64,000 bases of DNA from Acidithiobacillus thiooxidans ATCC 19377 (lineage in GTDB: Bacteria > Pseudomonadota > Gammaproteobacteria > Acidithiobacillales > Acidithiobacillaceae). Numbering within the stretch: the first letter of the stretch is position 1; every line of letters starts with the position of its first letter. Where the stretch lies: the NCBI RefSeq assembly GCF_009662475.1, contig NZ_CP045571.1:3160501-3224500 (forward strand), given 5' to 3'. Below the pieces are notes generated by a model, which saw only the letters and a program-made list of their open reading frames with translations, was not told where the DNA came from and searched no databases. Of the stretch, positions 1 to 64,000 are shown piece after piece. A program made the position numbers and the translations under genes.

Positions 1-881
1 ACTTCTACAAGCTTTGGCTGGATCGCAACATGGTGTACTCCTGTGGCTATTTCAAAACCGGCAAAGAAGATATTGATGTTGCCCAGGAGCAGAAACTGGA
101 TCACATCTGCCGCAAACTCCATCTGCAGCCAGGTGAAAAACTCCTGGATATTGGCTGTGGCTGGGGCGGCCTGCTGACCTGGGCCGCCAAACACTATGGC
201 ATTCAGGGGGTGGGCGTTACCCTCAGTGAAGAACAGTTTGCCTTTGCCAAAGAGCGCATTGAAAGGGAAGGCCTCGCCGATCGGGTAGAAATTCGCCTGC
301 AGGACTACCGCGATATTCCCGAACGCGATTATTTTGACAAGGTGTCATCCGTGGGCATGTTCGAGCACGTGGGTCGGGCCAAGTTACCCGAGTATTTTGA
401 GGTCATCAACCGGGTACTCAAGGAAGGCGGTTGGGTCATGAATCATGGCATTACCGCCAGCCAGCAGGACGATGAGGCGGGGCATCATTCCGGCAGCGAT
501 TTCATGGATAAATACGTGTTTCCCGATGGTGAAATTCCTCACCTCTGGCGCGTCGTCCGGGATATGGCCGGACAGAATCTTGAGGTGATTGATGTCGAAA
601 ACCTGCGTCCACACTATGCCCAGACTTTGATTCATTGGGTGGACCGCCTGGAAGCCCATAAGGACGAAGCTATGAACATGGTCGGAGACAAGCGCTATCG
701 GATCTGGGCCATTTATATGGCAGGTTGCGCTTATGCCTTCTGGCGCAACTGGTCGGCATTGCATCAGGTGCTGGCTATCAAGCAGACCGGGGAGGAACTC
801 ACTCCGCGCCCCTGGGAACGGCGCTATCAATATGAAAATGATCAATACCGTCTGGCTGAACCGGATTGGGGGGATTTGTAA
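1..881 (+). CDS. cfa: cyclopropane-fatty-acid-phospholipid synthase, 5' truncated by window edge
   Basis: The frame is open from the first bases of the window and reads FYKLWLDRNMVYSCGYF before the first ATG at 30, so the gene starts upstream and only about 292 C-terminal residues are present. The SAM-binding glycine motif DIGCGWGGLL and the following GVTLSEEQ segment are typical of the CFA synthase / mycolic acid methyltransferase family. The enzyme transfers a methylene group from SAM to the cis double bond of phospholipid acyl chains, which in acidophiles is linked to acid-resistant membranes (family knowledge). The C-terminal half includes the conserved GMFEHVG and YVFPDGEIP motifs. Stop is TAA at 879-881. 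No obvious terminator follows. Confidence 0.93.
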   Translation, partial: FYKLWLDRNMVYSCGYFKTGKEDIDVAQEQKLDHICRKLHLQPGEKLLDIGCGWGGLLTWAAKHYGIQGVGVTLSEEQFAFAKERIEREGLADRVEIRLQDYRDIPERDYFDKVSSVGMFEHVGRAKLPEYFEVINRVLKEGGWVMNHGITASQQDDEAGHHSGSDFMDKYVFPDGEIPHLWRVVRDMAGQNLEVIDVENLRPHYAQTLIHWVDRLEAHKDEAMNMVGDKRYRIWAIYMAGCAYAFWRNWSALHQVLAIKQTGEELTPRPWERRYQYENDQYRLAEPDWGDL

Positions 882-954
882 GCCCGAAATATTCCCTGAC
901 AGAATAATCATGCTTAACATGCCCTGATTAACTACAGGCAGTCAGGGAGGAAGC

Positions 955-1533
955 ATGGGCAGAAACCGTTTGGAAGCCTTCAGTGATGGTGTCATTGCCA
1001 TCATCATCACCATCATGGTCATCGAAATGAAGGTCCCTCACGGGGAAAATATGGCAGCACTGTTACCCGTGCTGCCCGTATTTCTCAGCTACATAATGAG
1101 CTTTATTTACGTCGGTATTTACTGGAACAACCATCACAACATGCTGCAAGCCAGTGGGAAAATCACCGGCAGCATTCTCTGGGCCAATTTGCATCTGCTG
1201 TTCTGGTTATCACTTTTTCCCTTCGTCACCAGTTGGATGGGTGAAAACCATTTCGCCACAGCACCTACAGAATTATACGGCGTGGTCCTTTTCATGGCTG
1301 CCATTGCCTATTTCATCCTTCAGCAGCGCATTATCGCACCCGGAGCACCGACCCTGCGGCGTGCCATTGGTCGGGACTGGAAAGGAAAGGTCTCGCCCAT
1401 CTTCTATTTCATAGGCATTATTTCCGCTCAATGGTCACCCACAGGCGCCAAACTTATTTATCTGGGACTCGCTTTTTTATGGTTGATTCCAGATCGCCGC
1501 ATCGAAAGCCTGCTTATCGATAGCAAAGAATGA
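955..1533 (+). CDS. TMEM175/DUF1211 family potassium-channel-like membrane protein
   Basis: A 192-residue protein beginning MGRNRLEAFSDGVIAIIITI. The R-x(3)-FSD motif in the first helix is the hallmark of the TMEM175 (DUF1211) family, whose bacterial members are small K+-permeable channels with six membrane helices per subunit. Several hydrophobic segments follow, including one with the pattern YWNNHHNML that is common in the family. GGAGG about 6 nt before the ATG supports this start. A potassium channel could help keep the inside-positive membrane potential used by acidophiles, but that role is inference. It is followed on the opposite strand, 3 nt away, by the pirin gene end (convergent). 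Confidence 0.85.
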   Translation: MGRNRLEAFSDGVIAIIITIMVIEMKVPHGENMAALLPVLPVFLSYIMSFIYVGIYWNNHHNMLQASGKITGSILWANLHLLFWLSLFPFVTSWMGENHFATAPTELYGVVLFMAAIAYFILQQRIIAPGAPTLRRAIGRDWKGKVSPIFYFIGIISAQWSPTGAKLIYLGLAFLWLIPDRRIESLLIDSKE

Positions 1534-1536
1534 TCA

Positions 1537-2403
1537 TCATTGTTCCATCTGCCCGAAACGGCCACTTCTGAAATCTGCAATGGCCTGTTGAATTTCCGCT
1601 TCCGTGTTCATGACAAACGGGCCATATCCGACAATAGGCTCATCAAGCGGTTCGCCACTGAGCAGTAAAAGTACCGCATCACTGTGGGCTTCGATGGAAA
1701 AATCCTGAGCCGCAGCATCCAGCACCAGCATCTGCGCGGCCCGTAGCACATTTTCACCGTTCACCGTCAATTCTCCTTGCAACAGCACCAGCGCCACATT
1801 CCATCCTTCGGGCAGCGTCCATTGACTGCGCCCCCCGGCCTGCAGACGAATATCCCAGACCTGTAGCGGCGAAAAAGTATGGGCCGGGCCTTTTTCTCCG
1901 GCATATTCACCCGCAATCACCCGTAATGATCCAGCCTGTTCCGGCAAACGCACTTGGGGAATATCTCCATCCATAATGGCCTGATAAGCAGGCGTCGTCA
2001 TTTTGTTTCGCGCCGGAAGATTCACCCAGAGCTGCACCATCTCCAGTTCGCCCCCGGCTGCCGTGAATGCTGGCGAATGGAACTCCTCATGCAAAATTCC
2101 TGAGCCAGCAGTCATCCATTGCACATCGCCGGGGCCAATTATTCCACCACGACCGGTTGAATCCTTGTGGGCGACCTCGCCCTTATACACAATGGTGACC
2201 GTCTCAAAACCCCGATGGGGATGGGTACCTACGCCACGCGGCTGTTTACTGGGAGTAAAATGCATAGGCCCGGCATGATCCAGCAGCAGAAAAGGACTCA
2301 ACATTTTGCCGTGTTGATGATAAGAAAGCAGCGAACTGACCGGAAAGCCATCTCCGACCCAATGGGAAGGCGGTGCATCATAAATACCCAATATTTTTTT
2401 CAT
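1537..2403 (-). CDS. pirin family protein
   Basis: A 288-residue bicupin. The N-terminal cupin carries the four expected metal ligands: H61 and H63 in THPHRGFE, then H105 and E107 in GILHEEF. Pirins bind Fe or another divalent metal. Bacterial members such as YhhW have quercetinase activity, and others act as redox-responsive regulators. The C-terminal half fits the Pirin_C domain. It is transcribed divergently from the LysR-type gene at 2520 across 116 bp of AT-rich DNA, a common arrangement in which the regulator controls the pirin gene. AGGAGATCAGC precedes the start on the minus strand. The true substrate cannot be read from sequence. Confidence 0.92.
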   Translation of the reverse strand: MKKILGIYDAPPSHWVGDGFPVSSLLSYHQHGKMLSPFLLLDHAGPMHFTPSKQPRGVGTHPHRGFETVTIVYKGEVAHKDSTGRGGIIGPGDVQWMTAGSGILHEEFHSPAFTAAGGELEMVQLWVNLPARNKMTTPAYQAIMDGDIPQVRLPEQAGSLRVIAGEYAGEKGPAHTFSPLQVWDIRLQAGGRSQWTLPEGWNVALVLLQGELTVNGENVLRAAQMLVLDAAAQDFSIEAHSDAVLLLLSGEPLDEPIVGYGPFVMNTEAEIQQAIADFRSGRFGQMEQ

Positions 2404-2519
2404 GCTGATCTCCTCGAAAAGCGTCCATACTGGCTACGCTATTAATATAGATATTGACCCAAAACATGAGTAGTGGCTAAATTCGCTTATCAGAGTCTCA
2501 TATATAGGACAATGCATCC

Positions 2520-3437
2520 ATGGAAGACCTGAACGACCTCTATTATTACGTCCAGGCAGTAGAGCATGGGGGTTTCGCTCCGGCGGCACGTGCCATCAAC
2601 CTGCCGAAATCCAAACTCAGCCGTCGCGTCGCCGGGCTGGAAGAGCGCCTGGGTGTGCGCCTGATCCAACGCTCTACGCGCCATTTCACCGTGACGGAAA
2701 TCGGGCAAATCTACTATACCCACTGTAAGGCCATGCTGGTGGAAGCCGAAGGGGCTCAAGAGGCCATTGATTCCGTCAAGGCGGAACCCGCCGGCGTATT
2801 GCGGCTCACCTGTCCGGTAGCCCTGCTGCATTTGCAGGTCAGCACCATGCTCGCGGATTTCATGGCGCAGTATCCTCGGGTCACCTTACTGCTCGAAGCC
2901 AGCAACCGGCGGGTAGATTTACTGGGTGAAGGTGTGGATGTCGCCATCCGGGTCAGGCCACCGCCATTGCCTGATAGTGAACTCATCCAACGTATTCTGG
3001 CCGAGCGCAGTCAATGCCTGGTGGTCAGCCCCACCCTGGGGCTTCAGGCAAGACGCATCCAGCAACCCGACGATCTGGTAAAATTACCGAGCATGGGTCT
3101 GGGAAGCCTCCAGCAAAATCATCATTGGGAGTTGTTCGGACCGCAAAATGCCGTCGTCATCCGGACGCATCAGCCCCGCTTCGTCACTACAGACATGATT
3201 GCCCTGCGGGATGCAGCCATAGCCGGGGTGGGAGTTGTCCAGCTGCCGCTACTGATGGTGCGCGAAGCTTTGACTACAGGCACTTTGATGCGCATATTGC
3301 CTGCGTGGGCCCCACATCCGGAGCTTATCCACGCCGTATTTCCTTCGCGACGGGGGCTGCTCCCTGCCGTACGCGCCCTGATAGATTTTCTCGCAGCGCG
3401 TTTTGCCGAACTGCAGGAAGACAGTCCACATTTTTAG
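2520..3437 (+). CDS. LysR-family transcriptional regulator (CrgA/YhaJ-like)
   Basis: A 305-residue LysR-type regulator. The N-terminal winged helix-turn-helix spans about residues 1-60 (EHGGFAPAARAINLPKSKLS, then RRVAGLEERLGVRL), followed by a two-subdomain effector domain. The start DLNDLYYYVQAVEHGGF resembles the group that often sits divergent to pirin genes. LysR regulators normally bind the shared intergenic region and act on the divergent neighbour, so the likely target is the pirin gene at 2403. The intergenic stretch 2404-2519 is AT-rich with several TATA-like hexamers, but I cannot assign a T-N11-A operator with confidence. Effector unknown. Confidence 0.92.
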   Translation: MEDLNDLYYYVQAVEHGGFAPAARAINLPKSKLSRRVAGLEERLGVRLIQRSTRHFTVTEIGQIYYTHCKAMLVEAEGAQEAIDSVKAEPAGVLRLTCPVALLHLQVSTMLADFMAQYPRVTLLLEASNRRVDLLGEGVDVAIRVRPPPLPDSELIQRILAERSQCLVVSPTLGLQARRIQQPDDLVKLPSMGLGSLQQNHHWELFGPQNAVVIRTHQPRFVTTDMIALRDAAIAGVGVVQLPLLMVREALTTGTLMRILPAWAPHPELIHAVFPSRRGLLPAVRALIDFLAARFAELQEDSPHF

Positions 3438-3528
3438 TCGACGCCATTGCAATTGGAGCCAACTTTTGGCTCGGGATATGGTCAGATGGTTTATACTGTT
3501 CAGGAACAATCCACATGGAGGTGTTGTC

Positions 3529-3897
3529 ATGCCCATGGTCAATATCATGAGTATCATTGGGGTCATCATTGCACTGGGCATCCTTGCCTTTCTGATCCTG
3601 GCACTGGTTTATCTGATTTCACCGCAAAAACTGGACGGCTTTCTGCGCGGAATCGGCGTTCATCGCGGCATCGGCGTATTCACCGCTAAAAATGTGTTTA
3701 TGGTGTTGTCACGACTTGCCGGAGTCATGATTCTCCTCGGTGTGCTGACCATTGCCATGGTTTTGTTTCAGTCCTGGCCCAGAGGTTGGCTGATCCCGGC
3801 TGCGCAGGAACTGGTCATGGCCGTCATTCTGTTTGTTGTGAGCTACTGGGGGAGTCGAAGCAAAAGCACCGGCGGTAGACCGGGAACTTCCCGTTAA
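3529..3897 (+). CDS. small integral membrane protein, hypothetical
   Basis: A 122-residue protein with three clear hydrophobic segments: about residues 5-28 (IIGVIIALGILAFLILALVY), about 61-80 (LAGVMILLGVLTIAMVLF) and about 92-109. An upstream in-frame ATG at 3403 exists inside the LysR gene, but the start at 3529 has GGAGG at 3517-3521 with an ideal spacer and puts the first membrane helix at the N-terminus, so I prefer it. No motif identifies a family. It lies about 90 bp after the LysR stop and 90 bp before the Slp lipoprotein, all on the plus strand. Function unknown. Confidence 0.72.
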   Translation: MPMVNIMSIIGVIIALGILAFLILALVYLISPQKLDGFLRGIGVHRGIGVFTAKNVFMVLSRLAGVMILLGVLTIAMVLFQSWPRGWLIPAAQELVMAVILFVVSYWGSRSKSTGGRPGTSR

Positions 3898-3988
3898 GCT
3901 AAAATTCAAGAGCTTGGGCAGGCTTGGAACCAGTCCGAGCTTATTTCGGTCAATATGCGGGTCAGTCTCATTTTTGCGGAGCAAAATC

Positions 3989-4534
3989 ATGACGAAACAA
4001 CGCCTGGCTTTCTGGACCACCCTGATCAGTGCCGCCTGCCTTTCCGGTTGCGCCACGGTCACCCCGGTCAGCGGTACTTTCCCAAACATCACCCCTGTCG
4101 CCGCACAAAGCGGCAATTTCAATGGTCATCAAGTTCGCTGGGGTGGCAAAATCATTGAAACCCGACCCGAAACGCAGCAAACCTGCTTTACCGTACTGGG
4201 TGAACCCCTGCGCAATGATGGCAGACCCCGGTCGGAAGAAGGTGAGGCGCATATTGGTCGCTTTGTGGCCTGCGCACCCGGTTTTTATGATCCCATGCTT
4301 TATCGTCCCGACCGTGAGGTCACTTTTATCGGAATGATTACCGGCACTGAGCACCATGATGTAGGTCAGTTCAGTTATACTTATCCCAAACTGGCAGCGA
4401 ATACCGTGTATTTGTGGCCTATAGAACCGCCCCGTGCACAGGTGGAGCAACAGGTTTTTGTCGGCACCGGCTTTGGTTTCTTTCCTGGTTGGTACGGACC
4501 CGGTTGGGGATATTGGCCTCGGGGTCGCTGGTAA
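3989..4534 (+). CDS. slp: Slp family outer-membrane lipoprotein
   Basis: A 181-residue lipoprotein. The signal sequence ends in the lipobox LSGC, with Cys about residue 20, followed by ATVTPVSGTFPNITP. The body matches the Slp (starvation lipoprotein) pattern: a strand reading VRWGGKIIETRPETQQTC, GRFVACAPGFYDP, then a VTFIGMITG strand. Slp is an outer-membrane lipoprotein induced in starvation and acid stress in enterobacteria. The start at 3989 has GCGGAG upstream and gives a clean signal peptide. The upstream in-frame ATG at 3914 would bury it. The C-terminal tail is rich in Gly, Trp and Pro (FFPGWYGPGWGYWPRGRW), which is unusual. Confidence 0.85.
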   Translation: MTKQRLAFWTTLISAACLSGCATVTPVSGTFPNITPVAAQSGNFNGHQVRWGGKIIETRPETQQTCFTVLGEPLRNDGRPRSEEGEAHIGRFVACAPGFYDPMLYRPDREVTFIGMITGTEHHDVGQFSYTYPKLAANTVYLWPIEPPRAQVEQQVFVGTGFGFFPGWYGPGWGYWPRGRW

Positions 4535-4565
4535 GCCTCTTCTTTGTAACATAAAGGAAAACAGG

Positions 4566-4973
4566 ATGCTGAAAAGAGCTTTACTGATAGTGTTGTGCAG
4601 CAGCTCGCCGTTTATCTTTCAAAGTGCATGGGCGGCCAGCTCCGGCGACTGCAGCATTTCAGCGCCGGACCATAGCCAGAAACAATTTGATCGTCTGATG
4701 ACAGCCCTGGTTCACAAGGATTTCAACCTTTGGACAGAAAATGCAGATACCCAGTTCACGACAGCAGCCTCAGCACAAAGCTTTAAGGAAATGGCGGCCC
4801 GGCTTGATGAAAAATTGGACCTGCAAAAACACTGGACGGCGAATTATGTGACCACCCTGAACGAAGAAAAATACCGGAGCGGAATATGGCGCCTGACCAT
4901 GGCTAACGGCCAGCAGGTTCTGATTCAGATTACCTTTATTCACCATAAAGTTGCAGGATTTCATGTGCTGTGA
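4566..4973 (+). CDS. exported hypothetical protein (DUF4019/DUF3887-like size)
   Basis: A 135-residue protein with a Sec signal peptide, about residues 1-22 (ending SAWA-AS). The mature domain is small, mixed alpha/beta, and has two Cys near the start (SGDC). The pattern of helices followed by a strand pair ending in WRLTMANGQQVLIQITFIHH resembles small periplasmic NTF2-like proteins, but I cannot name a family with certainty. AGGAAAACAGG precedes the ATG at 4566. It follows the Slp gene by 31 bp, so co-transcription is likely, and precedes the bufferin-like gene by 79 bp. Confidence 0.7.
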   Translation: MLKRALLIVLCSSSPFIFQSAWAASSGDCSISAPDHSQKQFDRLMTALVHKDFNLWTENADTQFTTAASAQSFKEMAARLDEKLDLQKHWTANYVTTLNEEKYRSGIWRLTMANGQQVLIQITFIHHKVAGFHVL

Positions 4974-5052
4974 GAGATTGCTCTTATTCAAGCTGGGGGG
5001 CGGGCGTCATCATGGCCTGCTCCCTGAAAACCCACTTTGCTGAGGATTTGTC

Positions 5053-5397
5053 ATGAAAAAAACCTATGTTTCTGTTGCGCTCGGTTCCGCTTTTGCTTTG
5101 TCCATGGCGGCATTGCCGGCAACCGCCATTGCCGCTACCACGGGCACGGCAACTCTGCAGCCAGTTGCCATGATGGGCAGTAGCGCCAAAAATGAAGGAA
5201 ATTGCTCGCAGATGATGGGCAAGGGTCAACAGGAAGGCAATTGCTCAAAATATATGAACAAGATGGCCCCCAAAACTGCAAATAACGCCAAGGCGAAGGA
5301 GGCAAATTGCGTCAGCAAATCTGCTATCAAGGCCCATGACGGAAAATGCGGCAAAAAAACAATGGAAAAAATGCACATGCCGATCACGCATTCCTGA
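5053..5397 (+). CDS. bufA: bufferin-type RiPP precursor (DUF2282/BufA1-like), Cys-rich exported peptide
   Basis: A 114-residue precursor with a Sec signal peptide, cleavage near residue 28 (TAIAA). The mature part is Lys- and Met-rich and has only four Cys, at 51, 64, 86 and 99. Each sits in an E/D-G/A-x-C context: EGNC, EGNC, EANC and DGKC. This repeated motif, and the DUF692 and DUF2063 genes that follow, define bufferins. These are exported peptides whose Cys residues are converted by the DUF692 enzyme to thiooxazole-type copper ligands and which help cells survive copper excess (family knowledge). GAGGATTTGTC precedes the ATG. The expected cargo here (copper or another metal) is inference. 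Confidence 0.85.
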   Translation: MKKTYVSVALGSAFALSMAALPATAIAATTGTATLQPVAMMGSSAKNEGNCSQMMGKGQQEGNCSKYMNKMAPKTANNAKAKEANCVSKSAIKAHDGKCGKKTMEKMHMPITHS

Positions 5398-5462
5398 TTG
5401 TAGTGCCTCCGTCGTTTATGAAGCCCACGTCAGCCCACTCAGCGCTGCCTGAAGCCGCATAA

Positions 5463-6311
5463 ATGACGGGAGCACATGCCGCCGCCAACCTGCCTGAAAA
5501 TGCCATTGGCCTTGGCCTGCGCAGGGAGTTTCTGGACGACTTACTGGCCCATACCCAGAGTGATATCCATTTTTTTGAACTGGCTCCGGAAAACTGGATT
5601 GGCTTTGGTGGCCGCCCGGAACAGCAGCTCCGTCAGTTGACGGATATCTATCCTTTTATTTGTCATGGTCTTTCCCTATCCATCGGCGGGCCGGAACCGC
5701 TTGACATGAATCTCCTGGAAGCCGTGGGCGACTTCATGCAAGAGCACGGCATTCAGCACTACAGCGAGCATCTGGCTTTTTGCTCCGACCGGGGTCAACT
5801 TTACGATTTATTGCCCCTGCCGCTGACGGAAGAAATGCTGGAATATGTCGCGCAGCGGGTGATGCAGGTCCAGGATTTCCTGAAAATGCCCTTGATTATC
5901 GAAAACACGGCCTACTATGGTGATTATGCACACAGCACCATGAGCGAGCAGGACTTTCTTTTGGGGCTGCTGGCAAAATCTGGCTGCAAGCTGTTATTGG
6001 ACCTCAACAACCTGTATGTGAACAGTTGCAATCATCACTACGATGCTTTGGAATTTATGCAGTTTTTGCCCGCAGAACGCATCGTTTATCAACACATCGC
6101 CGGACACCAGCAGCATGTGAACGGCTGGCTGATTGATACCCACGATGCTGCTGTGGACCCTGCCGTATGGAAACTGCTGCAACACAGTCGGGAGCAATTT
6201 GGCCCCAAGCCCACTCTGCTGGAATGGGATAACCAAATCCCACCCCTTGAGGATTTATTGCGCGAGGCCCGAAAAATTGCACCGCAAACAGCAGCTCATG
6301 CAGATTTCTGA
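5463..6311 (+). CDS. bufB: DUF692 multinuclear non-heme iron oxidase (MNIO), bufferin-modifying enzyme
   Basis: A 282-residue TIM-barrel protein of the DUF692/MNIO family. Likely iron ligands are visible: H68 (ICHGLSL), E102-H103 (YSEHLAF), E147 (IIENTAYY), D180 (LLLDLNN), H211 and H215 (YQHIAGH), and D225/H227 (DTHDA). MNIO enzymes use two or three iron ions and oxygen to modify Cys residues in ribosomal peptides. The upstream neighbour (65 bp) is the matching Cys-motif precursor. The 3' end overlaps the DUF2063 partner gene by 14 nt, so the two are translationally coupled. No strong ribosome site is seen before the ATG at 5463. Confidence 0.93.
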   Translation: MTGAHAAANLPENAIGLGLRREFLDDLLAHTQSDIHFFELAPENWIGFGGRPEQQLRQLTDIYPFICHGLSLSIGGPEPLDMNLLEAVGDFMQEHGIQHYSEHLAFCSDRGQLYDLLPLPLTEEMLEYVAQRVMQVQDFLKMPLIIENTAYYGDYAHSTMSEQDFLLGLLAKSGCKLLLDLNNLYVNSCNHHYDALEFMQFLPAERIVYQHIAGHQQHVNGWLIDTHDAAVDPAVWKLLQHSREQFGPKPTLLEWDNQIPPLEDLLREARKIAPQTAAHADF

Positions 6312-7104
6312 TACGCCCAATGAACAGGACCGGCTCAGGATACTGACTGCCCATCTGCGCAACCCGGTCCAGCAACCCTGTCCAGGATTTATGGATGCCC
6401 AGGCGGTAGATCTTTACCGGGAACTGCTGGTGGGTAATTTTGATGCCGCCCTGCGTGCCTGTTTTCCTCTGTGGATTCGCTGCCTGGGTGAAGCCCGATA
6501 TCTGCTCTGGCGAGATGAGTTCATTGCTGAACATGCCTGTCGCAGTCCGTTTTTTCGCCAGATTCCCGATGAGTTTATGGCCTATCTGAGCCAAAATCCG
6601 CAACGTCTTCAGCAGGATCTGCCTTATGCTCTGGAACTGGCGCACCTGGAATGGCTGGAACTGGCTCTGGGTGTTGCCCAGACCGACACACTCCCCGAGC
6701 ACAGCGGATCAGAAGCGCAGGATCCCTGGACCACCCCGCTACGGCTGAACGCGGTTCATGCGCTGGTTCAGTATGCCTATCCTGTACAGCAACTGATATT
6801 GCGGCCAACATTCTCCGCAGCCCCCGTTCTCGACCCGAATCCGGTTTCCCTGTACCTTTATCGGGATCGGGACGACGCTGTCCAGATGCTTGAGCCTGAT
6901 GCCTTGAGCCTGCAAATACTGGTCAGTCTGGATGCAGACCCGCAATCTGGAAGCGCCATCTTCCAGCATTGGCAAGACCACGGGAAGATTGACGGGAATG
7001 CCCAAACAGTTGCCGAGCAAATGCAGGGGCTCCTGCGCCAGATGCTGGATCTGCAGATGATAGACTTTGTGAACAGCAATGACTGCCGGACCTTACATGA
7101 CTGA
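6298..7104 (+). CDS. bufC: DUF2063 family protein, bufferin operon partner (precursor recognition)
   Basis: A 268-residue protein. The N-terminal third carries the DUF2063 signature: a helix pair followed by PGFMDAQAVDLYRELLVGNF, then ALRACFPLWIRCLGEARY and LPYALELAHLEWLELAL. In MNIO systems this partner binds the leader or precursor and presents it to the DUF692 enzyme (family knowledge). The start at 6298 lies inside the DUF692 gene (14-nt overlap). An in-frame upstream ATG at 6133 lies deep inside that gene and is unlikely. The stop at 7102-7104 overlaps the recC start by 8 nt, so bufC and recC share a transcript. Confidence 0.88.
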   Translation: MQISDTPNEQDRLRILTAHLRNPVQQPCPGFMDAQAVDLYRELLVGNFDAALRACFPLWIRCLGEARYLLWRDEFIAEHACRSPFFRQIPDEFMAYLSQNPQRLQQDLPYALELAHLEWLELALGVAQTDTLPEHSGSEAQDPWTTPLRLNAVHALVQYAYPVQQLILRPTFSAAPVLDPNPVSLYLYRDRDDAVQMLEPDALSLQILVSLDADPQSGSAIFQHWQDHGKIDGNAQTVAEQMQGLLRQMLDLQMIDFVNSNDCRTLHD

Positions 7105-10100
7105 AACATTGGCCGGCTCCCTGGAGCCCGGTTTTATTGTCCTCCAGGGCGACCGCCTGGAATGGCTTCGTGATGCCGTCCTCGAATGGCTGCGCAATCA
7201 CCCGCTGCAGCCTCTCGAAGAAGAAATTTTTCTGGTCCAGAGTAACGGCATTGCCGAATGGCTGCAGTGGACCCTGGCAGAGCACGAAGGGATTTGTGCA
7301 GCCGTCAAGGTCATGCTGCCGGGACGTTTTCTCTGGGACAGTTACGCCAGGGTACTGGGCCGGGAGCAGGTCGCCAGTCGTTCTCCTCTTGATAAGCAGG
7401 CACTTACCTGGCGACTGATACGGCTGCTTCCGCAGCTGCTATCCACCCATGATTTTGCCCCCCTGCAGCATTATCTCAACGGCAACGGCAGCACTGCCAT
7501 GGAACGCCGCTGGCAGATGGCCGCGCAAATTGCCGATCTTTTCGATCAATATCAGGTTTATCGCAGTGACTGGCTGCAGGACTGGGCGGAGGGCCGGGAT
7601 ACGTTGCGCAGCGCGCAGGGACAAACCGCCAGCATACCGGCAGATCAGCGTTGGCAGTCTCGACTCTGGCAGGCTGTCCAGCAGGATCTGCTGCTACAGA
7701 ATCAAAGCGCCGTCATGGGCCGGGCCGAAGTGCACCAGGCTTTCATAAAGGTCATGACAAACGGAGTAACACCGCGTCCGGCCCTGCCCCGCCGGGTCAT
7801 CCTGTTCGGGGCGGCCACCCTGCCCGAACAGAGCCTGAGCGCTCTGGCGGCACTGGGGAAAAGCATGCAGGTAATTCTCGCAGTACCCAATCCCTGCCGT
7901 TTTTATTGGGGAGACATCATTTTAGGGCGGGAACTGCTCCGCCGCGAACGCCGTCGCCAGCCCCTGCGCCAGGATCGGGACCTGAGCCAAATAGCTCCCG
8001 AAAACCTGCATAGTGAATGTAATGTGTTACTCGCCCAATGGGGTCGCCAGGGTCGGGATTTTCTGAACATGCTGGAGCAATGGGATGATACCCAGGCCAG
8101 ACAAAGCGCGCTGGCCATCCCGCGTATTGACCTGTTTAGCGAAGACTGGGGCGAGACCCTGCTCAGACAACTGCAGGTACTGATCCGCGAGCAGGAAGTC
8201 ATTACTCCGGAACACTGTCAGCCAGTCTGCGAAACCGACCGTTCCATTGTTTTTCACGTCGCCCACAGCGCCCTGCGCGAGTTGCAGGTTCTCCATGACC
8301 AGCTACTGGACCATCTCGCCACCGGTTCCATGCAGCCTCGGGATATCATTGTGATGGTCCCGGAAATCAGCCGCTTTGCGCCGCTGATTCGCGCCACTTT
8401 TGATCAGTACGACCGCGAAGATGCACGCTATATTCCCTACCATATTGTGGATTTGCAGGCGCGCGAAGAATCTCCCCTGCTGCAGGCACTGGACTGGTTG
8501 CTGCAATTACCGGAACAGCGCTGTCAGCAAAGTGAAATCCGTGATCTGCTGCATTGCCCGGCCTTCCGTCGACGCTTCGGCATGGAAACCGAGGACCTGC
8601 CCCTGCTCGAATCCTGGCTGGAAGAATCGGGATGGCGCTGGGGTTTATCGGCAGAACATCGCCACGCATTGGGTATGTCCTACTGCGGCGCGCAAAATAC
8701 TGGTGCTTTTGCCCTGCAGCGGCTGAATCTCGGTTATGCCAATGGCCATGACAGTCACTTCGCCCATATCGAGGCCTACGGCGAGGCCGGGGGGCTCGAC
8801 GCAGCACTGCTGGGTCCTCTCAATCAGATGCTGGAAAGTCTGGAAAACTGGCAACACGCTCTGAGCACGGCGCGGAGTCCGCAGGCCTGGGCTGAAGCGG
8901 CCCGGCAGTTGCTCGCCGATTTTTTCAGTGCCGAAGACGCAGATGACACTGAAATCATGCAACAACTGGACGCCGCCCTGCAGCAGTGGCTGGAAGATTG
9001 TGCCCTGGCGGATTTTGCCGAAGACCTGCCCCTGGCAGTATTTCGCGCCAACTGGCTGGACATGCTCAACCTGCCGGAATTACATCGCCATTTTCTCGGT
9101 GGTGGAGTCACCTTCTGCACCTTGCTACCCATGCGGGCGGTTCCCTACGCCATGATCTGCCTGTTGGGCATGAACGAGGAAGACTATCCGCGTCGCAATC
9201 CGCGCCCGGATTATGATTTGATGGCCCTGGCGGGCATGAGTCGTCCGGGTGACCGCTCACGCCGGGATGATGATCATTACCTGATGCTGGAAGCCCTGCT
9301 GGCGGCACGGCAAATCCTGTATATCAGCTGGACGGGTCGGGACCCGCGCAATAATCAGCCGCGTCAACCGGCCTTAATGATCAGCCAGTTACGCGATGCC
9401 ATCGCCAGGGGCTGGCCGGATAAATATCCCATCGACGACCCCGCGCCCGAAAAAAACCAACTGCTCCGCCGCATCACCCTAGAACACCCGCTGCAGGCGT
9501 TCAGCAGCAGTTATCTGGAGCATCCACAAAAACACCATACCTGGGCGCGCGAATGGTTCCCTGATCCGGAAGAAAATCCCCCACCCGAACAGGCACTGGT
9601 GATTCCCGAAACAGTCAGCAGAAGGCTGAAAGATTTGATTGAGTTTTTCCGCTGTCCCTCACGGGCGTTTTATCGGCAACGTCTGGATACATTTTTTCAG
9701 GATGACCCCTCCGGCAGCACAGATAATGAAACTTTTGTCCTGAATGGTCTGGATCAATATGGCCTGCTCAACGCCATCCTGGAGGCAGGAACAGAAAACA
9801 CCCAACATCCGCATGTTATTGCGCAAAAAATTGCCGCACAATTGCGCAGCGGTCATTATGCCTTCGGGATTCTGGGACAGCGGCAGGCGGAAACCTTGCG
9901 TAGCAGCGCCGCGCCTATTCTCAGCGTCTGGCAAACCCTGATGCAAAGCTGGCAGCCCGAGCATCAACGCCATGCGCTTTGTCATGAAGCTGGGCATGTG
10001 TTGCTGGATGACTGGCTGCCGCCTTTGTATCTAGATGCCGACCAGCATCGGGCTTTTCTGCAGTGCCGTGCCAGTCGCCTGCTCCATGATAAAAACCAGA

Positions 10101-10534
10101 TTCAGGCTGACAAAATGGCGGATATTTGGATACAGCAATTATTGGCCGCAGATTTGGGTATTGCCAGCCGCGCCATTGTGCTGGGCAAGGATGCCGTGAT
10201 CCACAGCACCCAGCCCTGTGAAAATGCTTCCGACACGCTTAATGATCTGCTGGATTTCTGGGGAGAAGGCCTCCTCCAGCCCCTGCCTGTCACCCTGAAA
10301 ACAGCAGTGGCCGCGTTACACAACGCCAACCCCGCTGTCATTTATGAAGGGAATCAGCATAGCGACGGAGAAGTACAGCGTTATCCCGGTCTGGCTCGGG
10401 ACTATCCGGATTTTGCCCGCCTGAGCAGCCAGCGCTGCGGGCCTCGCCAGTGGGGCTTTCAGGAATATGCCGAAGCCCTGTACCGGCCCTTTGCCGACTG
10501 GCTGGAAAAACTGGAAGTGGAGCCACACGCATGA
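7097..10534 (+). CDS. recC: exodeoxyribonuclease V subunit gamma (RecC)
   Basis: About 1145 residues, close to the usual length of RecC. The N-terminal pattern HPLQPLEEEIFLVQSNGIAE, then EWLQWTLAEHEGI, and later LSALAALGKSMQVILAVPNP, then CRFYWGD, is typical. RecC is the chi-recognition subunit of the RecBCD helicase-nuclease for double-strand break repair. Its helicase-like and nuclease-like folds are inactive. The start could be 7079 or 7097. I prefer 7097 because it overlaps the bufC stop by only 8 nt. The stop overlaps the recB ATG (ATGA), so recC-recB-recD form one operon that appears to be fed by the bufferin operon upstream. Confidence 0.95.
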   Translation: MTETLAGSLEPGFIVLQGDRLEWLRDAVLEWLRNHPLQPLEEEIFLVQSNGIAEWLQWTLAEHEGICAAVKVMLPGRFLWDSYARVLGREQVASRSPLDKQALTWRLIRLLPQLLSTHDFAPLQHYLNGNGSTAMERRWQMAAQIADLFDQYQVYRSDWLQDWAEGRDTLRSAQGQTASIPADQRWQSRLWQAVQQDLLLQNQSAVMGRAEVHQAFIKVMTNGVTPRPALPRRVILFGAATLPEQSLSALAALGKSMQVILAVPNPCRFYWGDIILGRELLRRERRRQPLRQDRDLSQIAPENLHSECNVLLAQWGRQGRDFLNMLEQWDDTQARQSALAIPRIDLFSEDWGETLLRQLQVLIREQEVITPEHCQPVCETDRSIVFHVAHSALRELQVLHDQLLDHLATGSMQPRDIIVMVPEISRFAPLIRATFDQYDREDARYIPYHIVDLQAREESPLLQALDWLLQLPEQRCQQSEIRDLLHCPAFRRRFGMETEDLPLLESWLEESGWRWGLSAEHRHALGMSYCGAQNTGAFALQRLNLGYANGHDSHFAHIEAYGEAGGLDAALLGPLNQMLESLENWQHALSTARSPQAWAEAARQLLADFFSAEDADDTEIMQQLDAALQQWLEDCALADFAEDLPLAVFRANWLDMLNLPELHRHFLGGGVTFCTLLPMRAVPYAMICLLGMNEEDYPRRNPRPDYDLMALAGMSRPGDRSRRDDDHYLMLEALLAARQILYISWTGRDPRNNQPRQPALMISQLRDAIARGWPDKYPIDDPAPEKNQLLRRITLEHPLQAFSSSYLEHPQKHHTWAREWFPDPEENPPPEQALVIPETVSRRLKDLIEFFRCPSRAFYRQRLDTFFQDDPSGSTDNETFVLNGLDQYGLLNAILEAGTENTQHPHVIAQKIAAQLRSGHYAFGILGQRQAETLRSSAAPILSVWQTLMQSWQPEHQRHALCHEAGHVLLDDWLPPLYLDADQHRAFLQCRASRLLHDKNQIQADKMADIWIQQLLAADLGIASRAIVLGKDAVIHSTQPCENASDTLNDLLDFWGEGLLQPLPVTLKTAVAALHNANPAVIYEGNQHSDGEVQRYPGLARDYPDFARLSSQRCGPRQWGFQEYAEALYRPFADWLEKLEVEPHA

Positions 10535-13500
10535 GTACGGCGCTGAATCCCCTGGAGATGCCACTCTGGGGCAGTCGTCTCATCGAAGCCAGTGCCGGCA
10601 CCGGAAAAACCTGGACCATTGCGGCATTGTACCTGCGCCTGATTCTCGGTCATGGGCAGGCTGGCCAGCCCGTGCTGATGCCGCTACTCCCCGAAAACAT
10701 ACTGGTGATGACCTTCACCCGGGCCGCCACCCAGGAACTGAAGGAACGGATCCGCCAGCGTCTGCAGGAAGCGGCCGCGTATTTTCGTGAGCCGGAGCAG
10801 CAGCCAGCTGATGCATTTTTGCAGAAATTGCTGGAGGACTATGCAGAACCAGCCGCACGTCAGCATGCCGCCTGGCGACTGTCTCTGGCCGCCGATGCCA
10901 TGGACCAAAGTGCCATTTTCACCATTGATGCCTGGTGCCAACGCAGCCTGCGCGAACACGCCTTTCTGACCGGCAGTGATCTGCGCGAAAGCCTGCTGCA
11001 GGACGACAATGATCTCCGCGCCGATGCCATCCGCGACTTCTGGCGGCAGGAAATATATCCACTCCCGGAACACCTGCTGGAGCCGGTGCTGGCGGTGTTT
11101 GCTGATCCCGATCAGGTCCAGAGTAAAATCGTTCCGTTGCTTGGTAATGGTGCGACTTTTGGCCAGCCTTCCCGGCCTCTGCAGGCACTGCTGTCGCAAT
11201 CCATAAAGGCGCTGCAACAGCAGATTAAAATGTTAAAACAACGTTGGTCTGATCAGCAGGCAGACTTGCGTAGCTACATCCTCCAGATTCTGAATGGTCC
11301 GAAGGCAGACAACCCGCTCAATGGCGGAAAATACAAACCCGAAGCCATGGAAGCGGTTTTCGAAGCCTTGCAGGACTGGCTGGATAGCCCCGAACAAATC
11401 CTGCCCGCCAATCTGGAGAAATGTCAGTTACTCCGCGCCAGCAGCCTCCAGAAAAACTGCAACAAAGGTCGAACTATCGAAGTACCGTCTTCGGCCCGGA
11501 TACTGGAAGCCGTTCTTGACGAACTGGAGACCCCCAAAGCGCAATTCCAAAAAATTCATCATGATATTCAAAGCCATGCTGCCGCCTGGATTCAGCAACG
11601 CCTGGAAACCCTCAAAGCCATGCATCATCAGGTCAGCTTTCACGATTATCAACGTCGCCTCGCCGACGCGCTGGGTGATCCGGCCCGGGCCGAACAACTC
11701 AAAAGCCGTCTGCAAAATCAGTATCCGGTGGCCATGGTCGATGAATTTCAGGATACCTCCAGCCTGCAATACCGGATTTTCGACGCCATTTACGCCACAG
11801 CAAGCAACACCCCCGAGCGCCTCCTGCTGCTCATTGGCGATCCCAAGCAGTCCATTTATCGATTTCGCGGCGCCGACATCCAGAGTTATCTGCAGGCACG
11901 ACGCCTGACCGCAGGCCGGCACTATCAGCTCGACACCAATTTCCGCTCCAGCAAGCCACTGGTAGCTGCGCTCAATGCGCTCTATGACGAAGCCGAAGCA
12001 GAACTATCCGAAGGCGCATTTGCCTATGCCAAAGCGGGTACGGACAATCCCTTGCCCTACTGGCCCGTCCGGGCCAATGGCAAAAACGCCGATTGGCAAC
12101 TCGGCAAACAACCCGGACCCGCCCTGACCATCTGGGCCGCTGCAGAAACCCTCAACAAAGCGGATTATTTGTACCATGCCGCCGAACAGGCAGCAGAATG
12201 CATTGTCCAGATACTCACTGATCCTGAAACCGGTTTTCGCCAGGAAAACGCTGAGCAAATACGCCGGGTAAGCGGGAGAGACATCGCCATTCTCGTGCGT
12301 GACCGTCATGAGGCTGCCTGTATCCGTGAAGCCTTGCAACGGCGGCACGTACGCAGTGTTTTCCTCGCGGAAAAACAATCTGTATATGACAGTCCCGAAG
12401 CACAACAACTGCTGCTCTGGCTGGAAGCCGTTGCCGATCCGGAAAACACCCTACGCCTGCGCGTCGCTCTGGCCCTGCCGCTGCTCGACTTGTCCCATCA
12501 GGATCTGGACGCCTTTAATCGGGATGGAAATGCCTGGGAAGAACAACGGGGCAGTTTTCAGGACTTGTCGCGCAGATGGCGGCGTCAGGGTGTTTTGGCC
12601 ATGTTGCATCACAGCATCCACCACTTTGCCATAGCCCGTAAGCTGTTGCGCCACCCTGATGGAGAACGGCGCCTGACCAATCTCCTTCAGCTTGGCGAAC
12701 TCCTGCAAAGCGCCAGCGCCACCCGTGAGGGACCTGAGGCACTGATTCATTTTCTGCGCGAGGCCATCGCCGCTGGCCATGATCAGAGTGATGCCCACAT
12801 TCTCCGCCTGGAAAGTGATGCCGAGCTGATTCGGGTCGTCACCATCCACGCCGCCAAAGGCTTGCAATACCCTCTGGTTTTTCTGCCATTTATTGCCACT
12901 TACCGGAAAGACAAGGCTGAGGATTATCAGGTCCAGGTCGAAGAGGATGGTGCAGCGCGCATTATTTGGGAGCGGGGCGACTCAAAAGCGACGGAACGCG
13001 CCCGCCTGCAGGAAGATTTACGCCTGCTGTACGTGGCGCTGACCCGTGCGGAATATGCCCTCTTCCTGGGACTGGCAGCACCCAGCTCGGCTAAATCGCC
13101 CATTTTTGACCACAGTGCCATCGCCTATCTGTTGGGGTATCAGCACCATAATATGGCCTTGCCCGAGCTGCTCAAGCGCCTCCAGCAAAATGCCGCACTC
13201 AGGGAAAACCTTCAGATCCAACCCCTGCCTACAGAAACCCCAGTTACCCCCTTGGTCGCCAGCACCAGCAACACGCAAAGCCGGATTCCCGATTATCATG
13301 GTCACTTCGATAAAACCTGGGGAATAGGCAGTTTTTCCCTGCTGGTGCGTGATCTGTCCCCATCTGCCCCGCTCAGTGCGCGACGTGCCCGCCAAGGGGC
13401 CATCTGGCACCAATACCCACAGGGAATGCGTGCGGGGACTTTCCTCCATGACCAACTGCAAGCGCTCGCGGGGCAAGGGTTCGCCACTGTTTTGCAAAAG

Positions 13501-14124
13501 GGCAGCGCAGCACGCATCACCCGGGCCTGTGAACAGGCGGGTCTGTCCGGCTGGGCAGAAGGCACCCTGGAATGGCTGCAAGCCATCGTCCGGACGCCCC
13601 TCATGGCATCCGGCCTGAGCCTGGAAAACCTGCAGCACTATCAGAGTGAAATGGCTTTCTGGTTTCCCAGCGCCGCCCTGCGCAGCCGGGAACTGGACCA
13701 ACTCTGCACCGACCAGATGCTTCCCGGAATGCAGCGGCCGCGTCTGCCGGATCGCGTTCTGCACGGGATGATGCGCGGCTTCATGGATCTGGTATTTGCT
13801 GATGCCGGTCAATATTTTGTCATGGATTACAAATCCAATGTCCTCGGCAGCGAGGACCGGGATTATCATGAGCAGGCCATGCAGCAGCAGACCCTGCAAC
13901 ATCGTTATGAACTGCAGGCCAGTCTCTATCAACTGGCCCTGCACCGTTTGCTGCAGCAGCGTCTGGGCCGGAATTATGATCCGCAAGCACATTTGGGGGG
14001 TACCCTCCTGTTCTATTTGCGCGGACTGGAAGGACCGCAACGCGGAATCCTTCATCTGCCCGCCAATCTGGCACTGATTGAAGAGATGGACCAGTTGTTT
14101 GCGTCTGGAGAACGCGCATCATGA
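10531..14124 (+). CDS. recB: exodeoxyribonuclease V subunit beta (RecB)
   Basis: About 1197 residues. Helicase motif I is IEASAGTGKTWTIAALYL near residue 19, motif II is VDEFQDTSSLQYRIFD, and the next motif is GDPKQSIYRFRGADIQSY. A C-terminal RecB nuclease domain follows, with GFMDLVFADAGQYFVMDYKS carrying the catalytic D and the D-Y-K. It is the 3'-5' motor and the only nuclease of RecBCD. The ATG at 10531 overlaps the recC stop (ATGA). An upstream in-frame ATG at 10450 would overlap recC by 85 nt and is less likely. The stop at 14122-14124 overlaps the recD start in the same way. Confidence 0.97.
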   Translation: MSTALNPLEMPLWGSRLIEASAGTGKTWTIAALYLRLILGHGQAGQPVLMPLLPENILVMTFTRAATQELKERIRQRLQEAAAYFREPEQQPADAFLQKLLEDYAEPAARQHAAWRLSLAADAMDQSAIFTIDAWCQRSLREHAFLTGSDLRESLLQDDNDLRADAIRDFWRQEIYPLPEHLLEPVLAVFADPDQVQSKIVPLLGNGATFGQPSRPLQALLSQSIKALQQQIKMLKQRWSDQQADLRSYILQILNGPKADNPLNGGKYKPEAMEAVFEALQDWLDSPEQILPANLEKCQLLRASSLQKNCNKGRTIEVPSSARILEAVLDELETPKAQFQKIHHDIQSHAAAWIQQRLETLKAMHHQVSFHDYQRRLADALGDPARAEQLKSRLQNQYPVAMVDEFQDTSSLQYRIFDAIYATASNTPERLLLLIGDPKQSIYRFRGADIQSYLQARRLTAGRHYQLDTNFRSSKPLVAALNALYDEAEAELSEGAFAYAKAGTDNPLPYWPVRANGKNADWQLGKQPGPALTIWAAAETLNKADYLYHAAEQAAECIVQILTDPETGFRQENAEQIRRVSGRDIAILVRDRHEAACIREALQRRHVRSVFLAEKQSVYDSPEAQQLLLWLEAVADPENTLRLRVALALPLLDLSHQDLDAFNRDGNAWEEQRGSFQDLSRRWRRQGVLAMLHHSIHHFAIARKLLRHPDGERRLTNLLQLGELLQSASATREGPEALIHFLREAIAAGHDQSDAHILRLESDAELIRVVTIHAAKGLQYPLVFLPFIATYRKDKAEDYQVQVEEDGAARIIWERGDSKATERARLQEDLRLLYVALTRAEYALFLGLAAPSSAKSPIFDHSAIAYLLGYQHHNMALPELLKRLQQNAALRENLQIQPLPTETPVTPLVASTSNTQSRIPDYHGHFDKTWGIGSFSLLVRDLSPSAPLSARRARQGAIWHQYPQGMRAGTFLHDQLQALAGQGFATVLQKGSAARITRACEQAGLSGWAEGTLEWLQAIVRTPLMASGLSLENLQHYQSEMAFWFPSAALRSRELDQLCTDQMLPGMQRPRLPDRVLHGMMRGFMDLVFADAGQYFVMDYKSNVLGSEDRDYHEQAMQQQTLQHRYELQASLYQLALHRLLQQRLGRNYDPQAHLGGTLLFYLRGLEGPQRGILHLPANLALIEEMDQLFASGERAS

Positions 14125-16085
14125 GTCAGGCTACTTGTCATACCAATCCCGAAGCCATTCTCCAGCTTTTGCAAGACTGGACGGAAGCGCAATGGTTGAG
14201 AGCCCTCGATCTGAGTTTTGCGCGGTTTCTGCTCAGCCTGGAACCCCAGGCACCGGCCCTCTTGCCGCTGGCGGCAGCCCTGCTCGCCCGCCTGGAAGGC
14301 GAAGGACATACCTGTTTGCAGCTCGAACTTTTTCTGCATGAGCCCGATCGCTTTCTCAGCGGAGCACCAGAACTGATCACGGAAATTCGCCATATCCTCG
14401 CCGCATGGTCCCAGCCGCAACAATGGATGGATATTCTCAGCACTTGCCGGGTGGTGGAGCAGATCGACCGCACTCAACCAAAACCTCAGGACGACGACAG
14501 CGAAACGCCCCTGGTGCTGGATCAGGGCTGTCTGTATTTGCGGCGCTACTGGCGCGATGCCCAGTGCATCGCCCGGACACTAACAGAACAGGTCAGTCGC
14601 AGGGCGCTCAATCCCGTCCCGGCAGACACACTCAAACCGCTGCTGGCACAGCTTTTCCCCGCAGACACTTCAGGTTCGCCGGAAAATCTTCCCTGGCAGA
14701 AAATTGCCTGTGCGCTGGCCATGCGTGGCCGCTTCACCATCATCACGGGTGGCCCGGGTACGGGCAAAACCTACACAGCAGCGCGCCTGATGGCCCTGCT
14801 CATGGCGCAGCACAACAGTAGTTCATTGCGGATCGTGCTCGCCGCACCTACCGGTAAGGCCGCTGTACGCATTAATGAATCCCTGCACAACGCTATTGCC
14901 CAGTTGCCGCCACTGGGTCAACAGGATCTGGCGACCGCCTTTGCGCGCATCGGTCCGGCACGCACCCTGCACAACCTGCTCGGCGCACGTCCCGGAACCC
15001 GACGGTTTCGCCATGACCGTCAGCACCCCCTGGATCTGGATGTGCTGATCGTCGATGAAGCCTCCATGATTCATCAGGAAATGATGGCCGCTCTGTTGCG
15101 TGCACTACCCGAACATGCCCAACTGATTTTGCTGGGAGATCAGGATCAGTTGGCTTCCGTCGAGGCGGGCGCGGTACTTGCCGATCTTTGCAATCATACT
15201 GGGTCCTACGACAGTGCAACCTGCACCTGGCTGGAAGAGACTTGCAACTGCACGCTGGATGCAGACCGCCGCTCTACCAATCCACTTGCCAGCGGAGTGG
15301 TGCGACTGCAACGCAGTCATCGCTTTAACGCCGGAATTGGCGCGCTCGCTGACGCCGTGCAACAGGGACAAACGTCTCTTGCTATCCAGACACTCCACCA
15401 GGAAGCAGTGCTCCAATGGTATGAAGCTCCGGAAATTGCGCAGATCCTACAACTGGCGGACAGCCACTCATGCTACCGGCCACTCTGGGAAAATATCCGC
15501 CGGGGGAGCGGCAAAAATATTGAGGAACACGCCCTTTGGGTACAGCAGATTCTCGAACAATATGGCGCGTTCCGCCTGCTGTGCGCCCTGCGTCAGGGGC
15601 CCTGGGGCGTTGCCGGAATCAACCAGGCCATCGAAAACCATCTCCAGGAAACCGGCCTCCTCAAAACCCAAGGGCTCTGGTATGCCGGACGCCCCGCCCT
15701 GATTACCCGCAATGATCCTCAGCTAGGGCTGAGCAACGGTGACATCGGTATTGCTCTCCCCGATCCTCAAGGCAAGTTACGGGTTTACTTTCCCGGCAAC
15801 GACCCACTGCCTCGCGCCATTCTCCCAAGCCGCCTCAAATACAGCGAAAGCGCCTGGGCCATGACTGTACACAAATCCCAAGGTTCAGAGTTCCAGCACA
15901 CGGCGCTGATTCTGCCGCCGCAGGATAGCGCGGTGATCCGCCGGGAACTGTTATATACAGCCATTACCCGGGCTCGCGAGAAATTCAGCTTGTTTGCCCC
16001 GAAGGCTGGCCTGGAACAAGCCATCACCCGCAGAACCCTGCGGATGAGCGGCCTCTTGTCAGCTTTGCAAAATTCAGCTAATTAA
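14121..16085 (+). CDS. recD: exodeoxyribonuclease V subunit alpha (RecD)
   Basis: A 654-residue superfamily-1B helicase. An N-terminal helical domain of about 170 residues is followed by Walker A in IITGGPGTGKTYTAARLMAL, motif II VLIVDEASMIHQEMM and motif III LILLGDQDQLASVEAGAVL. The C-terminal motif AMTVHKSQGSEFQHTALILP and AITRARE close the helicase. RecD is the fast 5'-3' motor of RecBCD and also regulates nuclease activity after chi. Start ATG overlaps the recB stop by 4 nt. The gene ends 70 bp before the next coding region, and I see no hairpin with a T-run there. Confidence 0.97.
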   Translation: MSQATCHTNPEAILQLLQDWTEAQWLRALDLSFARFLLSLEPQAPALLPLAAALLARLEGEGHTCLQLELFLHEPDRFLSGAPELITEIRHILAAWSQPQQWMDILSTCRVVEQIDRTQPKPQDDDSETPLVLDQGCLYLRRYWRDAQCIARTLTEQVSRRALNPVPADTLKPLLAQLFPADTSGSPENLPWQKIACALAMRGRFTIITGGPGTGKTYTAARLMALLMAQHNSSSLRIVLAAPTGKAAVRINESLHNAIAQLPPLGQQDLATAFARIGPARTLHNLLGARPGTRRFRHDRQHPLDLDVLIVDEASMIHQEMMAALLRALPEHAQLILLGDQDQLASVEAGAVLADLCNHTGSYDSATCTWLEETCNCTLDADRRSTNPLASGVVRLQRSHRFNAGIGALADAVQQGQTSLAIQTLHQEAVLQWYEAPEIAQILQLADSHSCYRPLWENIRRGSGKNIEEHALWVQQILEQYGAFRLLCALRQGPWGVAGINQAIENHLQETGLLKTQGLWYAGRPALITRNDPQLGLSNGDIGIALPDPQGKLRVYFPGNDPLPRAILPSRLKYSESAWAMTVHKSQGSEFQHTALILPPQDSAVIRRELLYTAITRAREKFSLFAPKAGLEQAITRRTLRMSGLLSALQNSAN

Positions 16086-16155
16086 CACAACAAATTAAAA
16101 TACGCACAGACTGCTCATGGCCCACTACCCACTCTAGAAAAACCCACAGGAAAGC

Positions 16156-19100
16156 ATGTCCAGTCCATTCCCCCTTAAATCCCGTAAGTTACTCAGTTCA
16201 CTGCTTCAGAACCGGCAGGCCGATTTTTCGGCTGCCATTGCCCAGGCGGTAGAGCAGTTTTATGCAAAAGTAGCGGAATACCCCGAATTGGAGATTGTAC
16301 TAAAGCGTCTGGGTAATGAACGAGTCTCCCGACTGAAAGCAGAGCAATGCAAACATTCCTTGTCGCTGCTGTTACCAGACGATGATGATGATTTTGCGCT
16401 GCGCTCACAGGAAATCGGCAAGATCCATGCCTTAATGGGTATTCAAAGTGAGTGGCTGATCAACAGCATGGCCCTTTACAGTGACAGCCTGCTCGATCTG
16501 CTCAATCCCTTTTTTAAAGACACCCCCGAATTACGCGGATATCTGCTGCAAAGACTCGCCACCGATCTGGCCCGTCAATTACAAGGCATGGAAACCGTAG
16601 CTCTGGAAGAGCGCAAAATTCTTGAGGACATTGATCAATTGCTGATCAGCGAGGTCACTCCGGAAGAAAGTGTGCGGCAGATGATCAACAAGTTGATGAC
16701 CATTTCCGGGCTGGATGGTGCATGGATCGGCCATTCTGAAGATGGCATTCACCTGCTCCGCGATCAGGTCAGTGGTGAAGCGTTGGAGGAATACCTGAAC
16801 AGTGTTGAGATTCGTCTGGACGACAGTCCTTACGGCCAGGGACCCGCCGGAAAAGCCTGGCGCAGCGGCGAAATTGTGTATGTCGACGACTGGCTAAGCG
16901 ATCCGATCACAGCCCCCTGGCAGGAACCCTCCCAAAAATATGGCTGGCGCTCCAATGTGACCATTCCCGTCAAGGTCAATGGCAAGCCTTATGCCACTAT
17001 TGGTCTGTACAGCAAAATTCCAGGGTTTTTTCGTGTCCCCAATCGCCAGAACCTCATACGACACCTTGCCATCATGTTGGGCATCGCCATTGGTCGTCAT
17101 CAACAACAAATACGCATCGATCGCTTAAATAGCCTCTATCGGGCTTTTCTCGCCGAAGGCGACATTCTGATCCGGGCCCGCTCCGAAACTGAGATCCTCC
17201 GCAAAACCTGTCAGCACATCGTGGAAGGGACCCTCTTCAAAACCGCTTATGTCATGAAGCCCGATCAGGATGACTGTTTCAAGGCCCTTGCTGGTGCCGG
17301 TACCGGGAGCGGAATTCTCGGTAATCTGGGTATCCAGCTGTTTTCAGATCGTCCCAGCCTCTTGCGCGATACCTGGCAATCTGAACGCCTGCAATACCGT
17401 AATGATTACCGCAACGATCTGGCTTTCAGTGCCCAACATAATCTGATGGAACAACAAAACTGGGCCAGCGTTGCTATCATCCCGATTCGGCGTAACGGGC
17501 AAATCTGGGCGATTCTCGGTGTGACCAGCAGCGAAAAGAACATTTTTGACCAGGAAATCCTCGGCACGCTTGCCCGGGTAGGCAAACTGATTGGTTATGG
17601 CCTCGATGAAATGGATCTCAAAAAACGCATTGATCAGGAACGCATCACCCAGAGCTGGATGGCGCGTCATGATGCGCTCACCCGATTGCCCAATCGGGTG
17701 GCCCTTTTAGACAGAATTCCCGAGGCCATCCAGCGCACCCGGCGTGAAGAAAAATTACTCGGCATCTGCATGCTCGACCTGGATGATTTCAAGCCCGTCA
17801 ACGATCAGCATGGTCATGCCGCCGGCGATGTATTATTGCAAAAAGTCGCCAATCGGCTGGGTCAGGCACTTCGACAGACAGATTTTGTGGCCCGAGTGGG
17901 GGGCGATGAATTTGCCCTGGTTCTGGAAAACATCCAGAACATGGAAGATGTAGAAAAGCTGATGGTCCGGATTTCTGAAGCCCTGGAAAGACCCTATGTT
18001 CTTCCCGGCAATATCACCGTCAAAATTGGCGGAAGCCTGGGCATCACCATTTTTCCCTTTGATGAAGGCGATAGCGAAATACTGCTGCGTCATGCTGATC
18101 AGGCGCTTTATGTCGCCAAAGCCAATAAAGCAGAACGTAGCCATTTTTGGGCCAGTTTCCAGGGAGAAGAAGTGTTTTCTGGAGAAAGCAATCTGCCGTA
18201 TTTGACGCTGCTTCAGCAGGATGAGGGCCTGATTGCCTATTACCAACCGATTCTGCATCTGGCAACAGGTCGCATCATTGGCATTGAAGCCCTCGCCCGC
18301 CTGCGGCAAGGCACTGAGATTATTCTTCCCGACACGTTTATTCCCCATCTGGACAGCAGAGCAGCGCAAATGCTCACCAGCAGAATACTGCGTATTGCCA
18401 CGCGGACAGCACAACAGCTTCATATTGCCGGATTTCCTTTGGAAGTAGCCGTTAACATCCCTCCGGACGCCCTCTTTGCAGACAATTTTCTGCCAGAACT
18501 ACAGGCGGTTCTGGCCGACTGTACGCTGGCACCGGAACAATTAACCCTGGAGATTCTCGAAAATGGCGATTTTCTGTCCCTGCAACTGGCTCAGGAAAAA
18601 ATCGCCACCATTCGTTCACTGGGGGTTCGTGTTGCCCTGGATGATGTGGGTAGCGCCTACGCCTCGCTGTTGCGCCTGAAAGAAATTGCCGTTGATGAAG
18701 TCAAACTCGACCAGTGTCTGGTCCGGGGGATTCCCGAGCAACCCGGAGATCTGATTTTTGTCGGCAGTGTTGCCGCATTGGCCTTGTCCATGGGTTCGCG
18801 TTATGTGGTCGAGGGGGCGGAAACGCCGGAAACCCTGGACGCTCTGGCCGTTCTCGGTGTGGACTGCGTTCAGGGCTACGCCATTGCGCGGCCCATGCCC
18901 GAAGAATCATTGCTACCCTGGCTTCAGGCCTGGACGCCAGAGCCACAAAACAATCAGCCTAAAACCCTGTTGGGTGCTTACGCCTCGCATTTGCAATTCG
19001 ACAGCTTATATCAGATTGCGCCCGCGATTCTTGGTCAGCTTCCCAGCCTGGATGATTCTCATCGTTGCCGTTTGGGAAAATATCTGGATACCCACGGTCT

Positions 19101-19272
19101 CGCGGACTCCGCGCTCGCAACGGCACATCACGCCTACCATGCCTGCATTTCTCGCGAACATAGCCCCGAAGAAATCACCCGACTCAGAAAGAAAATGGCC
19201 GACAACTTTGCGGCCACGCACGACAAACTTCCCGAAAACCAGGCACTCATTCATCCTGAAAACGACAGTTAG
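16156..19272 (+). CDS. globin-GAF-GAF-GGDEF-EAL cyclic-di-GMP protein with C-terminal CZB-like tail
   Basis: A 1038-residue cytosolic signalling protein. Residues about 20-150 look like a globin-coupled sensor, with the candidate proximal haem ligand H91 in IGKIHALMGI. Two GAF-like domains follow (about 165-310 and 335-480). The GGDEF domain has an intact RVGGDEFALV motif (G582-F586). The EAL domain has GIEALARL (E711), VNIPP, ALDDVGSAYASL, VKLD and VVEGAETPE, so both catalytic sites look complete. After the EAL domain, residues about 940-1010 contain H945, CRLGKYLDTHG (C971) and HHAYH (H991/H995), resembling the zinc-binding CZB domain. Likely inputs are oxygen or a gas ligand, a GAF ligand and zinc; that is inference. 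Confidence 0.88.
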   Translation: MSSPFPLKSRKLLSSLLQNRQADFSAAIAQAVEQFYAKVAEYPELEIVLKRLGNERVSRLKAEQCKHSLSLLLPDDDDDFALRSQEIGKIHALMGIQSEWLINSMALYSDSLLDLLNPFFKDTPELRGYLLQRLATDLARQLQGMETVALEERKILEDIDQLLISEVTPEESVRQMINKLMTISGLDGAWIGHSEDGIHLLRDQVSGEALEEYLNSVEIRLDDSPYGQGPAGKAWRSGEIVYVDDWLSDPITAPWQEPSQKYGWRSNVTIPVKVNGKPYATIGLYSKIPGFFRVPNRQNLIRHLAIMLGIAIGRHQQQIRIDRLNSLYRAFLAEGDILIRARSETEILRKTCQHIVEGTLFKTAYVMKPDQDDCFKALAGAGTGSGILGNLGIQLFSDRPSLLRDTWQSERLQYRNDYRNDLAFSAQHNLMEQQNWASVAIIPIRRNGQIWAILGVTSSEKNIFDQEILGTLARVGKLIGYGLDEMDLKKRIDQERITQSWMARHDALTRLPNRVALLDRIPEAIQRTRREEKLLGICMLDLDDFKPVNDQHGHAAGDVLLQKVANRLGQALRQTDFVARVGGDEFALVLENIQNMEDVEKLMVRISEALERPYVLPGNITVKIGGSLGITIFPFDEGDSEILLRHADQALYVAKANKAERSHFWASFQGEEVFSGESNLPYLTLLQQDEGLIAYYQPILHLATGRIIGIEALARLRQGTEIILPDTFIPHLDSRAAQMLTSRILRIATRTAQQLHIAGFPLEVAVNIPPDALFADNFLPELQAVLADCTLAPEQLTLEILENGDFLSLQLAQEKIATIRSLGVRVALDDVGSAYASLLRLKEIAVDEVKLDQCLVRGIPEQPGDLIFVGSVAALALSMGSRYVVEGAETPETLDALAVLGVDCVQGYAIARPMPEESLLPWLQAWTPEPQNNQPKTLLGAYASHLQFDSLYQIAPAILGQLPSLDDSHRCRLGKYLDTHGLADSALATAHHAYHACISREHSPEEITRLRKKMADNFAATHDKLPENQALIHPENDS

Positions 19273-19318
19273 ACAGGAAGCTTTTTGCTCCAATATCCCT
19301 TGCCTGTTGTTCTCGGAC

Positions 19319-19747
19319 TCATCCTGCCTCGGGTTCGAACCGGAGGGCAGCGGAATTGAGGCAATAACGCAGGCCAGTGGGTTCAGGCCCATCCGGAAAC
19401 ACATGCCCCAGATGGCTGTCGCAGCGGGCGCAGCGGATTTCCGTACGCACCCGGCCATAGCTGGTGTCAGTCAATTCACGGATATGATCTGGGGCGAAAG
19501 GCTCCCAAAAGCTGGGCCAGCCGGTTCCTGACTCAAATTTGTTGGCCGAGCGAAACAAGGGCAGACTACAAAGCGCACACACGTAGTTACCGGCCTCCTT
19601 TTCATGGAGCAGGCCTCCACAAAACGGCGGTTCCGTACCATGCTCAAATAATACGTGGCGCACCTCTGCGGGTAAATCTTTAGCCATTTCGGCGCGAGTA
19701 TTGGCATCAATGGGGGTCAAGTCATATCCTGCAGATGAAGTGGGCAT
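19319..19747 (-). CDS. msrB: peptide-methionine (R)-S-oxide reductase MsrB
   Basis: A 142-residue SelR-fold enzyme that reduces methionine-R-sulfoxide in proteins. Catalytic C129 lies in GLRYCLNSAAL. The structural zinc site is complete (C57 and C60 in VCALC, C106 and C109 in CARC). SGTGWPSF and HLGHVFPDGP are family motifs. It lies 3 nt downstream of msrA on the same strand, so the two enzymes, which repair the two sulfoxide stereoisomers, are made from one transcript. No signal peptide is seen, so it should act in the cytoplasm. Confidence 0.96.
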   Translation of the reverse strand: MPTSSAGYDLTPIDANTRAEMAKDLPAEVRHVLFEHGTEPPFCGGLLHEKEAGNYVCALCSLPLFRSANKFESGTGWPSFWEPFAPDHIRELTDTSYGRVRTEIRCARCDSHLGHVFPDGPEPTGLRYCLNSAALRFEPEAG

Positions 19748-19750
19748 TTC

Positions 19751-20344
19751 CTAAGACTCCTTGGTCTGTAAATACTGTGGAAAAGTATGCCGCAATTTTT
19801 CCACCTTGGGCAAAGCAACCGCGCAGATATAAGGTTGATCAGGATTACGGCGAGCATAATCCTGATGATAGTCCTCCGCAGAATAAAAGTTTTCCAGAAG
19901 GGATACTTCAGTCACTATGGGTTGTCCGAACATTCCCGTCGCATTGAGTTCTGCAATATAATCGTTAGCCATCTGCCGTTGTGCAGCATTTACGGCAAAA
20001 ATAGCCGAGCGGTATTGTGTCCCCACATCATTCCCCTGACGATTGCGTTGGGTGGGATCATGGGCCACGGCGAAAAAGACCTGCAACAGGCGGCCGAATG
20101 ACAGGCGCGCCGGATCAAAATGAATCTGCACCGCCTCGGCATGACCGCTTGTACCACTACAGACCGCCCGATAATTGGCTGTTTCCCGGGCTCCTCCGGT
20201 ATAACCCGAAACCACCCGGGTGACGCCTTCCAGAGCAAGATAAACAGCTTCGGTACACCAGAAACAACCACCTGCAAGCACGGCCATTCCGGGCGTAGTG
20301 GCGTCTGGTTGCTCTCCCTGGGGAGCTGGTATTTGCATGACCAT
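19751..20344 (-). CDS. msrA: peptide-methionine (S)-S-oxide reductase MsrA
   Basis: A 197-residue MsrA. The catalytic motif is GGCFWCTEAVYLALEGV, with C27 as the nucleophile. RAVCSGTSGHAEAVQIHFDP and YRSAIFAVNAAQR are also typical. An upstream in-frame ATG exists at 20380, but AGGAGG lies 6 nt before the ATG at 20344, which decides this start. The gene is first in a two-gene msrA-msrB operon and is divergent from the DUF4337 gene at 20453. The enzyme repairs methionine-S-sulfoxide, which fits an oxidising, iron-rich habitat. Confidence 0.96.
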   Translation of the reverse strand: MVMQIPAPQGEQPDATTPGMAVLAGGCFWCTEAVYLALEGVTRVVSGYTGGARETANYRAVCSGTSGHAEAVQIHFDPARLSFGRLLQVFFAVAHDPTQRNRQGNDVGTQYRSAIFAVNAAQRQMANDYIAELNATGMFGQPIVTEVSLLENFYSAEDYHQDYARRNPDQPYICAVALPKVEKLRHTFPQYLQTKES

Positions 20345-20452
20345 CACTAACCTCCTGGATTCGTATTCGGGAAAGACCACAAAGCACTTGACCTAAACCG
20401 GCAATCTCATGAGCATAGCCGCAAATCAACGATTGACCAAGCTGGAGACGTC

Positions 20453-21034
20453 ATGAGCGGACATGGACTGCATAGCCACCCACCCCACGAAGAAATGGTT
20501 CATCATGCTGCCGGAGGCCATGGCGGAGAACGCCACAGCCTGAGTCAGTGGGTCGCCATATTTACCGCTATCCTCGCGGCATTTGGCGCCATTGTCAGTT
20601 ATCAGGGGACCCACTTGATGAATGAAGTACTACTCCAAAAAAATGAAGCCGTTTTGGAAAAGGCCAAGGCTGCTGACCAGTGGAATTACTATCAGGCCGT
20701 CAGCACCAAGCTGCACATGATGGAGCTGGCCATTATTCTTGCCCCTGACAAAGCCGTCGGCTTTAAAGAAAAAATTGCAAAATATGAACAACAGAAAGTC
20801 AGCATTCAGCAAAGCGCCACGGAAATGGAGCAAAAATCTGAAGCGGCCAACCGGGAGTCGGCGCATCTCAACCGCCCCCATAATGATCTGGAAATTGCCA
20901 TGATTTTTCTGCAAATTGCCATATCATTGGCTTCCATAACCGCGCTGACCAGACGTAAGTGGTTGTTTGCCATAGCAGGGATCAGTGCTGCCGGAGGCAT
21001 TGGTCTGTGGATGAGTGCCATTTTTTTATTTTGA
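20453..21034 (+). CDS. DUF4337 family membrane protein
   Basis: A 193-residue protein. The N-terminus is His-rich (HGLHSHPPHEEMVHHAAGGH). One membrane helix spans about residues 33-52 (WVAIFTAILAAFGAIVSYQG), a soluble helical, partly coiled-coil section of about 80 residues follows (LLQKNEAVLEKAKAADQWNY), and two C-terminal hydrophobic segments complete it. This layout and the AADQWNYYQAVSTK stretch fit DUF4337. No function is established for the family. The His-rich leader could bind metal, but that is a guess. It starts 108 bp from the divergent msrA gene. Confidence 0.8.
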   Translation: MSGHGLHSHPPHEEMVHHAAGGHGGERHSLSQWVAIFTAILAAFGAIVSYQGTHLMNEVLLQKNEAVLEKAKAADQWNYYQAVSTKLHMMELAIILAPDKAVGFKEKIAKYEQQKVSIQQSATEMEQKSEAANRESAHLNRPHNDLEIAMIFLQIAISLASITALTRRKWLFAIAGISAAGGIGLWMSAIFLF

Positions 21035-21188
21035 TCCGGTCCCCGGTAGCCATTTCATACCCTGCAACAACGCACTCTGCCTTAGTAACGCTGATTGATC
21101 AGTTCTGACGGATCGGGATGCGACAGATAAGGGTATTTGCTAGGATGGTGACATTATGTTCAACAAATCAGCCTGAGGATGATAAGAA

Positions 21189-22037
21189 ATGACGTTAAAC
21201 AGACAGTTTCGCAACCTGGCATTACTCACAGGAGGCTTTTTGCTTGCAGGCTGCGCCAGCGTCAACACCTCCAATCTGAAACCGGCGGAACACCTGGTCC
21301 AGCAAAATTTCCACGATAAAATCCATGTCACCAAAGTCTTTCCCGGCCCCGTCCACAGCCTGACGGGTATTGTCGTTGAAACTGACCAGCACCAACAGGG
21401 CATACTATGGATGCTGTCCGACAAATATCTGTTATTGGGTCCGGTAGTAAATGCCCAGCAGGAAAACATCACCGGACATTATGCAGACAAGTACCTGCCT
21501 CAACCCGCCAAAGTACCTGCCGAAAAAATTGCGCCCGCAGCCTTGGCAGCACCGGGTTTTACCATAGGACATTCGGGACCGCTGATGGTCGTGTTCATGG
21601 ATCCCAACTGTATTTTCTGTCATCTGCTCTGGGAATCGCTGCAACAACCGGTAGCCGAAGGCAAAGTCCGGGTAAAAGTGGTTCCTGTCGGCTTCCTCAA
21701 GCCTTCCAGCCCGGCCAAGGCGGCAACCATTCTCGCTGCAAAAAATCCTGCCGAAGCCTGGGCCAATAACGAAAAAGGCTTTGATTTGCATACCGAAGAA
21801 GGCAGCACCAAACCCCTGAGTCATATTCCTGCGGTCGACGAGGCGGCGGTCAAGACCAATACCCAACTGCTGCATCAGACCGGAGAAACGGCCACCCCCG
21901 CCCTGTTGTACTGCATTAAAACGGCCAAAGGGCTGGAAATGGAGATGAAGCACGGAATTGACGTGCACCACACGCCGGAGTTCATCCAAAAACTGGCGGG
22001 CAGTGTCGGCGCCCGAGGCTGCATCCCTGCTGCCTGA
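21189..22037 (+). CDS. dsbG: DsbG/DsbC-like thiol:disulfide interchange lipoprotein
   Basis: A 282-residue exported protein. Its signal sequence ends in a lipobox (LLAGCAS), so it is probably membrane-anchored, which differs from the soluble E. coli DsbG. The thioredoxin-fold active site is C-I-F-C in MVVFMDPNCIFCHLLWESL. The cis-proline loop is GETATPALLYC. An N-terminal dimerisation domain of about 100 residues precedes it. DsbG-type proteins reduce or isomerise Cys residues in periplasmic proteins. The start is preceded by GAGGATGATAAGAA. It is convergent with galE (53 bp gap). Possible link: keeping exported Cys-rich proteins reduced. Confidence 0.87.
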   Translation: MTLNRQFRNLALLTGGFLLAGCASVNTSNLKPAEHLVQQNFHDKIHVTKVFPGPVHSLTGIVVETDQHQQGILWMLSDKYLLLGPVVNAQQENITGHYADKYLPQPAKVPAEKIAPAALAAPGFTIGHSGPLMVVFMDPNCIFCHLLWESLQQPVAEGKVRVKVVPVGFLKPSSPAKAATILAAKNPAEAWANNEKGFDLHTEEGSTKPLSHIPAVDEAAVKTNTQLLHQTGETATPALLYCIKTAKGLEMEMKHGIDVHHTPEFIQKLAGSVGARGCIPAA

Positions 22038-22090
22038 GTGCCATGCACATGAGTGCCTCGCGCCTGATTGCCTTGGCACGGAACGAACCC

Positions 22091-23056
22091 TTAGCGGGTC
22101 TCCCAACGCCAGGCATCGGCGATGATGGTGGCCAGATCCGCATAGCGGGGCTGCCACCCCAACTGTTCACGGATTTTGCGTGAGTCCGCCACCAGGCGGG
22201 CGGGGTCCCCTGCACGTCGAGCTTCATCTTCACAAGCAATGGGCTTGCCCGTCACCTGCCGGGCAACATCAATGACTTCCTGAACCGAAAAACCATTACC
22301 ATTGCCAAGATTAAAAGCGCAACTATCGCCTCCGGCGAGAAGATGTTCCAGTGCCAGCCAATGTGCTTCAGCCAGATCAGTCACATGAATATAGTCACGA
22401 ATACAGGTCCCATCGGGTGTCTCATAATCACGCCCGAACACGCGGATCTGGGTCCGTCGCCCGGAAGCGGCCTGTAATACCAGCGGAATCAGATGCGTCT
22501 CCGGATCATGGCGCTCACCCAGCTCCCCATCAGGGTCCGCCCCTGCCGCATTGAAATAGCGCAAACAAGCAGCTTTGAGGCCATAAGCGCGATCGTAGTC
22601 AGACAGCGCCTGCTCCACCATCCACTTACTCCGTCCATAGGGATTGATGGGATCTTTGGGATGATTTTCATCAATGGGCGTATATTGAGGTTCACCAAAA
22701 ATCGCTGCTGTAGAAGAAAAAATAAATTTTTTGACATCAAATGCAACCATCACATCCAGAAGATTCAGTGTATTACTGACATTGTTCTGATAATATTTGG
22801 AAGGCTCCTGCACGGATTCTCCCACCTGAATATGAGAAGCAAAGTGCATGACTGCAGCAAATGAATGCGTTGAGAAAATCCGATTCAGCAACCGGGTATC
22901 CGCAATATCTCCATAAACAAAAACGCCACCACAAACTGCATCACGATAACCACCGGAAAGATTATCCAGAGTCACCACCTCTGCCCCACTCTGAAGCAGG
23001 CGTTTTACCATATGGCTGCCAATATAACCCGCACCACCCACTACCAGAATTTTCAT
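22091..23056 (-). CDS. galE: UDP-glucose 4-epimerase GalE
   Basis: A 321-residue extended SDR. The NAD-binding motif MKILVVGGAGYIGSHMVKRL is at the N-terminus, with SSTAAIFGEP for the catalytic Ser region and NPYGRSKWMVEQ for the Y-x3-K pair. Further family motifs are CLRYFNAAGADPDGELGE and CIRDYIHVTDLAEAHWLAL. It interconverts UDP-glucose and UDP-galactose for LPS or exopolysaccharide. The ATG at 23056 gives the Rossmann motif directly at the N-terminus, whereas an upstream ATG at 23122 adds an unlikely basic leader. AGGCAGG precedes the start. The gene stands alone. Confidence 0.95.
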   Translation of the reverse strand: MKILVVGGAGYIGSHMVKRLLQSGAEVVTLDNLSGGYRDAVCGGVFVYGDIADTRLLNRIFSTHSFAAVMHFASHIQVGESVQEPSKYYQNNVSNTLNLLDVMVAFDVKKFIFSSTAAIFGEPQYTPIDENHPKDPINPYGRSKWMVEQALSDYDRAYGLKAACLRYFNAAGADPDGELGERHDPETHLIPLVLQAASGRRTQIRVFGRDYETPDGTCIRDYIHVTDLAEAHWLALEHLLAGGDSCAFNLGNGNGFSVQEVIDVARQVTGKPIACEDEARRAGDPARLVADSRKIREQLGWQPRYADLATIIADAWRWETR

Positions 23057-23221
23057 GAATTGCCTGCCTCTGTCAGATAATGCGTTTATTGAACAAGTAA
23101 CCTTTCGGAGCTTTCGGACCAACTGTTCATTTTTGCTGTCTGGATTCTAGCGAAAAAGCACCGCATGGGGCAAACTATTCCCAAGTTAATCAGGCCTCTC
23201 CATATGTTTCCAAAGGACTTT

Positions 23222-23998
23222 ATGAATCCGTCAACTTTTAATCCCTGGGTGTACTCTGCAGCATTGTTTATTGGTTTGATTTTATGTGTTTTTGTAGGCT
23301 TCCAACTCGGCAAAAGTAGTCGGGCCGACGGGGGTTCCGGGGCACTGAACGGAGCCGTATTCGGGCTTTTGGGATTACTGTTGGCGTTTTCCTTTTCAGG
23401 TGCCGCCGAACGCTTTCAACACCGCCGCGATTTGATTACCGAAGAAGCCAATGCGGTCGGCACCGCCTATCTGCGGCTGGATTTATTGCCAGCAGCACAA
23501 CAGATGGCTCTCCGCCAAAAAATGCAAAAATACCTACAAGCCCGCCTGGAAACATATCAGCATATAGGTAACAACACCCCTGCAGCTCTGGACGCCTATC
23601 AACGTAGCGTTCAATTACAGCACCAAATCTGGACAGAAGCGATCCTCGCGGCCCAACACACCGGCAATACAGCCATATTAAGCCTGGTCAGTCGTGCACT
23701 GAATGCCATGTTTGATATTACCACCACCCGCATTGCCGCCACCCGAAGTCATCCACCAAAGATTATTGACTTCCTGCTTTTCGCACTATCCTGGATTTCT
23801 GCCCTGCTGGCAGGCTATGGCATGACCGAACACAAGCGCATCCCCTGGCTACAGGTCATCATTTTTTCCGCCGCGCTGACCGTCACCATTTTCGTGATTC
23901 GTGATCTGGAATATCCACGCCTCGGCTTCATCCGTGTCGACTCGGCGGATCAGTTACTGGTCGAAACCCTGCAGGGGATGCAGACAAGCGACACTTAA
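23222..23998 (+). CDS. DUF4239 (bestrophin-like) membrane protein
   Basis: A 258-residue protein with a hydrophobic pair at the N-terminus (about residues 8-28 and 45-62, LLGLLLAFSFSGAAERFQHR) and another pair near the C-terminus (about 185-225). Between them lies a helical soluble domain including RRDLITEEANAVGTAYLRLD, which is characteristic of DUF4239 proteins. A channel-like role has been suggested for the family, but nothing is established. The ATG at 23222 has AAAGGACTTT upstream. Earlier ATGs at 23165 and 23204 are possible. After this gene the sequence enters an accessory patch. Confidence 0.8.
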   Translation: MNPSTFNPWVYSAALFIGLILCVFVGFQLGKSSRADGGSGALNGAVFGLLGLLLAFSFSGAAERFQHRRDLITEEANAVGTAYLRLDLLPAAQQMALRQKMQKYLQARLETYQHIGNNTPAALDAYQRSVQLQHQIWTEAILAAQHTGNTAILSLVSRALNAMFDITTTRIAATRSHPPKIIDFLLFALSWISALLAGYGMTEHKRIPWLQVIIFSAALTVTIFVIRDLEYPRLGFIRVDSADQLLVETLQGMQTSDT

Positions 23999-24164
23999 AG
24001 AATCATGCACAGTGCTCTTCACGGCTATCCCTCATTTCGTCAGGAAGCCGAAACACATTACCATCTCACTGCTATTGCGAGACTAAACCTGCAATGGACT
24101 GGATATGGAGTGACGGAAATTTCGGCGGTTTGTGGTTCAACCCCCTTCAAGTGGCCTCCCTTAG

Positions 24165-24194
24165 ATTGCGCAATGGTTAATTTGAATCTACAAT
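24165..24194 (+). promoter_or_regulatory. mazEF-like promoter with palindromic operator
   Basis: TTGCGC at 24166-24171 and TACAAT at 24189-24194 are separated by 17 bp, a good sigma-70 pair. A perfect 10-bp palindrome, ATTGCGCAAT at 24165-24174, overlaps the -35 element. MazE-type antitoxins bind palindromes at their own promoter, so this is the natural operator candidate. The antitoxin start lies about 30 nt downstream. Confidence 0.6.
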
Positions 24195-24222
24195 GTTTAT
24201 TCGTCAAGCACAGGGGATGCGC

Positions 24223-24477
24223 ATGAATCAGACCAAAATTCAGAAGTGGGGGCACAGCATGGCCCTACGCATACCTGCCACGACCATACGGAGTTGGGGC
24301 GTCGGCGAAGGTCAAGCAGTCTCATTGGAGATCGAAAACGGCGCACTGGTAGCACGACCAGCACAAAAGCGTTACACCTTGGACGAATTACTATCGCAGT
24401 GTGACTTTACTCAGCCCATAAGCGCCGAAGAGCGTGAGTGGATAGATGCGCCGTCAGCAGGAATCGAAGAAATTTGA
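24223..24477 (+). CDS. mazE: MazE/AbrB-type antitoxin
   Basis: An 84-residue SpoVT/AbrB-fold protein. The sequence QTKIQKWGHSMALRIPATTI is the typical DNA-binding swapped-hairpin segment of MazE-like antitoxins, and the C-terminal 35 residues would bind the toxin. The start at 24223 lies 6 nt after AGGGG. ATGs at 24193 and 24217 are alternatives. The stop overlaps the toxin start (TGATG), so translation is coupled. As an antitoxin it would repress its own promoter (see the palindrome just upstream) and neutralise the toxin. Confidence 0.88.
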   Translation: MNQTKIQKWGHSMALRIPATTIRSWGVGEGQAVSLEIENGALVARPAQKRYTLDELLSQCDFTQPISAEEREWIDAPSAGIEEI

Positions 24478-24815
24478 TGCGGTGGCCACGGCGAGGGGAG
24501 ATTTGGCAGGCAAACCTCAGCCCGACATCAGGCCGTGAACAGCAAGGTCATCGTCCCGTGCTAATCGTATCGAGAGAAGCCTTCAATCGCTCTGGCCTGG
24601 TTTGGGTCTGCCCCATCACTCAAGGTGGCAATCAAGCTAGATTCGCGGGATTTGCAGTCTCTTTGATGGGGTCTGGAACAAAAACACAGGGGATAGTGAT
24701 GAGCAACCAATCTCGCACCGTTGATCTTATGGCAAGGGACGGCAAGTTTGTCGAGATGGTCCCAGAGTCCATAGTCAACGAAGTGATAACCAGGATACAG
24801 GCCATTTTGGAGTGA
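24477..24815 (+). CDS. mazF: MazF/PemK-type mRNA interferase toxin
   Basis: A 112-residue toxin. The N-terminal RRGEIWQANLSPTSGREQQG, then HRPVLIVS, is the conserved MazF core. Other motifs are VWVCPITQGG and GIVMSNQSRTVDL. MazF-family toxins cleave mRNA at short specific sequences and stop growth when the labile antitoxin is lost. The ATG shares one base with the antitoxin stop. The pair is intact, with no frameshift. The pair sits at the left edge of a region with several orphan small genes and little coding DNA, which suggests acquisition by transfer. Confidence 0.92.
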   Translation: MRWPRRGEIWQANLSPTSGREQQGHRPVLIVSREAFNRSGLVWVCPITQGGNQARFAGFAVSLMGSGTKTQGIVMSNQSRTVDLMARDGKFVEMVPESIVNEVITRIQAILE

Positions 24816-24974
24816 CAAAATGAATAGGCTCAGCGTAATGTCCCATAATTGGCACTTCTGGGTAGCAGAAGAACCGAGCAAAAACCGGGCGATCTGCCCT
24901 TCAGGATTTTTGGCCCACGAGACAGAACGGTGCATTATGTCCGGTAAGTCCGCAAGGAGGTCATTCAGTTTTTT

Positions 24975-25010
24975 ACTGCACTGACAGTGCAGTCGAATTT
25001 ACGTTAGACG
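24975..25010. repeat. 9-bp-arm palindrome followed by an attC-like core (GTTAGACG)
   Basis: ACTGCACTG and CAGTGCAGT (24975-24993) form a perfect inverted repeat around one central A. It follows a T6 run and is followed at 25003-25010 by GTTAGACG, which resembles the right core of integron attC sites. The complementary left core (GTCTAAC) is not seen, so a functional attC is not supported. On neither strand does a T-run follow the hairpin, so it is not a classical terminator. Confidence 0.35.
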
Positions 25011-25053
25011 TCCCAATCCCGTCCGCGATGCACATTCATAAGATACGTAAACC

Positions 25054-25368
25054 ATGACACAGCTACCACCCGAAGCAGGCGGCTTCAATAGTGGTCTCTT
25101 TGAGCCGGATGATGATTGGATCGCTTCTGCCCCAAAGGAACTTCAAATCGCTGCTATGCGGCGGTGGTTTCTTGATCGCTACGAGGACCCTGCGAACGAA
25201 ACGCCATGGGACGGCGAAGGCAAAGAATATGTATTTGTCTGGGGTGGTCCATACGACCCTGATGACGAAATCCAGAGCAGCTTTAACAATTTGTCTCGCG
25301 TACGCGACGTTATCCAACAATTCTCCAAGGGAATCGAGGAGGAACTTGTTCGTCGCTTTCCGGTGTAA
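25054..25368 (+). CDS. small hypothetical protein, possibly a truncated N-terminal domain
   Basis: A 104-residue acidic protein. A central block, MRRWFLDRYEDPANETPWDG then YVFVWGGPYDPDDEIQ, looks like a short domain that I associate with the N-terminus of longer uncharacterised proteins in defence-like or mobile settings. Here the protein stops soon after it, so the gene may be a truncated remnant or a stand-alone form. No ribosome site is obvious before the ATG. It is flanked by long non-coding stretches. Family assignment is uncertain. Confidence 0.5.
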   Translation: MTQLPPEAGGFNSGLFEPDDDWIASAPKELQIAAMRRWFLDRYEDPANETPWDGEGKEYVFVWGGPYDPDDEIQSSFNNLSRVRDVIQQFSKGIEEELVRRFPV

Positions 25369-25740
25369 TTGGGGGCCCTTCAGAACTCTGAATTTAAAGC
25401 ACGTTAAGCATCTGGAGCCTAGTTCTGTGTGAATCTGTCCAAAAAAGATCAGTTTCGGATAAAAGCTAATCTTGTGTACAAAAGCAATATAAAAAGCATG
25501 ATGGACATGCGCTGAAATTCGCACATCGGTTTTGATCATCCTGAAATCTGCAATATGTGGACCGAGGTCCCTGTAACCGATTCATCTGGTGATGGGACAT
25601 GCAAAAACTAGCAAATATAGGCTATGCAGCGACCTTAACGTACTTTAAATTACGTTTTCGTTCCATTTTAACTTCAGCCCCCTTTAACTGTAGTTGAGGC
25701 AGTTGTATCATAAGCTGATATGGTCGACTAGGATACTTAA
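25369..25740. other. 372-bp AT-rich intergenic stretch, no gene seen
   Basis: No convincing ORF on either strand. The DNA is more AT-rich than the neighbouring core genes. It holds a short palindrome (TTCAGA-AC-TCTGAA near 25378-25391) and GTTAAGC at 25403-25409, which again resembles an integron-type core but lacks a partner. The last 40 bases may include the promoter of the small gene at 25741. Nothing else can be supported. Confidence 0.5.
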
Positions 25741-25968
25741 ATGAAGGGAATATTTTGGAAAAAGAAAGAAATTAATAAAACTACCGAATCAAATGAATTC
25801 GCCGGGATCGACCCGTTTGAAATAGACGAGTGTGAATTTAATGAAGCTCAACGTGCTGAACTTTCGCGTATGCGTTTAGAGCGTATACTGGGTGACGTAA
25901 AAGAGCCATCATTAATTGAAAAAATTAGAGAGCGATTTGACGTACCGTTATATCTTATATTTGATTAA
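25741..25968 (+). CDS. small hypothetical protein, AT-rich gene
   Basis: A 75-residue, highly charged protein (MKGIFWKKKEINKTTESNEF at the start, with a Lys-rich N-terminus and an acidic middle). Codon use is clearly AT-rich compared with the core genes nearby, which points to horizontal origin. The C-terminal half is predicted helical (EAQRAELSRMRLERILGDVK). There is no recognisable domain, signal peptide or membrane segment, and no clear ribosome site precedes the ATG. It could be a genuine small orphan gene or a chance ORF. Confidence 0.4.
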   Translation: MKGIFWKKKEINKTTESNEFAGIDPFEIDECEFNEAQRAELSRMRLERILGDVKEPSLIEKIRERFDVPLYLIFD

Positions 25969-27021
25969 TTCTTACCTTATTCGTTTTACATTGGCATACG
26001 GGCAGTTGTCATATGGTTTAGCTTGCAGATATCACTGCCCCAATATTACGGCCCACCCGCATTCGAATGGTTAGTCTCTTGTGATGATCTTATGGATAGT
26101 CCCGTTTTACTTCTGGATAAGCGAGGTTCTGGGTGAAGAAGGAAAAGAATTTTGCTGACTGATCGCACAGGTACGCTTTTAACTCGTTAGCCATAACAGA
26201 GGGTGGATCCCAACAAAGGTACAAAAGGTCCCACAAGAAACTCTGCAATAGCCTGAATTCACAAGGGCCACAAGCATTCTGGCATCCCCCGTGATTTCTC
26301 CTGTCTCGGACCATGGGTTTCGGGGAAACACTCTGTATGTTCTTAAAACGGTCGTTTTGAGAATGCGTCGTGCCACTCCCCCAAATGGGCGTATGGGTGC
26401 CAAAGAATATCCGTTTTCCTTGTCCCGAAACTTAAAACCCCTTACGTTTTCGTCAAACCCATTAAAGAACATAAAGATATAGAAAACAGATCTCATTTCA
26501 TTGGTGACGTGATTGACCAACAGGGGATCGGCAGGACGGCCTTCTAACGCCATTTTCCAACAGATCCGGAAAGGCGCTCAGGAATGAGCGTTCAGCAGAA
26601 GCTTAACTGGGGGGGGGCTAAACCCTGGGACTTTTGGTACCTTTGTTAGGATGAACCCAAGGATTGGCTTTCAGTGTAACGTGGGGACTCAGCAGACGCG
26701 AAAAACACCATGAAATTGTTACGGTAACGGTTATTTAACAGCCCCCCCCAGATTGACAAACCGATTTTCTGTCAATTTATAAGCCAGTAAACACAAGGGT
26801 CCCACATGGGAAAATCCTGGGAAAATGGCGCATTGCCCAAGACATGCCCAAGCCAGATGGGCACTAGCATGTAGCTTATGTACAGAGGGCTATGATGGTT
26901 ATAGCAGGGTGGCGTGTAAGCACCATCTCCAGGATCACATTCGCCGGAATCGCTTCCATCAAAAGATACAGCCGTAGATTAGATGTAGTCGAACCAGTTA
27001 TCGCTAATCGTTTGATTTATA
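25969..27021. other. about 1 kb non-coding accessory DNA between orphan genes and tRNA-Phe
   Basis: No gene here can be supported. A 124-codon minus-strand ORF (26179-26553) and a 64-codon plus ORF ending in the antisense of tRNA-Phe are judged spurious. Instead the stretch holds structured repeats: a pair of imperfect inverted repeats (26201-26237 and 26620-26658), a G9 tract at 26609-26617 with a C8 counterpart at 26742-26749, and a hairpin ATTGACA/TGTCAAT at 26752-26776. It may be a decayed mobile element inserted beside the tRNA gene, or it may encode a structured RNA. Confidence 0.55.
26201..26658. repeat. MITE-like unit with about 35-bp imperfect terminal inverted repeats
   Basis: The left end (26201-26237) and the reverse complement of the right end (26620-26658) share AACAAAGGTAC exactly (26212-26222 against 26637-26647), plus ATCC and GGGT on the outer side and GTCCCA on the inner side, with a few mismatches and a one-base shift. 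The interior of about 380 bp has no transposase motif. A third partial copy (GGTCCCACA) lies at 26798-26806. No clear target-site duplication is visible. The size and layout fit a non-autonomous insertion, but this rests on reading by eye. Confidence 0.5.
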
Positions 27022-27097
<76 letters not shown>

Positions 27098-27110
27098 CAA
27101 GAGCGCGTAT

Positions 27111-27968
27111 TTAAGCGGGCTCACGCCCGGAAGTCAAGGCCAGGGCGCGACGATATAAAAGACGGTGGGCCATTCCGCTTTGCGCTTCAGCAATTCGCAC
27201 CGCCTGAGTCAGTGGCAACTCATCGAGCAAAGGGGCGAGCCAGCGATCTGCTTCCTGTTCACCGGGGTCTTGTTCAGGTGCCCCGCCGAGTATCAGGGTC
27301 ATTTCGCCGCGCACCTTATCGGGGTGCTGAGACAGTTGCTCCAGCAGCCCGCCCAGAGAGTCGCGCAAACATTCTTCGTAGATTTTGGTCAGCTCCCGGC
27401 AAAGCGCTGCAGGTCGATTCCGGCCCCAAAGTTCGGCCATGTCCGTTATGGTTGCCACAATGCGATGGGGGGCCTCATAAAAAATCATGGTTCGTGATTC
27501 CGACTGCAACACCGCAAGACGCGCCCGACGGGCGCCCGCTTTGGCGGGTAAGAATCCTTCAAAACTGAAGCGATCACTCGGCAAGCCGGACAAGGATAAC
27601 GCCGCTACAGCAGCATTGGGTCCGGGGATAATGGTGACCGGTAACTGCTGTTCGCGCAGCAACGCCAGTAATGGAAAACCAGGATCGGAAATTAACGGCA
27701 TCCCGGCATCAGAAAGCAGGGCAATCTGCTCACCGGCGGCTATGCGCTGGGCAATTTGCGGGGCCAGTGCCCGCTCGTTATGTTCGTGCAGGGCCATAGT
27801 TTTGGGCTGTACACCAAGATGCTGGAACAAGCGCTGGGCATGACGGCGATCTTCCACCAGGATCAGGCTGGCACCCGCAATGGCCTGCCCGGCCCGTGGC
27901 GAAAGATCCTCCAGATTGCCGATGGGGGTGGCGATAATCGTCAACAGCCCGGAATGCATTTCAGTCAT
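27111..27968 (-). CDS. rsmI: 16S rRNA (cytidine(1402)-2'-O)-methyltransferase RsmI
   Basis: A 285-residue tetrapyrrole-methylase-fold enzyme. The N-terminal GLLTIIATPIGNLEDLSPRA, then LILVEDRRHAQRLFQHLGV, ISDPGFPLLALLREQQLPVT and PSDRFSFEGFLPAKAGAR are the standard RsmI motifs. It methylates the ribose of C1402 in the ribosomal P site. The start at 27968 is chosen because homologues begin just before the TIIATPIGN motif. An in-frame ATG at 28220 would run antisense through lpoA. It is divergent from lpoA with 34 bp between starts, a gene pair widely conserved in gammaproteobacteria. Confidence 0.95.
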   Translation of the reverse strand: MTEMHSGLLTIIATPIGNLEDLSPRAGQAIAGASLILVEDRRHAQRLFQHLGVQPKTMALHEHNERALAPQIAQRIAAGEQIALLSDAGMPLISDPGFPLLALLREQQLPVTIIPGPNAAVAALSLSGLPSDRFSFEGFLPAKAGARRARLAVLQSESRTMIFYEAPHRIVATITDMAELWGRNRPAALCRELTKIYEECLRDSLGGLLEQLSQHPDKVRGEMTLILGGAPEQDPGEQEADRWLAPLLDELPLTQAVRIAEAQSGMAHRLLYRRALALTSGREPA

Positions 27969-28002
27969 TGAACCACTGCTCCATTCTCCATACACTCTGC
28001 TC

Positions 28003-29844
28003 ATGAAACTGCCGACCAGTTTATTCCATTTGCCACGTTTGACCGCCACCCTGGCTGTCGCCGCCGCCTTGAGCGCCTGCGCGAGTATGCCACATAAGCC
28101 TGCGCCCGTGCTCAGTACCGCTCCGGCTCCTGTAGCCACTGCGGCAAATCCTCCTGAAGCGGCAAGTGCCCGGCAGGCAGATGCGTTACTCGCAGAGGGG
28201 CATGACCTGGAAGCCGCCAAAGACTACATTAAGGCGGCGGCGGCCGTTCAAGGCAAGACACAACTCCAGTATTTGCTGAAGGCTGCACAAGCCTCCCTGC
28301 AGGGCAACAGGGCTCCAGTAGCGGTACTCCTCGCCGATGAAGTCCTGCGCCTGGAACATGACGATAACGGTTTACGTGGACAAGCCTTGTGGGTCCGCGC
28401 CCAGGGATTGATGGATCAGGGACAGACACCCAGGGCCAAAGGCAATCTCGAAGAACTTCTGACCATCGCCAGCACGCCGCAGAACGTGCGGGCCGAGGCC
28501 ATGGGAACCCTTGCCACGTTATACACGCAAGAGGGGCATGAACTGACTGCCCTGAATTTTCTGATAGAACGGGACAGCCTGCTCAGCGGCGCTGCCATCC
28601 ACAAAAACCATCAGCGTATTCATGCTCTTCTGGACTCTGTTTCCTCGGCGCGCATTCAAAACTGGCAGGGACGCAGTGGTAATCCTTTGGTACAGGAATG
28701 GCTCGCCATTGCCCTGATCAGTCGCCATAATCCTGATCCGGATCAACGCAAAGCCGCTATCAATGCCTGGATGGCCGCGCATCCTGGCCACCCACCCATC
28801 AATTTTACCAGCCATGACGAACTGAACGTCGCCGACACTACCAGCAGTCAGGAGGGCAGTATTTGTGCACTGCTGCCCTCCACCGGTAGTTATGCGAGAC
28901 TTTCCCAGGCCCTCAGTGCCGGCATGGAAACGGCGGCACAGCTGACCTCCGGGCCGGCCGTCAAGCTGCTGCAAAGTACCGGGAATCCCAGTTATACCGC
29001 CGTACTCTTTGAGCGCGGAGTCAAGGAAGGTTGCCAGATATTTGTCGGGCCATTGTTACCGCAGGACATCAATGCCGTGGCCAGTGTACGCAAACCTTCA
29101 GATCCTCCGGTTATTGCTCTGGGTTCCGATGCCGGGGTACAACAACCGGGGTTATATACTTTCAGTCTGAGTCGGGATGTTGCGGCGCGTCAAATTGCCA
29201 ATCAGGGCTATGCAGCAGGCTATCGACGGGTCTACGTGTTGTATCCGCAGGATTCCAGTGGCGCTGCCATTCAGGCCGATTTTATTGATACCTGGAAAAA
29301 ACTGGGTGGCAGTGTCGCAGGAGTCGCCACCTATCTACCTGGTCATTCTCTGAATGGTCAGGCGCAGCAACTGCTAAGCGGGACCAGCTCAACGCATGAT
29401 TTTGTTTTCCTGGTCGCAGACAGCAAAAATGCCAACGCTGCGGTCTCTGCTATCCGTTCCATCAACAGTCATATCCCGATTTTCAGTCCGGCGCTTTTAC
29501 ATGGGGCCACCCTCCCGAGCGATGCGCAAAATCTCTCCGGAATCGAGTCCGTGGATATGCCCTGGGTTATTCAACCGGCTACGACCAAGCCACAGGCCGC
29601 CGCGCTCCTCCACACGAGCCTGCCCAATGCCAGTGATGCGCAGTGGCGGATGGCCGCTTTTGGTCTGGATGCCTACCAGCTTGCCGATAAAATCCTCGCC
29701 AAACAATTTAGCCAGCCTCTCAAAGGCGCCACCGGAACCTTACATTTTGGTAAAGAGGGCCGCATCGTGCGTGACATGGAATGGATGGAAGTAGAGAATG
29801 GCGCTATTGTGCCTTTACCAGCCATTCCCAAACCCGGCAGCTAA
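28003..29844 (+). CDS. lpoA: penicillin-binding protein activator LpoA-like lipoprotein
   Basis: A 613-residue outer-membrane lipoprotein (LppC family). The signal peptide ends in the lipobox LSAC, Cys near residue 24. A Pro/Ala-rich linker and an N-terminal TPR-like helical domain (to about residue 280) precede a periplasmic-binding-protein-like domain beginning ICALLPSTGSYARLSQALSA. LpoA activates PBP1A in peptidoglycan synthesis by reaching through the wall from the outer membrane. Gene order rsmI-lpoA-yraN-SIS is the classical one and supports the call. The start at 28003 gives the clean signal peptide. Confidence 0.9.
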   Translation: MKLPTSLFHLPRLTATLAVAAALSACASMPHKPAPVLSTAPAPVATAANPPEAASARQADALLAEGHDLEAAKDYIKAAAAVQGKTQLQYLLKAAQASLQGNRAPVAVLLADEVLRLEHDDNGLRGQALWVRAQGLMDQGQTPRAKGNLEELLTIASTPQNVRAEAMGTLATLYTQEGHELTALNFLIERDSLLSGAAIHKNHQRIHALLDSVSSARIQNWQGRSGNPLVQEWLAIALISRHNPDPDQRKAAINAWMAAHPGHPPINFTSHDELNVADTTSSQEGSICALLPSTGSYARLSQALSAGMETAAQLTSGPAVKLLQSTGNPSYTAVLFERGVKEGCQIFVGPLLPQDINAVASVRKPSDPPVIALGSDAGVQQPGLYTFSLSRDVAARQIANQGYAAGYRRVYVLYPQDSSGAAIQADFIDTWKKLGGSVAGVATYLPGHSLNGQAQQLLSGTSSTHDFVFLVADSKNANAAVSAIRSINSHIPIFSPALLHGATLPSDAQNLSGIESVDMPWVIQPATTKPQAAALLHTSLPNASDAQWRMAAFGLDAYQLADKILAKQFSQPLKGATGTLHFGKEGRIVRDMEWMEVENGAIVPLPAIPKPGS

Positions 29845-29852
29845 ATTAACGC

Positions 29853-30218
29853 ATGCCTTCGCCGCGCCAAAATTTCGGTCAGCAAGGTGAGGATCGCGCT
29901 TTAGCTTTGCTGCTGAGGGCCGGACTAAAATTGCTGTTGCGCAATTTTCGTTGCCGTTCCGGGGAAATCGACCTGATCGTACTCGATAATGAGGCGCTGG
30001 TGTTCGTGGAAGTGCGCCAGCGCACCCATAATCGGCAAGGATCTGCCGCCGCCAGCGTCAACCATCGGAAGCAGCAGCGTTTGATTCGCGCTGCCGAATA
30101 TTTTTTATTGCGTAATCCCCGGCATGGTCTGCGTCCTTGCCGGTTTGACGTGATTGCCATTGACGGTGACGCAGCGCCGGAGTGGATTCGCGATGCTTTC
30201 AGAGTGCCCAGCCCATGA
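29853..30218 (+). CDS. yraN: UPF0102 family protein YraN (predicted nuclease fold)
   Basis: A 121-residue protein with the UPF0102 signature: GEDRALALLLRAGLKLLLRN, then FRCRSGEIDLIVLDNEALVF and VEVRQRT. The E-x-D-L and V-E-V-R motifs match the restriction-endonuclease-like fold (holliday-junction-resolvase type), so it may act on DNA, though the family has no settled function. It lies 8 bp after lpoA, and its stop overlaps the next start (ATGA), so the genes are co-translated. Length is normal for the family. Confidence 0.92.
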   Translation: MPSPRQNFGQQGEDRALALLLRAGLKLLLRNFRCRSGEIDLIVLDNEALVFVEVRQRTHNRQGSAAASVNHRKQQRLIRAAEYFLLRNPRHGLRPCRFDVIAIDGDAAPEWIRDAFRVPSP

Positions 30219-31300
30219 CCATGCCTAACCGGATAAATACCGCCTTGCGCGCCAGCATCGCCACCAAGGAACATGCTGCACAGAGTCTCGCCGCACCTTT
30301 CGCCAACGCCAGTGCAAGACTGATAGCCACACTGCAGAACGGCGGCCAGGTATTAAGTTGCGGCAACGGTGGTTCATCGGGAGATGCCCAGCATCTGGCC
30401 TCCGAACTGGTCAACCGCTTTGAAAGTAATCGCATGGCCCTTCCCGCCGTTGCCCTCAGCACGGATAGCAGCGTCTTGACCGCCATTGCCAATGATTCTG
30501 CCTACCCACAGGTATTCGCCCGTCAGGTGGAGGCCCTGGGCCGACCCGGCGATTGTCTGGTAGCTTTCAGTACCTCCGGCAATTCCGAAAATGTTCTGCA
30601 GGCCATCCGTACAGCCCGGGCTCGGGGCATGTGGACCTTGGCCATGACCGGCAAGGATGGCGGACAACTTGCCGGCCTGCTGGGGGCGGCGGATATTGAA
30701 CTGCGCGTCCCCGAAACCAGTACAGCGCGCATCCAGGAAGTCCATCTGGTCATCATTCATGCCCTTTGCAGCGATGTGGACGCAGCCTTTGCCGAAAATC
30801 CAATTCCGCCCCATAGCGTCGCGTCATTTTCCGGACGGATTCTGCACGACCGGGAGCTGCTCAGGCAGGCCTGCAATTATCGTCGTCCACTGGTGTTCAC
30901 CAATGGGGTTTTTGATGTCCTGCATCGTGGTCATGTCCAATATCTCGCCGAAGCCCGCGCGGAAGGCGCCTGTCTGGTTGTCGCCGTGAACAGTGATGCC
31001 TCCGTGCGTCGACTCGGCAAGGGTGCTGATCGCCCGATCAATCCGGAAGACGATCGGATGGCGGTACTCGCGGCCCTGCAGTCTGTGGATTTCGTCACCA
31101 CTTTTGATGAAGACACCCCCTTGCAACTCATCGAAAAACTGCAGCCTGACGTCCTGATCAAGGGCGGCGACTGGCCGGTGGAACGCATCGTCGGTGCCCG
31201 CGAGGTCCAGGCGCGCGGCGGTCGCGTGCTCAGCATTCCTTTCCGGCACGAACGCAGCACCTCCGCCCTCTTACAGAAAATCCGGAATTCCCGACCATGA
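30215..31300 (+). CDS. fusion of sedoheptulose-7-phosphate isomerase (GmhA/DiaA-like SIS) and heptose-1-P adenylyltransferase (RfaE2)
   Basis: A 361-residue two-domain protein. Residues about 1-190 form a SIS domain with CGNGGSSGDAQHLASELVNR and IQEVHLVIIHALC, as in GmhA and DiaA. Residues about 205-361 form a nucleotidyltransferase with NGVFDVLHRGHVQYLAEARA (HxGH motif) and LIKGGDW, as in the C-terminal half of HldE. Together they would perform the first and fourth steps of ADP-heptose synthesis for the LPS core. The kinase half of HldE is absent here. The ATG at 30215 overlaps the yraN stop, and the stop overlaps the next ATG. The waaF heptosyltransferase lies three genes on. Confidence 0.9.
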   Translation: MTMPNRINTALRASIATKEHAAQSLAAPFANASARLIATLQNGGQVLSCGNGGSSGDAQHLASELVNRFESNRMALPAVALSTDSSVLTAIANDSAYPQVFARQVEALGRPGDCLVAFSTSGNSENVLQAIRTARARGMWTLAMTGKDGGQLAGLLGAADIELRVPETSTARIQEVHLVIIHALCSDVDAAFAENPIPPHSVASFSGRILHDRELLRQACNYRRPLVFTNGVFDVLHRGHVQYLAEARAEGACLVVAVNSDASVRRLGKGADRPINPEDDRMAVLAALQSVDFVTTFDEDTPLQLIEKLQPDVLIKGGDWPVERIVGAREVQARGGRVLSIPFRHERSTSALLQKIRNSRP

Positions 31301-32682
31301 GCATCGCCGTCATTCTTCCGGCACTGCGTGCAGCTCTCGACACCGAGAGAGTTCGGGATGACAGCGATACCCTGTCCATTTACAGCCGTGATGACACCCC
31401 GGGAAGCTGTCTCCCAGCCCTGGTGCTTTTTCCCCGGAGTCATGAAGAAGTGCAGGCTATTGTCCACATCGCCCGTCGCCATCATTTACCGCTGATCCCC
31501 AGAGGGGCCGGGTCGGGCAATGTCGGCGGCGCGCAACCGGTACCCGGCAGCGCCGTCATCAGTTTTGAGTGCATGCAGGAAGTTTGTGATTACAGCCCGG
31601 CAGACCGGACCATCACGGTAGAAGCAGGCATGATTACCGCCGCCATCAATGACCATGTTGTTCAGGACGGGCTTTTTTATCCTCCTGATCCGGGCAGCAG
31701 TCCCTATTGCCGGATTGGTGGTAATCTCGCCATGAATGCCGGGGGGCCGCATGCTGTCAAATACGGGGTGACCCGGGATTATGTGCTCGGTTTGCGCGCC
31801 GTCACCGGCTGCGGGGAAACCCTCTGCTGTGGAGTGCGTACCAGCAAAGGCGTGGTCGGTTATGATCTGACCCGTTTACTGGTGGGGAGTGAAGGTACGC
31901 TGGCGTTGATTACCGAAGTCACCCTGCGCCTGCTGCCCCTGCCCATGGCCAAAGCCACGCTTCGCGCGGCCTATGCCAATACCGCCAGCGCCTGCGCGGC
32001 GGTCCAGCGGGTCATGGCACAAAGACGTACACCCAGCGCCCTGGAACTCATGGATCCTCATGCCCTGGCGGCCGTACGCAGTATGGGCGCCGCAACAGAC
32101 CTGCCCGCTGCCAGTCAGGCGCTGTTGATGGTCGAAGTCGACGGCGAAAGCGAAACCATCCCCGCCCAGTTGGAAGCCGTGCGCCAGGCCCTTGCTGGAG
32201 ACGGTAATCTGGAAATCCTGGAGGCCACAGATGCCCAGGCCACGGCAGCACTCTGGGCGGCGCGCAAATCCCTGTCTCCAGCCACCAAAGCCATGGCCCC
32301 TCTGAAAATCAACGAAGATGTGGTCGTCCCGGTCAGTCGTCTGCGCGATTTACTGGAAGCCATTGAAGCCATTGCCCAAGAACAATCCCTGCACATTGTC
32401 AGCTTTGGCCATGCCGGGAACGGCAATCTTCATGTCAATTTTCTGGTGCACCCCGAAAACCATGAGGAAATGCGCCATGCCCGTCAGGGTCTGCAAAAAC
32501 TCTTTCAGACGGTCCTCCGCCTGGGCGGCACGCTTTCCGGCGAGCACGGCATCGGCTCTACCAAACGGGAATTTTTACCGCTGGAACTCAGCCCCGAAAA
32601 TCTCAGTATTCAGCGTGCCATCAAAAAACTGTTTGATCCAGATGGCATTTTGAATCCTGGCAAATTACTCCCCGAAGGATAA
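31297..32682 (+). CDS. FAD-linked oxidase (GlcD / D-lactate dehydrogenase-like)
   Basis: A 461-residue flavoprotein. The N-terminal PCMH-type FAD domain has PRGAGSGNVGGAQPVPGSAV and PDPGSSPYCRIGGNLAMNAG. The C-terminal FAD-oxidase domain has FGHAGNGNLHVNFLVHP and SGEHGIGSTKREFLP. It matches the glycolate/D-lactate dehydrogenase GlcD group, which oxidises a 2-hydroxyacid and passes electrons to quinones or an iron-sulfur partner. No GlcE or GlcF gene is nearby, so it is likelier a single-subunit D-2-hydroxyacid dehydrogenase. ATGA overlap with the previous gene; the next gene starts 5 bp later. Confidence 0.9.
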   Translation: MSIAVILPALRAALDTERVRDDSDTLSIYSRDDTPGSCLPALVLFPRSHEEVQAIVHIARRHHLPLIPRGAGSGNVGGAQPVPGSAVISFECMQEVCDYSPADRTITVEAGMITAAINDHVVQDGLFYPPDPGSSPYCRIGGNLAMNAGGPHAVKYGVTRDYVLGLRAVTGCGETLCCGVRTSKGVVGYDLTRLLVGSEGTLALITEVTLRLLPLPMAKATLRAAYANTASACAAVQRVMAQRRTPSALELMDPHALAAVRSMGAATDLPAASQALLMVEVDGESETIPAQLEAVRQALAGDGNLEILEATDAQATAALWAARKSLSPATKAMAPLKINEDVVVPVSRLRDLLEAIEAIAQEQSLHIVSFGHAGNGNLHVNFLVHPENHEEMRHARQGLQKLFQTVLRLGGTLSGEHGIGSTKREFLPLELSPENLSIQRAIKKLFDPDGILNPGKLLPEG

Positions 32683-32686
32683 ATGT

Positions 32687-33451
32687 ATGAGTAGTATTCT
32701 TCACGCCATTCAACCCGTGCGCCATATTGCCCTGAAAAACTGGGACGAAACCTTCGACATGGATCTGGTAGATAATAATCCCGCCCACCGCCTGCTCCGC
32801 GACGGAGATGCCTGGGTAGCCATGTTCCGTTCCGGGGTGCTTTGTTTTTTTGGGGCAGGACCGGCCCTGCAGGCGCGGATTATTGCCAGCGTCCAGGCTC
32901 AGTTCACCGCCATCAGCAATCCGAAAGTCGAAGAATTATTCATCAAAACCGGTGAGCGGGATGCCGTCGGCCGGGATGGCGTAACCCTCAAGCATCTGGA
33001 TGAAGAGCGCATCCTCCTGGTGGCTTTGCGCCTGGCCCAAAGCCTCGCCCTCGAACTCCACGAGGAAGCCGTCGAAACTCTTCTGGAAACCACCTTGAAC
33101 TTACTCTCCGAGGTCACCCGTACCGGTCGCCTTCCGGGACGCCGGGGTAGTCATCTGCGTTTTCTGGCCTCCACCTCGGCGACCCGCACCGAAATCCTGT
33201 CGCGTCTTGCGGTGCTGGATAATCCGGACATTGTCTGGGAAACACCAGGGCTGGAAATACTCTCCCGGGAGCTTTCCGCCGATCTGGAACTCACCAGCCG
33301 TTTCCGCGCCCTGGATGAAAAACTCGATGCCATTCATGAAGGACTGGAAATCATGATTGTTGCCAGTCGCCATAATCGTGAGACCGTTCTGGAATGGATC
33401 ATCATCATCCTGATTACGGCGGAAGCGCTGATCATGCTTCTGGGCAAATGA
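32687..33451 (+). CDS. RMD1/DUF155 family protein with C-terminal membrane anchor
   Basis: A 254-residue protein of the DUF155 (RMD1/YagE) type: an N-terminal alpha/beta domain (VAMFRSGVLCFFGAGPALQA), a long helical region with ILLVALRLAQSLALELHEEA, and a C-terminal membrane helix (TVLEWIIIILITAEALIMLL). In yeast and mitochondria relatives are linked to respiratory or organelle structure, but the bacterial role is unknown. It sits between the oxidase gene and waaF in a tight operon, and its stop overlaps the waaF start (ATGA). Confidence 0.88.
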   Translation: MSSILHAIQPVRHIALKNWDETFDMDLVDNNPAHRLLRDGDAWVAMFRSGVLCFFGAGPALQARIIASVQAQFTAISNPKVEELFIKTGERDAVGRDGVTLKHLDEERILLVALRLAQSLALELHEEAVETLLETTLNLLSEVTRTGRLPGRRGSHLRFLASTSATRTEILSRLAVLDNPDIVWETPGLEILSRELSADLELTSRFRALDEKLDAIHEGLEIMIVASRHNRETVLEWIIIILITAEALIMLLGK

Positions 33452-34551
33452 ACATGTCAGAGGCTTTACCGGAAACCATCGAACCGCCTTACGCCGAAGA
33501 AGACGCCTTTGCCGCCCATAATACCCGCCTGGCCCGGGCTTATGATCCGGCCCGCCTGCTGCTGGTGGGTCCTGCCTGGGTAGGCGACATGGTCATGGCG
33601 CAAGTATTATTGCAGGTCATGCGCCGGCGCTGGCCCAAGCTGCAGATTGATGTCCTTGCCCCGCTGGCCAGCCTGCCGGTTGCCTCGCGCATAGCAGAAG
33701 TGCGGCGCGGCATTCCTCTGGATATTCCCCACGGCAAACTGGGCTGGAAAGAACGCCGCCGTATCGCCGAAACCCTCCAGAAAGAAGATTATGACTGGTC
33801 TATCTGTTTGCCCAACAGCCTGAAATCCGCACTGGTTCCTTACTGGGCCCAGATTCCCAACCGCAGCGGCTTTGGCGGCAATGCCCGAAAAATGCTGCTC
33901 AATGACCGCCACCACCTGGATAAAAAACGCCTGCCACGGACAGTAGATCGTTTTGTGGCCCTGGGGTTACCACGACGTTTGCCGCAACCCAAGCATTTAC
34001 CCGCACCGCGTCTGATGGTGGATCATGCTGCACTTGCCGTCACGCTGCAACGTCTGAATATCCAAAATCCCGGTGCAGGACTGGTGGCACTCGCACCCGG
34101 GGCAGAATATGGCCCGGCCAAACGCTGGCCTGTACGCCATTGGATCAGTCTGGCCCGGCAACTGACTCAGGCAGGACGACCGGTGTGGCTTTTCGGCAGT
34201 CCGAAAGACACCGAAATCACCCAGGCCATCGCGCAAGCTGTCCCGACAGTGCTTGATCTGGGTGGGCGTACCAGCCTCACAGAAGTCATCGACCTGCTCT
34301 CTCTGGCAGAAATCACCGTCAGTAATGACTCGGGTCTGATGCATATTGCCGGGGCCGTCGGCAGCCGGGTCATAGCCCTCTATGGATCAACCCCCCTGCA
34401 AATGACTCCGCCCTTATCACCCGGCGCCGTGGCCCTGCGTCTGGGACTTTCCTGCAGCCCCTGCGGCAAAAGAGAATGCCCTCTCAAGCACCACCGCTGC
34501 ATGGAAGATCTGCTTCCCGAACAGGTTCTCCAGCAGCTCTCCTCTCGATAA
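33448..34551 (+). CDS. waaF: ADP-heptose:LPS heptosyltransferase II WaaF
   Basis: A 367-residue GT9 glycosyltransferase. The N-terminal LLVGPAWVGDMVMAQVLLQ, the central APGAEYGPAKRWPVRHWISL near residue 217, and the C-terminal VSNDSGLMHIAGAVGSRVIA then LYGSTPLQMTPP are the classical WaaF motifs. It adds the second L-glycero-D-manno-heptose to the LPS inner core. An extra N-terminal stretch of about 34 residues precedes the normal start; the alternative ATG at 33454 changes little. It is the last gene of a long plus-strand operon, and its partners include the upstream heptose-synthesis fusion. Confidence 0.94.
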   Translation: MNMSEALPETIEPPYAEEDAFAAHNTRLARAYDPARLLLVGPAWVGDMVMAQVLLQVMRRRWPKLQIDVLAPLASLPVASRIAEVRRGIPLDIPHGKLGWKERRRIAETLQKEDYDWSICLPNSLKSALVPYWAQIPNRSGFGGNARKMLLNDRHHLDKKRLPRTVDRFVALGLPRRLPQPKHLPAPRLMVDHAALAVTLQRLNIQNPGAGLVALAPGAEYGPAKRWPVRHWISLARQLTQAGRPVWLFGSPKDTEITQAIAQAVPTVLDLGGRTSLTEVIDLLSLAEITVSNDSGLMHIAGAVGSRVIALYGSTPLQMTPPLSPGAVALRLGLSCSPCGKRECPLKHHRCMEDLLPEQVLQQLSSR

Positions 34552-34568
34552 TCCGAAATACCCGGAAT

Positions 34569-34591
34569 AAAAAAGCCCCGCAGAGCGGGGC
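34569..34591 (-). terminator. rho-independent terminator of the porin / OmpA-lipoprotein unit
   Basis: On the minus strand the hairpin GCCCCGC-TCT-GCGGGGC (34575-34591) is followed directly by six T (34569-34574 complement). The stem is 7 bp, all G-C. It sits about 70 nt after the stop of the OmpA-like gene. On the plus strand no T-run follows, so it serves only the minus-strand unit. Confidence 0.88.
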
Positions 34592-34663
34592 GAGGAGAGG
34601 AGGAGCAATGCCATGAGCATTGCAGAGGTAAAATCGTTACATGTTCAGGCGATACCTTGACCG

Positions 34664-35212
34664 TTAGTTGACGGTTTTTTCCACCTGAATGGTCGAATTG
34701 ATTTCCACCCGCTGGTTGGCAAAACGACCCTGCGGCGTTGCATTGCTGGCGACCGGATCATTATAGGAATGGCCCTTCAGCACCATCCGCGAACGGGACA
34801 CACCGTGCGCTTCCAGATACCGAGCAACACTGTCAGCGCGCTGTTCTGACAAACGCTGGTTGTAGGCGTAGCTGCCTACCTTACTGCAGTAACCATTGAC
34901 ATCCAGTACCGCGCTGCTGTGCTTTTGGGCAAAATCCGCCACTTGATCCAGAACCTGGATGTCATGACTCATAAGCTTGGCAGAATTCAGCTTGAAGTTG
35001 ATACCCGTGATGGTAATGGGTTTGCTCTGCAGAACCTTACGCTGCACCGGTGCAATGGGGGCCGGAACAGGAACGGGCGCAGGAGCCGGGGCCGGCACAG
35101 GTGCCGCTACCGGTGCCTTGTTGGCAGGACAGCCCTGAAAGGGGGCTTCCGCACAACCCGCCGCCGCCATCACCATTACCGCGAGTAATACATGTTTTTT
35201 GGCAATCATCAT
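34664..35212 (-). CDS. OmpA-family (peptidoglycan-binding) lipoprotein
   Basis: A 182-residue lipoprotein. The signal peptide ends AAAGC (lipobox), followed by a Pro-Ala-Val-rich spacer (about residues 35-60) and a C-terminal OmpA-like domain of about 115 residues: INFKLNSAKLMSHDIQVLDQ, then NGYCSKVGSYAYNQRLSEQR and GRFANQRVEI. The N-x2-L-S-x2-R-A signature of peptidoglycan binding is present. It would anchor the outer membrane to the wall, like Pal. GGGAG lies 4 nt before the ATG. It is the second gene of a two-gene unit, 32 bp after the porin stop, with a terminator following. Confidence 0.9.
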   Translation of the reverse strand: MMIAKKHVLLAVMVMAAAGCAEAPFQGCPANKAPVAAPVPAPAPAPVPVPAPIAPVQRKVLQSKPITITGINFKLNSAKLMSHDIQVLDQVADFAQKHSSAVLDVNGYCSKVGSYAYNQRLSEQRADSVARYLEAHGVSRSRMVLKGHSYNDPVASNATPQGRFANQRVEINSTIQVEKTVN

Positions 35213-35244
35213 TGTTCTCCCTGAGGTTCGCAGTATGCGTCAGC

Positions 35245-36585
35245 TTAGAATGCGTAGGTCAACATCACGCGGTTGTAGATGAAGTAGCCGGTCGAAAGAT
35301 CACCATGGGCCACTTCCACCCGGTCACGAATGGACAAACCCTTGAGGAAGCCCTTGGGGAAGTAAGTCAGATCACCATAGATATCGTTGGCATAACCTGC
35401 CGCCTGGAGATGGTACTGGGCGTAAGCCGTCTGGAACAAAAAGCTGTTGTTAAGAAAATGCTGGCTCAGGCCAATTTTAAAGCCATGACCGGGACCCATT
35501 TCCACCAGACCACGAATCATGGAAGTGGTATAGAGGGGATCTGTCGCATAACCGACGGTATAGGGCGAAACAATGGCACCACCACCGATGGCTCCAGGAT
35601 GATATTCGATTTCGTTGTAAGCGGCTGTCAGTGCCCCTTTGCCGAAAATAGCGTTATCCAGGTTATATTTGACACCACCTTTTATACCCCAGGCAGTGCT
35701 GTTGACGCCGTTGCCCTGGAAACCATCTACTTTACCTGCTCCGTAGGCACCATTAAGACGACTATTGGCATCCCACTCGCGTACCACCTGACCGCCCAGG
35801 AATGGATCCAGCCCCATGCCAGTTTTCAGGGTATAGCTGGCATCACCGTAAAACATATTGGTAAAATTATAGAAGTTGTAATACCAGGCCTGAGCGTTGA
35901 TACCGTACCTCTTGTAACTTGTACCAAACGCCAAAATACCATTAGAAGCTGGCGTAGTTGCGGGCAGGTCAGCGGCGCCACCATAAATGGGGTCACCGTC
36001 GAAACCGGTGTTGTAATACAGGTTATCGCGGTAATAGTCACCGGAGGTGCGACTCTTCCAGCGGAACATCCGCATGCCGTAAATATTCCAGCCGCAGTAA
36101 GGGGTCACCTGCGCAAAAATACCCTGATAGGTAGCCGGAATCATGCGGGAATCAGAACCGTTGACAAAAGGCGTGTTCACTTCCTGGTTACCGGCACGAA
36201 TCATCACCACATCGGGAATGGCATATTGCAGATAAGCCTGACCCAAGGCATTGATGGAATCGGCCTTGCCCATCAAGGTCACATCAGGATTAACGCGATT
36301 GGCGCCCAGACTGTTGGCTGTATAAAAACCTACGTCAGCACTGAAACCCGCCGCAGAAGGAGTATGCACGTTAATGTAGCCACCCAGCGAGAAGGCGCTG
36401 AGATTTGTGGCATTCTTTCCAAAAAAGCGATCAAAGTAGTAAGAACGAATCTGTCCATCTACCTTGCTGTGCATAAAAAAGTCAGCCAGGGTATTTCCTG
36501 TGGAACTGCTGTCGGCATGAGCGACGGCAGCAAATCCGCTCAGGGCAGCAAACAGTGCAACAGCAACGCGGTTTTTCTTCAACAT
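35245..36585 (-). CDS. outer-membrane porin (OprD-like)
   Basis: A 446-residue outer-membrane protein. A signal peptide (about residues 1-24, ending AHA-DS) is followed by an all-beta mature part with many alternating aromatic strands, for example GQIRSYYFDRFFGK and YYFN-type strands. It ends with the strand YNRVMLTYAF, where the terminal Phe is typical of porins. The layout ADFFMHSKVDGQIRSYYF resembles OprD-family porins. GAGGAGG precedes the ATG at 36585; an in-frame ATG at 36690 lies upstream of the promoter found here. The substrate is unknown. The Pho box upstream suggests phosphate or a phosphorylated compound. Confidence 0.85.
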   Translation of the reverse strand: MLKKNRVAVALFAALSGFAAVAHADSSSTGNTLADFFMHSKVDGQIRSYYFDRFFGKNATNLSAFSLGGYINVHTPSAAGFSADVGFYTANSLGANRVNPDVTLMGKADSINALGQAYLQYAIPDVVMIRAGNQEVNTPFVNGSDSRMIPATYQGIFAQVTPYCGWNIYGMRMFRWKSRTSGDYYRDNLYYNTGFDGDPIYGGAADLPATTPASNGILAFGTSYKRYGINAQAWYYNFYNFTNMFYGDASYTLKTGMGLDPFLGGQVVREWDANSRLNGAYGAGKVDGFQGNGVNSTAWGIKGGVKYNLDNAIFGKGALTAAYNEIEYHPGAIGGGAIVSPYTVGYATDPLYTTSMIRGLVEMGPGHGFKIGLSQHFLNNSFLFQTAYAQYHLQAAGYANDIYGDLTYFPKGFLKGLSIRDRVEVAHGDLSTGYFIYNRVMLTYAF

Positions 36586-36625
36586 GTGACCTCCTCGATT
36601 TAGGGTTCTTTGCAACACTGTGGGC

Positions 36626-36659
36626 ATAATAACGAGGCTATGTGACAAGATGATGACAG
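36626..36659 (-). promoter_or_regulatory. Pho box and -10 element for the porin unit
   Basis: On the minus strand CTGTCATCATCTTGTCAC (36642-36659) contains the two 7-mers CTGTCAT and TTGTCAC separated by 4 bp, as in the PhoB box. Ten bases downstream is TATTAT (36626-36631 on the plus strand), a good -10. There is no separate -35 hexamer, as expected for a PhoB-activated promoter. The porin ATG lies about 40 nt further. Confidence 0.75.
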
Positions 36660-36876
36660 TTTTATGAACCTTTTGTGACGTTATTTCCATATAAATATAA
36701 CGATTATGACAGAAACAGGTTGAAAGAGGAATCCATCATTCTAAAAACGGCGGTGGGCCTGGGGCTTTGTAGCGACTTTGGCCCGCTCCGACTGCCGTTT
36801 CGAGGATTAAAGCATGTTGCAGGACGCGATGATCGTGGGACAATGCATTCTGGAAACCTCCTGATTCGAGTCTGCC

Positions 36877-37809
36877 ATGCCCATTGAAATCCGCCACCTG
36901 CGCACCATCGAAGCTGTCGCCCAGTTTGGAAGTCTGGCTGCCGCAGCCCAGCGCCTGCATCTGACCCAGTCCGCCCTGTCCCATCAGCTCCGGGGTCTGG
37001 AAGCGGAATTTGGTGTCAATATTCTGGACCGCGAACGGGGCAGCCAACTACGCCTCAGCCCTGCCGGCGAAGAATTGCTGGCGGCGGCGCGGGAAGTTCT
37101 GCCCCGCGTGCGGCAGTTGCAGGAAGAACTTAAACGCCGGGCACTGGGCAACAGTGGACGTCTGCGTATTGCCGTGGAATGTCATACCTGCTTTGACTGG
37201 CTGACCCCGGCCATGGATCGTTTCCGGGAAAACTGGCCGGACGTCGAGATGGACCTGGTGTCCGGTTTTCAACAGGACCCTCTGCCCCTCCTGCAAAGTC
37301 ATCAGGCTGATCTGACCGTACTGACTGCTCCTGATGCCATGGCTGCGGACATTGTCCTGCATCCCCTGTTTGCCTACGAAGTGGTCGCTCTGGTCAATCC
37401 TCGCCACACCCTGGCCAGCAAGCCTTATCTGGAGCCCGCCGATTTTCTGGAGGAAACCCTCATCACCTATCCGGTAGAAGACCGACGTCTGGATTTATTC
37501 CGGGAGTTTCTGCAACCCGCTGGTATCCAGCCCTGGCGCCGGCGTCACGCCGAACTGACGGTCATCATCCTGCAACTGGTCGCCTCCGGTCAGGGTATTG
37601 CCGCCCTCCCTTCCTGGGCGGTGGGGAGCTACGGTGAAAAGGGTTATGTGCGCGCCCTGCCACTGGGTTCCCAAGGTCTTTGGCAGACTTTGCAGGCAGC
37701 CACCACGGCTGAGCAGTCGGAACAAGAGCACATGCGCGCCTTTCTGGATGAAATCCGAGCCAGTGTGGCTGCAAATCTACTTGGAGTAAAAGATATTCAG
37801 GGCGTATGA
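36877..37809 (+). CDS. metR: LysR-family regulator MetR
   Basis: A 310-residue LysR regulator. It matches E. coli MetR closely by eye. The N-terminal HTH includes GSLAAAAQRLHLTQSALSHQ, the effector domain begins LRIAVECHTCFDWLTPAMDR, and EETLITYPVEDRRLDLFREF then LQPAGIQPW and GIAALPSWAV are all shared motifs. MetR activates methionine-synthesis genes (metE, metH) with homocysteine as co-regulator. No met gene lies nearby; the next gene is hemN. An upstream in-frame start is not seen. GGAAACCTCC-type sequence is present, but no perfect ribosome site precedes the ATG. Confidence 0.92.
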   Translation: MPIEIRHLRTIEAVAQFGSLAAAAQRLHLTQSALSHQLRGLEAEFGVNILDRERGSQLRLSPAGEELLAAAREVLPRVRQLQEELKRRALGNSGRLRIAVECHTCFDWLTPAMDRFRENWPDVEMDLVSGFQQDPLPLLQSHQADLTVLTAPDAMAADIVLHPLFAYEVVALVNPRHTLASKPYLEPADFLEETLITYPVEDRRLDLFREFLQPAGIQPWRRRHAELTVIILQLVASGQGIAALPSWAVGSYGEKGYVRALPLGSQGLWQTLQAATTAEQSEQEHMRAFLDEIRASVAANLLGVKDIQGV

Positions 37810-37845
37810 TCTGAGCTAATTCCCTGTCTGACAGAGGTCGTCCCC

Positions 37846-39237
37846 GTGCACATTGATTCCGAACAAAGCGTGATTGTCGATTCCGATCTCATCCGGCGTT
37901 ACGATCAGGCGGGGCCGCGCTATACCTCTTATCCGACAGCGCCGCACTTTCACACCGATTTTGACGAGACCGACCTGATCAGCGCGCTACAGACGTCCAA
38001 CCATCAAGCTCGGCCACTGTCCCTGTATTTTCATATTCCCTTTTGTGAACACCTCTGTTTTTATTGCGCCTGCACCAAGGTAGTCACCCGCCATCACGAA
38101 TGGGGCGGCCCTTATGTCGCGCGCCTGGAAAAAGAAATGGCGTTGTATCTCAAGCATCTGGATGCCAGCCGTCCGGTAGAACAGCTGCATTTTGGCGGTG
38201 GCACCCCCACCTTTTTGCGTCAGAATGACCTGACCACTCTGCTGAACAGTATTCATCGGCATTTTCAGCTCCTCCCCGATGATCAGGGAGAATATGGTAT
38301 TGAAATTGATCCCCGCGCTCTGGAACCGGGCACCCTCAAGCGCCTCCGGGAATTCGGATTTAACCGCATCAGTATTGGCGTGCAGGATCTGGATGTTGCC
38401 GTGCAAAAAGCCGTACATCGGGAACAAAGTCTGGAACTGTTAGCTGAAGTGATGGCTGAGGCAAGGTCCCTGGGTTTTCGCTCCATCAGTCTGGATTTGA
38501 TTTATGGCTTGCCGTTACAAACTCCGGAAAGTTTTGCCCGCACCCTGGAAGCAGTGATTACCCTCCGCCCCAATCGATTATCGGTATTCAATTACGCCCA
38601 TCTCCCCGAACGCTTTCCGGCACAGCGGCGCATCCTGGAAACGGATATTCCCTCTCCCGAAAACAAGCTGCGCATTCTCGCGGAAAGTATCTCAACACTG
38701 CAGCAAGCCGGATATGTATACATTGGCATGGATCATTTCGCCTTACCCGACGACGAGCTGACCCTGGCCCAAAAAGAAGGAAGCCTCTATCGCAATTTCC
38801 AGGGTTATTCCACCCATGCGGGAAGTGACCTGCTCGCCTTCGGCATGAGTGCCATTGCCATGGTCGGCCCCAATTACAGCCAGAACATCAAAGAGCTGGA
38901 TGCCTGGGGAGAGCGGCTGGATCATGGTCATCTTCCCGTGGAAAAGGGCATACGCCTGAATGAAGAAGACCTGCTGCGCCGGCATATCATCAACCGGCTG
39001 ACCTGCGATTTTCGCCTGGATTTTGCGGCATTACAGCAGCAATACGGCATCTATTTCAGGGCCCATTTTAGCGATTGTCTGCCCGCCCTGAAGCAACTGG
39101 AAGAGGACGGACTGATTCAGATGGATGCAGAAAAGTTGCAGGTAACGCCCCAAGGCCGCCTCCTGATCCGTCATGTCTGTATGGTTTTTGATGCGTACCT
39201 GCCACAAAAGTCGGTCCGTTACTCTCGGGTGATCTGA
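37846..39237 (+). CDS. hemN: oxygen-independent coproporphyrinogen III oxidase HemN
   Basis: A 463-residue radical SAM enzyme. The start is GTG at 37846. The iron-sulfur Cys motif is PFCEHLCFYCACTKV (C67, C71, C74). HFGGGTPTFLRQNDL, ISIGVQDLDVAVQKAVHREQ and DHFALPDDELTLAQKEG are HemN signatures, and the full length matches true HemN rather than the shorter HemW/YggW. It turns coproporphyrinogen III into protoporphyrinogen IX without oxygen. It ends by overlapping the convergent ArsC-like gene by 19 bp. Confidence 0.95.
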   Translation: MHIDSEQSVIVDSDLIRRYDQAGPRYTSYPTAPHFHTDFDETDLISALQTSNHQARPLSLYFHIPFCEHLCFYCACTKVVTRHHEWGGPYVARLEKEMALYLKHLDASRPVEQLHFGGGTPTFLRQNDLTTLLNSIHRHFQLLPDDQGEYGIEIDPRALEPGTLKRLREFGFNRISIGVQDLDVAVQKAVHREQSLELLAEVMAEARSLGFRSISLDLIYGLPLQTPESFARTLEAVITLRPNRLSVFNYAHLPERFPAQRRILETDIPSPENKLRILAESISTLQQAGYVYIGMDHFALPDDELTLAQKEGSLYRNFQGYSTHAGSDLLAFGMSAIAMVGPNYSQNIKELDAWGERLDHGHLPVEKGIRLNEEDLLRRHIINRLTCDFRLDFAALQQQYGIYFRAHFSDCLPALKQLEEDGLIQMDAEKLQVTPQGRLLIRHVCMVFDAYLPQKSVRYSRVI

Positions 39238-39569
39238 AGCCAGCGTTCCGGATCAAAGCCCAACACGCCCTGATCACCGCTGATGAGAATGGGGCGACGG
39301 ATCAGGCTGGGATGCGCCATCATCAAGGCAAAAGCCGTGTCTGCATCCTGGCAGTCACGCGCGGCTTCGGGTAAACGCCGCCAGGTCGTTCCCTTGCGAT
39401 TCATCAGCGCTTCCCAGCCCCACAGCGTCGCCCAATGCTGCAGGTCTGTCAGGGCCACTCCGGCTTTTTTGTAATCATGAAAATCGTAAGGCAAGCCTTG
39501 CGCGTTCAACCAGGCAAAAGCTTTTTTCATCGTATCGCAATTGCGAATACCGTAAATGCTTATCGTCAT
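39219..39569 (-). CDS. ArsC/Spx-like thioredoxin-fold protein (YffB type)
   Basis: A 116-residue protein of the ArsC family. The motif IYGIRNCDTMKKAFAWLNAQ keeps one Cys near residue 11, as in YffB and Spx-like proteins, not the full arsenate reductase set. LMMAHPSLIRRPILISGD is the family C-terminal signature with the conserved Arg-Arg-Pro. The real substrate is unknown. It may be a glutathione-dependent thiol reductase. The stop lies inside the 3' end of hemN (convergent overlap). It starts 4 nt into the midA stop region on the same strand, so midA and this gene form an operon. Confidence 0.9.
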   Translation of the reverse strand: MTISIYGIRNCDTMKKAFAWLNAQGLPYDFHDYKKAGVALTDLQHWATLWGWEALMNRKGTTWRRLPEAARDCQDADTAFALMMAHPSLIRRPILISGDQGVLGFDPERWLQITRE

Positions 39570-40708
39570 ATTTTTTCTCTCTTTTTCAGAATCAACACCT
39601 TGAAGCTTTCACCCATTTCCTGGGGCATGGTCAGGCGTTTGATTTCATTATTCAATGCAAAAAGGGCTGCGACCTCCTGCCCAGCGGCCATCTCTGCATA
39701 AACGTCAGCGAGACCATGCTCCACCAGAAAACGGGCGAGATTTCCATAAAAATCCACTTCCAGACCGAGCCTTGGCGCAGCACGTAACAGTGCGCTGAAA
39801 TTCACATGGGCCGTCAGATCGCATAATCCCGGCCAATAAAACGGGTCATCCAGCCAGTGTTGGCGATAATAGGCGCGCAAACTGCCCGTCTGACGTTGAG
39901 GATGATAATACTCGCCCGCCTCATGGCCGTAATCAATCAGGATCAACGCCCCGGACTGCAGGGAATCCGCCACTTCCCGCATCCAGGCGGTGGCCAGAGG
40001 GTGTAATTCAGTACGGTAATGTTCAGGCCACTGCGCCATCAGCGGCAGCAGGCCGGGGTCGAGTGCCCCAATGCCATAAGGCTCCGGCATCCAGGCCCAT
40101 TCCAGCCCTTCTCCATTCCAGCGCACCGCGCGTTCCCGCAACACATCCTGATCATCTGTTTCGACGACCACTACCGGCATGGCATCCAGCACCTCATTGG
40201 CCAGCATGACGCCGCGCCAGTGCACGGGTAGCTGCTGCACATGATTGACTGAGGGAAGCATTGCCCGTTGCTGTGCCTGCAGATCGGGGCTGAGTTCCAG
40301 CACCGTGTAAGGAATCATCGGCAGGCATTGCTGAATTTGTTGCGCCAGAAAGCCACGGCCTGCGCCAAATTCAAGGATACCGTCACTGCGCGCATCCGTT
40401 TGTAGCAACGGGGCCAGCACCCGTGCCAACACCCTGCCCAGCAGCGAACCCATCTCCGGAGCGGTCACAAAATCGCCGTCGGCACCCAGACGGTTTTGCC
40501 CCGCCATGTAATATCCCAAACTCGGAGTATATAAAGCCATCTCCATGTAGCGGCGAAAGGAAATGACGCCCCCAGCCGCCTGGATTTCGGCACGAATCCG
40601 CTCCAGCAAAAGCGCCGAATGGGCTTGCGCGGCAGCATCCGGAACCGGCAGGCTGGCCTTGCGCCCTCCTTGGGAATGGGTTAAAAAATCGGGACGCTCT
40701 GGGCGCAT
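39566..40708 (-). CDS. MidA/NDUFAF7-like SAM-dependent methyltransferase (DUF185)
   Basis: A 380-residue methyltransferase. An N-terminal helix and the motif ISFRRYMEMALYTPSLGYYM are diagnostic for DUF185, followed by SAM motif ILEFGAGRGFLAQQI and ANEVLDAMPV. Mitochondrial relatives (NDUFAF7) methylate an Arg of a complex I subunit; the bacterial substrate is not known. The ATG at 40708 is preceded by AAGAGGATTCC. A longer in-frame extension to 41104 runs antisense through the SDR gene and is not credible. Only 9 bp separate this start from the divergent TTG start of the SDR gene. Confidence 0.92.
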   Translation of the reverse strand: MRPERPDFLTHSQGGRKASLPVPDAAAQAHSALLLERIRAEIQAAGGVISFRRYMEMALYTPSLGYYMAGQNRLGADGDFVTAPEMGSLLGRVLARVLAPLLQTDARSDGILEFGAGRGFLAQQIQQCLPMIPYTVLELSPDLQAQQRAMLPSVNHVQQLPVHWRGVMLANEVLDAMPVVVVETDDQDVLRERAVRWNGEGLEWAWMPEPYGIGALDPGLLPLMAQWPEHYRTELHPLATAWMREVADSLQSGALILIDYGHEAGEYYHPQRQTGSLRAYYRQHWLDDPFYWPGLCDLTAHVNFSALLRAAPRLGLEVDFYGNLARFLVEHGLADVYAEMAAGQEVAALFALNNEIKRLTMPQEMGESFKVLILKKREKI

Positions 40709-40717
40709 GGAATCCTC

Positions 40718-41458
40718 TTGAAAGCTACCGAAAAAGTTGTTCTGATCACTGGCGCCGCCCGCAGGGTGGGGGCCGCCATCGCCCGACATCTGGCCGCCGA
40801 AGGCTGCCAGTTGGTCCTGCATTATAGGCGATCCCGCAGTGATGCCGAAGCCCTGGCCGCCGAACTGCGCCATCAATACCGTACAGAGTGTCTGCTGATC
40901 GCCGGGGATCTGGCCGCCGTGAATTTCCCCGCCCAGCTCATTGCCGCCAGCATGGCGCATTTCGGCCGCCTGGATGGCCTCGTCAATAACGCCTCCATTT
41001 ATCAGTCCAGCTCTTTTGCGCAAATCACGCCTGAGGACTGGCAGAGAATGGAGGCCATTCATTTGCGTGCGCCCCTGTTCCTGACCCAGGCAGCAGCCCC
41101 CCATTTACGCCGCAGTCACGGAGCCGTAGTCAACATCGGTGACATTCATGGCGAGATTCCCCTGCGATCTTATTTGCCTTACAGCGTCACTAAAGCGGGT
41201 CTACTGGCGCTGACCCGCTCCCTTGCCAAAGAACTCGGTCCGGATATTCGCGTCAACAGTGTTTCTCCAGGCGTAGTGCTCTGGGCAGAAAATCAGGATC
41301 CTCCGGATGGAGATAAACAGGCACTGCTGGAGCGCAACGCCCTGAAGCGGGTCGGGAATCCTCAGGATATTGCCTCGGCGGTGGCTTATCTGCTTTTTGA
41401 CGCCCAATATACCACCGGCCATAACCTCGTCGTCGATGGCGGGCGCATGTTATATTGA
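40718..41458 (+). CDS. SDR oxidoreductase, pteridine-reductase (FolM/PTR1) type
   Basis: A 246-residue short-chain dehydrogenase. Rossmann motif ITGAARRVGAAIARHLAAEG has the TGxxxRxG form with Arg, used for NADPH by pteridine reductases. The catalytic Y-x3-K is in YLPYSVTKAGLLALTRSLAK, and the C-terminal SPGVVLWAEN segment is typical of bacterial PTR1-like proteins. The start is TTG at 40718 because no ATG or GTG lies nearby in frame. It may supply tetrahydrobiopterin- or folate-type cofactors, fitting the folB gene 1.7 kb on. Substrate not proven by sequence. Confidence 0.87.
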   Translation: MKATEKVVLITGAARRVGAAIARHLAAEGCQLVLHYRRSRSDAEALAAELRHQYRTECLLIAGDLAAVNFPAQLIAASMAHFGRLDGLVNNASIYQSSSFAQITPEDWQRMEAIHLRAPLFLTQAAAPHLRRSHGAVVNIGDIHGEIPLRSYLPYSVTKAGLLALTRSLAKELGPDIRVNSVSPGVVLWAENQDPPDGDKQALLERNALKRVGNPQDIASAVAYLLFDAQYTTGHNLVVDGGRMLY

Positions 41459-41462
41459 TTCC

Positions 41463-41840
41463 ATGAACAGCAAAGCCCCCATCCGCTTTTACAGCGAAGA
41501 AGAACTGGATGCTCTGGAAGAGCAGGACCCACTGACCGCAGCCAAAATTGCCCATGCCCAGGCCATGGCCGCCCGTGGACTGGACCGTCAGAAGCGTTAT
41601 GGTCCGGATGATCCCCTGCCCGACCCCGAGGCGGTCGCCGAAGCCGTGCACACCGTGCGCCGCATTCTCATGCGCGACGGCGGCGATATTGAACTGGTAG
41701 ACATTATCCAGCGCGATGTCCGGGTGCGCATGAAGGGCGCCTGCGCGGGCTGTCCCAACGCGGTCATAGATCTCAAACAGGTGGTGGAACGCATTGTCGG
41801 TGCCGTCCCCGGAGTCGTCAGCGTGAGTAATACCTTTTGA
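41463..41840 (+). CDS. NifU-like (Nfu) C-terminal domain iron-sulfur protein
   Basis: A 125-residue protein whose last 75 residues are a NifU C-terminal domain: [20 protein letters not shown] followed by the C-x2-C cluster site [15 protein letters not shown]. The first 50 residues are an extra acidic segment ([20 protein letters not shown]) with no known fold. Nfu proteins carry a 4Fe-4S cluster to target enzymes. The ATG lies 4 bp after the SDR stop, and the stop overlaps the rimO TTG start, so it may supply the iron-sulfur clusters of RimO; that is inference. Confidence 0.88.
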
Positions 41841-43180
41841 ACAATCCTCCCAGCAAAACCCCGAAAGTCGGCTTCGTCAGTCTGGGCTGTCCCAAAGCCA
41901 CTGTGGACAGCGAGCGTATCCTTACCCGGTTGCGGGCTGAGGGCTACCTGCTGGTAGGCGATTACGCCGATGCCGATGTGGTGGTAGTCAACACCTGCGG
42001 TTTTATTGACGCAGCGGTGACAGAATCGCTGGAAGCCATTGGCGAAGCCCTCGATGAAAATGGCAAGGTGGTCGTCACCGGTTGTCTGGGGGCCAAGGAT
42101 AACGGGGACTTTATCCGCAATGTGCACCCCAAGGTGCTGGCCGTTACGGGTCCCCAGCAGTCTGGCGCGGTACTGGAGGCCATACACAGCGCACTGCCGC
42201 CCCTCCATGACCCCTATACCGATCTGGTTCCCCCCCAGGGTCTGCGCCTGACTCCGGCGCACTACGCTTACCTGAAAATTTCCGAAGGCTGCAACCAGAC
42301 CTGCAGCTTCTGCATTATTCCCAGCATGCGTGGCAAACTGGTCAGTCGCGAACCCGGTGATATTTTGCGGGAAGCCGAAGCCCTGGTTTCTGGAGGCGTC
42401 CAGGAATTGCTGGTGATCTCCCAGGACACCGGAGCTTATGGCGTCGATCGCAAATATCGCACGGCCTTTCACGATGGGCGCCCCATCAAAACCCGGATCA
42501 CTGATCTTTGTGCGGCGTTGGGAGCTTTGGGTGTCTGGGTGCGTTTGCACTATGTGTATCCCTACCCCCATATTGATGAATTGCTGCCGCTCATGGCAGA
42601 GGGAAAAATCCTGCCTTATCTGGATGCGCCCCTGCAGCATGGTAGCCCCCGGATTCTCAAGGCCATGCGCCGCCCTGCTGCTGCCGAAAAAACGCTGGAG
42701 CGTATTGCCCATTGGCGGCAACAAGTGCCCGATTTGACCATCCGCAGCACTTTTATTGTCGGCTTTCCCGGAGAAACCGAAGCCGAATTTTCAGAACTGC
42801 TGGATTTTCTGCGCGTTGCCGAACTGGACCGGGTGGGCTGTTTTGCCTACTCTCCAGTCGAAGGCGCACCCGCCAACGCCTTGCCCGGTGCCGTTCCGGA
42901 AGCAGTCAGGGAAGAACGTCGCGCCGAATTCATGCGGGTGCAGGAAAGCATCAGCCGTGCACGGCTCCAGCGGCATGTGGGTCAGCGTCGTGAGGTGCTG
43001 GTAGATGCCCTGGAACGCGGGGGCCGGGCCATAGCCCGCTCGGTCAGCGATGCGCCGGAAATAGACGGTGTGGTCCACCTGAGTAATGCCGGCGGCCTCA
43101 AGGTCGGTGACCGCCTGGCCGTGCAGATCACTCGGGCGGACGACCACGACCTGTACGCAGACTGTTTCAGTCTGGGTTAA
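41837..43180 (+). CDS. rimO: ribosomal protein S12 methylthiotransferase RimO
   Basis: A 447-residue radical SAM methylthiotransferase. The N-terminal MTTase domain has [30 protein letters not shown] and VVTGCLG. The radical SAM cluster is [17 protein letters not shown] (C152, C156, C159), and [17 protein letters not shown] follows. A TRAM domain ends the protein. It attaches a methylthio group to Asp in S12. The start is TTG at 41837, overlapping the upstream stop (TTGA), which fits translational coupling with the Nfu-like gene. The last 4 bp overlap the convergent folB gene. Confidence 0.95.
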
Positions 43181-43536
43181 TCCTTGCCTCTTTCTATACG
43201 CACCCCCACATCCCGGGTGCCCCGCACCGCCGCCGGTTTATGCACCGTCACCTGTACCCAACGCGCAGCAAATTCACCCCGGATAATATCCGCAATCTGC
43301 TCGGCCAGGGTTTCCACCAACTCCACTTCAGAAGCACTGATGTGACTGACCAGGCGTTGACAGACCGTCTGATAATTAATGGTTTGCTCCACCTTGTCCG
43401 ATTGGGCGGCAGCATGGGTGTCGGCGGCAATTTCCAGATCAATCAAAACGGTCTGCTTAACCTGCCGTTCCCAGTCATAAATACCGATGCGGGTATCTAC
43501 TTTCAGCTCCCGCACAAAAAGAATATCCATAGGCAT
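43177..43536 (-). CDS. folB: dihydroneopterin aldolase FolB
   Basis: A 119-residue tetrameric-fold enzyme: [20 protein letters not shown] (the motif with the conserved IGIYDWE), [20 protein letters not shown] and [19 protein letters not shown]. It converts dihydroneopterin to hydroxymethyl-dihydropterin in folate synthesis. It is convergent with rimO and divergent from plsY (66 bp between starts), a pairing found in many gammaproteobacteria. Length is normal. Confidence 0.94.
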
Positions 43537-43602
43537 CCCGAAAAATGCGACAAGGCGTCGCGTCTGGGCCTATAATAGCGCTTTTCCGGGCCAACGCACT
43601 GC

Positions 43603-44199
43603 ATGTCTGTCATTATTGATATTGTTTTCATAGTGGGTGCCTACCTGATCGGCTCTGTCGCGACCGCCATTCTGGTAGGTCGCGCCATGGGCCTGGGTGA
43701 TCCCCGGCAATCCGGATCTGGGAATCCGGGGGCAACCAACATTCTGCGCATCGGCGGCAAAAAGGCCGCAGCCCTGACGCTTTGCGGCGATCTGATCAAA
43801 GGCGTCATTCCCGTTGTGGTCGCCCGATGGCTGGGTGCGGAAGGCTGGATCCTGGCCGCCGTCGCACTGGCGACTTTTCTCGGCCATTTGTATCCCGTTT
43901 ATTTTGGATTTCGGGGGGGTAAGGGAGTGGCTACGGCCATGGGTATCCTGCTGGCGCTGATGCCGTTACTGGGATTATCGGTGCTGGGTGTCTGGATAGT
44001 GGTTTTTGCCGTCATGCGGGTGTCCTCCCTCGCCGCGCTGCTGGCCGCCACCAGCGCGATACCCCTTGTTTTTGCTTTGTCTGCCAGCAGCAGTCTGCGT
44101 GCCCTGATTATCGTGCTGGTCATCCTGATCCTCTGGCGACATCGCAGTAATATTCAGCGCCTGCTCGATGGCCGCGAAACACCCTTCAAAAAATCCTAA
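43603..44199 (+). CDS. plsY: glycerol-3-phosphate acyltransferase PlsY
   Basis: A 198-residue membrane enzyme. Its three family motifs are seen: SGNPGATNILR, GDLIKGVIPV and GFRGGKGVATAMG. Five to six hydrophobic helices alternate with short loops. PlsY transfers an acyl group from acyl-phosphate to glycerol-3-phosphate, the first step of phospholipid synthesis. Divergent from folB, and its last 4 bp overlap the convergent TPR gene. It stands alone on its strand. Confidence 0.94.
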   Translation: MSVIIDIVFIVGAYLIGSVATAILVGRAMGLGDPRQSGSGNPGATNILRIGGKKAAALTLCGDLIKGVIPVVVARWLGAEGWILAAVALATFLGHLYPVYFGFRGGKGVATAMGILLALMPLLGLSVLGVWIVVFAVMRVSSLAALLAATSAIPLVFALSASSSLRALIIVLVILILWRHRSNIQRLLDGRETPFKKS

Positions 44200-44726
44200 T
44201 CGCGGATATTCCATTCCTGCATGCGTTCGTCTATCCATTGCGCGAGCTTTTCGGCAGGACGAAATCCGGGCGCCAAATGCTGTGCTTCCTGGGCAGCGGC
44301 CAGGGCACGGCGCATGCTGCCCTGATGCAGGTAATAGCGCGCCAGATTCATTTGCGCCAGATGCGGCGCATCAAAATGCCGGGATTTGAGCGCCCGCCGA
44401 ATCACAAAAAGGGCTTCATTTTCCCGTCCGGTATCCATGAGGTATTCGCCAAGATCATTCCAGGCCTGCCCCCACTCGGCGTCACAGGCGATGGCCCGTC
44501 GGCAGGCGGCAATTGCACCATGACTGTCACCCGATGCTGCCAGTGCCCAGGCATAAAACGTCCAGATCAATGCGCTGCCAGGATCCGCATCCAGTGATCG
44601 CCTGAAGGCTTCTGCTGCTTCTTCGGGATGACCGGTCTGCTGCCAATCCAGGCCTTGCTGGAAATCCGGATCGACGGCGGCCCGTTCTTCAACCACCGTA
44701 TCCAGAGAAAAAGATTCACTCGTCAT
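44196..44726 (-). CDS. tetratricopeptide-repeat protein
   Basis: A 176-residue soluble protein with about four TPR units, for example [40 protein letters not shown] and [23 protein letters not shown] domains bind protein partners, and no catalytic motif is present. AGGAGG lies 5 nt before the ATG at 44726, which decides against the in-frame ATG at 44750. The start overlaps the tsaD stop (ATGA), so it is co-translated with tsaD. Partner unknown. Confidence 0.85.
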
Positions 44727-45742
44727 GCTTCCTCCTTGACCAGCGACCAACGCGCCCGTACCGGGAACTCAGCACTGGCAGACTGGGCCATTTCAGGATG
44801 CAGGGCACCCGCCAGGGCAATCATTGCAGCATTATCCGTACAATGGGCCAAATCGGCGATACATAATTCTACGCCCTCTGCAGCCAGGGTTTGCAAGGCA
44901 CTGCGCAAGGCGCGATTGGCACCCACCCCACCCGCCACAATCAAACGCTTCAGACCGGTGTGTTGCAAGGCACGCTGGCATTTTCGAAACAGGGTGTCGA
45001 CTACCGCCTGCTGAAAACTGGCAGCCAGATTTTTTCTCTGGGTCATATCCTCTTCAGGAACTTTCATGGAAGCGAGACGAAAGGCTGTTTTCAATCCGCT
45101 GAAGCTGAAGTCCATGCCGGGGCGATCCAAAAGCGGTCTTGGCAAACGAAAGGCCTCGGGGTCACCACCTTCTGCTAGAGCCGCCAAAGCCGGCCCCCCG
45201 GGGTAGCCCAGTCCCAGCATTTTAGCCGCTTTATCGAAAGCCTCACCGGCTGCGTCATCCAGGGTTTCACCCAGCAATACATAATCACCCAGCCCCCGCA
45301 CTTCAATGAGCATGGTATGCCCACCGGAAACCAGCAAAGCCACCGCCGGAAAGGGTGCCACGCCATTGAGCAGGGGGGCAAGCAGATGTCCTTCCAGATG
45401 ATGAACGGGAATAACCGGAATATCCCAGGCAAAGGCCAGGGCCCTAGCAAAATTCACACCCACCAGCAAGGCGCCAATCAGTCCCGGCCCCGCCGTGACG
45501 GCTACGGCATCGGGGCGTTGCCCCCCGGTTTGCAGCATGAGTTGTTCCAGCAGCAGCGGTAACCGGCGCACATGATCCCGGGAGGCCAGCTCTGGAACCA
45601 CCCCGCCGTAAGGCGCATGCAGAGCAATCTGACTGAACAGGACTTCACCCAACAAGCCTTGGCGGCTGTCATACACAGCCAGGCCGGTCTCATCACAGGA
45701 GCTTTCAATACCCAGAATACGGGTGGCGACCGATTCAGACAT
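44723..45742 (-). CDS. tsaD: tRNA N6-adenosine threonylcarbamoyltransferase TsaD
   Basis: A 339-residue ASKHA-fold enzyme. The N-terminal [17 protein letters not shown], metal site H115/H119 in [32 protein letters not shown] and [15 protein letters not shown] are all TsaD motifs. With TsaB, TsaC and TsaE it forms t6A at position 37 of ANN-decoding tRNAs. The start overlaps the end of the DUF455 gene by 8 bp, and the stop overlaps the TPR gene start, giving a three-gene minus-strand operon. Confidence 0.96.
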
Positions 45743-46601
45743 GCGCCGCTTTCTCCTCAGCCGCAGAACCCATCACCGGGTGCTGATTTTGGACGACGCA
45801 TTTTTGTAACCACAGCAACTCCTGTTCGGAAAAACCTCCGGCGCGGCGCGCTTCCAGGGCTAACGGACCCTGAATACGGCCCCGGTAGCGTTCCTGCAGC
45901 AATTGACGAAAAGTCTGCTCTGCATCCAATCCACGCTGTTCACACAAATAACGAAACCAGTGACTACCAATGGCCACATGACCACGCTCATCCGTTTCAA
46001 TGCGTTCCAGCACAGCGGCGGCGGCGCTATCCCCGACTTCCTGCAATCGCTCGCGGATAGCCGGGGTCACATCCAGACCTCGCGCTTCAAGCACACGCGG
46101 TACCAGCGCCATACGTTCCAGAGGATCAGTCGCTGTATCCATAGCCATTTCCCAGAGACCATCGTGGGCAGGTAGATCACCGTAATCACCGCCCATAGCC
46201 TGAAGCAGTCCGCGCAGCAGAACAAAATGTTCCGCCTCTTCCTGGGCAACCTGCAGCCAATCGTGATAATAGGCTACGGGCAGATCGACAAAACGGCACA
46301 GCGCATCCAAAGCCAGGTTAATGGCATTAAATTCAATGTGAGCCAAGGCATGGAGCAGGGCAAAACGACCGGCCTGGGTGCTCAGCGCCCGGCGTCTGGG
46401 TAATTGTTTGGGCGCGACCAGCTCAGGACGGGCAGGTCGCCCCGGGACACCGGGACAAGGCAACAGTGCCGCCCGGACTGCACCCGTACAGTGCAGCGCC
46501 CGAACCTGTGTCACTTTTTCGGTTGGGTCTGTGGCTAACAGCGCGCTCAACACCTCTGTAGCAAAATCCCGATGCTGCTTTTCTTCAGTGACATTCATCA
46601 T
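45735..46601 (-). CDS. DUF455 family ferritin-like protein
   Basis: A 288-residue helical protein with ferritin-like di-iron features: [40 protein letters not shown] and [20 protein letters not shown], giving the E-x(n)-E-x2-H repeats expected of a carboxylate-bridged metal site. DUF455 has no proven function. The start is chosen at 46601 (tandem ATGs at 46601 and 46598). The ATG at 46631 is less likely. It overlaps tsaD by 8 bp. Upstream lies the long cyd leader region, so its promoter must lie in 46602-46680. Confidence 0.86.
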
Positions 46602-46931
46602 GCCAACGCACCTGTCTTCAGAACCATTCAAAACACAGAATATAGCACATGCGCTGCCTGATTCTGCGGAAAGCCATTTATCAGACTCTCCTGATAGACT
46701 AAATATATAATATAAACAAGTATTAACACTTTTTTGTTTTATTTAATTTTCACCACTGGTGGTTTTAAACCACTTTATAGCGGTGCATATCAACCGCAAA
46801 TGCTGCAAACATTCGACCGGCCGAAAACAAATCAAAGCATTACAGTAATTAGTAATATTGGCATAAGCCTTGCAAGAGTAGAGGTGCAACAAAACCTTTC
46901 TTATTCACAAAATTTATGGGGGACGGAAGTT
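46602..46931. promoter_or_regulatory. 330-bp AT-rich intergenic region upstream of cydA and the DUF455-tsaD operon
   Basis: The two operons diverge here. An exact TATAAT lies at 46706-46711 in the cydA direction, but no good -35 hexamer is spaced 16-18 bp before it. At 46759-46773 a 15-bp inverted repeat with 7-bp arms (GTGGTTT-T-AAACCAC) could be an operator. The leader to the cydA ATG would be about 220 nt long. No FNR-type palindrome is visible. No small ORF is convincing. Confidence 0.5.
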
Positions 46932-48398
46932 ATGATCATTGAAAACTCTCTCCCGATCTTGCTCAGCCGTCTGGATTTCGCCTGGATTACTTCCATGCAT
47001 ATTCTCTGGACGCCTCTGACGATCGGCATGTCCTGGCTGCTCTTCATCATGGAAGTCGCCTGGCTTCGTACCGGCAATGAGCGGTGGTACAAACTCAATC
47101 GCTTTGTCGAAAAAATCTTCATCATCAATTTCGGCGCCGGTGTCGCCACCGGCGTTACCATGGAAATGGCCTTTGGTATTCTTTATGGCCCTTTCTCTCA
47201 GGCCGTCGGCCCCTTCTTCGGGAACATCCTTGGCTTTGAAACCATTACCGCCTTTATGTATGAGGCCGGCTTCATCGGCCTGATGGTGTTTGGTTGGGGC
47301 AAAGTCAGCAAAGGTATGCATTTGTTTTCAACCTTCAATGTGGGCCTTTCTTCCAGCTTGTCGGCTATGTGGATTCTGGTGGCCAACTCCTGGATGCAGA
47401 CACCTAACGGTGTTGTCCTGAAAAATGGACTGTTCCAGGTGACCAACTGGTGGAATGCCATTCTCAATGACAATTTCCAGTGGGGCTTTCCTCACATGTG
47501 GGTGGCCACTGTGGAATTGGCATTATTTGTACTGGTTGGACTCAGCGGATTTTTCATCCTGAAAAACCGTAATGCGGACCTGTTTACCAAACTGCTCAAA
47601 CCCGCACTGTTGGCGCTGATCATTGTGACGCCTTTGCAGATATTCATTGGTGACAGCGTGGGTCGTGTAGTCGCACAAACACAGCCGACCTCATTGGCGG
47701 CTATGGAAGGCCACTATCACACCTATTTGCCCAACGGCAAGGTAAACACCGGCTGGCATCTGATTGTCATTCCCAACGCCAAAAATGACGGCAACGTCTT
47801 TGCCATCACTATCCCGCATGTACTGAGTCTGCTCGAAACGCACACCTTGAATGGTAAGGTTACCGGCATGGACAGCTTCCCGGCCAAAGATCGCCCCGAT
47901 GTCTGGGTACCGTTCTACTCATTCCGGGTCATGGTAGCCATCGGCTTCTTCCTCTTCTTTGTCGCCATCTGGGGTAACTGGTTGCGCCTGCGTGGCAAGC
48001 TCAACGCTACAGAATTGCGGAAGCGTCCGTGGTTTCTGCGGGCTCTGGTGTTTTCTGCATTCCTGCCTTATCTGGCCATTTGGTGTGGTTGGTGGACGCG
48101 TGAAGTCGGTCGGCAACCCTGGGTAGTAAACGGTCTGATGCGGACTTATCAGGGAACCAGCCATATGCCGGTCGCCATGGAAATCATCTGGTGGGTGGGT
48201 TACATCATTTTCGAACTCACTGTGTGGGCAGGTTCCTGGTACTTCTTTACCCGCGTTATCAAAAAAGGGGTGGACGGGATCCCAGACTCCAGCACGCTGT
48301 TTGATCATGATCATGCGGATGCTACGGATGTTAAAGCCGGTGGTGGCCATGTGACACCGACCTTCGCCAGCAAGCCCATGTTGCGTTCGGATCGCTGA
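46932..48398 (+). CDS. cydA: cytochrome bd-type quinol oxidase subunit I (CIO-like)
   Basis: A 488-residue membrane protein with about nine hydrophobic helices. LSRLDFAWITSMHILWTPLT carries the haem-ligand His. FNVGLSSSLSAMWILVANSW then MQTPNG, and FQWGFPHMWVATVELALFVL, match CydA. The periplasmic Q-loop is short, as in cyanide-insensitive (CIO) members. It reduces O2 with quinol electrons. The ATG at 46932 follows GGACGGAAG; the in-frame ATG at 46734 would add 66 non-conserved residues that overlap the promoter. It is followed 71 bp later by cydB. Confidence 0.96.
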   Translation: MIIENSLPILLSRLDFAWITSMHILWTPLTIGMSWLLFIMEVAWLRTGNERWYKLNRFVEKIFIINFGAGVATGVTMEMAFGILYGPFSQAVGPFFGNILGFETITAFMYEAGFIGLMVFGWGKVSKGMHLFSTFNVGLSSSLSAMWILVANSWMQTPNGVVLKNGLFQVTNWWNAILNDNFQWGFPHMWVATVELALFVLVGLSGFFILKNRNADLFTKLLKPALLALIIVTPLQIFIGDSVGRVVAQTQPTSLAAMEGHYHTYLPNGKVNTGWHLIVIPNAKNDGNVFAITIPHVLSLLETHTLNGKVTGMDSFPAKDRPDVWVPFYSFRVMVAIGFFLFFVAIWGNWLRLRGKLNATELRKRPWFLRALVFSAFLPYLAIWCGWWTREVGRQPWVVNGLMRTYQGTSHMPVAMEIIWWVGYIIFELTVWAGSWYFFTRVIKKGVDGIPDSSTLFDHDHADATDVKAGGGHVTPTFASKPMLRSDR

Positions 48399-48469
48399 TC
48401 AGCGCTTTCTGACGTTCTCAAAATCATGACGGGGAGCAGAGCTCCCCGCACAAGCTACTGGAGTCATTT

Positions 48470-49573
48470 ATGGATCTTTTATCAATAGGACGCATCGCCG
48501 GGACATTGACGACCTGGTGGTGGCTGCTCCTTTCTCTCGCTTTTTTTCTGTACATTGCCACGGACGGTACGGACCTTGGTTCTGGCATTTTCGCTCTGTT
48601 TTCAAAAGACGAAGAAGAACGTGGCGCCATTATGGCATCCATGGCCGGCATGTGGGACGGCAATGAAAGTTGGCTGGTCGTGGCGGGTGGCGTGCTTTTC
48701 GGCGCCTTTCCACTGGTTTACGGTTCGGCTTTCAACTACCTGATGATTCCTTTGATGTTTGCGCTCTGGGGCATTATTGCCCGGGCAGTGGCCTTTGAAT
48801 TTCATATTCATGCCAAGAAAAGCAAACGCTTTTGGGGTTGGGCCTTTGCTGTCGGCAGTTTGTTTCCCACCTTCTTTGCGGGTGTTGCCCTGGGCGCTAC
48901 ATTGCAGGGCTTTCCCATGAAGTCCGGTTTGGCAATGCAAGGTGCGTTAACGGCCCATGGTGTTGCTATGCAAGATTATACCACCCCTATCATGCATTTT
49001 TCGGGTGGCATCCTCGACTTTTTGACGCCTTTTTCCATCTGGACGGGGGTTGGTGCAGTCATTGCCGCCAGTCTTGCCGGAGGGCTGTATTTGTGTGCCC
49101 GCTTCATTCCCGGTGATCCCATTCATGAACGGGCTCGTAAATGGACGAATGTTGTTTCCTTACTGGCTCTGGCTGCTATTGTCATTACACTGGTCTGGTC
49201 TTACGCACTCTTCCCCTGGGCAGCAGCCAAGTGGACCGGTTCGGATTGGTGGATCTGGTTGATCTGGTTCATTATCGTGCTCGTTTTCGCCTTCAAGTCC
49301 TCCACCAATCACTCCGTACGCAAGGACTTCAGCGCAATGATGTGGGGTATTGGCGTGGTTGCCTTGTTGTGGGCGGCCATGTGGGCGACCATTTTCCCCT
49401 ACGTGGTACCCGATACCTGGACCATTGTGCAGGCGGCCAATCCGGCAGATTCCATTGCCGTATTCACCCTGTTCATGACGGGCTTCTTCCCCATCATGAT
49501 CATGTACAACTGGTATCAGATTTGGGTGTTCCGTGGCCGCTTCAGTAAAAAGATGGCCTACGGAGCGCACTAA
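48470..49573 (+). CDS. cydB: cytochrome bd-type quinol oxidase subunit II (CIO-like)
   Basis: A 367-residue membrane protein. Typical motifs are FLYIATDGTDLGSGIFALFS, MWDGNESWLVVAGGVLFGAF then PLVYGSAF, and ARAVAFEFHIHAKKSKRFWG. It pairs with CydA to form the oxidase. TACTGGAGTC precedes the ATG. A strong terminator lies 10 bp after the stop, so the cyd operon ends here and the small genes downstream need their own transcription or readthrough. No cydX-like ORF is seen before the terminator. Confidence 0.95.
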   Translation: MDLLSIGRIAGTLTTWWWLLLSLAFFLYIATDGTDLGSGIFALFSKDEEERGAIMASMAGMWDGNESWLVVAGGVLFGAFPLVYGSAFNYLMIPLMFALWGIIARAVAFEFHIHAKKSKRFWGWAFAVGSLFPTFFAGVALGATLQGFPMKSGLAMQGALTAHGVAMQDYTTPIMHFSGGILDFLTPFSIWTGVGAVIAASLAGGLYLCARFIPGDPIHERARKWTNVVSLLALAAIVITLVWSYALFPWAAAKWTGSDWWIWLIWFIIVLVFAFKSSTNHSVRKDFSAMMWGIGVVALLWAAMWATIFPYVVPDTWTIVQAANPADSIAVFTLFMTGFFPIMIMYNWYQIWVFRGRFSKKMAYGAH

Positions 49574-49582
49574 AAGCGTATC

Positions 49583-49614
49583 GGCGATGTTCTGAAACAG
49601 AACATCGCCTTTTT
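49583..49614 (+). terminator. rho-independent terminator of cydAB
   Basis: A perfect 12-bp stem GGCGATGTTCTG (49583-49594) and CAGAACATCGCC (49598-49609) with an AAA loop is followed by TTTTT. It starts 10 bp after the cydB stop. It lies 15 bp before the next start codon, so it would also insulate or attenuate the small genes that follow. Confidence 0.92.
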
Positions 49615-49629
49615 CAAACGGGGTGAAAA

Positions 49630-49881
49630 ATGTCTACGGAATATGATGAAAATTCTTTAAGTACGGCGCTGGATATTATTGAAAATATTGAGTCCCGTTA
49701 TGGACGGCTTGCAGACCGCCTCGGCGAAGTCCGCAAATCCATGCCGTCGGAAAATGTCGAAACCATAGCGGACCAATGCTTTGAGCTCTCTGTCGAGATC
49801 ATGCGTTACAAACACTACTTCTCTTCAGTAAAAAAGCTAGCGATTAGCAGACAAGACATTGGTTTGGTTCACTTATTATGA
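49630..49881 (+). CDS. small helical hypothetical protein 1
   Basis: An 83-residue acidic protein predicted to be almost all helical with coiled-coil periodicity: NSLSTALDIIENIESRYGRL, then ADRLGEVRKSM and a second helix ending VKKL. No signal peptide or membrane segment. GGGGTGAAA is a weak ribosome site. It sits just after the cyd terminator and 12 bp before a second small gene with the same helix plan. It resembles no family I can name. Confidence 0.6.
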   Translation: MSTEYDENSLSTALDIIENIESRYGRLADRLGEVRKSMPSENVETIADQCFELSVEIMRYKHYFSSVKKLAISRQDIGLVHLL

Positions 49882-49893
49882 CACGAGCATATT

Positions 49894-50163
49894 TTGATTA
49901 AACGGTTTCAACATAGACCTTTAAGAACCCGTGGGAAGTCAGAAAAAGATTATCACCCCACACTGCTTGATGTACTGAATATACTGGAAAAGCGGCTGGA
50001 TATTGTCGAAGAGCAATGTGCGGAAGTGCTCCACTCCATCAATATTCGTACACGCACGGAAGTGGACGATCAAATTGCCATTATGGATGCCGAAATTAAT
50101 CGTTGCCAAAAGTTATTAAAAATCATCAAAAATACCATGCTTGAACCGGAGTCAGAGAACTAA
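49894..50163 (+). CDS. small helical hypothetical protein 2
   Basis: An 89-residue protein starting with TTG. A basic N-terminus (IKRFQHRPLRTRGK) is followed by two long helices: LLDVLNILEKRLDIVEEQCA and VDDQIAIMDAEINRCQKLLK. Placed beside small protein 1, about 13 of 61 positions agree without gaps (LD, E, R, EV, S, E, DQ, EI, K), suggesting an old duplication. It ends 12 bp before the transpeptidase gene. No known domain. Confidence 0.55.
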   Translation: MIKRFQHRPLRTRGKSEKDYHPTLLDVLNILEKRLDIVEEQCAEVLHSINIRTRTEVDDQIAIMDAEINRCQKLLKIIKNTMLEPESEN

Positions 50164-50175
50164 AATCATCCAGAC

Positions 50176-51210
50176 GTGTCGAATATCCATATGAAAATAC
50201 GCCATCACCATCAAAAATCACGTTCCCGGCTTCTTATTGCAAAAATAGGGGTTATCCTAACTGCCGCCAGCATAACAGGCGCATTAACAGTAAATGTACC
50301 GGCCTTCGCCAACACTTTTGATTCCAGCACCAACACCATTATCCGCACACAAAACCCGCAAGATTGGCAACAAGTCTGGCAAATTCTCGCCCTAACTGGA
50401 TACGTACACCTGGTTTATGGCACGTATATGGGTCGTTATGGGGGCATGCATACAGTCGCCGCATGGAATATTCCCGTGCCCCGGGCCCTGCAAAAAATTT
50501 CCAACAACTGGGGTTATTCGCCCTATAATCCCGCTTTTCGTAGCGGCCTGATCCAGTTTGAACGCGCAGATCACTTGCTCAATCGCCGGGGCATTTCACG
50601 CGGGCGGGTCACTCCGGAAGTCCTCTCAGCCCTGCGCGCGCCAATCCCAAAAAATCGTTTTCCATTTCAATGGATTAAGGTGGACAAGAGCACGCACCCG
50701 GAGCACTTGCAGATCTGGCAGGTGCCACCCGAACCCCAGGGAAAAGGACAATGGATTTACCGGACAGTCGTCAACACCGGGGTCATGCACTCCACCCCGG
50801 ATGGTAGCTGGCCAATTTATCAGCGCCTTGCCAAAACTACCATGACCGGTAAATTCCCTATTGCGGTCAGCCCCCAGGAATACCATTTAATCCCTGCCTC
50901 AGACCGAAGTATTTATCATGGATATCACGTCCGCTGGCAACACTATACCGCGCCCAATGTGCATTTCGTAAATTACTTTTACGATGGCCGCGCCATTCAC
51001 TTTTATCCGCGCAAAGGCTACGACTGGCCTCAAAGTGCGGGTTGCGTGGAGGAGCCCTACAAAAACGCACGCAAGGTTTACTCCCTGTTACACTATGGGG
51101 ATATTGTTTCGGTCATGGGACATTACGAAAATCACAAAAGCAATCTCGTAACACCCATGACAGCCAGAAAATTACGCCAAAAAATATTGCTTGAATTTGC
51201 CCATTCATGA
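50176..51210 (+). CDS. L,D-transpeptidase (YkuD domain)
   Basis: A 344-residue exported protein. A hydrophobic signal anchor (about residues 22-45, ending VPAFA) is followed by an N-terminal domain of about 150 residues, and then the YkuD catalytic domain with VVNTGVMHSTPDGSWPIYQR, GKFPIAV, and the catalytic His and Cys in AIHFYPRKGYDWPQSAGCVE. It cross-links peptidoglycan or attaches proteins to it. The start is GTG at 50176, or ATG at 50191; neither has a strong ribosome site. Downstream is convergent with the RND pump gene (117 bp). Confidence 0.88.
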   Translation: MSNIHMKIRHHHQKSRSRLLIAKIGVILTAASITGALTVNVPAFANTFDSSTNTIIRTQNPQDWQQVWQILALTGYVHLVYGTYMGRYGGMHTVAAWNIPVPRALQKISNNWGYSPYNPAFRSGLIQFERADHLLNRRGISRGRVTPEVLSALRAPIPKNRFPFQWIKVDKSTHPEHLQIWQVPPEPQGKGQWIYRTVVNTGVMHSTPDGSWPIYQRLAKTTMTGKFPIAVSPQEYHLIPASDRSIYHGYHVRWQHYTAPNVHFVNYFYDGRAIHFYPRKGYDWPQSAGCVEEPYKNARKVYSLLHYGDIVSVMGHYENHKSNLVTPMTARKLRQKILLEFAHS

Positions 51211-51327
51211 CCTGGCAGTTAATTACAGACGTTTCAAGTATTAACTTGGCTGTAATAGCCGCTACGTGCTGCCCCTGAAACCGGACAATAGCCATTTCAT
51301 TGGTGCTGGGTTGACGACTGCCATGAC

Positions 51328-54300
51328 TCAAGACCCCGCCTTTAACGCATGGTGATGCACCGATCGCCCAAACCACAGATAAAAGGCCGGAATCACAAAC
51401 AGGGACACCAGGGACCCAAAGCCCAGACCACTGACAATGACCAGACCCATGGAGAATCGGGCATCGGCATTACCCCCACTGGCAAAAAGCAGGGGCACGG
51501 CTCCGGCAATCATGGCGGCCACCGTCATCAAAATGGGACGTAGCCGTAAAGTGGCTGCTTCCACGACGGCATGGCGTTTGTCCAGTTGCTTTTCTTCCTG
51601 CATGACCCGGGCAAATTGCACAATCAGAATCCCCTGCTTGGCAATCAGACCAATCAGCATGACCATTCCTACTTCCGAGTAAATATTGACACTGGAAGCG
51701 CCGAGACTGATGGGCAATAACGCCCCAAACAGAGCCACCGGAACAGCCGTGAGCACCACCAGAGCATCCCGGAAACTGTTGAACTGTGCCGCGAGCAGGA
51801 GCAGCACCATCAGCAGGGCAAAGGCAAAAGTGATCGCCAGCGCATTACCCTGATGCACATACTGGCGGGATACACCGGCATAATGGATCTGATCACCACC
51901 GGGAAGAATTTTTTGCGCATGAGATTGCAAAAACTGCAGCGCTTGTCCCAATGACACGCCGGGGGCCGGGTTGGCCTGAATAAATACCGCCGGCAACTGC
52001 TGAAACTGCGGTAAAAAAGTCGGTGCCGATTCCGACTTCAGGGACACAAAAGTGGATAGAGGAATCTCGGCGCCGGAAGGCGTTTTAATGGTATAGGCCT
52101 TGAGAAAATCGGGGTTGGCCCGCAACGCAGGTGGTACTTGTGGCACTACCCGATAGCTCAAACCGTCCATATCGAAGTAGTTGACGTAGTTGCCACCCAA
52201 TAGTGTCTCCAGATTTTGTCCGATATCGGCCATGCTGAGCCCAAACGATGCAGCCATTTGCCGATTGATGACTACCTGCTGAATCTGATTGTTGTACTTC
52301 AGATTTTTGCAGACAAAAGAAAAAAGGCCGCTGGCTTTGGCTTCCTGAACCAGTTTGGCAGAAATGCCATCCAGTTGATGATAGGAGCCTCCCGTACTGG
52401 TCAATACGAACTGCACCGGCAAGCCGACCGCTGCCCCGGGGAGTGGCGGCAAGCCAAAAGCGGACAGTTTCATACCGGGTACCTGCTCGGCCAGCTTCTG
52501 CACCTTGGTTTTGACCTGTTGCGTAGTCACAGTGCCGCGCTCGGGCTTCAGAACCACACCCGCCATCACTTCATTATTTAACAGCATGCCGCCAATACCC
52601 ACCCCGTTGACCGCAAAGCTATGACTGCGGCTGGCAATTTTGTCGAAAACCGTATTCGTCAGATAGTGATCATAAGCATTCATGTATTCCAGCGTCGCCG
52701 TGGGCTGGGCAACGCCGTTCACATAAACAATGCCCTGATTCGCCGGCGGTGCCAGCTCACTCTGGCTGATGCTGAAAAGAAAATAGATGCCTCCCGTCAA
52801 TACCAGCGCCAAAGCCACGGTGGCCGGCCAAACCCGCAAACTCGCGAAAAGAAGGCGTCCGTAAAAGGCCTTCAAGCGTCCAAATACATGATCCACCAAA
52901 TGGGCGACCCGGCCCTCCTGTCCCGCTTTCAAAACTCGTGAAGCCAACATGGGTGCCAGGGTCAGCGCGGCAATCATGGACAACAGCACCGTGGCCACAA
53001 TGGTAAAAGCAAATTCGCTGAATAAGTGGCCCACCAACCCGCCAATAAAGGCCATGGGGGCAAATACCGCCACCAGCGTCGTGGCCATCACCAGAATCGG
53101 GCTGGCCAGTTCTTTGGCACTGAGCAGTGCCGCATGTAAAGGGGTTGCCCCATGTTCAATATGACGATGGACGTTTTCCACCACAATAATCGCGTCGTCC
53201 ACCACCAGCCCAATAGCCAGCACCATCGCCAACAGGGTCAGCAAATTAAGGGTATATCCCAGAGCATGCAGTATGGTGAGGGCTCCCACCATGGCCACAG
53301 GAATCGCCAGTGCCGGAACAATCAGCGCGCGCCAGGAACCCATGAACAAATAGATGACCAGAATGACCACCAGTAGTGCCAGGCCAATATTGATTTCTAC
53401 TTCCTGCAGGGAGCTTTTGACAAACTGGGCCCCATTATAAATGGTGTACCCCTGCATTCCCGGAGGCATGGTCGCCTTCAACTGGGTCATGACTTTGTGA
53501 ATACCCTGGGCGACCTGCAGGGCGTTACTGCCGGGGGCCTGCTGAATACCGATATTGACAGCCGGCTGTCCATCCACCATGACGGATGAATCATAAGTCT
53601 GAGCGCCCAAAGAGACCTTGGCGACCTGCTCCAGATGGATGGGTACGCCGTGCACCGTCGCCGCTACCAGATTGCGGAATTCTGCCGCACTATGCAGGGC
53701 GGTATTGGCACTGAGGGATACTGCCGTATATTCGCCGCGCAACCGCCCTACCGCCGCGACAAAGTCATTTTTCTTGAGCGCATCGCTGACCTGCGCCGGG
53801 GTCACTCCCAATACCGCCATTTCCTGCGGATTCAGCCAGACCCGCATGGCGTAAGTATTACCGTTAGGCCCGGTACCCGGAGGCAGAATGGCAGTCAGAC
53901 CCACGCCTGGAACCGATTGAATGGCGGGCTGCACGACGCGGGTCAGATAATCGGTAATCTGCTGCTGATTAAAGCCCTTACCGTGGTAACTCAACAGCAT
54001 CAGATAAGCCCCTGAACCAGACATTTCCTGAACCACCGGTTGCATGACCCCCTTGGGCAGCTGATTCAGGACCGTATTGACCTTGCTTTGCACCTGCGAC
54101 AGGGCGGCATTGGGGTTTTCCCCCATCCGCATATACAGGGTCAGAATGGAAATACCGTCTTCACTGACCGCCGTCATATAGTTTATGCCCGGGGCCTGAC
54201 CCACCGCCTTTTCCAGAGGGGCGGTGATAAAGGCGTTGACGGTTTTGGGGGTGGCCCCGAAATAGTGGGTCGTGACCGTGATCATCGAACTATCAGTAGG

Positions 54301-54414
54301 CGGATATTCGGTGATGGGCATCAGCCCCAGGGAGCGCAGGCCAAAGAAAAACAGTACCAGGCTCAGGGAAATGGCCAAAATCGGGCGACGGATAAATGGT
54401 TCGGTAAAATGCAT
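51328..54414 (-). CDS. RND multidrug-type efflux transporter, inner-membrane pump (HAE1)
   Basis: A 1028-residue RND pump. N-terminal FIRRPILAISLSLVLFFFGL, the proton-relay Asp pair in LAIGLVVDDAIIVVENVHRH, and a duplicated 6+6 helix layout with two large periplasmic loops are visible. The DD motif and the lack of metal-binding CzcA motifs point to the HAE1 (drug/hydrophobe) group. It exports substrates from the periplasm with the outer-membrane partner. It is the third gene of the operon OMF-MFP-RND, 14 bp after the MFP stop. Confidence 0.95.
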   Translation of the reverse strand: MHFTEPFIRRPILAISLSLVLFFFGLRSLGLMPITEYPPTDSSMITVTTHYFGATPKTVNAFITAPLEKAVGQAPGINYMTAVSEDGISILTLYMRMGENPNAALSQVQSKVNTVLNQLPKGVMQPVVQEMSGSGAYLMLLSYHGKGFNQQQITDYLTRVVQPAIQSVPGVGLTAILPPGTGPNGNTYAMRVWLNPQEMAVLGVTPAQVSDALKKNDFVAAVGRLRGEYTAVSLSANTALHSAAEFRNLVAATVHGVPIHLEQVAKVSLGAQTYDSSVMVDGQPAVNIGIQQAPGSNALQVAQGIHKVMTQLKATMPPGMQGYTIYNGAQFVKSSLQEVEINIGLALLVVILVIYLFMGSWRALIVPALAIPVAMVGALTILHALGYTLNLLTLLAMVLAIGLVVDDAIIVVENVHRHIEHGATPLHAALLSAKELASPILVMATTLVAVFAPMAFIGGLVGHLFSEFAFTIVATVLLSMIAALTLAPMLASRVLKAGQEGRVAHLVDHVFGRLKAFYGRLLFASLRVWPATVALALVLTGGIYFLFSISQSELAPPANQGIVYVNGVAQPTATLEYMNAYDHYLTNTVFDKIASRSHSFAVNGVGIGGMLLNNEVMAGVVLKPERGTVTTQQVKTKVQKLAEQVPGMKLSAFGLPPLPGAAVGLPVQFVLTSTGGSYHQLDGISAKLVQEAKASGLFSFVCKNLKYNNQIQQVVINRQMAASFGLSMADIGQNLETLLGGNYVNYFDMDGLSYRVVPQVPPALRANPDFLKAYTIKTPSGAEIPLSTFVSLKSESAPTFLPQFQQLPAVFIQANPAPGVSLGQALQFLQSHAQKILPGGDQIHYAGVSRQYVHQGNALAITFAFALLMVLLLLAAQFNSFRDALVVLTAVPVALFGALLPISLGASSVNIYSEVGMVMLIGLIAKQGILIVQFARVMQEEKQLDKRHAVVEAATLRLRPILMTVAAMIAGAVPLLFASGGNADARFSMGLVIVSGLGFGSLVSLFVIPAFYLWFGRSVHHHALKAGS

Positions 54415-54428
54415 GTTGGTCTTCGTCC

Positions 54429-55511
54429 CTATAGATGCACAGCATTATTGATCTGCACGGAGTCGCCACTGTGCAGCTTCACCTGCCCGGCGGTGACCAC
54501 CGTATCCCCGACTTTGAGTCCGGAACGAATCACCGTATCCTGGCCCTTCTGCATGCCGGTGAGCACTTTTTGTTCGCGGGCGATCAGCCGATGGTCCGGC
54601 CCGGGACTCAGCACATAAACAAAATCACCATAGGTATTGAAGCTCACCGCAACAGTGGGAATCAGCAGCGCTGCTTTGGGCGCCTCTTTCTCCAGAATCA
54701 CACGCACAAACATACCCGGCTTCAACCCCGGTTCGGTCTGGAGCAAGGCTCTTACACTGAGGGCACGATTATCCGCATGCACATGACTGGAAATCGCCTG
54801 TACAGAAGCGCTATAGTGCCGAACTGCGTCGCCATTGTGAATATCTACCTGCACCGGCGCACCTTTGTGCAGGATCTGGGCATCGCGTTGCGGAACGGTG
54901 AAATCAACATACAAATGTTGCAGATTCTCCAGATGCACCACAGCGGTTCCCGCATGAATAAATTCACCGGTATTGACGGTGCGCAGACTGAGCACTCCCG
55001 AAAATGGCGCGCGGAGTTGAGTGTCGGCCAGCGACTCCTGCAATGCTGAAACTTCTCCCTGAGCGGCCTCGGCATCGTATTGCGCCTTGTCCAGTGCGGC
55101 GGTAGATATACCGTGAATGGCATAAACCTTTTGGGCGCGTCGATAATCCACCAAAGCCAGCCGGGCATGAGCCTGAGCTGCCTGCAACTGCCCCGGCAAG
55201 GCACCCGGATCCAGGGCGAGGAGCAACTGCCCCTTGCGCACCGTTTGTCCCGAGTGAAAATACAGTTTCTGAATAACCCCACCGACTTGCGGGCCAAGGG
55301 CGGCGCCCTGCTGCGCCACCACCTCGCCAACGGCGGTCAATTCACCCGCTATATTGCGGGTTTTGACTTTTACAGCAGAAACCGTCACCGCCGGATTGGC
55401 AGCAGCAAGCAATTGGGTATGCAGGCGTTGCTGCCGCCATGCATACCAGCCATACACGGCTCCAAAAAGCAGCACAACAACCAATCCTAATAGAAGAAAC
55501 GCCTTTTTCAT
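54429..55511 (-). CDS. RND efflux periplasmic adaptor (membrane fusion protein)
   Basis: A 360-residue adaptor. An N-terminal membrane anchor (about residues 4-22, FLLLGLVVVLLFGAVYGWY) is followed by the lipoyl-like hairpin GGVIQKLYFHSGQTVRKGQL, then LLALDPGALPGQLQAAQAHA, and RAPFSGVLSLRTVNTGEFIH. It links the pump and the outer-membrane channel. The start overlaps the channel gene stop by 4 bp, so the two are co-translated. It belongs to the same operon as the pump at 54414. Confidence 0.94.
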   Translation of the reverse strand: MKKAFLLLGLVVVLLFGAVYGWYAWRQQRLHTQLLAAANPAVTVSAVKVKTRNIAGELTAVGEVVAQQGAALGPQVGGVIQKLYFHSGQTVRKGQLLLALDPGALPGQLQAAQAHARLALVDYRRAQKVYAIHGISTAALDKAQYDAEAAQGEVSALQESLADTQLRAPFSGVLSLRTVNTGEFIHAGTAVVHLENLQHLYVDFTVPQRDAQILHKGAPVQVDIHNGDAVRHYSASVQAISSHVHADNRALSVRALLQTEPGLKPGMFVRVILEKEAPKAALLIPTVAVSFNTYGDFVYVLSPGPDHRLIAREQKVLTGMQKGQDTVIRSGLKVGDTVVTAGQVKLHSGDSVQINNAVHL

Positions 55512-57061
55512 GCGGGGGCTCCTGCAGTGTTTACCATGGGGGTTTCAGAGGGCACAGAATGCGCTTTGGGTGCTGGTTGATCCGGTTGCCAGCCATCACC
55601 CAGCGCCACAAACAGCGCGACGCTATCCAGATAGCGCTGACTGCGGCCTTGAATAGCGGCGACAGAATCCTGTTGATAGGCAATTTCGGCATTCAATACG
55701 GTGGCATAGTCCGTAGCACCATCCCGATATCGGGCCTCGGCCAGGTGCAGGGCCCTGGCAGAAGCTTGCTGTGCCTGTTTTTGCTGAATGTAAGCCGTAT
55801 CAGCACCCTGCAGGGTGCGCAAGGCATCTGCCACCTGTTTAAAGGCATTCAATACCGTGCTGCGATACTGGTCACTGGCTACCTGATACTGATCCAACGC
55901 CGCACGCCGCTCTGCATGCAGGCTGCCACCATTATAAATGGGCGCTGCCAAGCCAGCGCCCAGTGACCAGAGGGTGGAAACCGGGTTGAAAAACAGGCCA
56001 CCGGTCATGGCTGCCTTGCCAATCTCCGCAGAAATGTTGAATTGGGGATATAAATTGGCTGTCGCCACATCCGCCTGGGCAGCAGCAACCTTGATCTCCG
56101 CTGTGGCCGCCTGGATATCCGGACGATTTTCAGCCAGTGCCGAGGGAATGGTCGTGGGCAAGCGGGCTGGTAAATGCAGGCTTTGCAGAGCGGGAATGCT
56201 GAGGGCCACATTTGGCGTTTGCCCCAGCAACGCCGCCAGGGCGTGGCGGGCGGCCGCCAGATCTGCCGCAAGAGGGGCAATGCGGGCACGCGCAGCGGCC
56301 GTCATGGCCGCCTGCTGTTCTACATTCTGCAGATTCTGATCACCCAGCTTATATTCCTGCTGCAACAGTTTCAGCAAATGAGCATCCGCTGTGGCAATCT
56401 GCCGGGCTGCATGCAACTGGGCGCGGGCGGCGGCACCACTGATGACAGCCCGACTGACGTCTGCGGCGAGAAACACTTCACTCTGATGCAGATTGGCCTT
56501 GGTCACCGCCGCCTGTGCCCGGGCTGCATGGACCAGATCTTTCTGCCGGCCAAACACATCCGGGTTATAGCTGACGTCAATGGTGCCCAGAAAAAGGCTG
56601 TAGAGATTGCCCGGAATACGGTAACTTTGTCCGCCGTCGGCACCTGTCCGCAAGGCCCGCGCGCGACTGATTCCCGCGTTTGCCGAAACCTGTGGAGCCA
56701 AGCCCCCCTGCGCAGCCACCATCAGCGCCTGCTGCCTTGCCAAAGCCGCATGGGCTGCCTGCAAATCCGGATTAGCCTGCATGGCCTGCTGGATATAGTT
56801 GTTGAGCGGTTTTGAGTGAAACAACAACCACCAGGAACGCGCCTGCTGCTGCGTCCACTGGACTTTTTGCTCGTCTGCCGGCAAAGCAGCGGGACGGGCA
56901 TTATAAGATGGCGGCGTACGCATCTTCGGTACGGACCAATGGGGGCCCACCGCACAACCCGCCAAACCGATCATCAAACCCGAGCCCAACAATATGGCGA
57001 TGCCCCGCCTGTGTCTTCGGGGTCCCGGCCAGCGCCGGGCTGCCGCATTTTCCTGTGCCAT
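55508..57061 (-). CDS. RND efflux outer-membrane factor (NodT/OprM-like lipoprotein)
   Basis: A 517-residue TolC-like channel. The signal sequence ends in a lipobox (IGLAGCAVGPHWSVP), followed by typical OMF repeats: SWWLLFHSKPLNNYIQQAMQ, NPDLQAAHAALARQQALMVA and NRPDIQAATAEIKVAAAQAD. It is first in the operon and is divergent from the OmpR-like regulator, with 175 bp between starts. TGTAACA-type sites in that interval make control by the adjacent two-component system likely. The last 4 bp overlap the adaptor gene start. Confidence 0.94.
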   Translation of the reverse strand: MAQENAAARRWPGPRRHRRGIAILLGSGLMIGLAGCAVGPHWSVPKMRTPPSYNARPAALPADEQKVQWTQQQARSWWLLFHSKPLNNYIQQAMQANPDLQAAHAALARQQALMVAAQGGLAPQVSANAGISRARALRTGADGGQSYRIPGNLYSLFLGTIDVSYNPDVFGRQKDLVHAARAQAAVTKANLHQSEVFLAADVSRAVISGAAARAQLHAARQIATADAHLLKLLQQEYKLGDQNLQNVEQQAAMTAAARARIAPLAADLAAARHALAALLGQTPNVALSIPALQSLHLPARLPTTIPSALAENRPDIQAATAEIKVAAAQADVATANLYPQFNISAEIGKAAMTGGLFFNPVSTLWSLGAGLAAPIYNGGSLHAERRAALDQYQVASDQYRSTVLNAFKQVADALRTLQGADTAYIQQKQAQQASARALHLAEARYRDGATDYATVLNAEIAYQQDSVAAIQGRSQRYLDSVALFVALGDGWQPDQPAPKAHSVPSETPMVNTAGAPA

Positions 57062-57116
57062 GCATTATCCTTGTTCAGGTCCAATGGAAGTTCAGGAAAA
57101 GCATAACGGGGTGGCC

Positions 57117-57193
57117 TGTAACAATCGTGCGCAGACACCGCTCCAATATGTAACAAAGTGTCTGTTTATTTCCGGAGTACCCTGCTTGTTACA
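57117..57193. promoter_or_regulatory. three TGTAACA-type sites between the efflux operon and the ompR-like gene
   Basis: TGTAACA at 57117-57123 and 57149-57155 (32 bp apart, three helical turns) and the inverse TGTTACA at 57187-57193. The core GTnACA matches the half-site favoured by OmpR/RstA-type regulators. The sites lie between two divergent transcription units, one of which encodes an OmpR-like protein, so autoregulation plus control of the pump is the simplest reading. Confidence 0.6.
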
Positions 57194-57236
57194 TTTACGT
57201 TTGGTCTATCCGCATCCGGGGAGTACAGTACAATGC

Positions 57237-57941
57237 ATGGAAAACAAAGCGCGAATTTTAGTGATAGATGATGACTTGCGACTGCGCAGCCTGGTGGAAT
57301 CGCATCTTAAGGGCTATGGTTTTATGGTTCAGGGCATGGGTGATGGTCGCCAGATTGAAGCCAGCCTTGCAGAAAACCCGGTAGATCTCATTATTCTCGA
57401 CCTGGGTCTTCCCCATGAAGATGGCCTGCAGATATGCCGACGCCTGCGCCAGCAGCACGACGTGCCGATTCTCATGCTCACCGCTCGGGGTGACGAAGTC
57501 GACCGGATTTTAGGCCTGGAAATGGGTGCCGACGATTATCTGGCCAAACCCTTTCATCCCCGTGAGCTGGTTGCCCGCATCCAGGCCATTTTGCGCCGGG
57601 TCCGGGGCAGTGCGCCCAGAACCTCAGGGGTCACCGCCAGTTTTGAAAAGGGTCCGTTTCGGGTGGACATGAGTCGTCAGGAAATTCATCTTCATGACCA
57701 GCTCATCTCCCTGACCAGCGCCGAATTTTTAACCCTGGCCACCCTCATTCAGCATGAAGGACAGGCACTGACCCGTGAAAAACTGATGTGGTTGACACGT
57801 GGCCGCCAGCTGGAAGCCGATGACCGCAGTATCGATATGCAGATATCGCGGCTCCGCCGCCTGCTCGACAAAGGCCCTGGTCGCCCCCGGCACATTCGTA
57901 CGGTCTGGGGACACGGCTACCTCTTCGTGGCCGAACCCTGA
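57237..57941 (+). CDS. ompR: OmpR-family response regulator
   Basis: A 234-residue regulator. The receiver domain has ILVIDDDLRLRSLVESHLKG (acidic pocket), phospho-acceptor Asp in IILDLGLPHEDGLQICRRLR and Lys in DDYLAKPFHP. The C-terminal winged helix has LTREKLMWLTRGRQLEADDR then SIDMQISRLRR and HIRTVWGHGYLFV, the OmpR signature including the RGR...RSIDVQISRLRR-type block. The start at 57237 is in line with OmpR. An in-frame ATG at 56994 lies inside the divergent channel gene. The 3' end overlaps the histidine kinase frame. Confidence 0.92.
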   Translation: MENKARILVIDDDLRLRSLVESHLKGYGFMVQGMGDGRQIEASLAENPVDLIILDLGLPHEDGLQICRRLRQQHDVPILMLTARGDEVDRILGLEMGADDYLAKPFHPRELVARIQAILRRVRGSAPRTSGVTASFEKGPFRVDMSRQEIHLHDQLISLTSAEFLTLATLIQHEGQALTREKLMWLTRGRQLEADDRSIDMQISRLRRLLDKGPGRPRHIRTVWGHGYLFVAEP

Positions 57942-59224
57942 ACATCCGTACATTTTGGCCCCGCAGTACACTGGGGCGGACCCTGCTGCTACTCGGCCTG
58001 CTGCTGCTTGGCACCCAAGCCGCTGTTTACGTTCTTTTTCATCAGTATGTGATGAATCCAGCCGCCGAACGCTTTGCCGAGTTTCTGCTGCAAACCGACC
58101 ACGCACTGATCAGTAGCGGGGCACAATATGCCCCCAACGGAAACCTGCAATGGCGACCTGCCAGTGCCAAACCGGGCAAAATTCCAGATAAGTACTTCAT
58201 GGACAAGACCGCTCACTATGTCGAGCAGCAGGTACCGGGGGCCAGACTCCGCGTAGGTTTGGATGAGGGTACTACTACCTGGATGTGGATACGCGGCGGC
58301 CCTCACCAGCCCTGGCTGGGCATGCCGGTATCGCCTATGAACTTTGGTGGGCAGGGATTCATGTTCATGCGTCTTGGAGTCATTGCGCTGGTGACCTTGC
58401 TGGGGGCCTGGCTGATTGTCCGCCAGATTAACCGCCCCCTGGCCCGCCTGGCCGCCGAAGCTCCACGCATTGGCCTTGGTGATACCCCCGACACCCTGCA
58501 ACCCATCGGTGGTCCCCTGGAAGTACAGCACCTGACTCAGGCCATTACCGGTATGGCCAATGATCTGCATCGTCTTCATGAAGAGCGCACCCTGCTGCTC
58601 ACGGGCATTTCCCACGAGCTTCGGACGCCGCTGTCCCGACTGCTTTTGACCCTGCACTTGCCCGATTCAGATTTTCTGGAACAGAAATCCGCCATGTGTG
58701 TGGATGTCAACGAGATGGACGAAACCATCGACAAGTTTCTGACTCTCGTGCGCAGCGGGGATCAGGAAAAAGCCATAACCGTCAACGTGCGGGACTGGCT
58801 GGAGGAAATGCAGGAAATTGCCAGGGAACGTTATGGACTGGACATCAGCGTTGCGAAAAATCATTCTGCTGATACCGCAAACTCTTTTCAATGCCGCCCC
58901 TTGGCACTGGAGCGGGTGTTTCGGATTATTTTCGACAATACGCGCCGTTACGGCGACGGCAGCCTGCAGATTCGGGTTCTCAGTCATCCCGGGCACACGG
59001 AAATACAACTGCGGGATTACGGCCCCGGAGTTTCTGCAGCGCATCTCCTGGCCATGAATCAGGGCACACTTCCGCGCCAAACCGGCCACGGTGCGGGTAT
59101 TGGAATACGCATCTGCAAGCGCATCATTGACTTGCACGGCGGGACCATACATTTTGAGAATGCCGCAGAGGGAGGGCTGATGGTCAGACTACAATTTCCA
59201 GTCATTGCGCCTCTCAGGACTTGA
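57938..59224 (+). CDS. envZ: EnvZ-like sensor histidine kinase (non-standard start likely)
   Basis: The kinase frame is open through the regulator stop. The first ATG (58049) would remove the first membrane helix. Reading from a CTG at 57938 (CTGA overlap with the regulator stop) gives LNIRTFWPRSTLGRTLLLLG, then a membrane helix, as in EnvZ. A periplasmic loop of about 80 residues, a second helix (MRLGVIALVTLLGAWLIV), HAMP, H-box ISHELRTPLSRLLLTL, N-box FDNTRRYGD and G-box GAGIGIRICKRIID follow. Length from CTG is 428 residues, near EnvZ. It phosphorylates the adjacent regulator. A start inside this interval is inference. Confidence 0.88.
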   Translation: MNIRTFWPRSTLGRTLLLLGLLLLGTQAAVYVLFHQYVMNPAAERFAEFLLQTDHALISSGAQYAPNGNLQWRPASAKPGKIPDKYFMDKTAHYVEQQVPGARLRVGLDEGTTTWMWIRGGPHQPWLGMPVSPMNFGGQGFMFMRLGVIALVTLLGAWLIVRQINRPLARLAAEAPRIGLGDTPDTLQPIGGPLEVQHLTQAITGMANDLHRLHEERTLLLTGISHELRTPLSRLLLTLHLPDSDFLEQKSAMCVDVNEMDETIDKFLTLVRSGDQEKAITVNVRDWLEEMQEIARERYGLDISVAKNHSADTANSFQCRPLALERVFRIIFDNTRRYGDGSLQIRVLSHPGHTEIQLRDYGPGVSAAHLLAMNQGTLPRQTGHGAGIGIRICKRIIDLHGGTIHFENAAEGGLMVRLQFPVIAPLRT

Positions 59225-59287
59225 CAAGTACCCGTTAAACAGGAATCATTCGCAAATCAAAAACGTAAATACGGATTATTCTTAATA

Positions 59288-60541
59288 ATGACTGCAAACA
59301 ACTCCACAATGCCTCAGCGCCACTCCCGCTGGTCTGTTTTTCTGATTGTACTTGGCCCCGGCCTGGTCGTCATGCTCGCCGATACTGATGTCGGCAGCAT
59401 TATCACCGCCGCCCAAAGTGGCGCGCAGTGGGGCTTCAAACTGCTGCTGCTGCAATTTATTCTCATGCCGATTCTCTACATCGTGCAGGAACTCACCGTA
59501 CGCCTGGGAATTTTCACCGGCAAGGGGCACGGTGAACTGATTCGTGAAACCTTTGGCACCGGCTGGGCTTATTTGTCGGTAGCCGGACTGAGCATCGCCA
59601 CTACCGGTGCTCTGCTGACCGAGTTTTCGGGGGTTGCAGGGGTGAGTCATCTATATGGATTACCGCGTGCCGTGGGTGTCATTCTCGCCGCAGCCACCTT
59701 GCTGACCATTGTCTGGACCGGCTCCTACCGGCGCGTAGAGCGCATTGCCCTGATCATGGGCCTGTTTGAACTGGTCTTTTTCGGGATCGCCTGGGTCTCT
59801 CACCCCGATCTTCAGGATATTCTCCACGGCCTGACCCATGCACCCATTACTGATAAGAATTACATGATGCTGGTAGCCGCCAACATCGGTGCTGTCATCA
59901 TGCCCTGGATGGTATTTTATCAGCAGTCCGCCGTTGCCGATAAGGGGCTCCATCCTGAGAACTATCGGCATGCCCGTTGGGATACAGCCATTGGTGCCGT
60001 CCTTACCCAGGCCATCATGGCCGCCGTGCTTATTGCCACAGCGGCCACTATCGGCCGCCTCAATCCCAACGCGCCCCTGAATACCGTCCATCAACTCTCC
60101 GAGGCCATCACCCCGTACCTGGGAGACACCTGGGGACGCCTGGTGTTTTCCCTGGGTATTCTGGGGGCCGGCATGGTCGCAGCCATTGTTGCCTCACTGG
60201 CCGGAGCCTGGGGCTGGGGAGAAGTCACCGGATTCCGCCACTCCCTCGAACACCACCCCAAAGACGCGCCCTGGTTTTACGGAATCTATACCGCCATCAT
60301 CATCGCCGGTGCCGTGGCTGTGATCAGCATACCCGACCTGGTCAGCCTGGATATTGGTGTGGAAGTCATGAACGCCCTGCTGCTGCCCCTGGTTCTTGGT
60401 TTCCTGGTCGCTCTGGCAATGAAAGCACTCCCCGCTGAGCATCGCCTGCGTGGCCCGTACCTTTGGCTGGTTCTTTTTGTGGTCATTCTGTCTGCCGGGC
60501 TGGGTGTCTATGGCGGCTTGACCAGCATTCCCGGCCTCTGA
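59288..60541 (+). CDS. NRAMP-related divalent metal (or Mg/other cation) transporter, atypical motifs
   Basis: A 417-residue transporter with about eleven helices. The start GPGLVVMLADTDVGSIITAA and QELTVRLGIFTGKGHGELIR align with NRAMP TM1 and TM3. The hallmark D-P-G-N of TM1 is D-T-D-V here, and the TM6 M-P-H motif is M-P-W (VIMPWMVFYQQSAV). These are metal-binding positions, so substrate selectivity probably differs from classic Mn/Fe importers. It starts 63 bp after the kinase gene on the same strand. No Mn-riboswitch-like leader is seen in the short gap. Confidence 0.88.
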   Translation: MTANNSTMPQRHSRWSVFLIVLGPGLVVMLADTDVGSIITAAQSGAQWGFKLLLLQFILMPILYIVQELTVRLGIFTGKGHGELIRETFGTGWAYLSVAGLSIATTGALLTEFSGVAGVSHLYGLPRAVGVILAAATLLTIVWTGSYRRVERIALIMGLFELVFFGIAWVSHPDLQDILHGLTHAPITDKNYMMLVAANIGAVIMPWMVFYQQSAVADKGLHPENYRHARWDTAIGAVLTQAIMAAVLIATAATIGRLNPNAPLNTVHQLSEAITPYLGDTWGRLVFSLGILGAGMVAAIVASLAGAWGWGEVTGFRHSLEHHPKDAPWFYGIYTAIIIAGAVAVISIPDLVSLDIGVEVMNALLLPLVLGFLVALAMKALPAEHRLRGPYLWLVLFVVILSAGLGVYGGLTSIPGL

Positions 60542-60579
60542 CCGACCAGCGTTCAGGAGAATCCTCTTCCTAGCACCCG

Positions 60580-60613
60580 TTGTCATAAAACTGTCACATT
60601 CGAGGCGTACACT
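60580..60613 (+). promoter_or_regulatory. Pho box and -10 element upstream of the ABC transporter
   Basis: TTGTCATAAAACTGTCAC (60580-60597) matches the PhoB box consensus at all but the first base, with the two 7-mers 4 bp apart. TACACT (60608-60613) follows after exactly 10 bp, the normal PhoB-box to -10 spacing, and there is no separate -35. The same spacing occurs at the porin promoter on the minus strand near 36.6 kb. Confidence 0.82.
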
Positions 60614-60643
60614 ACGCTCCATAAATAGATGGAGATAATTGTC

Positions 60644-60735
60644 ATGCCTCGAAACAAGCTGATTGTAGCCGTACAATGATGAATACCCTTGTAATTAAAA
60701 AAACTACACATCTACTAACGTTCCATGGTTGCTGA
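60644..60735 (+). other. two coupled minicistrons in the Pho leader
   Basis: A short ORF, MPRNKLIVAVQ (60644-60679), has GGAGATAATTGTC before its ATG. Its TGA overlaps the ATG of a second 19-codon ORF (60676-60735), which itself runs across the ABC-ATPase start at 60725. The ATPase ATG has no clear ribosome site, so translation could depend on ribosomes finishing this leader. Either ORF may also be a chance reading. Confidence 0.35.
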
Positions 60736-61861
60736 ACTGCAGGTAAAAAGCCGGCCGGCAATCGCGGCGGTGCCCAACGAACCGGCGCTTTCGGTGCAGG
60801 GACTGAATGTGCGCTTTGGCGCCCAGACGGTCTTGAGTAACGTCCAGATGGATCTTGAAGATGGTCGTTACGCCTGCCTGCTGGGTGAATCAGGATCAGG
60901 CAAAAGCACCTTGCTGGCGGCCATTGCCGGGCTCATCAAGCCCCGGGCTGGCAGTATTCGCCTGCGCGGTCAGCATGTATTCACCGCCGGGGGCATACAG
61001 ATTCCTCCCGAAAAACGCGGCATTGGTATGGTTTTTCAGGATGCGGCGCTCTGGCCCCACCTCCGGGTCATTGATAATGTTCTTTTTCCCCTGCGCGCTC
61101 AGGGACTTCCGGTAGATCGCGAGCGGGCCATGCTGCTGCTGGAAAAAATGAACATTCCTGCTACCGCAGCAAAGCGCAAACCCCACGAATTATCGGGTGG
61201 GCAACGGCAGCGGGTCGCCATTGCCCGCGCCATCATCGCCCGTCCGCGTCTGGTCTTACTGGATGAACCCTTATCCGCCGTAGATCAGGGGGTTCGCGAA
61301 GAAATCCGCTACTTTCTCCGTACCCTGTTTCGTGAAGAAGGCATTGCCGCCCTGCATGTCACCCATGATCCCAGCGAAGCCTTTTATCTGGGCCAACATG
61401 TCGGCGTTCTCCACAGCGGTCATCTGGAACAATGGGATCAACCGGAGAAACTGTTCCGTTTCCCGGCTAGTGAAAATGTAGCTCGACTCAGCGGCTCCGT
61501 CCGGAGCCTACCCGTAAAGATTATTCAATATCAGGGCGGTAAAGCCGAAGTCGCGTTGGCAAATGGCCAGAAAATATGGGTACCCGGGGCCGATACACTG
61601 CGTGAAGGCAAACCTGGTCTTTTGCTGCTGCGCCCCGGAGACATTGACTGCGACGGCCCGGAAGCCGCATTTGCTGGCGAAGCCATTCATTCCCATTGGA
61701 GTGATGGTCGCTATCTGGTGCATTTGCAGGCTTTCGGCCAGCACGAATTATTGAGCTACTCCCAGCAAAGCAGTCTGGGTCCGCGCCACTGGCAAATTTA
61801 CCCAAATCACGGCTGGTGCATTCCTGCCGAAACTTCCGCAACTCAGGAGAAAACCCTATGA
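60725..61861 (+). CDS. ABC transporter ATP-binding protein (FbpC/PhnT/PotA-like)
   Basis: A 378-residue ATPase. Walker A is LLGESGSGKSTLLAAIAGLI, the signature is HELSGGQRQRVAIARAIIAR, Walker B is LVLLDEPLSAVDQ and the switch His is in ALHVTHDPSEA. A C-terminal TOBE-like domain (about residues 260-370) is present. This type powers importers of ferric iron, phosphonates, sulfate or spermidine. Upstream are a Pho box and short leader ORFs; no ribosome site is evident. The stop overlaps the next ATG. Confidence 0.93.
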   Translation: MVAELQVKSRPAIAAVPNEPALSVQGLNVRFGAQTVLSNVQMDLEDGRYACLLGESGSGKSTLLAAIAGLIKPRAGSIRLRGQHVFTAGGIQIPPEKRGIGMVFQDAALWPHLRVIDNVLFPLRAQGLPVDRERAMLLLEKMNIPATAAKRKPHELSGGQRQRVAIARAIIARPRLVLLDEPLSAVDQGVREEIRYFLRTLFREEGIAALHVTHDPSEAFYLGQHVGVLHSGHLEQWDQPEKLFRFPASENVARLSGSVRSLPVKIIQYQGGKAEVALANGQKIWVPGADTLREGKPGLLLLRPGDIDCDGPEAAFAGEAIHSHWSDGRYLVHLQAFGQHELLSYSQQSSLGPRHWQIYPNHGWCIPAETSATQEKTL

Positions 61862-62847
61862 ACCCCGTAGTCAAACAAGTTACCTTGGCCATCATGAGTC
61901 TGGCATTTGCAGGCACTGCTTCTGCCGCCACGCTGACTTTGTACAGTGCTGCGCCAGCTTCTTTAGCCAAGGCTCTGGCGCGCGCATTCAGCAAAAAAAC
62001 CGGTGATCACGTCGCCGTGTGGACATCCAGCACCGGAAAAGTCATGGCCCGCCTTGCGGCCGAAGCTGACCATCCGCATGCCGATGTGGTCATGGTCGCC
62101 GACTGGACAGCCGGCCTGGAACTCGCCAAAGACAAGATGGTGTATGACTATCAACCTGAAAGCATCGACAAAAATCTTTTCCCGGCCATGCAGCTCAAAG
62201 GACCCTTCCTGCCCTATGGTGCCGATACGGTTTCCATGGTCATGAACAGCAAAGCCTTGCCCAAGGGCGCGAGCATGCCTACCAGCTGGTTTGATCTGAC
62301 CGCTCCCGTCTGGAAAAATCACCTCACCGCGCCCAACCCGCTGCTCTCGGGCACGGCTTCGGATTTTGTCATTGCCTTTGTGGATAAATACGGCAACAAG
62401 GCCTGGCAATATTTTTCCGACCTGAAAGCCAATGGCACCGTCTGGCCGGGGACTAATCATACCGCACTGATGCCGGTACTTTCCGGTGAACGCAGTGGGA
62501 TGGTGGAGTGCGTTGGGCATGCCGCCGTGCAGGCCAAGGTACAGGGCAACTCCATTCAGCTGATTTACCCGAAAGAAGGCACCATGCTGATTCCCCGCCC
62601 CATCATGATCATGCAGTCGGCGCCGGATAAAAAGCTGGCCGAACAGTTTGTCAATTTCACCATGTCCCCTGCCGGACAAAAACTCGTCGCCAAATATAAT
62701 CTCTATCCTTCCCTGAATGGCGTTGCCGCCAAACCTGCTCTGGCCAAGCTCGGTACTTATCCGGTCATGCAGGTCAACTGGGATCAGGTCGCCGCAACCC
62801 GCGCCAGCGTGCTGGCCAAATTCCGCAAGGACATTCTCGGTCAATGA
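61858..62847 (+). CDS. ABC transporter periplasmic substrate-binding protein (ferric or phosphonate type)
   Basis: A 329-residue exported binding protein. The Sec signal spans about residues 1-22 (ending ASAA). The mature start TLTLYSAAPASLAKALARAF and the segment SSTGKVMARLAAEADHPHAD, then VVMVADWTAGLELAKDKMVY, fit the FbpA/PhnS type II fold. The Tyr-Tyr pair of classic ferric FbpA near the C-terminus is not evident. With the Pho box upstream, a phosphonate or organophosphate ligand is as likely as iron. The ATG overlaps the ATPase stop, and the stop overlaps the permease start. Confidence 0.88.
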   Translation: MNPVVKQVTLAIMSLAFAGTASAATLTLYSAAPASLAKALARAFSKKTGDHVAVWTSSTGKVMARLAAEADHPHADVVMVADWTAGLELAKDKMVYDYQPESIDKNLFPAMQLKGPFLPYGADTVSMVMNSKALPKGASMPTSWFDLTAPVWKNHLTAPNPLLSGTASDFVIAFVDKYGNKAWQYFSDLKANGTVWPGTNHTALMPVLSGERSGMVECVGHAAVQAKVQGNSIQLIYPKEGTMLIPRPIMIMQSAPDKKLAEQFVNFTMSPAGQKLVAKYNLYPSLNGVAAKPALAKLGTYPVMQVNWDQVAATRASVLAKFRKDILGQ

Positions 62848-64000
62848 TGGTACGCAGCCTGAATCGGCTGCTGGTTTTTGGCATCCTTGGCCTGCTGGTT
62901 CTCGCACCACTGGCCACCATCGTTTTCGAGGCGCTGCAGCCCGACGCCAGCCATCATCATGGCATGGCTCTGCTGCAGTTGGGAGTAGACCAGCACTTTA
63001 TCCACGCCCTGCTGGGCACCGCAGGCATGGCTGCTCTGGCGGTGGTTTTTGCGCTGCCCATCGGGCTGATTCTGGCCTTGTTGATGTTTTACGCCCCGCC
63101 CAAATTCAGCCTGCTTTGGGAAGGGCTGATTCTTATCCCCTTTTTAATACCACCTTACCTGACTGCCGAGGCCTGGACCTTGCTGGTTGGTCCGGTAGGA
63201 CTCATTGAACAACTCATCCATGGTCTCGGAACGCCCCTGGAAAATTTTTTGTACTCGTTGGCGGGAATGGCTGCGGTAATGGCCCTGCATCTCACCCCGC
63301 TGGTGTACATTATTCTGCGCGCAGCCTTACAAAATGGGGATTTTCGCCTGATTCAGGCAGCCCGTGTACATGGGGCAGGACTGTGGCGGGCCTTTCGCGT
63401 CGGCGTTTTGCCCCTGGTTTTGCCCGCATTGGCCGCTGCAGGTTTACTGGTTTTCCTGGATACTTCAGCAGAATTTGGTGTGCCTGCCTTGCTGAGTGGC
63501 TATGCCGGAGTTACTGTGCTCAGCACCAGCATTGAGGCCGCCACCAATGTCTGGCCCGTCAATTTGCCACGCGCCTCCGCCATCGGCCTGGTATTGTGTA
63601 CCCTGGGCATTGTCGCCTGGTTTTTTTATCGTCCCCTGGCCAACGAAAATCGTGGACAAATCCACCAGCTTCACTACCCAAGCCGCTGGTGGTCAATGCT
63701 TCCTCTAGCCGCTTTTGTTTTGATTGCCATGTTGTTACCCATCGGGGCGGTGCTGGCGGTGTCTTTCGAGAAAGCCATTACGGTAGGACTGAAATTCAGC
63801 AATTTCACCTGGCATCACTACCATCATATTCTCTCTCATCAATCCAGTGCGTTCGGAGCCCTTAAAACCAGCCTGGAACTCGCCGCCCTGGTGGCTTTTG
63901 GTACCATGGTGGCCGCCCTGCTGACGGCCAATATTGTCCGCCGTGGTGGTCGTTTTGCTGCTTTTCTGGATTTGCTGGCCACCCTGCCCATGGCCATACC
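62844..64000 (+). CDS. ABC transporter permease, double-domain (FbpB/PhnUV-like), 3' cut by window edge
   Basis: The frame starting MMVRSLNRLLVFGILGLLVL is open to the window end (385 codons), so this is the N-terminal part of a permease. At least eight hydrophobic helices are visible. An EAA-type loop, AARVHGAGLWRAFRVGVLPL then VLPAL, lies in the first half. A new set of helices (SMLPLAAFVLIAMLLPIGAV, then LAV) starts near residue 290, so two permease domains are fused in one chain, as in FbpB. The ATGATG start overlaps the binding-protein stop. It completes the importer. Confidence 0.9.
   Translation, partial: MMVRSLNRLLVFGILGLLVLAPLATIVFEALQPDASHHHGMALLQLGVDQHFIHALLGTAGMAALAVVFALPIGLILALLMFYAPPKFSLLWEGLILIPFLIPPYLTAEAWTLLVGPVGLIEQLIHGLGTPLENFLYSLAGMAAVMALHLTPLVYIILRAALQNGDFRLIQAARVHGAGLWRAFRVGVLPLVLPALAAAGLLVFLDTSAEFGVPALLSGYAGVTVLSTSIEAATNVWPVNLPRASAIGLVLCTLGIVAWFFYRPLANENRGQIHQLHYPSRWWSMLPLAAFVLIAMLLPIGAVLAVSFEKAITVGLKFSNFTWHHYHHILSHQSSAFGALKTSLELAALVAFGTMVAALLTANIVRRGGRFAAFLDLLATLPMAI

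Follow-up and report, generated by a model that had tools for sequence, protein, structure and literature searches.

The window analysed here, a stretch of 64,000 nucleotides from Acidithiobacillus thiooxidans ATCC 19377 (contig NZ_CP045571.1, positions 3,160,501 to 3,224,500), contains a minus-strand gene for an outer-membrane porin of the OprD/Occ family that is preceded by a predicted PhoB operator and followed by a gene for an OmpA-domain lipoprotein-like protein and a hairpin. A second Pho box lies elsewhere in the window, on the plus strand. The features, in window coordinates, are as follows.

34575..34591, minus strand: hairpin followed by T6, predicted terminator
34664..35212, minus strand: OmpA-domain lipoprotein-like gene, 32 nt past the porin stop
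35245..36585, minus strand: OprD/Occ-family porin of 446 amino acids, with an N-terminal signal peptide inferred
36590..36596, minus strand: GAGGAGG, ribosome-binding site of the porin gene, read from the sequence
36626..36631, minus strand: -10 hexamer TATTAT, 10 bp past the last Pho unit
36642..36681, minus strand: four tandem 11-bp Pho units, predicted PhoB operator
60580..60597, plus strand: second Pho box, TTGTCATAAAACTGTCAC, 10 bp before TACACT (60608-60613), from pattern scans and a held-out matrix
60644..60679, plus strand: 11-codon stub MPRNKLIVAVQ-stop, which matches the start of a second OprD-family porin, from comparison with genome G001
60725..61861, plus strand: ATP-binding protein of an ABC transporter, downstream of the second Pho promoter, from a profile search

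The promoter-proximal pair of units, CTGTCATCATCTTGTCAC, occupies positions 36659-36642 of the minus strand, where it reads CTGTCAT-CATC-TTGTCAC, and this 18-mer occurs once on that strand of the window. The 10-bp spacer ATAGCCTCGT separates it from the -10 hexamer, and the ATG start codon of the porin lies at 36585. The preliminary description, which reported CTGTCAT-N4-TTGTCAC followed by 10 bp and TATTAT on the minus strand, matches the sequence exactly; the extent that it gave to the feature, 36586-36676, has to be revised because, although the site itself is real, two upstream units were missed. These units, ACGTCAC and GGTTCAT, lie in the same 11-bp register, with aaaa after each of them, which extends the operator to four units (36681-36642), 5 bp past the earlier boundary. 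In the Pho promoters of E. coli, the box lies 10 bp from the -10 hexamer and replaces the -35 element. A scan for sigma-70 -35/-10 pairs found no ordinary promoter at the porin site, which fits an activator-dependent promoter without proving it. The porin gene adjoins a divergent LysR-type gene (window 36877-37809; the nearest model is MetR, with 249.9 bits, below the cut-off of 382), and the intergenic region between the two genes also holds an REP-like element, palindromic by eye (window 36738-36790), that has 19 further partial matches of 82-89% identity elsewhere in the same genome.

The assignment of the porin to the OprD-like proteins, which had been proposed from the DNA alone, is borne out by three lines of evidence, namely, a score above the cut-off for the Pfam OprD model (PF03573, 29.8 bits, cut-off 25), an 18-strand structural model, and nearest folds of the Occ/OprD type. 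The score against the NCBIfam Opr porin model, 19.2 bits, is far below the cut-off of 100, and the porin shows no match to PF07396, the family of the phosphate-selective porins OprO and OprP, at E-values up to 1. The AlphaFold2 model, built from 13 sequences, has a mean pLDDT of 59 and a pTM of 0.61, a moderate confidence at which we did not take pore residues from the model. Among solved structures, the best Foldseek match of this model is OpdO (E 5.6e-18), and in structural alignments a BenF-like porin reaches a Z-score of 24.8 (331 residues, 3.4 A), compared with 15.3 for an OprO mutant. The porin alignment contains many invariant arginine and lysine columns, none of which is special to the clade of porins with a Pho box; the conserved columns are common to OprD-like paralogs that lack the box, so it is regulation, and not visible pore chemistry, that marks this clade, and the sequence of the pore itself gives no indication of phosphate.

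The other parts of the proposed unit fared differently. The OmpA-type lipoprotein gene, the presence of which had been stated, is identified by Pfam (OmpA, 2e-20) 32 nt 3' of the porin. It follows the porin in 13 of the 21 members of the box-bearing clade, the window included, and was not found in the 1.3-1.4 kb examined 3' of the porin in the other 8, so this gene is an accessory part. The 'strong terminator' held to close the unit stands only in part: the hairpin with its T6 is present, and a similar one is found in 14 of the 21 clade members, again counting the window, but, taken alone, this GC-type hairpin is weak, with a folding z-score of just -1.77, and a simple terminator scan of the region yields 4 candidates against a mean of 3.1, which is not above chance.

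The operator is well conserved. We aligned, gapless and anchored on the last unit pair, the upstream DNA of the 21 clade porins, that is, all those with readable upstream sequence. All four units are recognizable in 21 of the 21 sequences, and the 10-bp spacing and a TANNNT hexamer at the position of TATTAT are likewise kept in every one, with drifted flanking DNA. In the 14 orthologs with less than 80% protein identity, the mean identity to the window is 0.83 for units 1-2, 0.79 for units 3-4, 0.56 for the spacer, 0.77 for the -10 hexamer and 0.31 for the 58 bp upstream of the array. Among these same 14 sequences, GTCA of unit 1, TTCA of unit 2 and GTCA of unit 4 are invariant, and GTCAT of unit 3 has a single change in one sequence; the T, A and last T of the -10 hexamer are invariant across the aligned porins.

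In a phylogeny of 36 porins, two changes account for the distribution of the box, a value that none of 500 shuffles equalled. The box-bearing clade comprises 22 rows, 21 with the box and one without readable upstream DNA, and the fork that joins it has modest support (88/83); outside this clade, the box is carried only by the second Pho porin of G001. Some labels call for comment. L069 and L071 were labeled as carrying the box by hand (best pair 10/14, four units visible by eye), L049 (G017) has units that are degenerate by eye and score 9/14, and L057, without upstream DNA, was placed in no tree group. The label 'nobox' was given to the organism's own paralog at 3131645, as no pair of at least 12/14 is present in L086, and also, on the basis of an internal start, to L048, a row that should not count, which leaves 12 of the 13 'nobox' rows usable. 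The closest named relatives of the window porin are those of A. sp. HP-2 (94%), an A. ferrivorans MAG (93%), A. marinus and A. montserratensis (both 92%), followed by A. sulfurivorans and A. concretivorus (91%); an ortholog is present in G014 at 123609, and the lineage was found here mainly in Acidithiobacillaceae.

The site also stands out in scans of the window and of the complete genome, in which the window forms part of a single 3.416-Mb contig. A matrix of 34 positions, derived from eight sites elsewhere in the genome and scored on both strands of the window, ranks the porin site first among all positions, with 29.2 bits, and the box at 60580 second, with 24.7 bits; ranks 3 and 4 go to the porin array read in shifted registers, and no unconnected position exceeds 8.8 bits. 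A matrix of 15 sites keeps this order (31.2, 25.8 and 4.9 bits, respectively). Since the training sites were selected by consensus patterns, this test is held-out and yet pattern-dependent. Genome-wide, the two-box pattern with at most two mismatches occurs at 31 places against 11 in the reversed control, the box followed by 10 bp and TANNNT, again with at most two mismatches, at 27 places against 8, and the four-unit pattern with at most three mismatches at 9 places against 2. The 27 places include some that clearly are not such promoters, for example, those within coding frames (L098, L114), and, having been found by a pattern that contains the 10-bp spacing, these sites cannot test it; the same spacing is also seen in three of the four best two-box sites found without this criterion (L001, L002, L004). 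Only six places match the box, spacing and TANNNT without a mismatch. Two of them are inside the window, before the porin and the ABC transporter genes; the other four precede pstS, a gene for an OmpR-type DNA-binding domain, and the genes for an MFS transporter and a TonB-dependent receptor. The four-unit pattern is matched without a mismatch at the TonB receptor and porin sites only. A loose two-box scan of the window alone (up to three mismatches) gave 11 matches against 5.1 expected, a number reached in 3 of 100 shuffles, and was dropped as proof since it barely exceeds chance.

The genome encodes the regulators that such promoters imply. One protein passes the cut-off of the PhoB equivalog model (TIGR02154, 301.8 bits, cut-off 296.2; the next best match scores 187.2), and its gene lies beside those for PhoR (TIGR02966, 386.7 bits, cut-off 334.2), PhoU (245.1 bits, cut-off 130.25), PstB (399.7 bits, cut-off 343.2) and an exopolyphosphatase-like protein (293.7 bits, slightly below the cut-off of 307); a comparable pho cluster is described for A. 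ferrooxidans in section 3.1.2 of PMC2621215. The box with 10 bp and TANNNT is found without a mismatch before the gene for PstS (343.8 bits, cut-off 205) and with two mismatches before pstB (1904243). Other Pho-type sites, with one or two mismatches, precede genes for PPK2 (3279278), a metallophosphoesterase (7033) and a GT4 glycosyltransferase (1872095). A second MFS transporter gene also lies behind a Pho-type site (2704319), its best model being a phosphate:H+ symporter (282 bits, below the cut-off of 610), and a partial four-unit match is found upstream of a gene for an OlsB-like acyltransferase (2650417). The pattern of four units, 10 bp and TANNNT, with at most three mismatches, is not confined to this organism: 13 genomes of the genus contain 92 matches, compared with 1 in the reversed control, and six genomes outside the family contain 8, compared with none.

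Two groups of these sites merit mention in their own right. Those at the metallophosphoesterase, GT4 glycosyltransferase and OlsB-like acyltransferase genes (G000:C1 7033, 1872095 and 2650417) hint at replacement of membrane lipids during phosphate shortage. Two genes for TonB-dependent receptors (G000:C1 2705142 and 2593634) carry four-unit or near four-unit Pho arrays, so that a TonB-driven route for phosphorus is possible. Genes resembling ExbB, ExbD and TonB were read by eye behind the receptor at 2705163, with no NCBIfam match at 1e-20 near this position, and a PhoD-like gene nearby scores 26.2 bits against a cut-off of 1000.

Together, these observations bear on what reads the site, if anything does. 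Two CTGTCAT-like words could come to lie at a suitable distance in AT-rich upstream DNA by chance, and the excess of loose matches in the window over expectation (11 against 5.1) lends this explanation a measure of support; however, the held-out matrix ranks the porin site above every other position of the window, and the four units with their spacing persist in all 21 orthologs despite the drifted flanks, and we regard a chance match as extremely improbable. Recognition of the direct repeats by some other regulator of the OmpR/PhoB family has more to recommend it, given that the genome encodes five more near full-length matches to the PhoB model, other OmpR-type regulators with 160-187 bits, and that the gene for an OmpR-type DNA-binding domain is itself located behind a Pho-type site (2593771). 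This alternative nevertheless has to contend with the identical site type, spacing and -10 element before pstS, and with the passing of the PhoB cut-off by one regulator alone, and it appears improbable as well. Control of the porin unit by PhoB under phosphate starvation, predicted from the sequence, is very likely.

The second Pho box of the window, at 60580, is followed by the 11-codon stub and then by the ABC transporter. In G001 (L081), an intact OprD-family porin gene (Pfam, 45.6 bits) that begins with almost the same 11 codons stands behind this promoter, with the same ABC transporter genes after it; this second porin is missing in the genome examined here (G000) and in G003, G004 and G010, and the promoter has partial matches in G008 and G002. 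The open reading frame next to the ATP-binding protein, 61816-62847, encodes a binding protein that resembles those for 2-aminoethylphosphonate, below the cut-off, and the permease of G001 likewise resembles 2-aminoethylphosphonate systems below the curated cut-off.

The neighborhood of the porin in related bacteria offers a further link to phosphorus. In 7 of the 12 named relatives (L062-L068), the OprD-like porin is separated from the LysR gene side by a Porin_O_P porin gene (E 1.7e-56 in L164) and a phytase-like gene (E 6.1e-36); for L064 and L066, the record ends within the OprP gene. This cassette has a Pho array of its own in all four relatives read far enough: in G001 (record of L062) and G010 (record of L065), the array has four units without a mismatch, and in L068 and L067 it has two and three mismatches to the pattern, respectively. 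In L063, the last unit, the spacer and TA are visible at the edge of the stretch. Aligned over 70 columns, the promoters of the G001 OprP gene and of the window porin share 78.6% identity. As an observation on the relatives, the cassette under its four-unit promoter can be seen beside the porin at L164:2411-5240 and L163:4300-7131, and it is absent from the window. The LysR gene adjoins the porin in the window, L061, L069 and L070, with a gap of roughly 0.7 kb in L071, and the distant relative L072 has neither the LysR neighbor nor the cassette at its porin. In the complete genome examined here, Porin_O_P has two weak matches (36.0 and 33.8 bits, cut-off 20.9) and no gene comparable to those of G001 and G010 (190-193 bits).

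The suggestion of a phosphate-starvation outer-membrane channel, made in the preliminary description, is thus supported, as a prediction, by the presence of PhoB and PhoR, the promoter type shared with pstS and pstB, the units and spacing conserved across the clade, and the linkage in relatives to Porin_O_P and phytase-like genes. Upon phosphate shortage, phosphorylated PhoB would occupy the four tandem 11-bp units in a head-to-tail arrangement, the promoter-proximal pair would substitute for the -35 element, and PhoB would recruit the sigma-70 polymerase to TATTAT, 10 bp downstream. The genes for the OprD/Occ-type porin and for the OmpA-type lipoprotein would be transcribed together, with the hairpin (34591-34575) as the predicted end of the transcript. 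The porin could then raise the permeability of the outer membrane to phosphorus in the form of inorganic phosphate or small phosphate esters, and the phosphorus that enters might feed PstS and other importers of the regulon.

What passes through the pore is less clear-cut than the control of its gene. We lean toward phosphorus as the main permeant. Conceivably, the porin is, under the same PhoB control, a broad OprD-type channel that admits other small solutes, such as organic acids and amino acids, and serves a general envelope response. The OprD/Occ relatives with solved structures are channels for carboxylates and similar small molecules, a likeness that here extends to the fold alone, and the basic residues are alike in paralogs with and without the box. 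Yet an OprP-type porin and a phytase-like gene neighbor the porin in relatives, and the second box-bearing OprD-like porin, in G001, precedes an ABC transporter of the phosphonate type. A broad channel is a possibility to be taken seriously, but a somewhat doubtful one. If phosphorus is indeed the permeant, an OprD/Occ-type channel might even have taken over the role of the classical phosphate porin OprP in this lineage, an idea that stems from the fact that several relatives keep both porins under twin Pho promoters and the window genome has neither the cassette nor a comparable Porin_O_P gene. The first pKa of phosphoric acid is about 2.1, and an Occ-type pore could suit life near or below it, since an anion trap gains little where much of the phosphate carries no charge. 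We consider such a replacement rather unlikely; if true, it would show a solution to phosphate entry at very low pH.

In any case, the comparative evidence ties an OprD-type porin to the Pho regulon and identifies a specific, probable route of phosphorus across the outer membrane in bacteria of a genus that is used for biomining, and the Pho promoter model of the genus (units, 10 bp, TANNNT) can be used for reading the regulon. In the Acidithiobacillus and OprD/Pho literature searched, which included few subscription papers, we found no paper that assigns this porin gene to the Pho regulon and no expression or binding data for it.

A PhoB-type promoter on an outer-membrane porin is a known kind of arrangement; less usual is that the porin belongs to the OprD family. 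PhoB-dependent promoters are described, in the pertinent part of PMC4415409, as containing 11-nt direct repeats with the core CTGTCAT in E. coli, and some confirmed PHO boxes are located, according to the same source, at genes without obvious phosphate control. The porin site resembles the known Pho promoters in its 7+4 repeats, CTGTCAT core, 10 bp to the -10 hexamer and the presence of PhoB in the genome, but differs from them in having four consecutive units, the operator role of which is here a prediction. The protein resembles the OprD/Occ porins OpdO, OpdK and the BenF-like porin in the Pfam OprD match, the 18 predicted strands and the best solved folds, although it is just 10-16% identical to such porins in structural alignments. 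With OprO and OprP, it has in common the predicted role, and in relatives its OprP-type neighbor has the same kind of Pho promoter; unlike them, it belongs to another family, does not match PF07396 and is structurally farther from the OprO mutant than from the BenF-like porin. Perhaps the most relevant precedent for an OprD-type gene under PhoB is the oprD promoter of P. aeruginosa, which is reported, in the relevant part of PMC8041468, to be bound by PhoB, with confirmation from both ChIP-seq and EMSA; the two cases have in common an OprD-family gene with a promoter of the PhoB type, but the organism is another one and the porin is distant. Within the same genus, Omp40 of A. ferrooxidans (AFE_2741) is described, in portions of PMC8886135, PMC2621215 and PMC6070983, as an outer-membrane porin that rises at low phosphate and low pH, so that it is comparable, by description, to the porin of the window, for which control by phosphate is predicted.
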